NCBI GenBank assembly: GCA_038363925.1
Contig: JAQQWL010000006.1
Location: 2,088,501-2,152,500 of the forward strand
From: Apiospora phragmitis
Lineage: Eukaryota; Ascomycota; Sordariomycetes; Amphisphaeriales; Apiosporaceae
DNA length: 64,000 nt
Reading direction: 5' to 3'
Part shown: one piece after another, positions 1-64,000 of the stretch
How the letters are laid out: each line of letters begins with the position of its first letter
Numbering within the stretch: the stretch's first letter is position 1
Made by a program: the position numbers and the translations under genes
Notes under the pieces: generated by a model
Told to the model about the DNA's origin: nothing
What the model saw: only the letters and a program-made list of their open reading frames with translations
The model's database searches: none

Positions 1-353
1 GGGGAAGTTCGGGATACGACATGAAAAGCGCCCCGCCACCGAGACGCTGGTCATAAAAGGATGTAAAATGACAGGTTGGCTTGCGAGACGGCTACGGTCG
101 CCATTCTCCTGAGGTTGGCGGTGATTATTGACGGAAGCACCTGCCATTCACGAGTGAAAATACACTCCGCTGAGGTCCTCCACCTCCTCGAGGTATATAC
201 CAGGAGCATGCATAGTTGCCCTGAAGAATAGGGAGATGGTACTCCAATAGATACGATGACTAGCTCGACTACAGAGTGTTATTCAAGGAAAGATCTAGAC
301 ACATCTTGCCCCACTACTTCCCACTCCCTCCCCAAGCTATCCTCTGTCCGTGA

Positions 354-575
354 CTACTGCTCCTCATTGTCCTCCTCGAGGCTCTCCAAAACCTCCCTGA
401 TCTCCCTGCAGTCGTCGCACTCGCTCTTGGTTGGCTTCCGCGGGTTCCCCACGTACATGCAGAGGCTTGCTGGGCACTCGGTATCGGGGTCTTGGCTCTC
501 GCAGCTGGCCAGCTTCTTGTAAGCCGTCCAAACCCTCTTGCACCGTGTGCATCGGAGGGGATGTAGCTCGCACAT
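354..575 (-). CDS. Small cysteine-rich hypothetical protein (73 aa)
   Basis: Single-exon reading frame with an ATG at 575. The product has eight cysteines, several in paired CxxC-type spacing (residues 2-11 region and CDDC near residue 54), and an acidic C-terminal tail. Fungal genomes commonly encode short Cys-rich proteins of this look, but I do not recognise a named family and infer no function. The spacing hints at metal binding, which is only a guess. Two other minus-strand frames overlap the same bases, so the frame choice rests on the ordered cysteine pattern alone. It may be a fragment or not a gene. Confidence 0.35.
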   Translation of the reverse strand: MCELHPLRCTRCKRVWTAYKKLASCESQDPDTECPASLCMYVGNPRKPTKSECDDCREIREVLESLEEDNEEQ

Positions 576-3392
576 CCGACTCGTCTTTTCGGTTGGGGTT
601 TTCTTCCTCGCCGAAAGCCTACGAGTTTGGAGCTGGCAGGTATCGATAATTTCGGTGGGGGGAGGCGAAGGATACCAATGAAAAGGAGAACCTGATTAAT
701 TGTTTCTACCGGGCCTGCAGGCAATCGGAGCAAGTAAAGCGTGGTGTATGCTATGGTATGTTGTACTAGCCGATCAAATGTGATTGACTGATCATTCCGA
801 GCCTTGATCGAGACAAGGTGATCGGCCCCTCGAGTAGCAGCGAGGAAAGAGGAATGTGTAGCTGTGGTATCGATCGACTAAAAAACTGTATCGCAGCACT
901 TGGGCTTCGAGAGCTGGAGTAATCTGTTTCTGGGGGTGGTCGTACAACGTCGTAGCTCATATAGAGTCTGAAGCTTCTGCTGGGAGAGCCCATCATGGTC
1001 TGCTTCTCTGAGCGGTGGTGAATGGGGAGAAGTCACCCGGAAATAGGACACATAATGACTCCGATAGTGCACCGCTGGCTTGTGGTGTCGTCCGGCCATG
1101 GCCACGGGGATCGGGAAGATGTAACTGTTTGCCGGTGTTCATGACATGTCGAGAGTCAACTTGAACCATGATAAGGCGGAAGTGTCTTTCTTTTGTGTGT
1201 TTGTGTGTGTGTGTGTTTGTCAACGTGGTTGACCATCTGTTGACCGCTAGCGAACTGGAAGCGAACGGCTGTAGAAACCGCTCGCTCGCTGCATTTGTTC
1301 GATCGTATTGTTTGTGTTATTTCATCGTTCGCCAATGGTGTTGGTGATGCCTTTAGACAGATGGATATACTACGTTTGTCAAGCTGTATGGGACAGTCTT
1401 CTGCGCAGGAGAAGGGATGGGCCGCGCCCGCCTCCCCTCCCTCCTTGTTTGTTCTCATACCATCGGCAACCCCCTGACGTAGTACTCTGCTACAGCAAAC
1501 CCAGCCATCACTTGAGGAGCCCCCATCCGTCGCCCCGTGGGTTACTTCCTACTGGCATGGTGTGGGCTGGGTTAAAAACAAATGTGCTTCTTCCAGTTAT
1601 TGTTCTCCCGCATGTCACATCGACGTACCATCTCCCTAGCCAATATGGCTGGCTCTGCTAGGCGCTAGGTTTAATGTATACAGCCTTGGAAATTTCCAGA
1701 AGCTCTCAAGTATTGTTCTTATCATTGAGGCCTTCTGGGATTTTCCGTCTTTCTAGCATGTCCGCTCCGGTCTGACAGCGCATGTTAGTTAGCATAGGAG
1801 ACCACGTATTTCGTCCTTTCGATTTTCGAAGCAACCATGTCTCATCAGTCCGAAAAAGAGGCATTGCCTTTACCGAGAAAGCTGATCAAGCATCTTGGGG
1901 GCACAACCAAGTGCCTCTCGAATAGGTCAAGGAGCACAACGGTTTCTGTACTATACCACACTACCTCTACCTCAACTCCTTCTGCCGCGTGCGGGGCGAA
2001 GTATTGTTCGGCGTGACAGGGCTCAGGTGAGCTTCCACTCGAGATCGATGACACGCCAGAGACTAATGTATTATTTACTATGCTCTAGACTGATGGGCTG
2101 TTGCCGATGTACACGATCTAGATACCATATCCCCTCCGGTTCATGCTGAACAAAGCACCACCCGGCTGCTGAAGTAGACCGATCGAAACGTCCAGCTTCC
2201 GCGACCAGTGACACTACGCAGATATCGAGTCCAATCCGAGATCGAACAACCGTAAGAGCCGGCTATGGTCTGTTGAATACGTTTGGGAAGCCATCGTAAT
2301 GCACAGCACAAGCGACACACCACCTCCTTCTCTGAGAGGAAGGAGTGGTCCGCAGGAGATACGGCAGCCTTTCGCACCCAAAACTTCAGCACACTGCTCA
2401 ACACGACGGGCGATACCAAACACCCAGAACTAAGAAGCGCGGTTCAGTTTAGCTTCCTTCTACATATGCTGTATCTGTAAAGCTGTTTATGATGAGGTTC
2501 CTGCCTGCCGAGCCTACATTGCTGTGGACCGGCCGTGAGGCCATGCTTCTTTCTATATAACAAAATCGTGCCAAAAATGGATCCAAGCAGGGGTCGTCGC
2601 CAAGTCTCCAAAGCCGTGTAGTGATTCCGGTCTTCCGTGACCACCACCATGTATACCATCATACATCAGTAGAACGATGAATGCGACTCATACAGTGAGC
2701 GCTGCAAAACAATGCCGCCAGATATTGAAAAAGAAGCAATCGGTCGGCTCCCGTCCGGTACAGCCCATGCACACATCATTGCTCAAGTCCTACGCTTTCC
2801 TCACAATCCTTACCATGGTCGTGTCGCGTACCAATCCAACGCCCGTACAAGCGTCCGTAACTTAGCCACCACCTAGCCTGGAGAAATCAGATGCTATTTC
2901 AAATACAATCTAGGTAAAGCCCTCCGATTTTTCCCATTTCCTAGCATCGTAACCACTGCATCGAGAGATACCATAATCGAGACGAGAAACGACCAACATT
3001 GGCGTCCAGCGAGATGGCGGAGTCGAGAGGAGTGGCATCGGTCACGCAGCCATACCCTAGACTATGCCTAGTGTATAACATGGCCGAGGCGCACATGTGT
3101 ACATGATCCCGTTGTTCACCTCACCTTAAGACTCCAATGTGACCCTCCTCCTTAAACCCCCTGCCCTTCCCAACTTCCAACTGTGGGGTTCAACTTCACC
3201 GGAAAAGTAGAGCGAGCGGTAGCACTGAAGAAATTGTACAGTATTATGTAACAAAAAGAAAAGGAAAAGAGACTGCCCGAACGTTATTTTAGCAGCCGGG
3301 TGTTGAGACTGAAGAACGAGTGAAACATTGGAAAAGGCCACCGTCGATGGTTCAGCCATGTGAATGGTGACTTGTCTTTGCCTGCAGCATCA
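576..3392. other. Intergenic stretch without a supported gene
   Basis: About 2.8 kb with only short overlapping frames on both strands, none with a recognisable domain or splice-linked extension. It includes a GT-rich simple-sequence patch at about 1193-1220. The right end is the 3' flank of the RRM gene. Confidence 0.5.
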
Positions 3393-5369
3393 TCACATGA
3401 TCTGGTCCTGCGTCAGGCCGCCGTGGGCGTCGGTTTCCATCATGTCGCTTCCGCCAGGAGTCCGGTATTTAGCGAAGCTAAGACCAAGGGGTCGGCCGCC
3501 GTATTGGTAGCCCTGGAACTTGGAAATGGCCGTCTCCGATGTGTTGGCATCATCAAATCGTACTACACCAGTGCCACGGGATCGGCCGCTTGGCTCGTAC
3601 TGAATTTCGGCCTGCTCCACCTTTCCGATTGTGGTGAACAACTCGACCAGGTCTTCGTTGCTCGTAGACCATGGAAGCTGGTAAAGTTAGCAAGTAGTCG
3701 TATGTATTCGGGAATTAATAATGGTGGCACTCACGTTCCGGACGTAGATTAGTTCGCTCTTCTCTGTACCGGGCTCAGCGTTATCAGTGAATGGGTTAGG
3801 TGCGGCGGCAGCAGCAGGTGCACCACCACCGGCATCGAAGCCGGCTCCACCTGGGGGTCCGCCTCCGCCGTACCCTCCTCGCCCACCATAACCTCCGCCG
3901 AAACCGCCTCGGCCACCGAAGCCGCCACGGCCGCCAAAGCCACCACCGAAACCGCCTCGACCACCGAAGCCGCCACGGCCACCGAAGCCACCGCCCATGC
4001 CGCCACTGCCAGCATAGCGATCTTCACGGACCTCGAGGTTTCGGCCCTGCCAGTTGTAGTTGTTGAATTCTTGTATGGCCGTGCGGGCATCATCGGCCGA
4101 CTCGAAGACAACGATGCCGGATCCTTTAGGACGTCCATCAGGTCCCATATGAACATCGGCTCTAATGATGGCTCCATTACGGGCTGGAAATGACCCGAAA
4201 GTTAGTGGTGGGTGAATTGCAGAAAGCATCGACTAGCTTCCAAGGTTGAAAGTCACATACCGGCTTGTCTGAACAGGTCCTTCAAGTCCTGCCAACCTGC
4301 AGTATATGGGAGCTGCGAAGAGGTCAACTTCAGGACCAGATGCCTATATTAGCTGAAAGGGGGGAAGGTGTGGACAAACGTTGGAGACGTAAAGCTGACG
4401 TCCGGCACCCATCATACCGCCTGGGGCTCCGCCGCCATAGCCGCCGCTGGGGCCACCGCCGGGGCCGCCTGGACCACCGCCGCCGTAACCGCCTTGCATA
4501 CCGCCGCCGAAGCCGCCTCGGCCTCCGGGGGCGCTGAATCGAGGTTCCGCCTCACGGTCCTAATCCCAACTTCAATATCGTGCCCGATCGCAATTAACCA
4601 CACAAGAATCCTTACTTCTCTGACGTAAACGAGGCGTCCCATCAAGTTTTGGTTGCTGAGGGTTGCAACGGCACTTTGCGCCTGGTCCCGCGTTGCATAT
4701 TCCACAATACTGGTCTTCAGTCAGTTAATGATCCCAAAGAAAGATCTTGAAATGCTGTCAGGCTTACCCGCATCCCTACAAATCCAGCGGACAACGTCCC
4801 GACCCGTCAATCCATCAATTCCAACGAAAAAGGGCCAAGAGAAAAGGAACCAAACAAAGAAAAACCAGCCATGAATCACGTGTAGGCGCCCACCTTCGAC
4901 ATTCCATTGGGAAGTAGTAACACGTCGGCAAAGAGAACCTCTCCCGCTAAAAAGTACACAGATCAGCAGCTTTACTCCGACGGTCATGCACTACCGAAAA
5001 CTTACCCTGTCGCATAAAGTCCTTGAGGTGGTGCCACTTGACGTCGTAGGACAGGTTGCCGACATAGACACGGCGATCCTGCTGCGACTGATCACGGATA
5101 TTGTTCATCATTTGTTCGCGAGCGACGGCTCGATCCTCGAACGAGCGCTGTGGTGCCCCGAAACCCTGTCCAGATCCTCCTGAGGGAGCGCCGGCGCCAG
5201 TCATGGGAGACCGAGAGCGTCGGTTAGACCTGCGGTAATCGTCTCGACTAGGTGACCTGCTGCGGGAATAGGATCGTCGACGGGCCGAGCGACCTGGACT
5301 TCTGGATCTTCCTCGACGGGGAGAGCGGGATCTCTCGCGCTGTAGAATATCAGTATCTGATTGGCTCAT
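3393..5369 (-). CDS. gbp2: Three-RRM SR-like RNA-binding protein (Gbp2/Hrb1 type), 494 aa, 8 exons
   Basis: Predicted nuclear mRNA-binding and export adaptor of the Gbp2/Hrb1 family. Exons, in transcript order: 5369-5006, 4946-4894, 4775-4768, 4709-4616, 4559-4380, 4312-4261, 4183-3735, 3677-3393. All junctions keep frame and the coding sum is an exact multiple of three. The N-terminus (1-60) is rich in RS/SR dipeptides. RRM1 is about 101-175 (RNP2 VYVGNL), RRM2 about 229-305 (LYVSNL), RRM3 about 396-470 (IYVRNL). Between RRM2 and RRM3 lies a Gly-rich GFGG/GRGG repeat (about 310-365). Exon 3 is only 8 nt, and without it RRM1 loses its frame. The start is the first ATG of the RS domain. Family name is by architecture; the yeast orthologue is inferred. 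Confidence 0.88.
4768..4775 (-). other. 8-nt coding microexon of the RRM gene
   Basis: On the minus strand the bases GGATGCGG are preceded by TTTGTAG and followed by GTAAGC. Joining them to exon 2 (ending ...TCG AAG at 4894) and exon 4 (starting T ATT GTG at 4709) encodes SK-GCG-IVEY, the expected RNP1 strand of RRM1. Skipping it shifts the frame. Confidence 0.85.
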
Positions 5370-7800
5370 GAACGCTAGAAGTCTGGCAAGCGGATAGGCT
5401 TGCGATAGGTGTATGGGAGTTTGGCAAAAGTAGCAGATGGCAAGAATGCAGCGTGGCCAGAATTTGCAACAAGACGCAGTCTTTCAAGTGCGGCAGTAAA
5501 GCATTTTTCTTTGCCAACCTAGGCCCGCAACCACTGGCAAGTTCGACCGTCGAGAGCTAGCAGGAACAGCCTCTCGTGCGAGCTGGGCTGAAGTCAAAGC
5601 CAGTTTCCGTAGTTCCAAACGTTCAAGGCTAGTTCGGCCCGTCGAAGAGACTTGCAGCGCCATATCTGGAATCTCGTCGACTGATCCAGATAATAACCTT
5701 TCTGACTACTTCTCAGGTGGAGTTGGCTACTTGGTGTTGAAAGTTGCTCACGCGGGGTACTTGCATGGGCAAAGGAAATGCAGGCAACAACAGGTCTAGC
5801 GTTGACAGCTGGGAACAATGAATGTTGTTTTATATACTTACAGGGCGGTATGTGTCTCCTGAATCAGCTGTCAAAGTAGCGAGTTAGAATGGTAAAACGA
5901 TCAAATATAGGATCATGGAGTGGGAATGAGGTCTTGGTGGGTAGAAGTCGGGGACGGGGAAGAAGCCAACTGTGGCAGCTTGACGGGCCGCAGGTGCATA
6001 CGCGAAGAAGTTGGCCACGACTATATCAGTAGTCGATCAGGAAAGGAAAGGGCTCGGGATGGAATGTATGCGGGAAGTTTGTTTTAATTGATAGCGGCTG
6101 TCTTAGAATCGACGGTCCAGCGTCCCAGACAAGTGAGATTTGAGCGAGGCAAGACGAAAGGGACGAGGAAGGGTGCTAGACAGAATGAGGGCTGATTCGA
6201 TGGAAAGGAATGGTAAGTCGTGCAAAGGGGAGGAGCAGAGGTAGGTGGATTCGGGTAATCTCATAGGCTGTGACAAGAGATGCAGGACAAAGTACTTAGG
6301 CAATGGCAGGCAAAGGTGGTAACACGTCAGAGACATTTGTTTTATGCTCCTGAACATGCGGACAAGAAGAAAGATTGGTGGGTGTGGCCTGTAGGGCAAG
6401 ACTTGGATGCAGTGGACGACGGGCGTATGTACATGAGTGAACGCGAGCCGCGCAGGAGGTGGATGGGTGTGTGGTGTATGCCTGGATGGAGGATGGATGG
6501 ATGGGCAAGGGGAGGGAAGTGATAGTATCAAGTACTATATCAAGCGCAGCGCAGCCAGCGTGGGCATGGAGGCATTCCAAAGATGGATGGCAAGGTATTC
6601 GCAGCTTGCTTTGGGCGAGGTGGATCTACTTACCCATGACGATATACTGTCCAGATCGATATTGTTGGGCGCGGTGCCTCTAAAGGATATCTCGGAGTGA
6701 CTGAGAATATCACCCCTTCGGCTAAGAGGTCGAGTTCTGCTAGTGGAGGGGTGAGCTTGAGAATCGCTGCATTTCAGAATAGGTACTATGAAGTTGGGGG
6801 GGACGGAGGATGGCCAGCCAAGTACAGCATTTTGGGGGGAGAAAGGTACATGGAGGGGGGGATATGGCCGGCAGCGCATCCAGAACCAATACACTGGCCT
6901 GGTGCAAGCAAGGCTATTGTATCTGGACTACGGTAGAAATGACCAGCATCAAACCAAGCCAGCGCCAAAAGGCCACCAGCACATTTGATCAGAGACATGC
7001 GCCTAAGTGCCGGATAGGGCTGGTGGTGCTATGCTGGTGGTGCTGCCGCCGCCGATGCTCCCTGTTCTGGGACCCCCATCCACCCAATGTACTGTAGCAA
7101 GCATTGTGTATCCCGGACAGGCTGACGTGATGCCGGTTGGCACGCACACATCACATAGCCTGCTGCTGGTCTCACAGCCTGCTGCAGGAGAACAACAGAC
7201 GCGGGCACACAGGCAGGGCAGGACAGGCCAGGCCAGGCCAGGGTGACAGAGGAGAACGTGGTGACGAGGCAGAAGCCGTGAGCGAAACGGGGGTCAGAGA
7301 CCAAGGAAACACAAGGCGCGTGCATTGCAGCAGCAAGCTCCAATGCAAGTAGAACATACCTGGTTGATGATGATCGAAGGCCGTTTGGACTCGGGATGTT
7401 GATTAACTCGGGTCTGGTGCGGTCTGGTCTGGTGTGGAAAAAGAGGCTGCAGCTGAGTAGACTGGATGTGTATGGTTGGAGTCTGGGGCGAGTCTAAAGA
7501 GCGATCGCGATTTCTGGGTACGGAACGCGCTTCTCTCTGAGTGCAGGGGTCTAGCAGATCCGCCGGGTGTTTGGTGTGTGTGAGTGTGGTGAGTGTTCTG
7601 TTCTCCTGCCTTCTCTCTCTTCTGCTTTGTCCAGTTCTCGAATGGGATTGGGTGGACCGGAGCTGCGAGTGACTGATTGCCTGATTGCTGGGAATTGTCC
7701 TCAGGCGGCCACACGAAAGAAAAAGAAAAAGAGGGGTCGTCCGCGCGTTGGAAATTCTGCTTGGCGTACCGGAGTCGAAGCTAGTATCAATTGGATTCTG
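5370..7800 (-). promoter_or_regulatory. Probable long, possibly spliced 5' leader and promoter of the RRM gene
   Basis: No coding frame is convincing here. The minus strand is pyrimidine-rich and carries good donor sites, CAG|GTATGT at about 7359, GTAAGT at 6633 and GTAAGT at 5841. Candidate acceptors sit closer to the ATG, for example TTGCCAG at about 5386. This suggests non-coding leader exons, but I cannot pair the sites with confidence. The longer frames (such as 6103-6531 minus) are His/Pro/Ser-rich low complexity. Confidence 0.35.
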
Positions 7801-10800
7801 ACCAATCAGTAGGGGAAGCTAGTTGTTGCGCAAGGTAGGTAGCTCAAGGAGGGTACCTTTACAAAGTACCTACTTCGCGATGTACACTGATAGAAAATGA
7901 GGGAGCGTTATTTTAGTGCAGGTGTCCATTTTGACTTTCTGATTGGGAAAAGGCTATCAATTGCATGCAGACGGGTTGGATGGATGATGGCGGACCTGGC
8001 AGGGGGTCGTTTAAGGTCGGTCCCTTCTATGGGTTACTCGCATTTCCCAAAAGTCTTGTCCCACTTTCTTTCTCATGGACGAAGCTTGAGGTCCCCGACT
8101 TGCTGATCATACACCGTGTGAATGTATGAACAAACATGTGTTACTTGCGCAGTCTAGGGGGCCACATGCATATTGACATTATAGGTAAGTCTGGTAGATA
8201 AACTAGCAGGACTTGTAGCAGACATGGTAAAGTAGAGCTTACTGCTATCCCCATCTAGGCCAAGGTCTTATTTTTGGAATATAATGTATTGGTCTGGTTT
8301 GACGACATGTAGAAACCGTTACGACCTGATATGAACATGCGAAGCGCCCATCAATATTCGGAGTACATACATCGTAGAGGTACAACACAGGCAGTTATCC
8401 ATTCTTGGCTGTATATCCCTCTCACGCTGGAAATACGGGTCAAGTTGGTCAGCTTTGATGGTGACCCACGTTAACATGCTTGAGAAGCTCCCCTATGCTT
8501 TTCCCGCGGGATCAGTTTCGCTATTCAGGCCATATTGGAAGTGTGAGCAGACCATGAGTTGTCGTAGTCGGCGAAACAGGGAGGGGTCGAAGAGGAAGCC
8601 CACCCACTAAGATGGCCCGACCCTGTTATTGATAGCAGCTGCGCAGATAGCGACACAGCTCTTTAAACAACTTTTAGTACACATCTCGATTCTGGGAGCT
8701 TGATAGTACTTAGGTATTAACCATAGTGTCTGCCAGATCGGTCCAAGTTACTCCAGCTTCTCTCATTGCAGTAAACCTGTTGCAGGCGTGGGGATCCGCC
8801 TTGATCGTTCCGTTTTCTCCCTGTCTATCACGTGGCTTGCGTGCATTTCGGAGGCACTAGTGGGTGCGGGTCGTTAGTTTACCATGTCTTGGTCCTCGCG
8901 GAATGACTCCTTATTCTTCCTGGATAATGCCTCAATCTAGGCCCAAGCATGCTGCGATTAATTATCCTGGGGCAGAATCGGTGTATAAGGAGGTGTTGGC
9001 CATGGGCATATACTCTATTCACGGTAAGCTGCATATATCAAGTTGTCTTCTACAGGTCAGTCATGTTTGCCCACGCCCCTATCCTGGTGTTTGCCATCCA
9101 TGCTGCCAACCTCTAGAAGAAGTCCCTTAGTGGAGCTCAACGTGTTGGCACCATGCGGTCGGGTTACTGCAATATACCGAGAAAGGAAGGGATATATAAC
9201 ATGTCAAGTCGTACAATGTGCTTCGGCTATTGTGATCGAGGCGCCTTCTCCGGTCACTCCTGTTGCTTTGGGCGGCTCGACTTCGCCAGACACATGGATA
9301 AGCACATGAACCCGGGGGCCAGATGGCTGACCGTGGGCTTCAGCGACTTGCCAGTAACCACATTCAAGGTTACCCCTTTACGTATTGCCTAGAGTCATGT
9401 GAGCTGTTAAACCAGTGACATGTATTCTTGGAGGCAGCCATGATGGGTGGGCGACATCTCTTAGTTGCCTTTTCTCTGGCCTGCATATGCCTGGCCGTCA
9501 TGGCATATTCGAGGTACCACAATGTGATGCGGCACTTCAAGCTACAAGTGAAGAAGACAAGTCTAGGAGGACTTTGCTGTCGACCAGCATCAAGTGTCAG
9601 TCAAGACGATATGTCTGCCATCCTCATCGGTAAACAGGTATGAGAAAACCAGGTGGGGGGGAGGTCGAGAGCGCTTGAATGTTAGCATGCCTCTCGATAC
9701 ACAATATCTGCCTTCTGTCACCAAGTTCGAGCAAAGCCCATATGACTAGCAACACATGGCCCTGAAGGTACCACGGAGCGGTATGAAAGATTCCCGTCAC
9801 AGTCACTGCCGAGCCGAAACGTATAAACGTACGATGCGATACCGCTGCAGCTACGATGACCACCACTTTTACATGTTTACCGTTTCCGTTTTGGTGGTGT
9901 CCATAGGTAACATGGTGCGAAATACGATGGGTTCTGTCACTTGTCATTTTTACTTGCAGACGTATAGCCCGTCTTCTACTCGATTGAGAGTCCTGCAGCA
10001 CTGGTGCATATGAGTCAATCCTAACTTAGGCCGTGACTGGCACCGAGTAAACTATACCTTCTTGTGAATACGTACGAGACCAGAGGCAGAACGGGAGGGT
10101 CCTTAGAAGGGACGGGAATCTTCTGCAGTTCGCGCCCAGCCTTCTTCACTGCACTGGTGCGAAAGGTATGTCAGTGATGTTTAAGCAAGCACTGGCTGAA
10201 CGGCCGAGAGGCCGTAAACGTTGATTTCCGATCTGTGCTATCCCATCGCAGCAATCACCAAGAACAACAGTATGCAAGCCTGCCGTACCCGCGTACGTAT
10301 ACTGCATGCACTGGAGCTGCTTTGCTCCGGAGCCGGATCAGCAACCCTGCCTATATCCCGCACTTGCATCGGATCGTCGCCATTGAGGCACAGCGCCGCA
10401 ATGGGTTCCCAAGCCAGCAGTGAGAAGTTTGGGCCACCGGGCAGGAAGCATCGGCGACAAGCCATCCTATTAGGCGACATAGAGACCCACGGAGCCTGAT
10501 CTTGCGCAAGGCACCAGATCACTTCCAGCGTGTAGTCAGTGCTGCATATATTTCCTGTTCGGTAGAACGTGCCATGCTATTTCCTGTCCACAAAATCGGC
10601 TCCCAGGAAAGATCGTATATACTAGACAGTCACCGATTGGCCTGTCAATCGGTGAAGTGTCTGGCTCACTCGGAGTCCCCGAGCCACTCAACGCTTGCAA
10701 GATACCAGTTACGGACAGTGGTCGACCCGCAAGATAGTGGGAAGCCCAGGCATCTCCGATCTTTTGACCCCATCCTTCGGAATATCGAGATCCTATCACA

Positions 10801-12561
10801 TTCAGTTGTCGTTCAGGGCATCTGGAGAGGAGAAACGGAGGTTCGCGGGAGCATCCCGACTAAGATGCTAAGAAACCCGATAGGGGTGGGATAGCCGCGC
10901 TGCTTACTCCTAGACAGCCCAGTCCTATCTCGAGATTGTGCCCGTTATTTGGGAAGATCGGGGAGGCTACAAGTACTTGAAGCTCAACGACTGCCATTCT
11001 TTGTGTATACCGGAAAACCCCTGGACCCAGGCTGCCAGGGGCGACAGGAACTCATGTGGCCTACAAGCACGAATGGTAAGCCCGCAGGGCGGGCTCTTTA
11101 GCAATCCCGCCCACTCAGCATGATACCCGTCTATGATGTACGGGGCAGTCTCCTGGCGAGGATTGCATGCATGTCGCCAGAAAAAATCTGATGCATCCAT
11201 GGCGTTTCATTGCGATGAACCAGCATTCTTCCATTCAGCTCCATAATGTTGTAATCTACCTACCTACATATGTACGAAGGAGTTTAGCTGAATAGAGAAC
11301 CGGTGTAGAAGCTCGAACCCACCCGAGGCAGCCCTCATGCACTCGGAACCGCTTGCGATGGGGATTTAAACCCAAAACTCTCGACTGCAGTGCCCGCCCC
11401 AACACTAGCGATGCTCCACCCGCAGGGCCGCAGACAGCAGCACCAAGGTTGAAGACGGTATACAGTTCGCGAGATGATATGATGCTAACGACTGTCCATG
11501 ATACAGTCGCTCCCTTCCACATCTTCATCACGATGAGTGATGCTATACCGAGGTGTTATTATCACCTGATGACTAGGTCTGGCGTGTCCTTGGGGAAACC
11601 TCGGTCACCGTGAATGTAGGTTAGAGAGCAAACGTATGCGTATTTCCCGGCTGTTCTTTACGATCCCGCCACTGTATGTACATATCTAGCGGCACACCCC
11701 CTGCGCTAGGGGATATTTCACACGGGCGAACGTCCAAATCATGATCGGGCTTGGCAGTATCCCTTGCTCTCTGTGTCGGTATGCGTGCGACAGTTGCGGG
11801 CAGGCAACGTGTAAGCAGGCAGCAAGACGGAACTCCAGACGACGCATATAGGGCTGTCACCTGCGGCTTCTTCGGATCTTGGTCCCGGCGTATGTTACTG
11901 GTAGGCCTGCTGTGTTCATGTATTTTTATCTCAGGCAAATGTTCGGTGAAAACAAGAATTCACGACGATACGACCATGGCGGGGCAGAGGGAGGCTTTCG
12001 ACCCCTTCCCCTCATGGTCAACCATATGATCTACAGGACCCTTGCACACACAGGACCTCGTACAGAACCTCGTACATGCAATTACTTAAGTCCTGATCTA
12101 CATATACCTGACCAACCTCGGAGGTATCTGCTATGTATTGCACATGAATTGTCAGATGGTTCCTACTGTAGGTACTGCTGGATGCCCACTTGCACTAGGC
12201 CTGACAAGACGGGACCAAACGGCTCACGTACAGAGACCCTTGCGGGAACTAACTGCAATGGGATTTCTGGAGTGGTTCGGTGGTTCGACCCCCAAAACCC
12301 ACATTCACCCGACCTGAATCATGAACAGCATGCGCCTATGAGTAATCAAAAAAGCAAGGGTGGTTTAAGGGGCCTGCAGCTTGCCGGCCGGGCTAAAAGT
12401 ATTTCTCCCGAGTTTTCTTGAAAGCACGGGTCTGGTAGAGGTTTGGTTCAGGGTTGCATCATCAGCCCGTCAGTTGCTGCACTCGGAATCTCAACGCCAA
12501 GAAAGGAAAGAGGGCTTTCCGACTGGAGGGAGTATAGGTTGGCACAAACAACAAAAAAGCT
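7801..12561. other. Gene-poor stretch, nothing recognised
   Basis: Nearly 4.8 kb of ordinary base composition with only short frames. None shows a domain, a signal peptide or splice-connected neighbours. I see no terminal repeats or transposase motif. A degraded mobile element or a non-coding transcript cannot be excluded by reading alone. Confidence 0.5.
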
Positions 12562-13511
12562 ATGGCCCCCACGAGAGCATTCGCCACCAGGCTGGCGTCG
12601 GCCGCGGCGACAACGACGACGAAGTCCACGCGATCACCACTCACCACCACAGCCTGCCTCCGCGATAGCACTAGTCGTCGCGCCTACCACTCCTACGACC
12701 ACCCGCCCCCGCCGGGCGCCTTCAACACCGCCGAGCGGCAGATCCTGTCGGCCGCCTACCGCCACGTGCCCGAGCACGGCTTCACCCACAAGGCGCTCTC
12801 CCTCGGCGCCCGCGACGCCGGCTACCTCGACATCAGCACCAACGTCGTGCCCGAGGGCCCCTTCAGCCTGATCAAGTACCACCTCGTCAGCAAGCGCGAA
12901 GCCCTCGCCCCGCGCTGCGCCGAGATATTCAATGCGCCCGTGGGCGGTGCGGCCGATGGAGCCACCGCCGACGCCGCGGCCGGCGCGCGGGGCCAGCTGT
13001 TGACGGTGCCCGAGAGGGTCGAGCGCCTGACCTGGGAGCGGCTACTCGCCAACCAGGATGTTATACATCGATGGCAGGAGGTATGTACATACTACTAGCT
13101 CGAAGTCTCTTCTTCAACTTCGCACACGCTGTCTATCTGGTTCGTTGACTTACCTCTAATTTTCTTCTTGCAATCTAGGCCCTAGCAGTCATGGCGCAAC
13201 CAAGCCGCGTCCCCGCATCTTTGCACGAGCTCGCCCTCCTTGCCGACGAGATCCACCATCTCGCCGGGGATGTCGCCGTCGACCCGTCCTGGTACACGAA
13301 GCGCGCGTCCCTATCTACCATCTACGCCTCCTCCGAACTATACATGACGAACGACCGCTCCGCCGGCTTCGAAGATACACGCACGTTCCTGCGCCGCCGC
13401 CTCGACGAGACGGGATCTCTCGCTGGCGCGCTGGGGAGCATCGGCCAGTGGGTTGGCTTCACGGCATCGGCCGGCCTCAACGTGCTGCGGAGCAAGGGCG
13501 CTAGAATCTGA
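12562..13511 (+). CDS. coq9: Ubiquinone biosynthesis protein Coq9, mitochondrial (283 aa)
   Basis: Lipid-binding accessory protein of the coenzyme Q synthome on the matrix side of the inner mitochondrial membrane; in the known family it presents Q intermediates to Coq7. Exons 12562-13080 and 13179-13511, intron 13081-13178 (GTATGT ... TCTAG), phase 0. The first 40 residues are rich in Arg, Ser, Thr and Ala with few acids, as in a mitochondrial presequence. The body shows the Coq9 core: ILSAAYRHVPEHGFTHKAL near residue 52, the DPSWYTKRASLSTIYASSELY helix region, and a C-terminal GLNVLRSKGARI. Length fits the family. The ATG at 12562 is the first in frame and gives the presequence. The first exon is GC-rich. 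Confidence 0.93.
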
Positions 13512-14156
13512 GTGGGTCGGATTTGTGTGTATGTGTGTGATTTAAGACGAGGCGGGCATGATGACGGTCTTGTATAGCCTCGGAAAGTGTAACAACAGGT
13601 GGCCAAGCAAGCATCATGTGGAAGGGCTGAAAGGAAGCGAGCATTGTAGGGCGTACCTTCCACGCATGCATTAGTAATTACATATACTACTGCCCAACAT
13701 ACCATATTGTAAGACTAGGACAGATAATATGGAAACAGTGAGTACAGTAGAAGGAGAAAGTAATAACACGCTCCCGTCTAAACTGATAGATTATAACATT
13801 GACGGTCTGTATTGTGTTGGTAAAGCCCTGGTCCTATACGACAAGCTTATGGAGAGCATTTTACCTGTCGCCCGATATCCTCGGGACCTAGAACAACCCC
13901 TAGACAGCCTATGAACCTAATACTAGCAGTAATGCCCTACGACCAGAAGCTCTTGATTGACGGAAACGCCGTAACTCCGCATACTTCCTTGTGATATCAT
14001 ACGCCGAACCCAGCACTGCCACGCGTTGTGGCGGGCCTTAACCCCTGACGAACAAACATAACGAGACCGGAGCATGGACATGTACCCTCAGAGAGGACAA
14101 CAGAAGAGGGTGTCGTAACAGCAGGAGATAAACGCATAGAATGGCCAATATTATGA
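13512..14156. other. Convergent 3' flanks of coq9 and smc6
   Basis: About 645 bp between the stop codons of two converging genes. I see no gene in it; it should hold both polyadenylation regions. Confidence 0.6.
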
Positions 14157-17100
14157 TTAGTGGTCAACCAAGGTTCTCTGGCGTGGATCCGAGAGCCTAT
14201 CAGCAGGTTAGTAAACCAAATGTGTTTCCACGTCGAGTGTAGCAGTGAGCACGTACCTGATAATCTTCACGTCCTTGGCGATCTTTGCTCGCCCCTCGAT
14301 GGCGTTGGGTGTGATCAAGATGAATTGTTTCCCAACAGAGCGTCTGGCTGCCTCAACCAGCATGTTTGTAGAGATGGCACGGTTCACGTTGTCCATGAAT
14401 ACATCAAACTCGTCTAGACAACGTAGCGGCGAACCCATGGCGTCCCAGATGGCAAGCAGCAAGCAGATAGATGAAAACGACTTCTCTCCACCAGAGAGGG
14501 TCTTGGTGTTCCGGCCAGAAACGTTCTTCCTCGTCTCGTCCGGCTCAACCCTGATCTCGAGCTTCTTGTTGGCGTGGTCGAGGAGCAATTTGCCACGGAA
14601 GCCTCGCTCGCTCAGTAAGTACTGGAAGTTGGCACGGGATTGGGCCGAGATAAGGCGCTGGAAGGCTCGCCATTTGTCCAGGCGCTTGCTCAATGCTTGC
14701 TTCAGCTCGCCCATGAGAGACCTCAGATTCTGTTGGGTGCGTAACGCAACGTTATACTCCTCGGCAGCCTGGACCATCCTGTTGTTGATCTCCTCTTCCG
14801 TGCCACCAAGGCTGTCGCGCAATCTCTTCAACTGTAACTTGAGGGCAGTGAATTTCTTCTCGATCATCTCATACGTCTCACCTTCGGGAATGATGACGCG
14901 TTCTGAATTGTACTTTTCTGCCTCTGTAATGAACTCCTGGACAACCTCCTTCTGTCCGTCTCGAGCCTCTTCTGCGTCCCGTTTCTCCATTTTGGCTATA
15001 TCGATGCGCTCAATGGCGCTATTCTTCTCTGTGAGCGCTATGAGTCTCAAGTCATTATAACGCTCGACTTTATCCGTTGCCTTCTTTCTACGGGCCTGGT
15101 GCTCCGCCAATTCCTCTTTGGCGGCTGTGAATTCCCCCTTCAGCGTACTAACGACTTTGTTCTTTTCCTCTTTTAAGACGGCAATCTCGGCATACTGTCT
15201 TCCGTAGTGTTCGTAATTCCTCCTTGCTTCCAAAAGATTCTCACGCAGAGCTTGTAGCCTGGCATCGACACCGTCAAAAGCGTCGAGGGCGCTTTGAGCA
15301 TCATCCCGGGCAACACCGGCCAGCCGGTACTGTTGATCCAATTTGTCCTCTCGCTTCTTGTGTTGTGTCAATGCCACTGCGCATTTTTGAGCATGCGTTT
15401 GTAAGCGTCGCTTGGACTGATCAAGCTCTGCCAAGTCCATTTGCAACTGCTCGACCTGTCTTTTCTGTACGCTGATCTGCGTTTCAGAGTCTGATTTCAT
15501 CCGGGAAGCGCCATTATACACTCCTTCCGCCGTGGACTGAAGATTGTTGCTCGCCTTAGGCTGAAATCGCATAAATGCATTCCTGTCCGTATCATGGAGT
15601 GCTAGAATAGATGCAACGCCTGGCGGGGCGCCCCTGTCCCCCAAGGTGGCCCAGACATCGGCGGCACGAGGCATCAAAACGATCTGTTCGATTCTGGCCA
15701 CCAGAACTAGTTGATCGCGTACGCGCGGGTCGTCAATGTCCAAGACACGCAAGATAGTCTCGAACCCTGCGTCAGGCTCCCTCAGAGCATTCAAAGAAAA
15801 GCCCGGTTTACTGATATAAATGGCATTTTTGTCCATCCTGAGTCGTCGCATATGATCGTTTAGCCGCTTTTGATCGTGTGGGTTCGTCACAATGAAGCCA
15901 TTCAATGGATCGTTTAGAACCTTCTCTAGAATGAAAGTCCAGTCCGTTTTCTTCAACTTGATGTGCAAGCCAAGAGGTCCAATGGGCTGGTCCTGGAACC
16001 CACGGTCGTTGCTTATGTTTTTCAAAAGCTGTGCCATCTGGGGCTCGTAGCCGGCTAGCGAATCCATCCGGCTCTGTGATAGCTGGCGTAATCGTCCCTC
16101 AGCAGCATGAACTTCTTTTCGCTTCTGCTCAACGAGCTTCGATGCCTCGGCCACTTGCTCCTCGGCCTCAACCATCTCTTCTTGCAGTTTGGGCTTTGCT
16201 TCTCTGTGGTCGCGAAGTGTATTTTCAACCTCTTGTTCCGCTTTCTTGGCGTCATCCAGTGCTCTTTCTGCCTCGGCAGCGGCGCCGCCGTTGACTTCTT
16301 TCAGCTGGCGTTCTTCTTCCTGGATCTTTGCCTGCTTATCGTCAACGGTCTGCTTAGCTTGGGTTGTTTGCGACCTGAGCTCTCTCTCCTGGACGTGTAA
16401 TGTTGCTAGCTCGCCCTTGGCCGTATGGTATTTGCTGTCAGCCTCTGTACGCTTCTCGTCGAAGGAGGCCTCCTCTTGGGTAATATCATCGACGGCCTGC
16501 TCGGCTTGTTGGATCTTTTCGTCATGTGCAGCAAGAGCTTCGGTCCTAACGTCTGCTTCTTGCTGCAGGCGGAGGATCTCGCTTTCAGCAGCCTCGATCG
16601 CATTCTCCTTCTCTTCCAGTATCGACTCCTGCTCCGCGACTTGCGCCCATGTCAACTGTTGGACATAGAGGCGGGACTTGCGACGCAACTCTTCATTCTT
16701 ATCGCACGCCTCTTTCACGATGCGAGCTTTCTCATACTTGTCTTTGAGATACGCCACGGTCTCTTCATACTCGACGAGCCTGTTCTCATTTGCTTCCATC
16801 ATTTCGGCGAAAAGCTGAAGGTCGTTGTCAAGTTGCTCCAGCTGCGTGCCCTGTAGGAAATATTTGTACTTGGTCGTGGGGCTGGCCGAGTTGAGGAATT
16901 GTCGCGCGTTATCTTGAGAGAGGACATTTAGAGGGTTGTCTACCTGAAGACAATAGTACTCGACCACATCATCGACATCAGACTTTTTCGTAGTGACTAC
17001 ACGGCCAGTAGCCGATTTGAGCTTGAAGCCGCTGGATCCGGCCCTGTTGAAGTTGCGCTCAACGATGATGGACTCCCCGAACAGGTCGGGCTTGTAAGCA

Positions 17101-17826
17101 TCAGAACCCTGGTTCTTGATCTTGACGACAAGACTCGCATGGTCTTGTCCCTCCTTGATGAAACTACGTAGACTGGCACCACGGTTCGTTGAGCTCGCCT
17201 TCCCGCCCAAGCATAGAGTGATTGCCGTGAGAATGGCGCTTTTCCCACTTCCATTCTCGCCAACGATAAAATTGAGGAGAGGGCCAAGGACGCAGTGCAA
17301 ACGTGTATGGCACATGAAGTTGAAGCAGGTAATACTCTCGATGACGGCATTGAACGCAGCCACATTGTCACCCATTTGCTCAGGGTCCTGTCGACTCTTG
17401 AGGCGTTGTGTGGCTCTCAGGTCGTCTTCGTCTAGGTGCTGTAAGTGTTGGAAGCCGGCATCACGCATGGTTTCGTATTGCGTGGCCGGAAGGGGTGTCG
17501 GGGGCGCCTCTGTATCCCGCATGGCTTCATTGTCATCATCTTCGATCTCTTCCTCTTCGCTTTCCATCTCGCCATCGTCGTCAGAGGCAGGTTGTCTAGT
17601 ATGACGGGAGCGCCCTGAGGATCTGCTTGTGTCGACATCGGATACGCGGGCCTTCTTTCTCTGCAGAGCAATTCATTGTCAGCTCCAGCAAACGTGATGA
17701 TAAGCCCAGAACAAGTTGACTCACGGATGCGCTCCCTCTACTGGAGCTGGCGTGAGCGGTAGGGTCTTCGACATCTTCGTCGTCATACGCAGTGCGGGAG
17801 CGCTTGACGCGTGAGGCCGACGGCAT
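14157..17826 (-). CDS. smc6: Smc6, structural maintenance of chromosomes protein 6 (1181 aa)
   Basis: ATPase arm of the Smc5/6 complex, which acts in DNA repair and replication-fork resolution in the nucleus. Exons 17826-17725, 17660-14257 and 14196-14157. Introns use GTGAGT/TGCAG and GTACGT/TGATAG (the latter with ACTAAC); the coding total is divisible by three. An acidic tail precedes the Walker A motif GENGSGKS (about residues 168-175). Two long coiled coils flank a hinge near the middle. The C-terminal head has the ABC signature LSGGEKS (about 1089) and Walker B LRCLDEFDVF. The 40-nt last exon supplies the family ending, LSDPRQRTLV. Transcribed divergently from the ECD-family gene. Confidence 0.95.
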
Positions 17827-18324
17827 GTTGCTGCTGTGCTTTGTTACGCGGAGGCCGGGTCGACTGTTGATGAAGAGAGCAGAGAGTCTCCGATGAGCGC
17901 CTCAATGGGCAACATGCATTGTGAATGGGTTATGCCGAGGTATGTGGTCGAATGGCTTTGCTGTCAAAGTCCAAAGTGGGATGAGGTTTGATGCTTGCTG
18001 AACACGAAGACGCGCTTTCCTCACTTTACGCGCTGAATGGTGGAGCGTCGAGTTGGCTGCTGCTTGCCAAACTTAAAAAGGTCCCGCCGGCTTTTGGCTG
18101 CTCAGTGCTGGCACTCCGTAGGGGTCCAGGCCTTCTGTACTTTACTGTAGGTCTGTCACCCCGCCATGATCAACCCCACTCTCCTAAACAATTCCATCAA
18201 ATAAATGTCTTAGATTAACAACAACACCAGACCGGATCCTGATAGGGATCTTAGATCTCTGCTTAGATCTACCGACCTCTAGATCTATTTCCGAGTTCTT
18301 TCTGTGATCCATCCTTAACTTAAC
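17827..18324. promoter_or_regulatory. Shared promoter region between smc6 and the ECD-family gene
   Basis: The two start codons point away from each other across 498 bp, so both promoters must lie here. The palindrome AGATCT occurs three times within 34 bp (18253, 18265, 18281) just ahead of the plus-strand ATG. Whether it binds anything is unknown. Confidence 0.5.
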
Positions 18325-20139
18325 ATGGACCCAAGCCCAGACAGTCATGGGTTCTTCGAGGAAGGCTTTCCCCGGCAGCTCCCGGAAAACTGTGTGGAGT
18401 ACATCCTTTTCATCATCGACGACCAGATGGAGGCACGTCGAAAACTGTCCGCTTTGGAGAATGTTCGCAAAAGGGCTATGCAGCTAGCAGATTCGCTCAC
18501 CAAGGACTACATCTGGCAACGGGACGCACTCAACTTGGAAGTCAAGAATGACCGTGGGCTTGTTTATCTGTATGGTAGCTCGTACTATGGCGATTCTATA
18601 GAGGACGAGTGGCTCATCGTGTATCTTCTCCGCGAGCTCAGCAAAACTTCCAGTGATCTCTGGATTCGGGTGTTTGATAGTGATGGCGAGTTTCTCCTAG
18701 TTGAAGCTGCCAACGTCTTGCCACCCTGGCTGAGCCCAGAGATTGATACTAACCGAGTATGGATCAACCAGGGGAGTCTCCATCTGATCCCCCTGCAAGA
18801 CAAGACAGACAAGAGGCCGCTGACCTTGGATCAAGCGGTTGGCCATATCAGGGGGGACACAGAGTCTCTCGTCCAATCATCTCTTGTGGAAGCCGAGGCT
18901 TTCTACCGGCTAGAGAAGTATCCTAGGCAGATACAAGATGCCATGCACCATTCTTTGACGACTATCCCTCGGAAACTCGCCTATATCCTACATGAGAAAC
19001 CAGCCGCCATCGCACCCGCCGTTGAAGCATTCTATCTCAGAGACCCTATCTCTATGAAATCCCTCCTATCTACATCCGGAAAGCTGAGCTTTCCTCCCCA
19101 GGACCTCGTGACTTTGAGCGTCAAGTACACCAAGGTTCTGTTTGCACAGTTAAAGTCCCAGAACTTCACGCCACCACCAGCATGGACTGGTATTGTGGAA
19201 AGGGCCGAGAGTGAGACAGGATCGGCTGAAGCCACCCAAGGAAACCTCGCCAGACTGGAAGTAGGCATGAAGCTGACTTGTGGTTTCGAGATGCTCGCGT
19301 CCAATGCCGCGACTAAGAATAACCGAACCGCTCGAGAAGTGGCGATTCTTCTAGAGGACCTGGAGGAGGATGGCGATCAGGCACTTCCAAGCGATGCCGT
19401 CATTCAGTCTTGGCCTGGAGTGAAGCAGGATGACGATGAGTCTTGGATGGATATCAACTACGAAGAGTTCGAGAAAGCCCTCGATGGCAAGGGCGATACT
19501 GAAAAGGGGGAGACGGGCGGATTTGGAGATGCCTCGGCACAGGCAGATCTACAAAAAATGGTAGCGCGCTTTGAGTCCTTCCTCAATGACGAGACTGCTG
19601 GGTTTGAAGGGGCAGAGCTTGACGATATGGATGAAGACGATGATCTGTCGGACTACGAGGAGGACAGCGAGGATGAAGACAAGGATGTCAGTTTTGACGA
19701 GGAGCAGTTTGCCAAGATGATGCGAGAAATGATGGGCATGCCAGCTGAAGAATCAACCCATTCGAAGCAGTCCCGTCGGAAAACGGACAAGACGAGCCAG
19801 GTTGAGGAAGTAGATGAGCAAGAAGACGAGGAGATCAGGCGACTAGCGACTCAGATGGAAGCCGAGTTGAACTCTCATGGGGCTCTGCAGCTAGATCCGA
19901 CACCGAGGAAGCTGAAGGCGCTGAAGCAAAAGGGTGCGGCCGACGAAAAAGGCAAGGAGGTACAGCACGATGATGACACCGAAGAAAGCGACGATGAGGA
20001 GGAAGTCGATATAGATTACAACCTCGCCAAGAATCTGCTCGAGAGTTTCAAGAGCCAGGGAGGCACAGCAGGGCCTGTTGGCAACATGCTAGGCATGTTC
20101 GGCATGAAGCTGCCGCCAGATGACGAGAACGCAGAATGA
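18325..20139 (+). CDS. ECD/SGT1-family protein (ecdysoneless homologue), 604 aa
   Basis: Member of the SGT1/ecdysoneless family. In other organisms these proteins are linked to pre-mRNA splicing (Prp8 association), cell-cycle progression and transcription. This is a different family from the Skp1-binding co-chaperone that is also called Sgt1. It is one uninterrupted frame from the ATG at 18325. The N-terminal third has the conserved ECD core: PENCVEYILFII, an IEDEWLIVYLLRELS block, then LWIRVFDSDGEFLLVEAA. The WSPEI-like and HLIPL blocks follow (about 130-152). The last 200 residues are strongly acidic with Asp/Glu runs and a short conserved end. Length is as expected. The function in this organism is inferred. 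Confidence 0.88.
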   Translation: MDPSPDSHGFFEEGFPRQLPENCVEYILFIIDDQMEARRKLSALENVRKRAMQLADSLTKDYIWQRDALNLEVKNDRGLVYLYGSSYYGDSIEDEWLIVYLLRELSKTSSDLWIRVFDSDGEFLLVEAANVLPPWLSPEIDTNRVWINQGSLHLIPLQDKTDKRPLTLDQAVGHIRGDTESLVQSSLVEAEAFYRLEKYPRQIQDAMHHSLTTIPRKLAYILHEKPAAIAPAVEAFYLRDPISMKSLLSTSGKLSFPPQDLVTLSVKYTKVLFAQLKSQNFTPPPAWTGIVERAESETGSAEATQGNLARLEVGMKLTCGFEMLASNAATKNNRTAREVAILLEDLEEDGDQALPSDAVIQSWPGVKQDDDESWMDINYEEFEKALDGKGDTEKGETGGFGDASAQADLQKMVARFESFLNDETAGFEGAELDDMDEDDDLSDYEEDSEDEDKDVSFDEEQFAKMMREMMGMPAEESTHSKQSRRKTDKTSQVEEVDEQEDEEIRRLATQMEAELNSHGALQLDPTPRKLKALKQKGAADEKGKEVQHDDDTEESDDEEEVDIDYNLAKNLLESFKSQGGTAGPVGNMLGMFGMKLPPDDENAE

Positions 20140-20653
20140 TTATATGCAATGAATAAGATGCTGCATTGTATCGCATCTTGGATACATCCCAATAGTATTA
20201 ATATGTCAAACAATGGATGGTCACGTTCTTTATTACTTGGTTGAATGGCCACTCACCTAACGAATCGCCAGCCCCCCGCCAGCCACTCTGAATTGAAGGC
20301 GCTGTTGGAATTTGATGGCCTGGGTAACCTACTAACTCCACTAGACCACTAAGCAAAGCAAGCTACTGCAACGACGTCACAAGCAGCTGGAGCATGCTAA
20401 TGCTAACCTAAGGTTAATGACCATACAAGACCGCTCTCACTCACTCTGATCGCATGAATGTCCATGTGTACTCGACCCATAGTTCATGCTTTCCGGACGA
20501 TCCCCAGCTGCCCAGCTCTCTCCCCGGAACCGTATAACGAAATTCCCCTCGATCGCACGGAACGCTATTGGACACCACTGTTCGCAACCTGAACCTGAAT
20601 GAACGAAGAAGCCACGACGACACCCGCGCGCCGTGATCCGGGCAAATGCAAGC
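20140..20653. promoter_or_regulatory. Intergenic, promoter of the AAA ATPase gene
   Basis: 514 bp between two tandem genes, with no gene seen. The region just before 20654 should carry the promoter and leader. Confidence 0.45.
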
Positions 20654-23141
20654 ATGTGGGCGAACAAGGCTGTGTCCAACCTCCAGAAAACCTACGATGA
20701 GAGCTACCTAACATGCTCCACTGCCGTTTACTACGAGAGCCAAGGCAACGAGAAGGAGGCCACGCGGTACTGGAAGACAGCGCTCGACCAGATCAACCAT
20801 AACTCACCCAGCAAGCCAAGCTATACCCCCAAATCCGAGACCGAGCGGGCCCTGCTCGAGAGCCTGAAGAGCCTCGAGACGCAATGCAAAGAACGGGTTG
20901 ACCTGCTGGAAGCGCTGCGTATTTCTCGCGAAGAGGATACCGTTACCCAGCGCAACTCCTCTTCGAGCGGTACCAATGGTGGCGGTTCTTCAAGTGCAGA
21001 ACCCGGCGAGAGGGGGTGGATAGGGGGCGGTACGATCCCAGCCATATCCTACACGGAGCTTTCTAGGCCATCGCTCCCTCCCAGGCCGTCCATGAATATA
21101 AGGAATTCGTCAGAGAGGGCCGTGGTGGGGCGGAAAGACGGCACCAGTGTAGAACAGAGTTCGCCTTCATCATCAGCGAAACAACGGCCCCCGCTGCCTC
21201 CGTATGCGTCGTCGTCGTCGACACCCAGGAAGAAGAGCTCGAGATCTCCAAGCCCGGACAAGCGGACTATGCGGACGACATTACGGTCGGGGAGATCTTC
21301 GGAGAAGGCGGAGAAGGCGGCGAAGGCGGCGAAGGCGTCACCTCGCATGACGCCCAAGAGCGCTGAGCGTCCGGGGCAAGTAAAGCAGCTACGTTGGCGT
21401 GGTCCAATATCTCTTCCCGTGACAACCTTGGGAAAGTCAGTTCTTCGGACTTGCATTCGCCTGCTGTCTCCATGAGCGAACCCAGGCGCTCTAATGAACA
21501 AACGCGAAAAGCTTCGACTTCTGCATATTCCCAATGGGACAGCCATACAAGAAGGCTTGTATCAGCTCCTGACGATGGGGCACCGGACTCTTTAAGTCCG
21601 GGCTCACCCTTGACGAGGCACCCAGAGGAATACACTTTCCCGGGTCCATCCTCGCTGGCTCTGGGCGCCGCCTCGAGCGCCTTGAGCTCCCTGGCGATTG
21701 GCGAGAGATCGGAGTCGGCATTCTCCCGCTCATCACGTGCACCCAAGCCGCACAACGGTTCCATGGCGGCTCAAGATGCTGCTCGTGCGTCCACAAACCC
21801 TGGGGCTGATGTTGCGTTGGCTTCAGGGAGAAGTTCCACCGAGCCGCCTGTCCGAAGGAAACCAGTAGCCCACATGCATTCCCCATCACAACCTAATAGT
21901 GCTAAGAAGCGTACGCCGCGGCCGAGGCGTGAGAGGAAGCCGGGGCACGCTTCCACTTCAGAAGACGACGAGGATGTCGGTGATGCTAGGCGTAAAGAGC
22001 CGGAGTCGCCTGTGCCAGCTGATCTTACAGTCAACTTCTCGGACGGGTCAGCAGAAGAAAAGGAAGACAAAGCGAAATCGGAATGGGAAAGGAAGAAGAA
22101 GGCAACCCTTAAGAGGCTGCCACCGGGTGTCGATAGCGCCGCTGCGAAGGCGATCTTCAACGAAATCGTCGTGGAAGGCGACGAAGTCCACTGGAGTGAC
22201 GTGGCGGGGTTGGAGATTGCCAAGAGCGCATTGCGGGAAGCCGTCGTCTACCCATTTCTGCGGCCGGACCTGTTCATGGGCCTCCGCGAGCCCGCTAGGG
22301 GCATGCTGCTGTTCGGCCCTCCTGGGACGGGCAAGACCATGTTGGCCCGCGCCGTGGCGACCGAGTCCAAGTCGACCTTCTTCTCCATCTCGGCCAGCAG
22401 CTTGACCAGTAAGTATCTCGGCGAGTCCGAGAAGCTCGTGCGCGCCTTGTTCGCTCTCGCCAAGGCCATGTCGCCCAGCATTATATTTGTTGATGAGATC
22501 GATTCGCTCCTCTCTCAGAGATCCGGGTCGGGGGAGCATGAAGCTACCCAGAGGATCAAGACCGAGTTCTTGATTCAATGGAGCGATCTGCAGCGGGCAG
22601 CTGCGGGGCGCGAGAGTAGCCCGGGTGGCAAGGGGGAAAGCCGTGGGGATGCGAACCGAGTGCTTGTGCTGGCGGCCACCAACCTTCCGTGGGCCATCGA
22701 CGACGCTGCACGCCGTCGATTCGTGAGGCGTCAGTACATCCCGTTGCCGGAACCAGAGACACGAGCCACTCAGCTGCGTACTCTTTTGGGCCAGCAAAAG
22801 CACGGTCTCACCGAAGCCGACATCTTGGAACTAGTTGAATTCACCGACGGTAAGTGCATCTATTTTCTCTCAATCCCTTGGGCCAGTATGCACAATACTA
22901 ACTACAATTTATATATATAGGCTTCTCCGGTTCTGACATCACGGCCCTCGCCAAAGATGCGGCTATGGGGCCCCTCCGTTCGCTTGGGGAGGCTCTGCTT
23001 CACATGACCATGGATCAGATTAGACCGATAGAGTTGGCCGATTTTAAGGCTAGTCTGCGCATGATCAGGCCCAGCGTCAGCAAAGAGGGCCTGAAAGAAT
23101 ACGAGGACTGGGCCAAACAGTTCGGAGAACGTGGCGGCTAG
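20654..23141 (+). CDS. AAA ATPase of the meiotic clade (Sap1/Yta6-like, N-terminal MIT-type domain), 805 aa with one frame correction
   Basis: AAA ATPase with an N-terminal three-helix MIT-like segment (about 1-75), a long disordered Ser/Pro/Arg-rich linker, and a C-terminal AAA domain. Walker A GPPGTGKT is at about 555-562. Walker B IIFVDEID, the Asn sensor (LAATN) and an RRRF arginine-finger region follow. The intron 22850-22920 (GTAAGT...TATAG) is phase 1 and leads into GFSGSDI. The ATG at 20654 begins the conserved MWANKAV start. The frame shifts at a GGGG run (21373-21376). Reading one more G joins ERPG to ASKAATLAW and makes the coding length divisible by three; no GT-AG pair does this convincingly. 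The relatives remodel filaments or membranes; the substrate here is unknown. Confidence 0.82.
21373..21376 (+). other. Frame break at GGGG in the AAA ATPase gene
   Basis: Frame moves by one base between codons for ERPG and [10 protein letters not shown] five-G run would restore it. Likely assembly indel. Confidence 0.7.
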
Positions 23142-23643
23142 TACGACTGGCTGCTGTATGGGGCACTGGTATGCCTGTTTATTGTCATTGATCGAGTCGT
23201 ACTCAACTTTTGTACGAGCTCGAGGTGGGAGATTAGACAAGAAAATGGATGGTTTCCGCATGGGGCGTTTCAGGCATTCTTCAAGGAGGGACGAGGTAGC
23301 GGCATAGATATGATGATACCTGGGACAGGAGAATATGACCTTACGGGGGCGGCAGGCGGCATTCAATGGTATTCCAAGGAAATTGGTATGCTTTGGGGTT
23401 TTGGTCTTGGCTATACACGCACGCTGCACATTATGATACATATTGTATATATACACCAGCCTCTTGCTGGGTGCAGTATCCGGCGACTGTTTTACACTTT
23501 CTCTATGCCTTTGCCATGTCTTCCCAGGAGCTCGCATATTCGGCAGGATTAGGCTTTGATTCTTCCACATGCCCTTGCAAGCACGATATCGAGTTGTTTC
23601 CGACTTCGTGCATACTCCAATTAAACAGATTTCTCTTCCCTAT
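23142..23643. other. Convergent 3' flanks
   Basis: About 500 bp between the converging stops of the AAA ATPase gene and mrps17; no gene seen. Confidence 0.6.
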
Positions 23644-24297
23644 TTAATCGACATCCGCAATACTCGTCGTTGTCCCCCCTTGCTGGTGCTGTTGGGCCTT
23701 GGCCAGCTTCTGCGCCCTCTGCTCTTTGGCCTTGGCCAGCTCAAGCTGCCTGGCCACGCGGCGCTCCTCGGCGGCGGCCTCGCGGCGCTTGATCTTGGCG
23801 ACGCGCTCGGCGACGTAGTCGGCCTTGAGCTCCTCCTCGGTCGGCACGGGCGGCCGCGCGTCGATGGGCTGTCCGTACGGCGCGATGATGTGCTTCACGA
23901 CGTGCTTCTTCCGCGACGACGACCGCCACCCGGCCGCGATGCTGATGACGTCGCCCTGCCGCACGCTGTTGGAGGGGTCGTGGACTAGGTGGTAGTGTGG
24001 GTATTTGAAGGACTACCGAGTGGGAGGAAATTGTCAGCATACCTGTTGTTATTGCATCTTCCTACTTCTAATTGGCAGCGCAGGGGGGGGTGGAGGGTTG
24101 CGAATTATGTATGGTGGGTGCGTAAGTACCTTGGAGACGTGCTTCTCCCATCGTTGACCCCAGAGCCGCACCCTGACCGTCTTGTCCATGAGCCCGGCCG
24201 AAACCACGACGCCCGTCTTGCTGCCCCTTGTACATACGTCCAAGCTGGCCAAGGCCGCTGGAGGCGGCCTCGAGGACTCGCGAGGATCCTGTTGCAC
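23644..24297 (-). CDS. mrps17: Mitochondrial small-subunit ribosomal protein uS17m (178 aa)
   Basis: Component of the mitochondrial ribosome small subunit. Exons 24297-24130 and 24012-23644; intron GTACTT ... CGGTAG with a GCTGACA branch site, phase 0. The S17 OB-fold starts at about residue 30 (KTGVVVSAGLMDKTVRVRL). It continues across the junction as SFKYPHYHLVHDPSNSVRQGDVI. A charged Ala/Glu/Lys/Arg C-terminal extension (about 120-175) is typical of fungal mitochondrial S17. The ATG at 24297 is in frame with the core. A second ATG at 24301 lies in another frame, so the exact N-terminus is the only uncertain part. Confidence 0.9.
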
Positions 24298-25225
24298 TCA
24301 TCGTGGTCTGGTCTCTTCTTTTCTTCCTCTCGAAATGTTGCTGGGACTTTGCGCCCTTTGCCTTGTTTCCTTGACTAGCCCAGTCTTAATGTCGCAAATT
24401 GTCTGCCCCCCCTTCGGTCGCGTCTGAGGGAATTGTCGTTGTCGTTCAGTAGCCCGCCAGCTTGGGAGATGGGGCGAATTGCGGATGTCGGCGTAGGCGA
24501 TGTTCGAAATCTTTTGAATTGAAAGCGCCAGCTATTTTGACGGGTTGCAGGGGTGGGTTTTGTTAGCCAGTCAAGTTTCGCCCGGATTAAATTCTGCGCT
24601 AGTGCCCGGTCCGGGTGCTGGCATCTCCACCGTCCCCGGGAACTGGACTTCATATCTCCACTAACCCCCCCTATCGCTACGGGCGAAGGAAGCTCACGCC
24701 CACTTGCAATTGATTCTCGTGTCCATTGGAGTGTCGTTCGCTGGATAGTGGTGCAGTTCTACCGTAATCCCGGCGGCGACGGAGAGCTGTCATCACACCT
24801 CCTGTAATGTGCCTAGGATATCCTTTGGTAATATGATCTAGGAGTTCGTACATCTCACCTCAGCCTAGCCATTGGTCTGGCTTGGAGCAGCTCGAAGTGA
24901 GTGGCCTGCAGTCCTATATTTGGCACGCCATTATAGATCCTCATGAAGGTTGGGGGCTTGTTGGAAAGTCAAGATTGCTGTAGAAAGCTACGTACAACAC
25001 CTCGTGGTCGATATTACTGGTGCTGATTTCCATCTTCCCACATCGTGGCTGGCCGTAGCGACAGCAAATAGTTGCATCACCAACTTTTTAGTAGCATGGA
25101 GAACCAGTGTGGTTAGTCCGTGGTGGTATTAACGTGATATCTACGGAAATACACACAGCGCTGGCCAAAGAAGGCAAGCAAAAAGAAACGCGTTGAAGAT
25201 CAAGTAGGGCCAAAAAAGGAAAAGG
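24298..25225. other. Intergenic stretch
   Basis: About 930 bp with no supported gene. It contains the promoter of mrps17 on its left side. Confidence 0.5.
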
Positions 25226-25233
25226 AAAAAAAA
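25226..25233 (-). terminator. Pol III-type terminator behind the tRNA
   Basis: Eight A residues on the plus strand, that is T8 on the minus strand, 17 nt past the tRNA 3' end. T4 or longer runs end RNA polymerase III transcripts. Confidence 0.7.
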
Positions 25234-25249
25234 GATGATTATTGAATCT

Positions 25250-25380
25250 GGGCCAAGCTGGGATTCGAACTGGGAACCGAGAGTTAGTAGGTGCTCGTTT
25301 AGTTGTCGTCGGTGAGGATGACTTACCCCAGGACCTCTTCCACCCAAAGGAAGTACGCTATACCACTGCGCCACAAGGCC
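25250..25380 (-). tRNA. tRNA-Pro (anticodon UGG) interrupted in the T-arm by a 57-bp intron-like insert; possible pseudogene
   Basis: The minus strand folds as a cloverleaf: acceptor GGCCTTG (25380 on), D-stem GCGC/GCGT, and anticodon stem CTTCC/GGAAG enclosing TTTGGGT (anticodon TGG, proline). The variable loop is AGGTC. The T-stem's first strand CTGGG ends at 25327; its loop and second strand TTCGAAT-CCCAG resume at 25269. Removing 25270-25326 gives a perfect 5-bp T-stem. The A box (TGGCGCAGTGG) is intact. The B box is nearly intact because the insert ends in AG. There is no intron at the usual 37/38 site. The acceptor 3' strand is CTTGGCC, which leaves two adjacent U-U mismatches (5-68, 6-67), so the gene may be decayed. 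Discriminator is C. Confidence 0.72.
25270..25326 (-). other. 57-bp spliceosomal-type intron inside the tRNA T-arm (between tRNA positions 53 and 54)
   Basis: Begins GTAAGT, contains TACTAAC followed 13 nt later by the terminal CAG, and lies exactly between T-stem base 53 and T-loop base 54. Its size and signals match the protein-gene introns in this window. Eukaryotic nuclear tRNA introns are otherwise confined to 37/38 and do not carry spliceosomal signals. Confidence 0.75.
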
Positions 25381-27206
25381 GAGTGTACTCATTGTCGTTG
25401 GGATGATCACCTGCTATCAGTTTCCTTGAGGACTCGTGGAAGGAATTGGTCGGCCATGGATTCAGTATGGCGACTACTGTGGGCATGGTCTGGCACAGTG
25501 AATCACCCACGCTCACGAGGGTGTCAACTAGGGGTATGCTCAGGCACAGTGGGCCTGTGTATGTCACTACGTATCCCAGCGGCTTTCGCTAGGAGGGCAT
25601 GAAACGTCTTTCAAGCATGCCATATTCCAGGACGGCTGGGAAAACCCCCTCTGTAGGCTGTAAGAATGGAAACCCACTCCTCTGATACCAGGCATTGCTT
25701 TAAGGGGCAACCTGTGCCAGTGTAGGCGAACAATAAATATTACACCAGGCGTCTACATGATCAATTCTGTAACTCCATTCCTAATTCGCCATAAAGAAGT
25801 TTAGCTCACGGCCTTCTCATCTTACCATAAACATGGCCAAGAGGAACAGGTCTGTACCAAGTCAATAAAGACGCTAAGTCATATCTAATCCACATACACA
25901 GGGGATTATGGCTGAAAGCAATGTGGTCTATGAATTCATTTGATCCATATCACAATGCCCGATACACCCCTATTGGGACTTAGATTTTGCATGACTGACC
26001 ACATGGCCGGCGCCATGTGGAATCGTCCCATTGGATCACTCTCACATCGAGCTTTCCTCGTTTGCAAAGATGGAACTACGGGTGTCGAAGCCTAAACCCA
26101 TTTATATGTATTGGCAATATCGCGCTTATTAGGATTTGAATGTGAAGTTACCAAGCAAGCCATTGGGGTAGAAAGCAGATGATTAGGCAGAGCAGCAACC
26201 AGCGAACACTCATTCCGGCAGCCCTATTGACGGATGATAACAATTGTTGTCTTTCTCTCCGCTAGATACCTATCTACATGAAGGACTGTGAGTTCTGTGA
26301 GCTTCTGCTAAGTGTGACCCCAAACCTCGTGATATGGCTAGATGACATCCAACCGGATCCCCAGGTACTGTTTTTGAGGCAGCTATGTATGTACGACATC
26401 GCCCCAACCACGAAACGGGTGGCAATGCCCCCTATATATCGAGACAGCTCATGTTACGTTACTTACCGACCTCCCACCAGAGTCTTCTGAACTGGGAACA
26501 TGAACTACCTTGGGATGACCAGGATACGTCAATGCGGGGGGTTGGAAAAATGTGGGCGGGAGGCCGCGGCTGTTTCTTTCTGCTAGACGAGACGAATTCG
26601 ACCCTGCATGCGTATGAAGTCATGTGAGCGAAAGATATCACGGAGTCCCTGGTTTGGTATGGAACGACTTCCCAGAGGAATGGGTTGAAAGGTCAAACTC
26701 AAGCAAGATGTCAAAATATGTGGTCATTGAGCTGGTAGACATAAACATCGTAACATAGCAAGATGTTGACCTGCACGTGATAAGCATTCGAGCTATATAC
26801 GGAACTCATACAAAACTTGGAAACCGTTCACCTGCAAAATTCGATCGAAACCGCCCAAACCCGTAGTAGAGTAGAAAAGTATGAGTATCTTCAAAGAACA
26901 CGCTTCCGTAATCCAACCAACCCATCATGCAAGCCAATCCAAAGAAAAATGGCATCATCCATACCAATTGCTCTGCTTATGCTTCATAATAATTCTTTTT
27001 CTCGTCAAAGTGCGTTCTGTGTCACCGGGTTCATCCATCACCGTTGAGCTTGAATATCTCAAGAGTAGGATTCTGTCGCCTTTTACCATTCAGATGAATG
27101 CTGGGGAGGGGAGTTTTACAACTCATCAGACTTGAGATATAATCTCGTCGTGTATCCATTCTTTGACAGTGAGTCATGCTGCTCCCCCCCCCCCTATCTA
27201 ACTCCC
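25381..27206. other. Gene-poor stretch
   Basis: About 1.8 kb with short frames only, none with domains or convincing splice extensions. An 11-base C run lies at 27184-27194. Confidence 0.5.
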
Positions 27207-28916
27207 TTAGCGGCGGGATGATCTGCGGCTCCTGTTGCCGCCTACACAGCTGATGCTGTCATCAGGCGCGACACTATCTTTGTCGTCGTCCCAGTCGGCA
27301 AGGCTGCCGCCCACCTCGCTTTCCGGCAGTGGCACCATATTGGCCTTGGCATACATGGTGGCCCTACCGCCGGTAGGCATGCGTTTCACCCCGTTGTTCA
27401 TCCCGAGGCGCTCCCCGAGGGTTTTCGCCATCGCGGAGACTGATTGCCGGGGAGGAGGCGCTCTGGATCTTACCGGAATGGACATGGTCTCGGCCTTGGC
27501 AAGTGTCGGCGGAGCCCGCATGGTGGCCTCCGATCGGTCTGTCCGCTCTGGTTTCCTTGTCCGATGGGTGCGGGATGAAACATACGACTCGAGTTCCGGC
27601 TCCGGGCGTCGCACCGACCGTACACTCGCATGCCTTGAAGGTTTCGACGTTGTGGCACGACTTTTGGCGTCCATTTCCGGCATGAAGTCGTTCGCGTATC
27701 TGGAGCCGGCCTGGCTGCGATACTCAGTCTCCATGAGTAGCTTCGGTGCGCCGGCAAGCTTGGATCCAGAGGTGCTCCTGTGCTCCGCCTGCGCAATCAT
27801 AAGTGGTTTGCGGGAGGATCCGGCCTCGCTTCGGGTCCGATCCCGCCCAGTGGTACTATGACGGGTAGAATGGCGACTCGCACGGTCATCAAGCTCCTCG
27901 ACCTCCCTCGACCGGTCAGGCGCTTGAGAATAGCGAGCTACATAGCTGGGAGGCGGATAGTGGCGGGCTCCTTTGGCGGGGGCATAATCTTCAGGATAAC
28001 GAATCTTTTCCACGGTCCGTTCGACCTCCACATAGCGCTGGTGCTGATTGGGGTAGGGATCCGGCATGGTGGAGCGCCTCTGCATGACGGGAGGCTCGAA
28101 CTCCTGGCGAGGAGCACGTTCACGCTCGTTCCTCGTGTGCATGTATGTGAGAGCGCCACCAATTGCGGCGCCGGCAGCAACTGCTCCAAGCACAGTGCCA
28201 ACAATGGAACCAGTTCCGAAGCCGCTAGTATTCTCCCGGGGAGAAGGAGTGGTCTCGAACGTCGACGTCGTCACGCTGCGTCGAAATATAGTCCACGGCT
28301 CGTCTTCAGCAGCAGCAGGAGCAGCAGCAGGAGCAGAAGCAACGGTCCGCGCTGGAGGTCGAGCAATAGCGTTGGCTGATCCAGCCGGAGCTCTGGAGCC
28401 GGCAACAGAACGAGCAGGCTGGGAGGTGGCCACTTCAAGATTCCAGTCCAGAATGCGGCTTACTTCGCGGTTGGTAGATTGAGTCTGTCTCACGGTTGAA
28501 CCATTGTGGTGAGAGGAATAACATTTGGGAGGAAGATAGACGACCTCCATTATATTCCCGTCGAGGTCGGTGATTCTGGCTCGACTCTCGCCACCGGAAG
28601 ATGGGTCGGCGGGACGTGCGTGGCGGAGAAAATGGCTGTCACCGCCGATCTTTGTGAGGTCAGGGTGCGCCCGCAGCCCTGCGGCGTGGAAGTCAGACAC
28701 GACCGAAGGCGAAGAGGCAGAAATGACAAAGCGGGCGCGTTTAAGCGGCGAATTGTCGTCACTCTCAGCTCTGACCTCAAATATGGGGTCGCCACCCGCA
28801 CCGTATATAATACGAGAAGAGTCGGCGCTCAGGAAGCGGATCCCAAGAGGGTGGGTGACGGCTGAATAAAACGACGCAGACTCAGGCAGACGAGTGACTT
28901 CGGTGTAGGGCCGCAT
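27207..28916 (-). CDS. VOC/glyoxalase-fold domain protein with a transmembrane segment and long disordered tail (569 aa)
   Basis: Single-exon frame; the ATG at 28916 starts the recognisable domain, and the same frame runs 50 codons further upstream without support. Residues 1-128 resemble fungal glyoxalase/VOC domains: an N-terminal RLPESASFYSAVTHPLGIRFL half, then HFLRHARP, and DLDGNIMEVVYLPP at the end of the second half. Family metal ligands are usually His and Glu; H96 and E124 are candidates. A Gly/Ala-rich hydrophobic segment at about 236-258 looks like a membrane span. It is followed by about 300 residues rich in Ser, Arg and Pro, as in cytoplasmic disordered tails. There is no signal peptide. 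The function is unknown; the domain-plus-membrane combination is inferred from sequence alone. Confidence 0.75.
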   Translation of the reverse strand: MRPYTEVTRLPESASFYSAVTHPLGIRFLSADSSRIIYGAGGDPIFEVRAESDDNSPLKRARFVISASSPSVVSDFHAAGLRAHPDLTKIGGDSHFLRHARPADPSSGGESRARITDLDGNIMEVVYLPPKCYSSHHNGSTVRQTQSTNREVSRILDWNLEVATSQPARSVAGSRAPAGSANAIARPPARTVASAPAAAPAAAEDEPWTIFRRSVTTSTFETTPSPRENTSGFGTGSIVGTVLGAVAAGAAIGGALTYMHTRNERERAPRQEFEPPVMQRRSTMPDPYPNQHQRYVEVERTVEKIRYPEDYAPAKGARHYPPPSYVARYSQAPDRSREVEELDDRASRHSTRHSTTGRDRTRSEAGSSRKPLMIAQAEHRSTSGSKLAGAPKLLMETEYRSQAGSRYANDFMPEMDAKSRATTSKPSRHASVRSVRRPEPELESYVSSRTHRTRKPERTDRSEATMRAPPTLAKAETMSIPVRSRAPPPRQSVSAMAKTLGERLGMNNGVKRMPTGGRATMYAKANMVPLPESEVGGSLADWDDDKDSVAPDDSISCVGGNRSRRSSRR

Positions 28917-29592
28917 AGGGACAATAGAGCAGACGCTGGGAAGCGTCTGGGTATGGCGTATATGTGTGCGTTTGTGTGTGGTGGGATATGTGGTGTGATG
29001 TGTGATGGCGCCCACCAAGACGACCGACAGGCAAGAGATGGCGCGAATCCCTTGGACGAGAAGCACCCAAGAAAACCAACGTCAACCTGAGGAATGTGAC
29101 GGAATATGCAGGCAAGTAGCCTCACAAGGCAAAGCACAGGCAGAGGCTGAGTGTGTGTGTGCGTGCAACGGGCGTGTTGGGTATGCGAGCGCGGGGTATG
29201 TATGGAAAGTATCTCCCCAATGTACCTATAGGAATGTGCTAGGCCGGGCGTATATGCTGCTGCCAAAGTTCATGCAAGTGGGAAAAAAGAAAAACATATG
29301 CTCAAGTAAGACAAAACGCTATGGATGAAACCCAAAGTGGAAAATGGGAAGCCGAGAGGGCGAGAGCAAGAGAGATGTGTCTGTGTATGACGTTGGTATA
29401 CACTTGTGTGTCCCACAACAGCTGTTGTGAAAGGTGCTGGAGTTGTACGACGCAACAACACTTCTGGGCTGACAAGCGTTCCGATCTGGCGTATGCAAAG
29501 ATGTGAAAATGAGGGAGCCAGCAGAAGAAGGATGGAGGTATGTATCTAGATGGGAGGGGACGCAGCCTCCATCCATCAGACCCTCCCGACCG

Positions 29593-29646
<54 letters not shown>

Positions 29647-31558
29647 ATGATTTACGTGATATACCAGACCGCCCATCGGAGCGCGACATTAAGCCTTTGC
29701 TTTGCAACTGACGACCGACCGCCAGTTTAGGTACTAATGCAGGACAAGCACTCGAAGAGGGACCAGACAGGCCAGACTGAGAAGCGCGCTTTGGCACTGT
29801 ACGCGGCGGCATAAAGCACTAGGGTGTTGGGCGCACTAAACAGTGCAATACCCCAGCTCCCAGAACTACCCAGAACCACCTATTACTACCTACGGTCAAA
29901 CATGTTGAACCCCGCCTGTCATCAGGACCACGATTGGCATAGCCCAGGAACACGCCCCGGCATATAGATCGCTGCAAGATGCGGTACGCTGTTTGCTAAT
30001 ATTAGTGCCTCAATGTAGAGATAATACTGTGAGGACAGTACGAGCTGGGGGGGTCTGGCAATTGGCTACGTTCTACTGTCTACGGTAGCTCTATCGATAG
30101 CACATCAATCGACGGTAGCTCCAGGTGCGCCCTGGACAAGATCGACCCCCCCTGGTCTCACTCTCTGTCATTGGATTCACCTGTGGGATGGAAGGCGTGC
30201 CAACACCTGCCACGTTGGAGGAAGGCCCCGGGAAAAAATTGAACACATCCACCCCCAATCGTCCAATTCGGCTGCAGTCTCATATGTCCAGATGGATGAT
30301 TCGACAGGAGCATGCGAAGAAGTGGTGCTTCTGCAGGCGGCTGCAGGCCCCCGCTGTATGGTGGAGTTGCCGGACAATACGCACGCTATGCCTATAGGTT
30401 ATAGGGCGGCTTCGAGGGAAACGGGTTGGGCAACAATACAATTCAGCGCAATCGAAGTCATGTATGATGTAGCAAGTAGTACGGCCCTGCCCTTTGCTGA
30501 CGACGAAGCTCACTCCAACATCAGATGGCCGCTGGTTCCGCATAGCCTGCTAGATTGGGCCCATCCGGCACACACACGTATTTGCCTATCAAGATCAAGT
30601 CACGATGAAGCTCGTAGGCTAGCCTAGACAGGCCAAAAGAAGGCAGAGCGAAGTGTGGCGGAAGGGGATACTACGGCGACCACACACAATCAAGATGAGA
30701 CGGCGCACATGCTAGCTTCTTGGGTTCGGATCTTTCTATTCATCGTGGCACCCTCAGTGCCATACCATTTGTGACGGGACTGTCCGTCACCTTGATCCTA
30801 CAGTCCCAAAGACATCATCAGGTTGCCTTCTCCAAGCTCAAACCAGAAATATTCGTCAGACAGCACCAGACCCTTCTACAAGCCTGCAGTGTACTGCCAT
30901 ATTACTTGGTGAATACGCACAAGCAACGAATTCATCTGGATGGCATCCGCAGAACCTGTACCGGGTTCAGGCCTCTCAGATGACCCTTTTTCTTCCACCA
31001 TCATCAACGATCGTAAAACAGACACCGCATCTGTTTGCAACGTCCTAAGCCATTGTCTCAGCACGTTCACCCCAGTGCTGAACGTGTTGGGTTAGATTAG
31101 ATATAACGATTGGGCCCAATTAGCCTGTATGGCAGATATAGAACTCAGTTCTCAGAGGATCATTATAGGCATGAGGTTGTCGTGCATAGTCACGCCACCA
31201 CGTAAGCCCACAACCGATCTGTGGTTAGTATTTCTTACAAGTAGAGCGAGACGGGCGAGACAGGAAGAAATAGCTAGGACACGAAAAGGAAAGACGTGGG
31301 CCAAGTTGAAGTGGCCCACAAAGACGATGAAACGCCTTGGATCCCATGTTGAACGCCTGATGTTTTTGTTGCGAAAACAGAGACTGAACAAGAACCTAAG
31401 ACCCAAGCTTAAGGAATCGCTTGCAACAAGGCCGAGATGTTGTATAACGGCTGTTGCGAGTCGACGCCACTCATATCTCATACCTGTTGCATTCCTTGTT
31501 GCGTCCGGTCCCTGCTTCTTTCAGGTAGGTGCGGCCTTCGCAACGTTGGCGAGGACAA
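28917..31558. other. Promoter of the VOC gene and gene-poor stretch
   Basis: The first kilobase is rich in GT/CT simple sequence, including the TC repeat at 29599-29646, and should include the VOC gene promoter. The remaining 1.6 kb has no supported gene. Confidence 0.5.
29599..29646. repeat. (TC)n microsatellite, about 24 units
   Basis: Nearly perfect TC dinucleotide run with one TA interruption, in the upstream flank of the VOC-domain gene. Confidence 0.95.
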
Positions 31559-32854
31559 CTAGAGAACGTCCCACGTGTCCTCGGCAGCGTGGCAAAACTT
31601 GCTGCAAGCAACGCTGGCCGAAAGACTGAAGTTGCTAATGGAAATCTTCTCATCGACAAATTGGTCGGCGAAAGTGTCGGCGCCCTTGGCCATAGCTCCG
31701 ACGAAGACGCAAATGCTCTGCTTAGAACCTACGCTCTCTACCCAGTCACGAACTCGCACGAGAGGAGCGTCGAAACTCAGCGTGACCTTGCGGCAGTCCG
31801 GAGGCAGGTGGTCGGTAATGGGGTTCTGGATGACTCGCAGAAGCTTCTCCTGGGAGGTCGTAGAACGAATGGAGAGGCGATGGAGAAGCTGGACCATGAG
31901 ACCAGCGAAGCGCTTGAAGGTACGCGGGATTCTGACGGTGGGCGAAACCTCGATGAGGACACCCTTGGCGGTGTGTATGTAGATCTGCAACTTGCCGGCC
32001 TTGTTGATGGGCGAGTCGAGCAGAGTCAAGAGACACTAGTCAAGTTAGCACAGTCAGCATGTTGAATGCCCGACTAGATCGGAGGACAGTTGGTCCAACC
32101 TGGTGTGTAATATCAGGACGAGCATCACTAATGTCCCGGTTCATCTTGCGCATGACACCAATGTGCTCGTCGCTGTTGAGCAGCGAGTACTTCTCGTCGC
32201 GTTGGATGCCCATACGACCGCCGCCGCCACCGTGCGAGGCCTTGTAGGTTTCGAGGCTGGCATTGGAGAGGACGACGATGAGTCGCTGCGAGTTCTTGTC
32301 ATTCAGCGGGATGGGCGTGTGCTGTTCAGCTACCAGCTGAGGAAGGGCTGGAGGAGGGAGGGATTGAGTGCCTGCGTTTGGGGCCATGGTGTCAGCTGTG
32401 GATTTCTGGTTGGATTGAAAAATGCTCTCTCTACGTGATGCGAAGACGACGAGGTGGCTGTAAGGATCTCGAGGATGACGATTCTTGCACGAGATCCACT
32501 CTCGTCCAATTTATCTAGGCGGGTTCATTGAATGCCTGAAGAAATTGGGGGTTTGAGGGGGTGAGGGAGTGAAATTTTCGCCGTCCCAATTCCTAAGAAC
32601 GTAGTGCTTGAAGCCACCCGGATAGCAGCAGAGCAAGATTAGGCCAGAAGATAACCTAGCAGTTGTGTGCGCCCAGGCTTGCCTTGACTCGCCATTGCAA
32701 AGTGCAGCAACAGGGTTGTGAGGAATCCAAGAGGAAAACATATTCCAAGGTAGCATGTTGGTTCAATCAATCAAACAATTGACTAATTAATCGCAATTAA
32801 CGAGTTAGAGTTGTTCTACTTACGAGGTCGCTTGCGCTGCTCGGGAGACGACAT
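31559..32854 (-). CDS. emg1: Emg1/Nep1, 18S rRNA pseudouridine N1-methyltransferase (267 aa)
   Basis: SPOUT-class methyltransferase that methylates a pseudouridine of 18S rRNA and is needed for 40S ribosome assembly in the nucleolus. Exons: 32854-32824 (31 nt), 32395-32100 and 32035-31559. Phases agree and the total is divisible by three. Diagnostic stretches are [46 protein letters not shown] and the C-terminal [12 protein letters not shown] with [18 protein letters not shown]. Exon 2 contains its own ATG at 32387. The upstream exon ([10 protein letters not shown]) is chosen because GTAAGT/CCACAG signals fit the frame and the family has such a basic N-terminus. The 428-nt first intron is unusually long for this window, so the start is less certain. 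Confidence 0.9.
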
Positions 32855-35800
32855 GATGAAGCTTTCGGAGGAGTGGTAATCGCAATCGAAAAGAGAGAGA
32901 GAAAATGGGGGGCTTGGAGCAACCTGATTGATGAATCGGAACGCTTGGACGGTTGAAGTCAAATTCTGCCCAGTGACAAGCAATTCCTTGGGATGATGGG
33001 TATTAACTGATGGATATAACAGGAAATCTCTGGAGAGAGGGAATGAGTAGACACCGCAGATGTAATCGTGCGAAGATCGAAGCCAGGATGCAGACTACAG
33101 TTTGACGAGTACCTCGAGAACCTCGAGAGGGAGAGAAAAAGAAGAAGAAAACCAGAGGTAGAAGAAAGTTTGCGATAAGTGGGAAAGGGTGGCAGAGACT
33201 TCCAATCCGAAGGATTCAGGACTCCTCCAAAGGTCAGGCCAGAAGCCAGGGTCCATCGGACTATTCCCATGTTCGGCTACGTAACTCGACTCTTTCTCTG
33301 CCTTAGCGCCGGCGGCTTTTTTTGGCCATGTCCGTCACCACCAACAATTGTCTCCGGCCGCTTCATATCGACACAGAAGAGCGACCAACCATCTAATGAA
33401 ACATGCGGGGTTTTTTCCTCTTCTTTTCTCCTACAGTACTATATTCCGGCTCTTTGGTCGACTGTCTACTACATACTCCTTCCTTAAAGTTTCTGATTTA
33501 TGTCGGTTTCCCACTTTTCTTCTCGTCTTATAATCCGTATCTGACCGGTACGACTGCCACCGGCCGACTACATAGGAACAACTGCAGGTTGGGAACCATT
33601 CTCACCTCATCAAGCCACATGGAAGCTTCCTGAACGCTGCACGCGGTGTCACCCTCCGTCTCACCTGCAGTTTCCGTCTCACTGTGCTTTTCCCCCTAGG
33701 ACATCCCTTGCTTGCTATGGGCAAATGCCACGCTATCCAAGGCCAGACCGGGTAAAGCCGCGATAACTTACATGGCCTGACCTCGTCGTAATACCGAGTC
33801 CCACTAGATCGAGCTTGAATGCTCCTCATCAGTTCATCCGTCGTGGCTTCGCTTGGCCGGCATAGGTCGGCCGTCAAGTGAGAAAGATGAGTGTCTGGAC
33901 ATCAGTCAAGTGGAAAAGATGGCTTCCTGGACTTCGGTCTCCGTTGTATCTCGATCCCGGAGGGCCATCAGCCAGTTCTTCTACACTTGACTTGCTTAAA
34001 AATGACTGACCTCCCTTCGGCCTTCCTTGGCATGATAGAGGCACCTTCCTCCTGACACGAGGCAGTACCAACCCAAGCCTTGAAAAGCAAAGCAACTAAA
34101 CAATGTTTAACGTATGCAGATCTGATATAGCTCTGAACAGGAAGAACAAAGTTCACGCCCGCATTACCAAGGGACCGGAACCCTTCGTTACGATATCGTC
34201 TTAAAGAGAGCAGGCTTTCCAGAGCCAAGAACTGTCACAGAACTCTCTCTAAAGATAGGACTACTCCCACAGCTACTTCGGAACCACCGCTCTAAAGTGT
34301 TGTCGCCAAGACGCCTTAAGAAGAAACAATGATGATTTGGCGACGGGCCCACTTGCATTAGATGGCTGGAGGAGGCTTGGCATAGCTATTTCAGTCTTGA
34401 GGCTACCTACTCATTGCGCTTCACTTCGGCGTAGTGCGTCGATGAGTATAGTCGCGAGAGTCACCAGGTTGCTCAAGAAAGCTTGTCAGGCTGGTTCACT
34501 AACATGGCTGGTGATACACCTGAAAACTCGTGCGGGCCTGCAGGCTGGTTGGACGAGAGGATGTTGAGTTAGACACAATCTACATACTCCATATGGGCAT
34601 AGGAAGGAAACAGCCCTATGAAGGCGGTATAAATTTGGTCATAGATGGCTCTCATACCCGCTACTGAGGTTGAGCCATCCAGAAGGAAATCAACTTGGCA
34701 AACCACATCCCACGAGGATCGGGGCGGTCCCCTCTTAGCCGTGGTGATGTCTACACAAACGTGTCGAGCTGGTGATGCTACGTTTGAGGGCCCGGAGATC
34801 TTACGGACAGAGCGCGATATGCAGCAGCTCCATCGTCGGGATTTGAGCCGAAGCGTATTGCCGAAGCGTGTTTCCTCCAAAGTTGGTCTTGGTCAGTATG
34901 CCTCAGTGCATGAAGAGGGGCTATTGTATATTTATCGGACCGTGTGGCGATCCGATGCTGGAAACACCCAATAGAGCGAGCACAAGGTCCCTTGGAACTC
35001 GGAAACACGACCTTAACCTAGGCAGTCGATCATTTAAGGTTACTTTGTCCGATGTTTTTAGGTTACCTAGATTTTTTTTTTTTAGTCAGCCATGAGCTCA
35101 CTAATCTATCCATCACACTCGACGACGTTTAATGGCTCTGCGTTACAGAACCCTTGGTCCCATTGACTAGCACAATTAAGCTTGTTTCCGACCCCTGTCC
35201 CGACGCCGAAGCCATACTTCCGAGTCATTTTCATCACAATGATACCTCGAGCATCCGAAGTTCTTTGCCGATAGCCTTGGGACCGTGGGGTGGCATACTC
35301 CAGCAAAGGCCTTCATCTGTATTGAGGCTACTAACTCCCGACGCCAATTAAGATGACATAGAGAATCCCTAGAGCCAGATCGTGCCTGGCAGCTCTCTCG
35401 CTCTAAAGTTGATAACCTGTATCGTGTCTGTGCAATTCACCTTCATCCGGCCGAAAAGAACATTCCCCTCTCGTCTCGTATCGTCTATGCGGCAAATGGC
35501 TGTGCAACCCTGGATTCTGCTTACAGCCAACACTCCACCAGGACGAAGCTATGTGCCTACTAGGTATCATCGATATCACATCCGGTGTAGCTTAAGAAGG
35601 GTTAAATTGGAATTTGAGATCAACCCTGTTTGCCATGCTCCAACCGTCCAACGACCTTGGATGATCCTCGCAGGCTTGATCTGGTTTGGACGTCATTGGT
35701 GTCGCGTGATTCCGGCGGTTGTATATGGTCCGTCCTCGATCTGTTCCATCCCAACGAGTCTCCGACACGGATGGTTTCCACCAACTTCAGCCCTCGCTCG

Positions 35801-36545
35801 CCCCAGGCCCTTGTTACGCGCTACTCCAGACAAGCTGCCCATGTCTCACCCCCAATCCGGCAACTAGATATTGGACGACGCACATCTGTCAAGGCCCTGG
35901 AGATGTTGGAGTCTAACCTTACCTTTATTCAATGGGTCTCGGGCTGCCAAGCATTGTTCATCGGGTGTCCCGAGCGGGTGTTACGATGCTGGTCCTCCAG
36001 CCAGCTCACAACTGGAGGAAGGTCTTGATCGACGCTGCAAGAGGGGCCGTCTGGGTCAGATATAGTCTCTGCCCATGATCCGCGCGCCAGCGTATACACC
36101 GACCGAGTTGTGACGACTCGCGTGAGCCTGATTTGAGATGAGTCTTCGTTTCACCACGTTGGTGATTTCCACGGCATACCTTCTTCCCATGAACGGGTAT
36201 GAGATCTCAGACAAGCGACAGGCATGGCGAAGCCTTTTGTTTTGTGGCTCTTGGAAACCGGGTGGCAGGACTCATTAACCGAACTCTTGTACAAAATGGT
36301 CCAATTCCCGCCCTCCCTTAGAAGATATTGCTACTCTCTCAACACTCTTATGTGCATGACCGGTTCACTCTTTTAATTATACCCATTACTCTCCTTTTCC
36401 TTCTCACTTGCCAGTCAAGGACATCACGTTGACCGTGTGGTTTATCTTCTACCTTCGTTATTAGCTTTACTGTTATAATATTACAAATCTCGCTGTGTGC
36501 TTATTCTAAGGAATACCCCTTATCGGATCATATACCCAAGACAAG
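32855..36545. other. Promoter of emg1 and gene-poor stretch
   Basis: The first 400 bp are pyrimidine-rich on the minus strand, as expected of the emg1 promoter. The other 3 kb show only short frames. One at 34569-34880 (minus, 103 aa) looks less random but has no recognised domain. The right end is the promoter of the Asn-rich protein gene. Confidence 0.5.
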
Positions 36546-37677
36546 ATGGTCGCCAAGTCTCAGATGCTGTGGGCATTTGCCCTCGTAGGCCTCGCTGTGG
36601 CCCAGAACAACAACAACGGCCAGAACAATAACGGCCAAAACAACAACGGTGGTAACAACAACAACAACAACGGTGGTAACAACAACAACAACAACGGTGG
36701 TAACAACAACAACAATGGTGGAAACAACACCGGCAACGCCGGTGCAACTCTGACACTGGATGAAGCTGCTATCCAGACCGGATCTCAGCTTGATGGCACC
36801 GAGGATGGCAGTGATGGTGCCGCTTCGGCCACCTCGGACAACAACTTCATCAACTTCTGTTCGGGCCAGCAACTCACCAACGGCAAACAGGCAGCAGGTG
36901 GTTCTTGCAACGGTATCCGTAAGTAGCCCTGACTATATGCCAGCTTATCCTCCTGTCTTGAATCTGTTTACTGACTCTTCTTCTCCTGAAACAGCCATGG
37001 GAAAGATCCCGTCCAAGGGCCAGATGATCTCGACACTCGTCAAGAACCCGGCCAACGGTGACACCGTCACGCCAAACACCAGCTTTGATATCCAGGTTCT
37101 GGTCAAGAACCTTGTGGCAGGCTCCTTCACCAACGCGCAGACGACTTACTACTCTGCCCCTCAGGACTTGCAAGGCGGTCTGATCGTTGGCCACACCCAC
37201 GTCACTGTGCAAGATCTCGGCAACAGCCAGAACCCCGAGAACACCCTGGACCCTACCCAGTTTGTCTTCTTCAAGGGCATCAACGACGCCGGGAACGGCA
37301 ATGGTCTTCTTTCGGCCACTGTCAACGGCGGTCTCCCCGACGGCAACTTCCGAGTCTGCACCATCACCTCTGCCTCCAACCATCAACCTGTCATCATGCC
37401 TGTTGCGCAACGTGGAGCACAAGACGATTGCATTCGCTTCACTGTTAGCAGCAATGGTGGTAACAACAACAACAACGGTAACAACAATGGCAACAACAAC
37501 AACAACAACGGCAACAACAACAACAACGGTAACAACAACGGCCAGAACCAAAACAACGGTAACAACAACAACGGCCAGAACCAGAAGCGAGACGGCCTCG
37601 GACGACGAAACGACCAAGAAACCAAGCCCGTTCAGCGCCGAGGATTTCGATTCAGCCGCCGCGATTGGATCGCCTAG
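36546..37677 (+). CDS. Secreted asparagine-rich protein with a conserved fungal core (351 aa)
   Basis: Exons 36546-36918 and 36995-37677; intron GTAAGT ... AAACAG with a CTGAC branch site, phase 1. Residues 1-19 form a signal peptide (hydrophobic WAFALVGLAVA). A mature N-terminal arm of Asn/Gly repeats (GGNNNNNN) comes next. The core runs from about 60 to 300: four Cys residues, NFCSGQQLTNGKQ, SCNGIPMGKIPS, GHTHVTVQDL and ASNHQPVIMPVAQRGAQDDC. It resembles a widespread family of secreted fungal proteins, often found only as hypothetical proteins. A second Asn/Gly/Gln repeat arm follows, and the end is Arg-rich. Extracellular or wall location is inferred. Function unknown. Confidence 0.85.
36605..36730 (+). 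repeat. Asn/Gly-coding AAC repeat, N-terminal arm
   Basis: Tandem units of GGT AAC plus several AAC codons, imperfect, inside the coding exon. Confidence 0.9.
37456..37590 (+). repeat. Asn/Gly-coding AAC repeat, C-terminal arm
   Basis: Second block of AAC-rich units (GGT AAC AAC, GGC CAG AAC), same codon bias as the first block. Confidence 0.9.
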
Positions 37678-38115
37678 AGCGTGGAATCGAGATAGGGACA
37701 TGAACAGCCACGGCGAGTGGTAGGCTTGGTTCTATACTAGAAATGTATGCTTCAGGGTCAAACATGGAGACGCCGTCAAAAACGGGCAGCCTCGTACCTC
37801 AGGCGATCGAAGTAATGCGTGTAGAACACGACGCTGATCGCCAGAAGCATCGAGCATTTACCGTGTAGGGCAAAACTGGTTTCTTTTTCCTTGGCGGTTA
37901 CGATAAGCTCTAGTAAGGGGTCTGGGTTCGGACTGTTGGAGGGTAATACACGGCCGATTCGCTTTAGTCACAGCTCTCCTGTTATTATTATTATTATTCA
38001 TAGAAAAGTCACAATTTCTATATTCTCCATACAACCATAAAGATTCATAAAAAATAAAAAATAAAAAAGCTTGCCATAATTGTGCACTCTTACTATAATG
38101 CCATGCGCCCAGCCT

Positions 38116-38490
38116 CTAAGGCAAAGAATGCCAAAGGGGGGGGGTAGCGACTGGGGTGTCTCGTAAAAAGCCATAGCCCCCTGGGCGCGGACGATCGGCA
38201 TCCGTGGGCGAATCTGTGACGCTACCAACGTCACTCGGGATATGGCCGGGCTTACGTTCCGGCTGCCGCATCGAGCCTGAGTAATTGAAGGCTGAGCTGA
38301 AAATCAAATTATGCTTTCTGTCATGCCTTCTTTCTGCCATGCTCCTCTCATCCGGTGTTCCGATCAGACCAAGATCTCTTGGCGAATCAACGCGCTGACA
38401 GAAAACCGTGGCTTTCTTGCCCTTGCAGCTTCCGGTTTTGGCAGCTCCAGAACAGCAATAGGTTAGGATGTTTCTAAAATATCTTGGCAT
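38116..38490 (-). CDS. Possible small hypothetical protein (124 aa)
   Basis: Open frame from an ATG at 38490 with a fairly even residue mix and no low complexity. No domain, signal peptide or introns seen. I cannot tell whether it is expressed. Confidence 0.25.
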   Translation of the reverse strand: MPRYFRNILTYCCSGAAKTGSCKGKKATVFCQRVDSPRDLGLIGTPDERSMAERRHDRKHNLIFSSAFNYSGSMRQPERKPGHIPSDVGSVTDSPTDADRPRPGGYGFLRDTPVATPPLWHSLP

Positions 38491-39248
38491 CTTATTCTGG
38501 GATCGCTACTGACGCCTTGCGCAACCGCATCTGGATATTGTTCTACAGTAGGACGTTGTCTGAATACAGGCCTTCCTCAGGAATGGCGAGACTGACGATC
38601 GTGCTGATCGTGGCGAACGGCTGACCACGCTGCATGAGTAGTCAACTAACACCAAAAGAGACAGGTACCATCCTCAGGGCCTCTATATGTACATGCAAAC
38701 ATGCAACATTGGCCAGGACGACGATAATAGGGAAAGCGTGGGGGACCTGTTGAACTTGTAAGATGTTACCAAGAACTTTAGCTAGGTATTGCGGTAGCAT
38801 TAAACAGATGCCTTGGTAGCTTGGCTATTTATCCCATGGTTGCGTTCCACCAAGACAGACGTTGACGCTGTCCCTAAATTGCCTTGCAGGTTGCCCACGG
38901 GGTACGACACCCGTCCAGTGACGTTGCGGCTGAGGCCCAAATGGGTGGGACAAATAGTCTCGTTCAAGGACGACGATCAACATTCCTAGGCTCCTTCCAC
39001 CCAGCTCTGAACTAGGTCTTGGACCAGCAGACTGTCTAGGACAAGTCAGTGATAGAAACTTGAGCTGAGAGGTTTGTCAGCTTGCCGAGATTCGATCGGG
39101 AGATGGGAGAGTAATCTCGTGTCTATAAAAGGGGCACGCACTCGGGTGGATCAACTGGAACTGGCGACTAGAATCAGCAGCATCAATATCATCCTCAACA
39201 TTACAGGGTCGAATAAATATAACCCATACAAAGAATCAAACTTTCATC
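38491..39248. promoter_or_regulatory. Upstream region of the GH25 gene
   Basis: 760 bp without a supported gene. A TATAAAAG box at 39124-39131 lies about 120 bp before the ATG and probably sets the transcription start. Confidence 0.5.
39124..39131 (+). promoter_or_regulatory. TATA box of the GH25 lysozyme gene
   Basis: TATAAAAG, 118 bp ahead of the ATG at 39249, in the usual range for a core promoter in filamentous fungi. Confidence 0.55.
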
Positions 39249-40089
39249 ATGTTTCACAGAGCCGCACTCCTCGCCCTGTTTAGCAGCACTGTTCTGATGG
39301 GCACAACCCAGGCCGAAGTCCAAGGTTTTGATATCTCGCACTATCAACCGAACGTCAATTTCCAGAGCGCTTACTCCTCTGGTGCTCGCTTTGTTATCAT
39401 CAAGGTAAAGCCAACCCAGGTCTTAACCACTCACTCCGTCCTCACCCACCCGGAGAATACACGGAAGGGGGAAAGTCCCTTGTAACCACGGTCCCCCTCA
39501 ACACGTCCTTTGTACACCCAGCTTGCTGGCTAAATATGTAAACTGACATATGGGCACATAAAAGGCCACAGAAGGCACGAACTATCTCGACCCCAAGTTC
39601 TCCGAGCATTGGACGGGCGCGACCAACGCCAGCCTGATCCGGGGCGCGTACCACTTCGCGCGCCCGAGCAGCGGCAGCGGCGCGGCGCAGGCCACCTTTT
39701 TCCTGGCCCGCGGCGGCTGGACCAAGGACGGCCGGACGCTGCCGGGGATGCTGGACCTCGAGCCCGGGACCTCGCAGTGCTACGGGCTGTCGGCCAGCGC
39801 CATGGTGGCGTGGATCCGCGACTTCAGCGACACGTACCACGGCAAGACGGGGCGGTACCCGATGCTGTACACGAACCCGTCGTGGTGGACCGCGTGCACG
39901 GGCGACTCGAAAGCCTTCGTCCAAACCAACCCGCTGGTCTTGGCCCGCTACGCGAGCAGCCCCGGCAGCATTCCGGGAGGCTGGCCCTACCAGACCATCT
40001 GGCAGTACGCGGACAAGTACACATACGGCGGGGACGGAGACAAGTTCAACGGAGATGAGGCGGGCCTGAAGAAGCTTGCGCTTGGCTAA
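39249..40089 (+). CDS. Secreted GH25 lysozyme (Chalaropsis-type N-acetylmuramidase), 226 aa
   Basis: Glycoside hydrolase family 25 enzymes cleave the beta-1,4 bond of bacterial peptidoglycan. Exons 39249-39404 and 39565-40089; intron GTAAAG ... AAAAG with an ACTGAC branch site, phase 0. A signal peptide covers residues 1-22. GH25 motifs: FDISHYQ (catalytic-site Asp28), ATEGTNYLDPKF, RGAYHFARP, MLDLEPG with the Asp116-x-Glu118 pair, PMLYTNPSWW and the closing WQYADKYTYGG. The protein ends just after the GH25 barrel with no added domain. Exon 2 is clearly GC-richer than its flanks. The family is shared with bacteria. The likely role is attack on bacteria outside the cell. Confidence 0.93.
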
Positions 40090-41214
40090 GTCGGCCCAGA
40101 GGACAACAAACTGGAATAGTCTTCGTTCTCACGGGAAAGGTGGCCACATTAAGCATCATGTTATGCGTATCGAATTTTGTGTACGGACAGGCAGAGCTGG
40201 GATGGTTTAGAAGTTGGGTAACCACTCAGAAGTCCAATCCATTATGCGAACTGGCGCACAAACCCAGCAAGAAACTCAATATATCGGCAAAGGGTCGAGG
40301 TGTCCGCACCTTCCGGTACCCGTGTAACGCAGTGTACCCGAATTCAGGGGCTGGGCTCCATCATCGATCGAATCATACGTAGCTACATAGCATATGTAAT
40401 TTTGCGCAATAAGAAAGTGGTCAATTACATTCATCACAACTCCCAGAATATTAGCAATATAATTACATGTATGTCTCATCTTCACTGCTTCCAGGGGTCA
40501 TAGAGTGGAATCTAGCAGCTATCATGCGATGGTGGTTCTGCCAACCGCCCAATCCAAGCGGAGGGCCGGCTACTCAGCCTTGGCATGATCTCGTCAACGA
40601 GCAGAATGAAGACTTTTGTTTACAATGTGCTCCATGAAACGACCAGTATAGAAGAACAGTCGAGTTTTTCTTTTCTTTTCTTTTTCTTTTGCCGACACCT
40701 TCTTCTCAGTGGTCTTGGAGGTGGGCTTCTTGTCAGCATTCTCGGCATTATTATTATCGGGAGCTTTGGAGGCGTGTTGCTCGTCAGACCCTTTCTTCTC
40801 GATGGCCTTGGGCACTCTCGATAACATGGGGCCAACACAGCCGGCTCTACCCGAAGGGATGAAGATCCAATGGAGGGGAGATTTCTTTGTTGTTAATTAG
40901 GAATTATATGGAAGGCCTTGTATTTCGACAGGGTGGGGCCGCTGAAGAAGACAGTGCAGGGGAGCAGCTGTAGAAACTGTTCGGGTATCTCTTGTCAATA
41001 GTAAAGTGTGATGCACGTTGGCGGCCAGCTGTTCAGAGCGGAGAGGTTGGATTTTGTTGAAACACATACACTCACTCGGTGCATGTAGCTTGTGTATGGA
41101 GTATCGGTTGCGAGTCCCACAGAAAAATGGCCAAGCACACATGTTGTGAGTGATGGTCATGGCATGGGGGTGGGGGCAGCTAGGTGCAGCGGTCGTTAAC
41201 CGAGACTACATCTT
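40090..41214. other. Gap between the GH25 and F-box genes
   Basis: About 1.1 kb. A Lys-rich 77-codon frame (40594-40827, minus) is the only notable one; it is low complexity and I do not call it a gene. Confidence 0.45.
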
Positions 41215-43158
41215 TCAGTCCTCAGGGAACAACTCTCTCAAGTTGCTCACGAAGGTGCCGGTTTCGCTGTCCCACCTCTTGAAGAATTTGCCTGCCATTG
41301 GAACGAGGTCTCTGATCTCTCGGGTAGCCCCTGAACCCCTCCTTTTAGATCCAGGACTTCCATATTATCCTCCGCAATGACATGATGGTCTGACCCATCC
41401 GTACCAACCCTAAGAGCATGTCAGCGATAAACAAGCGCACAGAAAATTCCCTCCGACGTACATGCAACGGTAGAATGGCTGCGCGACCCGAGACTCCATG
41501 CGAGATGATTTGTCGTCAAAACCAGCCCCGTTTACTGTCCAGCCGATAATAATGCCGTGATAGTCGTAACGCCTGTGCTTGAAGACCTGGCCGATTCGAT
41601 ATTTGACTTTGCCAGGGTTGTCGAGCGTACTTCTCTTCCACGGCGCTTTTTCAGACGAATCAACGCGGCGGATCTCCCTTATTTGATCCCTGACCCTTCT
41701 GGAGGGAAGCTCCCAGTTGTTCCGCCTGCGGCCTGGGGCTGCGAAAGTATCGTACATTGGACAAATATACTTCTCGACCAGCCAGGAGTCCTCGGGAAAG
41801 TACTCGTAGAAGTACTGCAGCAAGTCTCTTACATCCTGCTGCCAATCCCAGCGCATGTCCTCGTTGTCTGGCAAGACAGGCACCATCATAATACTTGCCC
41901 ATATCATACTGTACAATGCCGGCTGAAGGTTCCAGGCCCAGTCTCCGTGACGGAGCTCGATCAGCGGCACTAGGTCTGCAACAGGTCGCTCCAGGGTCCT
42001 GAAACTTGTAAATGACGACCGGATGTTCTGTGCCGTTCGCATCACAATCAAGTCGGTGCTAGTGGGCCTCAAAAGATTGTCGTGCCCCGAATGTGCACCC
42101 AGGCTATTCAGGAAAAAGCGAAGGGCATCGAGTGAAACCTCGCCATCTGAACCATAGGCGTCAATGAACATCTTTTGCTGCTGTTCCTCATCTTCGGGTA
42201 TAGGGCGGCCATCCAAGGATACGCCCTGTGGCGATAGTACAACGATGTAGACCTGGGTAGGGAGTAAGCAGCAATATGCTTCGACGTTCAGCCTTTCGGC
42301 GATGGAGGAGAAAATGGCGGCAGAAATAATTGGCATTGAGGGATGCTGGTTATCCTGCAAGGCCCTGCCGATAAGACAGGTGCGCAGGTACTTGGCCATG
42401 CCCTCGTCCTCTTGGGCAGCTGTCAAATTACTTGCGTGTAACCATCTACTCAAGGCCATGCTCTTTTCACGGATGGTCATATCGTCCACATCGGGTGTCT
42501 CACGCCGGAAGCGCGAGGCCAGCTGGTCCAGAATCGCGGATATCTCGTCCAGATCGCCCTCATTGTCGTGGAGGACAAACATGTCAAAAGCGCCTAGAGC
42601 ACGTTCAAGTCTCATGCCGCAATTGATCTTGTCGCTGGCCCGGGCGTTCCGCTCTACGTGCCGGGCTGCATGCTTCTGGTATTTTGCCCATTCTGCGATC
42701 GCCAGGCTCCGGTGGATGCTATCGAGGACTGTGCAAGCGTAGTAACGGCGGGCGAGTACGTCTGGGGCGTTGTCGTCGATCTTGCATTGAGATAACAGGT
42801 AGTCCTTGGCATCGTAGCCATACTGGCATATCTCTTCGATTCTTTGTAGCCGTTCGAGACGGGTTGCGACAATGCCATCGAGCAGGCGAGACGTCTTGCG
42901 GTTTCGGTCTCAGGCGCAGGGTGCAGAGGCGCCTCCAGTCAATCTGAAGACTCTTGTTGCGCCGTTTGGCGTGGAAGGCGTGGTCAGCTTGCCAGTACTT
43001 GAAAGCTGTGTCACAGTAGTATCTCCAGAGTAGGGGCGTTTGCGCGACACGGGCGAATCGTTTCGAAACGGGGGAAATCTGCAGAAGCGTCTCTTCGGGG
43101 AGGTGTAGTGCAAGATCTGGGTTATGAGCTCATCGGGGAGAGCATCAAATGAGGCCAT
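41215..43158 (-). pseudogene. FBXO21-like F-box protein with SirB1-type and YccV/HspQ domains; three frame breaks (630 aa if corrected)
   Basis: Predicted substrate adaptor of an SCF ubiquitin ligase. The F-box opens the protein (ASFDALPDELITQILHYTSP, then EETLLQISPVSKRF in another frame). A central helical region resembles the SirB1/transglutaminase-like domain. A C-terminal YccV/HspQ (hemimethylated-DNA-binding type) domain starts at VKYRIGQVFKHRRYDYHG. The same order is known in FBXO21. Exons 43158-41462 and 41409-41215, intron 41410-41461 (GTACGT ... CTTAG). Frame breaks: CCCC at 43097-43100 (one base short), AAA at 42902-42904 (one extra), and GAAGTC near 41357 (one short). With these corrected the length is divisible by three and the end reads AGKFFKRWDSETGTFVSNL. 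Assembly error is the simpler explanation; a true pseudogene is possible. Confidence 0.75.
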
Positions 43159-43510
43159 TGCAAGGCAGGGGGTCAAGTCGACCAGCTTAGCTTATGCGAA
43201 AGCAGTGAAATCGGGAAGCTTGACTGATTGAAGAGAACTGGGAATGGTTGATGGCCATGGGGCCCAGGATCAAGTTCCGAGGTAAGAGACGAATGGGGAC
43301 TGGACTGTCTTTCTATTGAAAGCTTGTCCGATAGTCAGTCACCTTTGGGCGCATAGAGTGTCTGCAATGATGCGAAGGTAAAAAGTTCGAGGGCGACAGA
43401 ACGAAAGCAGCCAGTCGTTGAGCTGGTCATGTCAATGCTGCTGGTAAATTTGACCGAGAAGCAGGGCGAGATGGTTTGCGAAAAGGGCATAGATGTAAGG
43501 ATCCAAGTAA

Positions 43511-43541
<31 letters not shown>

Positions 43542-44261
43542 AGTACCTACTACACTACGCGACGTAATGGACGGGACATTGTCATGGTATGGGACCTAAT
43601 GATGCGTGAACATGATATATCCATGTCATTTGGAGCCAAGTAGGAAATAGGTACTATCCTGCGCTATGCCGCTCAAGCTCATGCTCGTGCTCATTGTTGA
43701 GGAGGAAGCAAGAGGCGAAAGCAGTAAAAGCATGTCCTGTCATGAATTCATCAGAGTCCGGGCGGATTGATGTCAACCTACATGCATCCACCCACTGCTA
43801 AAAGCTTAAGCCGGCCTGCCCGCTTAAGCCTGCCCTGTGTGCCCGCCTCAGCCAAAAAGTTGCTGCAAGGCGGCAAGGCCACCAGAAAAAAAAGAGGACC
43901 AGCCGGACCCTGTCTCCCTCTGTTTACATCAGCGCCCGCAGCCAATCAGCAGCGCCCTGTGCTTTCCTTCCTATACGCGACTTTCTCTATTGTCGGGGCT
44001 GTCATCGCGCTCAATCCTCCCCACTTCACGCCCAACTCGATTTATTCTCATAAACATCACGCATTTTTGCCAGCATACGGGTTTCAACTGCATTTGCTTT
44101 TATATTTTGGGTCAATCTCCCGCTTTCCTGCGACATACACATGTTCCCGCCGTTCTCCATCCCTCTGCCTTTCGACTCTCATGCACTAATGAAGTAAACA
44201 ACAACCCGAGTCGCAACCGTCGCCATTTCTTTCGCGATACCCACCCGCCCACGCACACGCC
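43159..44261. promoter_or_regulatory. Divergent promoter region of the F-box and apsB-like genes
   Basis: 1.1 kb between two genes that start away from each other. It includes a (GT)n repeat at 43511-43537 and a pyrimidine-rich leader before 44262. No gene seen. Confidence 0.5.
43511..43537. repeat. (GT)n microsatellite
   Basis: Perfect run of about 13 GT units. Confidence 0.95.
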
Positions 44262-47200
44262 ATGGTTCACGGCAACTATGGTGGCGGCCTCGATACGCCG
44301 CGCACCAATGTCGGCGATGCCACCTACCTCAGCCGTCAGCCGGACTTCGACATGACCCAGGAGCCTTCCTTTCAATCGCCCCCGACAAAAACAACCTCTT
44401 TCAGCAAATGCGCAATGGCAGATCAGGCGCCGCTTCGCTTCGAACGCCGCGCGGTTCACGCGCGCCGCTCAGCAACAAACGCAACTTGCCCGCCGGCATT
44501 GGCGGTGCAGAGTTCACCCCCATGCTGAAATCCGCGACTCGCAATAGCGCGCGTCGCAGCTACGGCGGCAAGGAAAACCAGAACGGCCTTGCCACCCCTG
44601 CCCTGCGCAAAATCGAAGAGGACGGCGACATGACTAACATTCCTGTCGAGTCCTCCCTCTATGGCCCGTCAAGGCACTCCTACGTGGAGGCGACACCAAT
44701 GCCCGAGACCGACAATACCAGTGACGCCTCGACACCATTGGTAATACTGCCCAGGCGGCAAGGCGACAAGGGCCCACTTCACGACGGCAACCAGCTTTCT
44801 CTAAGAGAACAGGAGAACGTCATCGATAGAATCGAGAAGGAGAATTTTGGCCTGAAGTTGAAGATCCACTTCCTCGAGGAGGCTTTGCGGAAAAGCAGGC
44901 CCCGGCTTCGGCGAGGCCGCTCTCAGAGAGAACACCGAATTGAAGGTCGACAAGGTTACGATGCAAAAGGACCTACACAAATTCAAGAAGCAGCTCGCTA
45001 ATGCCGAGGCCGACCTTGAAACATACTCAAAACAGATCCTAGAAGTTCAAGAGCGCGCAAAGAAGAAGTACGCCAACGAAGGGATGAGGCGCGAAGCCGA
45101 GAAGCTACAGAAGCAACTGGACGAGAAGGATGCCGAAATTGAAGAGTTGCATCGGCGATTAGATGACGGAAATCGGGATGGGGATAAGGTCGAGCAACTC
45201 CAGACGAAGTAGGTGACCTTCAGGCCGATCTGCGCCAGAAAGAACGCGAGGTCGGTGAGCGCGAGGAAGAGCTGGAAGTCATCCAAAGTCAGCTGGACGA
45301 GACGGAAGAGAAGTGGAAGAAAGCGGAGCAGCGGATAGCTGAACTTGAAGAGCACGCTGGCTCTAGTAGCGAGCTGGATGAGATTACGCGGAAATTGAAA
45401 GCGGCTGAGCGGCGAGTGGAGGAGCTGGAACAAAACGCCAGGTCTAGTAATGAGCTAGATGACGCTGTCCAGAAGTGGAAGCTTGCAGAACAGCGCGTCG
45501 CCGAATTAGAACAGCAGCTTCGGTCCAATGATAGCCTAGATGAGGCGAAAGAGACTATCGAGGACCTCGAGGCCAACGTACGACACCTCGAACAGCAGAT
45601 GGACGACATCAAGGATCAGCTGCAGGAAGCGGTTGCCGACAAGAAACGCGCCGAAGAGAATCTCGAAGAGCTGCAGGATGAGATGTCCAACAAGTCAGTG
45701 GTCACCAAAGGCTTTTCTCGTCAGCTTGACGAAAAGGTCACCCGACTTCAAAACGAACTAGCCAAGTCTCAGGAGAAGTATGAGTTCCTTGAGCAACAGT
45801 CTGCCGACAAGGACAAGTACCACAACGATGTCAAGACGAAAGCCCGGCAACTTCTTCAACAGAGAGAGGCTTGGGAGAAGGAACGACAGAGTCTGGCGGC
45901 CAAATTGGAGGAAGCACAGAGGGACCAGGGTAAACGGGCGGACAAAAAGGAACTCCTGCAACAGAGAGAATCTTGGGAGGCAGAACGACAAACTCTGACG
46001 ACCAGTCTCGACACTGCACTAAAGGATCTGAGTCTACGGACCGACGAAAAGAGCCTCCTCCAACTTCGCCACGACGCTTTGGGCGATGAATCGGCATCGC
46101 TCCAGCGGGATGTCGCTCGCCTGGAGAAACAAATTGCTCAGCTTCAAGACGACCTTAAGCAAGAGAAGGCGCACGCGCTGCGAATCGAGCAAGATACGCG
46201 AGACCAGTACAGGGCCGACATTGACCGCTTGAACGACGAAATATCGGACCTGCAGGCTGAGATACGTGAGAAAGATAATCTCTACGATAATGACAGCGAG
46301 AAATGGGAGAACGACAAGCGTATGATCGAGTCTGAGCGAGAACAGGCAGAAGAACGAGCAACTGGTCTTCAGCGTACTATCGACAGGCTCCGTGAAGCCG
46401 AAGGGTCGCTGTCAGGGAAGGAGTCGAGGCTGCAAGAAGCGTTGAACAGCGAGACCGAACGCCATAGGAGTGAGCAGGCCCTCCTGAGCCGACAGATCGA
46501 CGAATTACGACAAGATCTCGAAGCAAGGCAGCAGATGTTGACTGATCTGCGCAACGAAGTCTCCTCGATCCGTGACGAGCTCCGTCAGAGCCAGTTGGAT
46601 GCGCAGACCAAGTCGGACAAGATCGAAGCTCTCGAGGATGAGCTGGAGATCCTGCAGGCTGCCATGGATGAAGAAGCCGAAGAAGCCAACAGGGAACTCG
46701 CACAAGCACACGAAGAATGCGAAGATCTGCGTGAGCAACTTAACACCGCTCGGAATAACGCCAACAGCCCCGGTCTACGAAGTCACCTATGAAGACACCC
46801 ACGAAGTCGCCACGTGACGCCAATCGACCAATGAACGAGGCTTTCTCGCGCCTAGGGAAGCAACTATCTGAGGCCAAAGCTCAAATAAGTAAAGCGACCG
46901 ATGAGAAGAGATCGTTGGAGGATCAGCTAGCCAGGCTGGATTCCGAACTGCAACTCCTACGCGCATCACACACCAAGGCAGTTGCCGAGACTGAAGCCGC
47001 AGAAGAAGAGCTTCGCAGCCTACGGAGACAGCACATGGGGTCAAACTCGGCTTCGGCACGCAAACAGGAGGCCGGCGAGATTCGACTGCAGTTGAGCGAA
47101 ATGCGCCAAAAAGTACGAGACGCTGAGCGCGCTGCCAACCGCGAAGGAGACAAGTACAGCGAACTCGTTCAGGATCTGCAGACTCAAGTCGATATGGTCG

Positions 47201-48408
47201 AGGATGAGAAGCTGGCGCTTGAACAGTCCCTGGCTGATGCCCAGCTCGCAGCGGAGGAAGTCAGGAGCAAGCAGGAGAGGGAAGTGCGCAGGCTCGAGCA
47301 CGAGATCTACAAGTTGCAGCACTCCCGCAAATCTCCCGGCAAGCCTACTACTGCTCAGGGCCAGGCCATGGATTCTGATGAACGCAAGGAGCTTCGCGGT
47401 CTCCTCGAAAAATCGCAGGCCGAAGTCGCCGCACTGGAGCATGATGTTCTTCAGCAAGCCTCCCTGATCAAGTCGCACAAATCCACTCAGGACAAGCTTC
47501 GGCAGAAGCTCGATATGGCACGTAGCGAGGCAAGCACTCATCGACAGAGTGCTCGCAAACTCCGCGTCGACTGTGACCGCCTCCAAAAAGCCATCAAGGA
47601 GACAGCCAGTTGGATCAGCGCCAACCCCGACAAGGTGGCTACCGCCGCCACCGCTGCCGCTTCCGGCCCCGCGCCTTCCTCCAATAACAACAATAACAAG
47701 CAACAAGACCTCCGTCATTCCACCAACTCGCAAGAGTCGGCGGCCTACGCCAGCGCCAAGGAGCTGGCGCGCGCCGGCCGGGCCTCGATCCGCTTCGAGG
47801 ACGGCGTGCTCAACGTGGTGGACCAGCGCGACCACGAGGCCGTGATCCGCGCCGCCGACGAGGCCGCGCGCCGCCACGAGAAGGAGATCCGCGGGCTCGC
47901 GCTGCAGATCCAGTTCATGCACGCCCGCTGGGAGCGCGAGTCGCGCCTGCGCTCCGACGCCGCCTTCGCCAAGAAGTACCTCGAGCTCCGCCTCAGCCTC
48001 GCCGAGGCCTGCAACAAGGCCGACCTCCGCGTCCTCACCCGCATCCACACCCAGCTCGGCCTCGACTCCCCCGAGGCGCTGCTGGCTTCGCACCGTCTGC
48101 CCTCCGCGTCGTCGTCCGGGTCGGCGGCGAACAATAATAGTAAGAAGAACGGGAGGAAATCCATAACGTCCTCTTCTTCTTCTGCGAGGAGGAATGATAG
48201 GAATGCTGCTGCCGCCGCCGCTACCGAAAGAGCCCAGCATAACCTCGCAGTGTTCGCTTCGGCGATCCGCGCCGTGGCCCGGATGCGCATCGGGGCGCGC
48301 CAGTGGAGTAAACACGAGGAGACACGCAAGAAGTTGCTCAAGGCGATAGATAGAGAGAGGAAGGAAAAGCAGCAGCAGCAAAGGGAGAAGCCGCTTGCGT
48401 TTGCTTGA
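44262..48408 (+). CDS. apsB: ApsB/Mto1-like microtubule-organising coiled-coil protein (1382 aa after four frame corrections)
   Basis: Likely recruits gamma-tubulin complexes to spindle pole bodies and septal sites. A CM1 (centrosomin N-terminal) motif lies at about 180-236 (REQENVIDRIEKENFGLKLK...FLEEAL), followed by some 950 residues of Glu/Gln/Lys/Leu-rich coiled coil. A C-terminal block at about 1198-1280 (EKEIRGLALQIQFMHARWERE...LRLSLAEACN) fits the MASC region of Mto1/Spc72. There is no intron. The frame breaks at CCCCC 44379-44383 (one short), AAAA 44891-44894 (one extra), CCAG near 45201 (one A short) and CCCC 46768-46771 (one short). Corrected joins read SPPDKNN, RKAGPGFGEA, QLQDEVGDL and NSPRSTKSP, and the length becomes 1383 codons including the stop. 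Start ATG at 44262. Confidence 0.82.
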
Positions 48409-49163
48409 TGATAAGTCATGTTTAGTATTTGGTGGTGGAATAGGGAATAGGGGGAGGAGCAAAGCTGTCATGAGAACAAGTCCATTTTCGGGATGGCGTT
48501 ACGTAGGGTAAGCATAGGGGATTCAGCATTTTTGAAAGGTTTATGGAATGAAGTCTGGATACAGCGTAATTCTATACGTTACTGTTGTTTTCTCTACGAA
48601 ACAAGGGGCTTTATCAATGTGTTTTATACACGTGATTTGCCTGTATTGTCCATATGGTGTAATCATACACATTCACGATATGGAGTACTACGAAGGGTAT
48701 CGTTAATTCATATGTGCATTTACTATGCTACATTCATCAATCCTCCATCTATAGCAAACTCCCAGGATCCCCCAGATGCATATTGTAAGGCAGGTTTTTG
48801 GTAGACGGCCAACAAAGTGAACGTTTGAAAAGAGAGAAAATCGATCCGCCCAGTATACACGGCATTCTACTGCACCTTTCCTGTCCAAGAAACGCTTGAA
48901 TCCAATCCATTTGGAGGTCGCAATTGAACCCAGCTTGACCGCCATGCCCGTCCTCGGTTCAATGCATCCCGTCCATGCACACGTAGTGGAGGTTTCAGAA
49001 ACATGATCGGAATCCCGCCCCCCAAGACCGCGAAATTGCTCGCGCATGTATGTTGGAGGAAAAAGCGTGTATATCCTTTTTCCCCCGGGTAGGGTGGGCT
49101 GCCTGCCCTGCTCGTTGTTGGGGGTATCCTTCCCATAAATAAACCGCTCGTGATCACTATAAT
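48409..49163. other. Convergent 3' flanks of the apsB-like and metacaspase genes
   Basis: 750 bp between converging stops, AT-richer than the genes; nothing else seen. Confidence 0.6.
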
Positions 49164-51210
49164 TTTACATGACAAAAAGGAGATTCGTGTCTGATAACAA
49201 ACTGCTACGTTAGTATGTGCATTCATCGTTCCTTCTAAACCCCCCTTTTCAAACCTGTGAATTGACTAGGGGTCCGGAAGCCAGGTGTGTGTGGTGGGAC
49301 TGACCGAGTGGGTGGCTGCATGAAAGTTGAGGTTTCTGTGTGTAACGTGTTGCCAATTCGTCGCGGATGCTGTTGAGGAGCTGGACGTAGCTCTGCTGTG
49401 GGTTCTTCTTGAGTGCCGTGATGAAAGCCCATGACATGGCCCCGGTAGCTTGCGAGGCAATGGTAGCATCAGCCCTAGAGATGTAGTGTTAGCGAAAGCC
49501 CAAGCATGCCGTATGCCACATGAATCGTATGCTGAAGAACGACAGCAGATCCCTCAACCCCCAGAACATCGGTGCTGCCCAACATGACTCGTCGCCCTGA
49601 CAGCAAACTCCCAGCCGTATGGTAGTGGAACTTTGGTCTAGAGCGTGGAACACCCAATCTCACTCTATATATACACATGGGCGAAACTCCCCAAGAAGCA
49701 CCGCTTTTCCAAATCGTTCCCAGCTTCTGCCCGGCGTCAACGCTGTGATTCTTATGTGCTCATATGGATATGCACCCCGCCAGTGTATCAAAATGCACTC
49801 CGAAGCGTTGCCGCGATCCTATAAAATATATATACATGGACAAACAAATGAAAGTGTCGCATGGGTCGGGTATACTAATAAGAAGAGATGGTAATGAGAG
49901 GTGTACGAACGAGGTTTGGTCGTCTTTGCTGCCTGAGAGCATAACGACATCCGCGGGAGACGTCTTGGTAGCCATGGTTCGGTTGTACGCATCGTCACCG
50001 TTGGTGGCTTTCTTGAAGAAACTCATTACATTCTTCGCAACGCCACCCATATCGCCCTGGCTGTAGGACGAGATGACGCCCAGGAGACCTTGGCCAGCTT
50101 CCTTGGCCAGATTGGGCTCCTTGAGTACGCCTTGCGTCGAGTAAATATAAGGAAGGTCAAGAGCAGTCCCAGAGTGGCAAGAGTCGAAGATTGCCGTTAG
50201 CCGTACGCCGGGTTGCAAGGGTCGAACCATGATTCTGTGCATCTCGTCGTCCGTAATGTGGCCGACAGATCGGAAGTCCACGGGTAAATGACCTCATCGT
50301 AGCCGTCAGCTTCGTCGCCGTCCAGGTCCTTGGTCTGTCCACCGTGGCCTGTACACATTACATCCGATTAGCTCAGCTCATGCTGTGTAGATATGGAGTT
50401 TCCGCACTTACCGGAGTAGTGGAAGAATAGGGAGTCGTTGGGCTTGGCATCCTTGACAAGCCAATGCATGGCACGCAATATGTTCTGTTTCGTCGGCTGG
50501 CTCATGGGATTTTGCTGATCATCGGTCAGGATGACCATGTCCTCGCGTTTGTAACCGAAGTGCTCGACCAGGTACCCCGACATGTTCTTAACATCGTTGA
50601 TGCATCCGCGAAGCTGCCCTCGCTGGCCGAAATAGTTGATACCAATCAGCAGCGCTTTCCGACGTCCGGTACAATTACTATATTGAAACGCATATCCCTG
50701 GGGAGCTCCATGGCCGAAGCTTTGTGGAGCGGCAGGAGGCGGGGGCGGGGCTTGGTAGGCGTTCGGTGCTACATGCATGGGTCACGGTCAGTCGTCAGAG
50801 CTCTCCAGACCAGAGTATCTCCCCCACGGTGAAGGACGTACGAGGTCTGCCGTAGTGGCTCTGCTGCGGTGGTTGGCCATAACCGCCGCATTGTGGTTGA
50901 GGAGGGACCCTGTAATCCCATGTTAGTCCATGGCGGCAGGGCAAGCGGTCATCGAAGCCCCGTGGACATTGTGCACACCTGGTTGTAACCGTAGGCCTGT
51001 GGAGGGGGAGGTCCTTGGCTGTAGCCGTATTGGGGAGCTTGCGGGGGATAATTATACCCATGAGAAGGACTGCAAGCGCATTAGTCGAGCTTGAGATCTC
51101 TAGATAGGGTTGAATGAATCATGACGTCGCAGGTCCTTGATCACGTACGCGTAGTACTGTTGAGGCGGCGGAGCGCCGTAGCTCTGGCCAGGGTAGTTGT
51201 AGTTGGACAT
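49164..51210 (-). CDS. mca1: Metacaspase (Mca1/CasA type), 404 aa after one frame correction, 7 exons
   Basis: Cysteine protease that cleaves after Arg/Lys and acts in fungal stress response and protein quality control. Exons in order: 51210-51149, 51069-50977, 50909-50842, 50768-50412, 50348-49911, 49474-49305, 49189-49164. The prodomain (1-100) is Tyr/Pro/Gln/Gly-rich. The p20 region starts at [12 protein letters not shown]. The catalytic His195 is in HYSGHGGQ and Cys251 in FDSCHSG. The frame breaks at CCC 50282-50284; one more C gives DEVIYPVDFRS. The last exon is 26 nt, is preceded by TACTAAC, and supplies the family ending LDTNLLFVM. The donor of exon 2 (GTGCAC rather than GTGTGC two bases earlier) was chosen because only it keeps the frame. 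Confidence 0.87.
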
Positions 51211-54200
51211 GACAAGAAGAGTCTCTAGGAGGTATGAAGTTGATGTAGGCGATGGATAGTTATACCCCGGCAAGACGCCCAAGAGGCGACTCAACGCGTG
51301 AGTTGGCGGGACTTCGGACGGCGGTTGAAGTTATTGAGGTTCTGGGCCAGGGGCAAGTTCTTATAGACAAGCAGGCTTGTGTTAGTGAGAGGTAACTCGT
51401 AGGCGTGGAGGCGCCAATGGGCTCAGTATTTTGCAGGTATCGTGGCCGGAGACGGAGCGCGTTGTGGTGGTGGTGGATGTATTATTGGATATGTATTTGA
51501 TGATGCTCGCGCGTACCGGATGTGGTAGCTTAGGCCGCCAACTATCTTTCTATCTCTCTGCCCTAGGGTCCGAGCAGAGTGAGAGGCGGACAAAGGCGAC
51601 GGCCCAAGGGTGCAGGCCAAAGCTTCGCTAGCAGTGCGTGTCGTACATTGCGAAGGTGCGGACCGGGACGATAGATGGGAAACAAATTTCTGGACTTACA
51701 GCGTACAGGGATGCAGATGTTAGAGAGGGAGCTCAGGTCTGGCTATACCGCTGCTACGTTAGGACTAGTTAGCCAGGCCACACGTTTGCTTTTTTTTTTT
51801 TTTTTTTTTTTTGGACAAGGGGCTGGCAGGATATGTATGTAGTAAGTAGTATGGATTTCTATCAATCTTGTCTCGGGCTTGTCTGGGTGTGGGACAGCGC
51901 GCGCAAGCATGCGTGGACGGGATAGTGAAGGGATCAGCTTTCCACCAGTGGAGGTGGAGGCGGAGAGAGAGGGGTGTTCTGACTCGATGTGGGATAGGAT
52001 GGGGTGGTATTGAAAGGAACTAGGTTGGACGGGGGTTAGACGGGCACAGCACGACTTGTGCTTGCTGTCTGGCAGTATGCGAATGGGAGGGTGGGAGAGC
52101 GCGAGATAGCTGCTTGTCTATCCGTCTGTCTGACTGACCGTATGAATGATAGATGGATGGATGGAGGATGTGCGCTTGTGGAGGTTGAGCTGGTCCCGGT
52201 GTTTAGGCCTTGGCAAAGAAGCATGGCACATGGTGCATGGCTCAACTGAGCGAGATCAATTGAGTGACATAACCGCAGCCTTCGAATGAACCCAAGGCAA
52301 AAACCAGTACATCGGCACAGCCCGGGCCAGTCCACGATATACCCGATGGTTGTATGCGGGTCTGGTGGGCTTGCAAGTACCTGGGCTTGAAGAAGATACA
52401 TTTATGTATCCGGCTCTCCAGCCCTAGCACGCACTCCCAGCTGCGTCAATCATATGGCGGGGTTGCCGTCGATCATTTTCACTTTTTCTCCATCCAACCT
52501 TCATTTGCTGCTGTTCGCCGACCTCCTGGAAGCTAGAAGGGCTCCTGCATGTGCCAATCACCGGCAGCATACCCAGCATAGCGGTTGGAATCTTCAAGCG
52601 CGTGGTACTCGAAGGGTCTCCCGGTGAAATTGGTGAAGGCCATTTTCCGGAGCCCTAGAGCTCTAGGCAGAGCACGAAAACTTCAAATCTTAGTAGCTCC
52701 TCCTATCAACACCTAATCTTTAACCATCTCAGCCTCGAAACCCTTTCAGCCGGGACGAGACCCACCTGGGCAATCATTGGTGGCGCCCAAGAGACCCTGG
52801 CCCATAAGATAAGAAAGAGAGAGGTCTGGTCACAAAACTGCAGAAGTGTCTATACTTTGTTGCAACTACAGCAAGCGTAATAGACGAGATAAAGAACGTC
52901 TTGCCGTTACCTGGTTATCTGTCATAAAATTGCTGTTGTTGCTATTTGTTCAGCTCTTATTACTTCCTATTCTAAGCACTGCGCTCAGCTCGGCTTCCTT
53001 CCCCGGCCGCACATCGCATTTGTGTATACGTAACCTATAGGTGTAACGCTCTTGATTCGTCGCGGCGGTAATTCGGTCGACATAATGGATATTGGCATTG
53101 CAGACGGCGGATACCAATCAACATCGCCTTCCATGCCTATACCTCCGTCTCGCTTATGTCCCGTCTCCCAAGCATATTCTGTTTATGCATACTTCTCCCT
53201 GATCGCGAGACATGCAGCTGCTGCAAAGACATTCGGTCTCACTAGCGGTGCTGTCAGATTAGCCTCTCGCTCGGCCATGTGCTGACTGATACATGAAGTA
53301 CATGTGAAGCTAGCAATGTTAGCTACAGAGTTTGGACAATTTGGTAGTTTCGCCCCTTTTCCTTTTTCCACCGGTCTTTGTTCGTGAGGGTTTTGACTCA
53401 GCTGCATACTCGCTTGGAGTTGTGGGCTATGTCATTGTCGTCATCTCGCTGTCATATCCGCGGAACGCTTGCTTTCCTGCTTTCCGCCATTGCCCAATCA
53501 TGTCTCGACAAAGGACTTGCAGCTGCCATCTTCCTCGCAAGTTGCCAGATTCGGACAGTCGGTATAGTCTTTCATTTCCGCTGAGTTTGCTGGTCGTTGC
53601 TTGGCTTAGCTTCTCGCCCTGGGATTGGAACTTTTTTGCAGGCCCCTTTCTAATAAGGCCGTTGATATCCCCGCAGAGTCCCGAAGCTGAGGGCATCTGC
53701 AATCTTGGTATCACTATACTTCAATGGTTTCATGCCTGCTGCATACTTCCGGGTAGTAGACAGCCAATGCGTGTTTAGCCGTTGAGGCCATCCCGCACTA
53801 TTAAATTTCCGCCGGTGTCCCCGTGGGCATTCTCGGTGCATCTACTGTCCCATGTTCCAGAACCGTGGTTAACGCCACGTGTAGTTTCCGCTTTAGCACC
53901 ACGATGCCAGAACTAATTCCCCGACACCATCGACCAGCACATCGAATGATAACCCACATCGGAGCCTTTGGCGTTTTTCTAGACCTTCTACGCAAGGCGA
54001 CGGTACTCGTTGTGATTTCCTGAGACTCTAAACCCGCAAGACGTTCAGGAAAGGAAAAGGGAACATCAATTATCCTGATCTGATGCAAGACCACCTAATC
54101 TGGCCAAGTGGCGGTCATTCCGGCTTGTCTTGGCTGGCCTGAAAAAGTTTCCATCTCAGCCAATCATCAGTTGCATGTAAAATGCACATAGCCGTACTGC

Positions 54201-56115
54201 TAGTCTTACTGCTTGTCCGTCAGGCAAGTCTCCCTTGTTCCTCGCTTACAAGGCGCCCTGAATTTTTTATTCCGGGATACGACACACGATCTCCCCTTCC
54301 GAGTAGTCACCGCTTGTGAGCTAGAAGACATTAGAGCCAGTTCGTTGCCGGCATACAGAGCCTCAGCCGGCATGTAGGCCGGGACTGTAGATATCGGTTA
54401 TATTTAGTAATGTTGGATGGACAGGTACCGGCAGTTGGGTTTTGCCACCATTGCGGCCTTGGAAAGAGGCAGTCTGCTTGGGCTGTCCGGAGCCAACGCT
54501 GTTGGCCAATGAAGGGGCAGCCGAGCAGCGGTACTGGCGGAGGCGGTGCTGTTGCTTGCTGCTGCTTGCTGCTGCTCGTACGACGCGCCAGAAGTAGTAC
54601 AACCCCCCGCATTATTGCTTTCTATCGTATCTCCCGCATGACCGTGGTGCCCATCACCTTCACTGATCTGCATGCTTCTCTGAGATAGGCCAGCGTCCTT
54701 CCGCTTGCTTACGTGATGTTCTTCGTGGGGTTACCTTCTGATGAATGTCATCTTGCATGAGAGCAGCACCATGTGGGATGCTGTGGACCATACGAGCCGA
54801 GGCAACTTTTATTTTTCCTAGGCCATGAAAAAGAGAAAGAGAAAAAAACCTGCACTCATGCAGACATCATCTTCCAACAGACCGCCGGGCACACCTCCGC
54901 CTTTTCTCTGGCAGCCCATATGTTACCTCTTACCTAAGCTCTTATCAAGCGAGCCTAATAGTATGAGGCTTGGATATTCTGCATACGAGCATTGCAAGTT
55001 AAACACAAGGGCAAACAGTAAATTCAAGTGATGGGCGGCTAAGTCGGCAGAGCCTTAGCAGCAACCAGTTACTGAAAGTGCATATTGATTACATATTAGC
55101 AGCATAACATTGTAACTCGCCCGTTGTGGCCCTTTGGGCTAAACCACCTTGATGCTGAGTCACCCCTTACGAATGTTAGCATGTCCACTGTCACGCATAC
55201 TCAGGTGTAGGGTTGAAAATGTAGCCAGGAGATCTAAACAGCCATTCATATAGTCCTTTCCATACCAACGGATGGACGCCAGCCAAATAACGCCACCAGT
55301 ATTTCACTATATCCAACCGATCTTGTAGTCCCAGATAAAATAATAAAAGTTCAAGGCCTGCCTTTCTCGCGATGAAAACAAGCTGAAGTCTACATTTTCG
55401 AATGCGTTTTCCATGCTCAGCCCGTTCGAAATCAAGGATATTGCGACGCATGGCCCAGAAGCGGCGCCTCTGCCACTCAAGACATCTGCTTTTTCTCGGC
55501 TAGCTATGGTAATACTGGGGAATACAAATTAATGTTTTAAGCATTGTATGCTTTTGGGTCATATAGTAAGTCAGTTCAGCATCTGGTCATCATCCATATA
55601 CAGACGGCAGTCCCCAAGTCGCCCAGCAGAGGTGCACATAACGCTCCTAATAATGGAAAGACTCGCCCGGTGCAAGATACGTTTGGAACATGCTGAATCC
55701 GACGCTCTTCCATGGCATGTGCGTCTGGGTTGTCAGAACCGACACCCTCAGCATTCTGTCGCCGCCGGAGATTACTACACTATTCCCGGCGCCTGCCTTG
55801 GGAGAAGAAGTGGTCTATGTTGATGGCCTCTTAATTCGCAAGGCGATCAATGTACAGAACCAAACGCGGCATACCACATTATCGATATATATACCCAATC
55901 AAAGACATTATTTAGAACCAAGTCCAGTAGCTCTCCGGTAATTGCCGGTTATGCTGTGTTGTTATTAAAAGGTACTAATTCCTGGATATCTCCCTACTCG
56001 AGCTAAATATCGCTCATGATATCAATGAGCACCGTCTGCTTCAAACCTCAGGGCGCTCCATATGAAGGGTGGTAATTAACACATATTGACGTTGTGGCAC
56101 CCTTTCCTCTCCCCC
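51211..56115. other. Gene-poor stretch of 4.9 kb
   Basis: The left part is the metacaspase promoter and includes the T23 run. Beyond it I see only short overlapping frames, some hydrophobic (53332-53778) but without ATG or splice support. No transposon ends or coding relics recognised. Confidence 0.5.
51790..51812. repeat. Poly-T tract (T23)
   Basis: Uninterrupted run of 23 T, about 580 bp upstream of the metacaspase start. Length in the real genome may differ. Confidence 0.95.
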
Positions 56116-58411
56116 TCATCCTCCCTTCATGACCACATCCTGCTTGGTTGAGCCAGCACCCTCTTCATCGTCCGTCTTTCTCATGAGCCATACATTCAAT
56201 GCCCAGAGTAGCCTGAAGGCCTCCAGGCGTTCCTTAGGCTTGAAAAGATCGTACCAAGAACTCCGCCATAACTCCAGCTTATCCCAGGATCTGGTCCCTT
56301 CTTCGGGGGCCCCGGCGAAGACCTCGAGGAGCCGCATCGGCACGCGGACACGCAGGATAGAAATATGGTGAAAGAGGCTGCTGATCACAAAAACATCGTC
56401 GAAGTCGGCTCCAGGTTGCTTGCCTATGGCCGTGTATCGCATCTTCTTGTCCCAGTTGGACGCTGGAAGACGCACCATCCGGTAGTTATCATAAATGCCG
56501 AGCGTCTTCCGTGACTTTTTGTTCGCGGATGGGCCGCGCATCGGTAGGCCTGATGATGGAGATATGGGGTGGGACGGCGATTGAGGACGCTTATTGGTAT
56601 TGCTTTCCTTGCCCTGCTTCAATGCAGAGCCATCGCCGGCCTTTTCGTTTGTAGGCGATAACGGCGAGCTGGCCGTGTTATCAGCCTCCAGAGGTGTGAC
56701 GTTACTGTCGCCCTCTGAACGTTCTATACTCTCAATTTCGCGGCCTATAGGACCACCTTCCGCTCCTCCCCACCTCCTCGTTGTTGCCCACCACCTCCCA
56801 TCACCGAATCTCTTCTCCTTCTGGCCCTCGCGCGCGCGATGCTGCGCAGTGATCAATGCTGCCACAAGTTCGCGGCCGAAGTCAACGCTCTGATCAGACG
56901 GCGTGCTGAAGTTGGTGATGTTCCTGGCAGAAACTGCCGCAAGTGGACCTTCCACAACACCACGCCTAGCATCTTCACGTGCCTGGGGCACCCTAGCAAG
57001 GAAATTGCACCCTGATGGAAAATAAGAAGCCCGTGCCAGGCGGGACTGAGCCTGCTGTGCTTCGCTTTTTGGCGGAGCTGACGATGGTCCGAGAAGATGG
57101 AGGCGCGGCTCTACACGAGGTGTCGCAAGGTTGCAGCCGCAGTCATACGAGACCAACTTGACAAAGGCTGTGATCAAGCCGTGTCTGAGCTCGGGCGGCA
57201 TGCTAGAGCCAGATGCAATACGGTACGTGGTTCTTTGTGTTTGGTTGTTATTTTGAGTGGTTGCGGCACCGGCTATAGCGAACTCGGCTTGTTCAAGACT
57301 ACCATCAAGGGCCGTGGGGCGTAGCTCGGAAGATGTGGGAGGTTGTTCTTCCTCTTCATTGTATTGGATTGGAGGCTGCGAGGTGTCGTCCCAGTATGAG
57401 GCCATCAAGTCAAGCTGCCGGAAGAATTCGTAGCAGTTCCCTAGGCGCGCTGCCTTGGACCCCGGCCCGGAGCGGATACGCTTGATGGTTTTGAATGCGG
57501 CCTGGTTATCTATCGCGAGTTCATTGCGTCTTTCGAGATAAACTCGGGCCTCTGGGGACAAAGTCCCATTGGATAAAGGCCTCCGAAAAGCTGCATCCAT
57601 GGCTCGTGCTCCATCTACGTCCATGTCATCCCACCCCGTCCCCGAAGGGACGTACGAGGGGTCCGGCAGCAGATCTTCGGCGCCGACATCTGTATGCACA
57701 TGCACACCAAGCGCCGTAAAGGGGGAATGGTCCAATTGAGACGGTCTCTGTACGGATTGCAACACACGGACCACGGACTCCTGCCCCAGTACGTTCTTGT
57801 CTGCTAGTTGTGGGCTGAAAGCTGGCAGATTGATAGGTGTGGCGGGCGGTACATCCTTGGGGGGTGGACCCAGCGTCGCCGGTGTAACTGATATCAAGGT
57901 GAGCTTGAAGGCTACAGGATAATGATGGATTTTACAAATAACAAGTGCGAATAGAAATGGCCGAGCAGTCTAGTGGCACCGAACTCTCATATCCGAGTGC
58001 CCAAGCGTAATCTTGGCCGGCTCGGGGACCGAGTTAACCGACCGAGCGGTATGAAACGTGACGTCCAGAGTGCAGGCAAGAGCTTAGTCTGGCAAAAGAC
58101 GACACAGACATTGCCTTGCCAAGTTTACGAGCTTGGTCTTTCCGAATTCAAGAGTGGAGGACGAATTCCTCGGCTTACCATCGTGAACGGGTGTTGTGAC
58201 GAGGCTATTGGAAGAAGAAAGTCATGAGGAGACGAAGGATAGCACTTGCTACGTCACATTTGTCATGGAGCAGACAAGCCCCTTTGTAAGGCCAGGTTGT
58301 CTCACTAATCTGTCCATGGGACAACATGGACACAACCATTGGCGTAATTGGGATGAAGCCATAACAAAAAGGAAAGTACGACTTACTCAAATCAACCAAA
58401 CCGCCAAACAT
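56116..58411 (-). CDS. Uncharacterised protein, about 598 aa
   Basis: A long open frame (56116-57887) without introns and with even coding character. It has no ATG near its 5' end, so a first exon is needed. The best candidate is 58411-58387 (MFGGLVDL), which ends at a GTAAGT. Joined to the acceptor ATATCAG at 57888 it gives a length divisible by three, but the 499-nt intron makes this tentative. The protein is mostly polar. The C-terminal 130 residues look folded (NWDKKMRYTAIGKQPGADFDDVFVISS..., then an amphipathic RLLEVFAG...LFKPKERLEAFRLLWALNVWL). I recognise no domain and cannot assign a function or location. Confidence 0.65.
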
Positions 58412-61141
58412 ATTCAACACTCGAACCGGTGGGTGAGTGAGTGAGGTATAACCCCTAAGCCCTTCTACGAAATCTTGAAGCGAAAACAGCCGGCTTGTTG
58501 GCGGGCTGGCCACTTGCGCGGGGCCTTATCTTGTACGGAGAAGGGTACTACCACCCAGCATCTGGAGGCAATGGCAATTGATTGATTGTTGGGTTTGGTT
58601 TTGGTAGTGCTGCCCGTAGCTTGTAGGCTTCTCCCTAATGCTCGCGTGCGACAAATGACGTTGAAGGCAATTGAGCCTCAGCTGAGGTAACGACGAACGT
58701 TCGCCTTTGCTGGCGGAGGGTCGGGCCGGAGACGCTACTGTAAAGCTAAGGTTACTGGTCACTTGCAGCGGCTGGCGACAGCGGCCAATTACTGGGAGAG
58801 CGGGAGTCTGGAGATCCTTTCTGACTTGTTCTCACACCACCAAGCTGCACTGGTCAGACCCCGTTGAAACAAACAAGAGGTTGGTGATTGACAAGACGTT
58901 TGGTCGGCATGCCGCGTTTCCGACGACATTCAAGAGATAGAAAAATGCCAGTTGCCCACAGTCGCAGCAGCTGTCCGTTGTTGTCCCAGGTAGGCTTGGT
59001 GTCTTGGGGGGTTGACTGATTAGGAGGCCAGGAGGTGTTTGAGCTGGGAAATGGTGTGGGTGGGTTTTCCATCAAGCAGACCGGAAGTCTGAAAATACAT
59101 AGGCACGGCCTTATTTCCAAGAGTATGGTGGGGATTCGAATCAGGTATGCCAGGCATGGTCTTTCAGACGGCCCTCTGTCCGATTGATGGATGACAAGAG
59201 TTCCGATGAAAAGAAAAGAGAAATATTCGGGTTCACTATCGAAGATAACACAAGTGTGTCGAACATTGTTACCGTCTCGTTATTGTTTCTGTTTCCTACT
59301 GTTACCTAATATGCAGACAGATGCCCCGCTTGCCCGCCCTGAGATGAGCAACCCACCAAGGCCGAGAATGGTGAAATCATCTCTCCATGCGTATGTGTTT
59401 TAATAAGTATCACTGGGCTACTCGGTCGAGAGAAAGTCCATCATAATCGTCGGGTGCACTGCATACAGAACAGAAGGGTTTCGCGCTGCTTCATAATCGG
59501 GAGATCTAGCATTACAAGAAACAAACACACGGCGGGTCGATGCCTTTCGAAGATCATGACGGGACATCCCTGACCCGACCCCAGGATTGGGGCAGAAGGT
59601 TGAAAGACCCGCTCCTTCCTTACCCTTTGACCGGGCAGCAACAGAGACTTCACTCTAGAATATGTCGTATGATCTTGATTCGGATAGATTGCACGCATTG
59701 GATAGATAGATGCAAGCCAAGTTCAGACATCCACAGAAGGTGCCTCCTTCGCGTTTGGTGAACCGGTCAGGTCACCGACTGCAGAAACTTAATCGGATCT
59801 AGTCCTGGGTTTTATCTTAAGCACCTCTAGCACCATGGTGCTGCACAAGCCGGGATGCTGCAACGAACCATTCAGCCATCCACCAACGAGATACAGAATC
59901 TGGATGGCTAAAGGTTGGAATCCCGACGTCGTATGCAACTCAGAAAATCACTACTCATATGTACGAGTCGGGATTCTGCACGGACAATTTCATTAGTGCC
60001 AGAGTTGCATTGGAAAAGCATGTGGTTTGATACAGTCCATTTGTACGTTCGGAGCACTAACCTGCCATGACATCCCTACACACCTCTCTCTCTCTCTACC
60101 CAGACCAGCGAGACGGGCTGGTCCCGATATCATGAAGTGCATCAATCGGTAGATCATCCCCGATAAACACTGAATGTTGGAAGGAAAGAAAGAAAAGCAT
60201 GCAAAAGACTGGCCATCTTCCAAACAATAATTAGAAACCCAGAAGATCCTCAGCGACGGGAAGTAAAAAAAAGAATGGCCCGAATATGGTAAATGTCCGT
60301 TGCCACCCCACAACCTCGGCGCGGCAATGCCCAGACCCAGTGAGGCTCTGAGGGAGGAACTGCTTCACCTTTGTCGCAGAACAGGGGGTTGCTTTTGGTT
60401 GCGCCCCGTTGCGCCCCGTTACGCCCCGCCCCAACCCATGCTCTTCCGGAATTGCATACTAACTTGACATCACGGCTCGCCCGTCCTCGTCTCTCAGACA
60501 AGCAGAGTCCTTGGCAGCACACACACAGAGAGAGGGCCCCTGCTGCATAGCCAATCCCCATCGACATGTTTGTGCCTGTCAAACAAACGACAGGGTGCTT
60601 CCTCCAATCCGGTCCGTCGACAGGTCCCTAAGGCCGTGCCAACCCGACCCGTCCTCGAGTCTCATGGTCTTGGGAGGGAGCATGGCTTTGAACGGTGGGG
60701 ACCTTTTCTTAGCACCGTCATGGGTTGTGCTGCTTCTCAGACTGATTGACCCGGACCCTCTCGGTTCACGACCGGGTTCCAATTGCCTCACAGGGCCACT
60801 TCTTCCTACTGTTCTTGTTTCTTCTGCTATCATTCTATTCATCCACTTGTCTTGCTGGCCGTTTGTGCCTTTAGCCGTGTGTCTTCTGTTGTTTCGACTT
60901 CCCAGTGGGAAATACCTTTCTATCTTCTATATCCTCATCAGCGCTTCACAGTATCCTGATTGATTCATGTGCTTGACGTGAGATTGATTCCGGCGGCCGG
61001 CCAGTTTTTTTTTTTTCCTCGTTTTTTTCCCCTCGTTTCTTTCCATTATATTCTTGTAGAGAGCGTCTGTGTTTGCTTGAAGCCACAGCCTCTCATTAAC
61101 CTTCGCGACTGGAATCGCTTTTCGAGTGACTGCTCGGCAAT
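58412..61141. promoter_or_regulatory. Divergent intergenic region, 2.7 kb
   Basis: No supported gene. The last 150 bp hold pyrimidine tracts (T/C runs at about 61005-61045) typical of sequence just ahead of fungal transcription starts, belonging to the downstream membrane-protein gene. Confidence 0.5.
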
Positions 61142-63316
61142 ATGTCGAGTCCAAACCTTCCGCCGGGGGCCTTCATTACTTCATTAGGTGGCAAAAGATG
61201 TACGGCGATACCAAAGAAGGGCGGCAACGGGGGAGGTGGAGGAGGACAACAACAGCAGACTTCAACCACGACGGCGGCGGCCACGACAACCGAGGCCCCC
61301 TCGACGACGACCGTCCAGGAGCCGCCTAAGACCAGCACAACTCAGGTGCAGGCGCCCCCGCCGCCGCCACCAGCCGTGTCGCCACCCCCAGAGTCGACGA
61401 CAACAGTTATCCCCCCTCGTGAGACTTCTACTAGTACGACGAGCCTTACTTCTACTAGCCTTACTTCTACCACCCTTCAAGCTCCTCCCACACAAGCACC
61501 ACCTGTGCAGACATCGACAGCGGCAGTAGTGTCGCCGCCGCCGGCACCACCACCACCACCGGCGGCGGCGGCGGAGACGTCTAGCGTTGCGAAACTGCCT
61601 GCAACCAGCCTGCCGTCTGATGTTCCTACATCAACCTCACAGACTGTGCCCTCTCCCACAGTAGCTGCGCCTGATGCCCCTACATCAACCTCGCAAGCTA
61701 TTGTCCCTCCCATAATAGCTATACCTTCACCTTCCCCCTCTTCACAAGCACAGCCATCAGATACGGCGTTGCGGACTACAGGGACTCAGACTCAGACGGC
61801 TGACAGCACCGCACCAACAGCAACGGACGCGTCTCCAGCAGATGCGACTACCCAATCCAGCAGTTCAGCCGCGACATCAACACCATCCGTAAACGACGAT
61901 CTGGCGTCTGGCGGTGGCCGCAACGCTGGCAACGCCGCCGTGGTAACGACGTCTGGCAGTGCCGTTTTCACGATAACCCCTGCTGCCAGCCAAACGGCGG
62001 CCTCTGATGCCGAGGTGACTAACACCGGACCTAGTACGCATGCGACTAAGGCTGTGGTGGGCGGCGTACTAGGGGGTGTGGCCTTTGTCGCCATTGCCGT
62101 GTTGATCTTCTGGTTTGTGCGCAAAAGACTCCGACGGAAGCGGAGGAGCACACTCCTGACGCCACTAGGGGGGCCAGAGAATGGGTTTGGCGACGTCGAG
62201 AAGAGGCCGTACATCTTCAGCCGCGACTCCATCGGCCCGACTCCCCTCTCGGAGAAGTTCAGGGTCACGTTCGGACACAGCCTGAAGAAGTTCCGAGGGC
62301 GCGTCAAGAGCTTGGTTGTGCGCAGCCCCTCGCCCAGTGTAAATCTGGACAGGGGAAACTCGCAGTTCTTGGATGGGTCCGTAAGCGTCAGCGATGCTGG
62401 CCGATCTAGAAGTGCTGGGCGTGATGGCTCCCCGCCACCCAAGGGCCGCTTTCTCGGCTTGTTCTCCAGGTCCAATGGGGAATCTGGATGGCGGTTTGGC
62501 AGCCGCGGCAAGCAGGACAGCGAGGAGCTGTTTGCGAATACGCGAGGCATGAAGGATACTCAACGTGGGCGAAGTTCGCAGCCAGACTTCCTGGCCTTGC
62601 TCAACATGGACGACAAGCAATTAGCCGAGCAGGCGAACATCAAACGAAAAACCTTGACCGGGAAACAGAACCGGCGGTCGTCGAGTGCTGGATCGGCCGA
62701 CCATTTCCTGGGCGGACTCGGCCTGAGCTTTGGGTCTACCAACCCCTTCCTGGATTCCAATGCCATGCCTCACAACTCAGCCGTACCGCCTTCCTTGTCC
62801 ACATCTCCCGACGCAAAGGATCCATTCTCGGACACGAACGCGATTCGGCCGCCTACGCAGTCCAAGCAAATAGGACCGCCCTCGACGTACGCCGACAATG
62901 TTCGAAGATCCCGAGGCCAATCGGTCGGAGGCTCTAGGCCGCCTAGCTCGCGACCCCGCAATGGCACCATGTACAGAGACTCGGCCGACTCGGTTGAGTC
63001 GTTCCAGACGAGGCGGAATAAGTTCCGGTCAGACCCCTTCGATCTTGACCGGCCAGAGCTTCTCTCCTCTTCTGCTTCTACGTCGTCGTCGCAAGGTATG
63101 CCGCGCACGTCCCGGGTGCCGTCTACCCCTGGGCGCGCCCACACGCGCGCCTCGAGCTACAGCAGTAGGTACTCAAGCGGCGTCAACACCCTAGACGGTT
63201 TCGGCGACCCAGGGCCAGACGTCGGTCTTGCAACCAATAGGTATGCCCCGCCGCCAGCGGCTAGCCACACGAAGAACGGCTCGACTGGCCAAGTCAGTGT
63301 CGGAAAGGCGTACTAG
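61142..63316 (+). CDS. Single-pass membrane protein with a Ser/Thr/Pro-rich stalk (724 aa)
   Basis: Single exon from the ATG at 61142. Residues 1-30 hold one Cys and no signal peptide. About 35-300 is a Ser/Thr/Pro/Ala-rich low-complexity stalk with many TTT, PPP and TST groups, a likely O-mannosylation substrate. A strongly hydrophobic span at 304-326 (GGVLGGVAFVAIAVLIFWFV) is followed by a basic stop-transfer RKRLRRKRR. The 390-residue cytoplasmic side is disordered and basic. It includes EKFRVTFGHSLKKFRGRVKSL and an NPFLDSNA-type motif. The layout resembles fungal wall-stress sensors (Mid2/WSC-like), but there is no WSC domain. With no signal peptide, the span would have to act as a reverse signal-anchor. 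Function inferred from layout only. Confidence 0.75.
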   Translation: MSSPNLPPGAFITSLGGKRCTAIPKKGGNGGGGGGQQQQTSTTTAAATTTEAPSTTTVQEPPKTSTTQVQAPPPPPPAVSPPPESTTTVIPPRETSTSTTSLTSTSLTSTTLQAPPTQAPPVQTSTAAVVSPPPAPPPPPAAAAETSSVAKLPATSLPSDVPTSTSQTVPSPTVAAPDAPTSTSQAIVPPIIAIPSPSPSSQAQPSDTALRTTGTQTQTADSTAPTATDASPADATTQSSSSAATSTPSVNDDLASGGGRNAGNAAVVTTSGSAVFTITPAASQTAASDAEVTNTGPSTHATKAVVGGVLGGVAFVAIAVLIFWFVRKRLRRKRRSTLLTPLGGPENGFGDVEKRPYIFSRDSIGPTPLSEKFRVTFGHSLKKFRGRVKSLVVRSPSPSVNLDRGNSQFLDGSVSVSDAGRSRSAGRDGSPPPKGRFLGLFSRSNGESGWRFGSRGKQDSEELFANTRGMKDTQRGRSSQPDFLALLNMDDKQLAEQANIKRKTLTGKQNRRSSSAGSADHFLGGLGLSFGSTNPFLDSNAMPHNSAVPPSLSTSPDAKDPFSDTNAIRPPTQSKQIGPPSTYADNVRRSRGQSVGGSRPPSSRPRNGTMYRDSADSVESFQTRRNKFRSDPFDLDRPELLSSSASTSSSQGMPRTSRVPSTPGRAHTRASSYSSRYSSGVNTLDGFGDPGPDVGLATNRYAPPPAASHTKNGSTGQVSVGKAY

Positions 63317-64000
63317 TGGGAACACTTACCACTACCGCTGCTCGCTACCACTGCCGATGTTTTTGCGTTATTGCTTTCAACTTTTTTTTTGGTTCAAAAG
63401 TACCACCCACGGAGTTGGATGCGGATCAAGGGGCTCCCTGGCGTTTTACGGACAAAAGCTGAGGCGCCTTGAGTACCACACCACTCACCCCATCGAGTCA
63501 CTCAGAGGGAACATTTGCATTCTTATTTTGATCACTGCTATACCCAGATTAGGGGGAAGCTTAGGGAATATGATGGGGATCCGGATGACTGGCCACAGTC
63601 TCTCTCTATTGTTTAGTTATTTTTTTTTATCCCGGGATGACGATGCTGTTATTATTGCATAGCCGGCGCCGCTCTTTAACCATATATTCCCCCCATTTGC
63701 AAGGCGTTGTTGTCAACCTGTCGCCGCTGCGAGTGTACGAAGGCACAGAGAAGTTTGGGAAGTTGTTACTGCTATTGGAGGAGGAGGGGAATCAAATGTC
63801 GACGAATGAAGGACCTGGAGGAGTGATTGCGAGTTTGTACGATTCGAGTTCGTTACTGGATAACCTTGACCGGCCAGTTGTTTTTGTAGATAGAGATGAT
63901 GAATACGGTTGAATGACCGCTTATACAAGCACACACATACACACACACAATACTTCATAGTACAAACGGCTTGCGAGCCCAGAGGTTAATGGAGAAAGAT
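63317..64000. other. 3' flank at the window end
   Basis: No gene seen. It contains short T and CA runs and probably the polyadenylation site of the membrane-protein gene. Confidence 0.5.

Follow-up and report, generated by a model that had tools for sequence, protein, structure and literature searches.

The spliceosome and the tRNA splicing endonuclease are taught as separate systems that act on separate substrates. In fungi, the introns of U3 genes are normal spliceosomal introns, by 2017 no small structured RNA besides U3 and U6 was known to be frequently split by an intron, and U3 paralogues within one species may differ in whether they carry one, as set out in passages of PMC5832005. Introns in the T-arm of tRNAs have also been described: according to excerpts of the respective reports, the nuclear tRNA-Ile(UAU) of C. 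merolae has an intron at position 53/54 with BHB motifs (PMC9602550), and nucleomorph tRNAs have T-arm introns of 3 nt (PMC4090602). Both cases run counter to the assumption, made in an earlier note on the locus studied here, that T-arm introns are known only from archaea. Passages of a review of permuted tRNAs (PMC3978253) describe ectopic tRNA introns that are either BHB-type or, in a nucleomorph, lack a defined BHB. In searches of open-licence literature, we found no report of a spliceosomal intron in a tRNA gene, which by itself does not prove that none exists.

Here, we analyzed a stretch of 64,000 nucleotides of Apiospora phragmitis DNA (the window), which belongs to contig 6 of a genome of 52.67 Mb in 19 contigs. 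The genome has at least four tRNA genes with an mRNA-type insert at exactly position 53/54, namely the tRNA-Pro(UGG) gene of the window, one tRNA-Pro(AGG) gene (L090) and two tRNA-Arg(UCG) genes (L094 and L098). Like fungal U6 and U3 genes, they combine a short intron and mRNA-type splice and branch sites with a small structured RNA; they differ in that the host RNA is a tRNA, that the insert lies directly next to the B box of the Pol III promoter and that three of the genes have a 37/38 intron as well. With C. merolae they share the nuclear tRNA, position 53/54 and the presence of more than one intron per gene. However, the C. merolae introns have hBHBh' motifs, as described in parts of PMC9602550, whereas the Apiospora inserts have splice and branch sites and no strict BHB in a scan of low power. 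The nucleomorph introns of Guillardia theta resemble the inserts in their non-canonical positions, including the T-arm (excerpts of PMC4090602), but are 3–24 nt long, compared with 54–57 nt here, and those excerpts describe them without mention of spliceosomal motifs. Canonical 37/38 introns, which are present in L090, L094 and L098 besides the T-arm insert, follow other rules of position and sequence.

The interrupted tRNA-Pro(UGG) gene

The earlier note had placed a tRNA-Pro with a T-arm insert at 25250–25380; sequence and coordinates were right, and the gene lies on the minus strand (Table 1). The Rfam model RF00005 matched it with 32.5 bits, compared with a gathering score of 29 (E-value 0.0067 for the whole window and 3.5e-05 for a 331-base stretch), and its alignment puts the extra bases in the T-loop. 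ARAGORN called no tRNA in the unspliced gene, with introns allowed or not, and called a tRNA-Pro(tgg) of 74 nt once 25270–25326 was omitted. The anticodon arm (CTTCC TTTGGGT GGAAG) contains the anticodon UGG (Pro), a D-arm is present, the variable region reads AGGTC, the T-stem CTGGG/CCCAG encloses the T-loop TTCGAAT, and base 73 is C. An intron at 37/38 is absent from this gene. The insert, GTAAGT and CAG separated by 48 nt, stands between G53 and T54, and 14 nt follow the branch A of its TACTAAC. Its length of 57 nt, its three motifs and its exact position had all been given by the note; they can be read directly in the sequence, and such an insert recurs in four genes.

The complete cloverleaf that had been claimed for the joined gene agrees with the ARAGORN call, but not with the acceptor stem (GGCCTTG/CTTGGCC), in which five of seven pairs are standard and two adjacent ones are U-U mismatches. 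Two such mismatches are unusual in a working tRNA. The window copy may be decaying, given these mismatches, and because of them it is the least secure of the four T-arm genes. When the insert and the spliced tRNA were each searched against the genome at the DNA level, the window itself was the sole match. The gene sits in a stretch (24758–27207) without a listed stop-to-stop ORF of at least 100 aa. Elsewhere in the window, an uninterrupted ORF on the plus strand (18325–20136) encodes a PF07093 (SGT1/Ecdysoneless family) protein that is 90% identical to one of Apiospora rasikravindrae; the next best named matches of this product are also from Apiospora.

Table 1. Features of the interrupted tRNA-Pro(UGG) gene (positions within the window)
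Feature	Position	Strand	Basis
tRNA-Pro(UGG) gene, T-arm interrupted	25250..25380	-	RF00005, 32.5 bits; ARAGORN after omission of the insert
5' exon, tRNA bases 1–53: acceptor 5' strand, D-arm, anticodon arm (TTTGGGT), T-stem 5' strand CTGGG	25327..25380	-	
57-nt mRNA-type insert, GTAAGT...TACTAAC...CAG, between bases 53/54	25270..25326	-	one genome match
5' splice-site-like GTAAGT	25321..25326	-	direct reading
Branch-site-like TACTAAC	25283..25289	-	direct reading
3' splice-site-like CAG	25270..25272	-	direct reading
3' exon, tRNA bases 54–73: TTCGAAT, CCCAG, CTTGGCC, C73	25250..25269	-	
A-box region TGGCGCAGTGGTA, Pol III internal promoter	25361..25373	-	general consensus
B-box-like AGTTCGAATCC, last two insert bases plus 3' exon	25261..25271	-	general consensus GGTTCGANTCC
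Run of 8 T, possible Pol III terminator, from the 17th base past the tRNA 3' end	25226..25233	-	

Recurrence of inserts at position 53/54

We searched the genome with two independent patterns, built on the 5' and the 3' side of the insert, respectively, and recovered the same four tRNAs with both. The 3'-side pattern (branch site, AG and T-loop) had 10 matches (reversed control: 7), comprising the four tRNAs and six sites without a recognizable tRNA. The 5'-side pattern, which did not include the branch site, had 13 matches (reversed control: 1), these being the same four tRNAs and nine further sites that include six AT-rich repeats. Six AT-rich loci (L104, L106, L108, L111, L112 and L113) share AGACCGTGGGGTACGT near position 1500, which is probably the terminal part of a degraded family of repeats. 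A further pattern, TTNGGGTNNNNNAGGTCC, matched the genome 7 times (reversed control: 8), with the window as the only recognizable tRNA, and ARAGORN called no tRNA in the loci of this pattern (L067–L073). A genome search with a tRNA-Pro sequence known from other species gave zero matches, as did a scan of viral contigs, in which few are expected, with one 3' junction pattern. Both the patterns and the joining test described below demanded splice motifs, so that tRNA inserts without them would be missed. RF00005 was scored for only 63 of 1715 first-look candidates, and the tRNA census of the genome is incomplete; inserts elsewhere in tRNAs, or without CTAAY or GTRNGT motifs, could have escaped.

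In L090, CCCGGG is followed by a 54-nt insert (GTAAGT...CTAAC...GCGCAG) and then by TTCGATCCCCGG, which places it where the window gene is interrupted; L094 and L098 have a 57-nt insert (GTATGT...TACTAAC...TTCAG) at 53/54. All four inserts have GTAWGT..CTAAC..CAG in common, and omitting them restored a full T-arm in each gene, upon which ARAGORN called Pro(tgg), Pro(agg) and, twice, Arg(tcg). Two isotypes and three isoacceptor families are represented; since the two Arg inserts are homologous, there are at most three independent cases. The unspliced genes expose a blind spot of annotation: ARAGORN recognized none of the four, whether introns were allowed or not, and Rfam gave 32.5, 30.4 and 30.4 bits for three of them and was silent on L090.

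As a control, we joined the flanks of all GTRNGT..CTRAY..YAG segments of 42–80 nt (n = 127) in a non-redundant set of 86 loci (the window among them; 256,326 bases in total), from which AT-rich and duplicate loci had been dropped. This produced five junction-spanning tRNAs (the window gene, L045, L090, L094 and L098), a count that is no genome rate, as many of the 86 loci were chosen for bearing tRNAs. Decoys with altered end dinucleotides produced none in the same loci (0/102 for TG..GA and 0/73 for GA..TG); a decoy with a scrambled branch motif produced 2 in 92, both of them the L094 and L098 inserts. A chance match is unlikely, because the insert recurs at the same site in four genes.

The fifth joined gene, L045 (193–322; 54.3 bits, a single genome match), is a tRNA with a 58-nt insert (GTAAGT...TTCTAATAA...TAG) in its anticodon loop. 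If the GT-AG segment is removed, the anticodon is UUC (Glu, and Glu(ttc) by ARAGORN); if a 37/38 intron is removed, it is GUA (Tyr). Base 73 is U, which we take to be a poor fit to either reading.

Splice signals, Pol III elements and insert-free paralogues

All five inserts, counting the four T-arm inserts and that of L045, whose limits are ambiguous, start with GT, end with AG and have GTAAGT or GTATGT as the 5' splice site. The branch site is CTAAC in the T-arm inserts and CTAAT in L045, with 10–14 nt following the branch A. Insert lengths of 54–58 nt compare with those of 16 predicted mRNA introns of the host, whose median is 61 nt; this set is noisy (8 introns by a strict search and 16 by a looser one, with two decoy runs giving 8 and 5). 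In their ends and in their splice and branch motifs the inserts resemble U2-type spliceosomal introns, and their length lies within the mRNA intron range of the host. The T-arm inserts lie at 53/54 instead of the canonical 37/38, a position at which the L045 insert could be read. Their removal leaves a full cloverleaf, with the two acceptor mismatches in the window copy. A strict BHB was found at the junctions of none of the five inserts, in a low-powered scan that two canonical 37/38 control introns failed too.

Other readings of the inserts were considered and rejected. An origin from repeats or from introners, mobile intron-creating elements with many similar copies, was dismissed, as the window insert has one genome match and the inserts show no clear similarity to one another, apart from that of L094 with L098. 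Matches of L090 and L098 to the U6 intron (p of 0.04 and 0.02 from 300 shuffles, uncorrected for 15 pairs) were not taken as homology. Scarcity of T-runs as a Pol III constraint was discarded: TTT is absent from all five inserts, but also from 7 of the 16 mRNA introns and from 57% of random 57-mers, and the comparison of inserts with predicted mRNA introns gave a Fisher p of 0.045, or 0.094 with the Arg pair counted once.

The A-box region is kept in the four T-arm genes, and a near-complete B box, AGTTCGANNCC, spans the 3' junction in all of them. The last two insert bases and the 3' exon together form AGTTCGAATCC, one base off the consensus GGTTCGANTCC; the corresponding stretch of L090, AGTTCGATCCC, is two bases off, one of which is also off in the insert-free paralogues. 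Runs of 4–8 T begin 5–22 nt downstream of the four T-arm genes and 4–13 nt downstream of six insert-free paralogues. Judged by these elements, Pol III transcription with the insert in place looks possible. U6 is itself a Pol III gene, and one U6 gene of this genome (L066 1501–1660; G000:C8:277890-278049) has a 61-nt GTAAGT...TACTAAC...CACACAG intron inside GAT/TAGCATGG. This intron contains a B-box-like GTTCAAATC. A second U6 match (L065 1501–1613; G000:C9:3094216-3094328; 64.1 bits) is uninterrupted and has diverged in places.

An 18-base piece of a typical tRNA-Pro 5' half, with up to 2 mismatches allowed, matched the genome 20 times (reversed control: 1), in 12 tRNA-Ala, six tRNA-Pro(AGG) and two sites without a recognizable tRNA. 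Five of the six Pro(AGG) copies found (L082, L083, L085, L086 and L091) are without a T-arm insert, and each of the five has a 37/38 intron. The 72 exon bases are identical across all six copies, L090 included, whereas the 37/38 intron and the flanks of L090 differ from those of its insert-free paralogues. For the five insert-free copies ARAGORN gives the names Ala(agc) or Glu(ttc), which arise from the choice of another intron position and were not adopted; these copies are Pro(AGG) in our reading, as they match L090 at all 72 exon bases and L090 itself is Pro(agg) by ARAGORN once joined.

For Arg(UCG), the DNA search found three copies, two with the insert and one (L043) without. Between L094 and L098, we counted no differences in 89 bases of exons and 37/38 intron, compared with 5 in the 57 bases of the insert (Fisher p = 0.008). 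None of the five falls in GTATGT, TACTAAC or CAG, which could be luck (these motifs occupy 16 of the 57 insert positions). The flanks of the two genes, compared without gaps, differ at 63 of 80 positions on the upstream side and at 59 of 84 on the downstream side, and about 15–20 bases just upstream are alike (TCATCCAACAAC). This pattern suggests that the Arg insert persisted while the tRNA stayed intact, and gene conversion could contribute to it. Function is not the sole possible source of the exon identity, which could also stem from a recent insertion or from gene conversion. The idea of a newly gained intron, raised when the window locus was singled out, was not borne out, as the two Arg genes share an insert whose copies differ at 5 of 57 positions.

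Interpretation and further tRNA loci

We consider it quite likely that the four are working nuclear tRNA genes of the Pol III type, each with a U2-type (GT-AG) intron at 53/54 that would be removed by the spliceosome. Such removal from Pol III precursors is what we infer from the Pol III signals, the U6 intron and the introns of fungal U3 and U6. Pol III would read the gene via its A box and B box, with the final AG of the intron replacing G52-G53, and GUAAGU and UACUAAC of the pre-tRNA would be recognized by U1 and U2, as those of pre-U6 would be. The spliceosome would then join GGG to UUCGA, and a co-occurring 37/38 intron would be taken out by the tRNA endonuclease and ligase.

It seems unlikely to us that the insert-bearing genes are instead pseudogenes, that is, spare tRNA copies with an intron or intron-like sequence that is never removed. 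The two acceptor mismatches of the window copy and the existence of insert-free Pro(AGG) and Arg(UCG) copies would fit pseudogenes, as would the D- and T-arm insertions of eukaryotic tRNA genes, most of which affect a single member of a large synonymous set and are presumed, in parts of the review PMC4090602, to mark pseudogenes. However, the exons of L090, L094 and L098 are unchanged on both sides of the insert while most flanks and the L090 37/38 intron have diverged, and none of the four genes has lost its splice motifs, despite the substitutions between the Arg inserts. Moreover, the insert is borne by the majority of the Arg(UCG) copies found (2/3), and T-runs and A-box regions are kept. 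Cleavage of the T-arm inserts by the tRNA splicing endonuclease via a BHB-like fold, with an incidental resemblance to splice sites, strikes us as very improbable. Three of the four genes do have a 37/38 intron as well, and the C. merolae tRNA-Ile(UAU) intron at the same position has BHB motifs, as given in parts of PMC9602550. Against this stand the GTAWGT, the CTAAC 10–14 nt before the end and the CAG of each T-arm insert, and the lack of a strict BHB in all five inserts, albeit in the scan that missed two canonical controls. We know of no requirement of the tRNA endonuclease for the GTAWGT, CTAAC and CAG motifs.

We would also be most surprised if the insert were spliced from a Pol II transcript, be it a non-coding RNA or an untranslated region that contains the tRNA, with a Pol III product that is no working tRNA. 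That splicing by the spliceosome is as a rule coupled to transcription by Pol II counts in favour of such a route, and in the ORF-poor surroundings of the window gene a non-coding transcript is conceivable. Yet all four genes are followed by a T-run, as are their insert-free paralogues, an mRNA-type intron is also found in U6, a Pol III gene by general knowledge, and a suitable Pol II transcript would be needed at four separate loci. Of the removal from a Pol II read-through transcript that the earlier note had proposed, the spliceosomal part agrees with the anatomy of the insert, but Pol II appears unneeded in view of the A box, the near-complete B box, the T-runs and the U6 intron. The core claim of the note stands and proved broader than stated; its interpretation is, overall, partly supported.

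Beyond removal by the spliceosome, we regard as evenly poised a wider reading, in which spliceosomal introns would on more than one occasion have entered tRNA genes transcribed by Pol III in this fungus, in each case at 53/54, where the 3' AG of the intron would replace the GG of the B box and leave the promoter working. The Pro(AGG) and Arg(UCG) pre-tRNAs would then be spliced by two unrelated machineries, the spliceosome and the tRNA endonuclease, and the class may be widespread and missed by the usual tRNA finders. Spliceosome-dependent pre-tRNAs, some of them needing both machineries, would tie translation capacity to mRNA splicing and would serve as natural reporters for the splicing of Pol III transcripts. 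The genes would also provide a clean setting for intron gain, since the target site is defined to single-base precision and the genome also contains paralogues without the insert.

Two further groups of tRNA loci were seen. The tRNA-Ala(AGC)-like loci (L036, L074–L081 and L092) have anticodon-loop introns that vary widely in length, from 10 to 41 nt according to ARAGORN, with one copy (L036/L079) without. Contig 19 (G000:C19, 224601 bases) has many organelle-type tRNA genes and resembles a mitochondrial genome, though a very large one.
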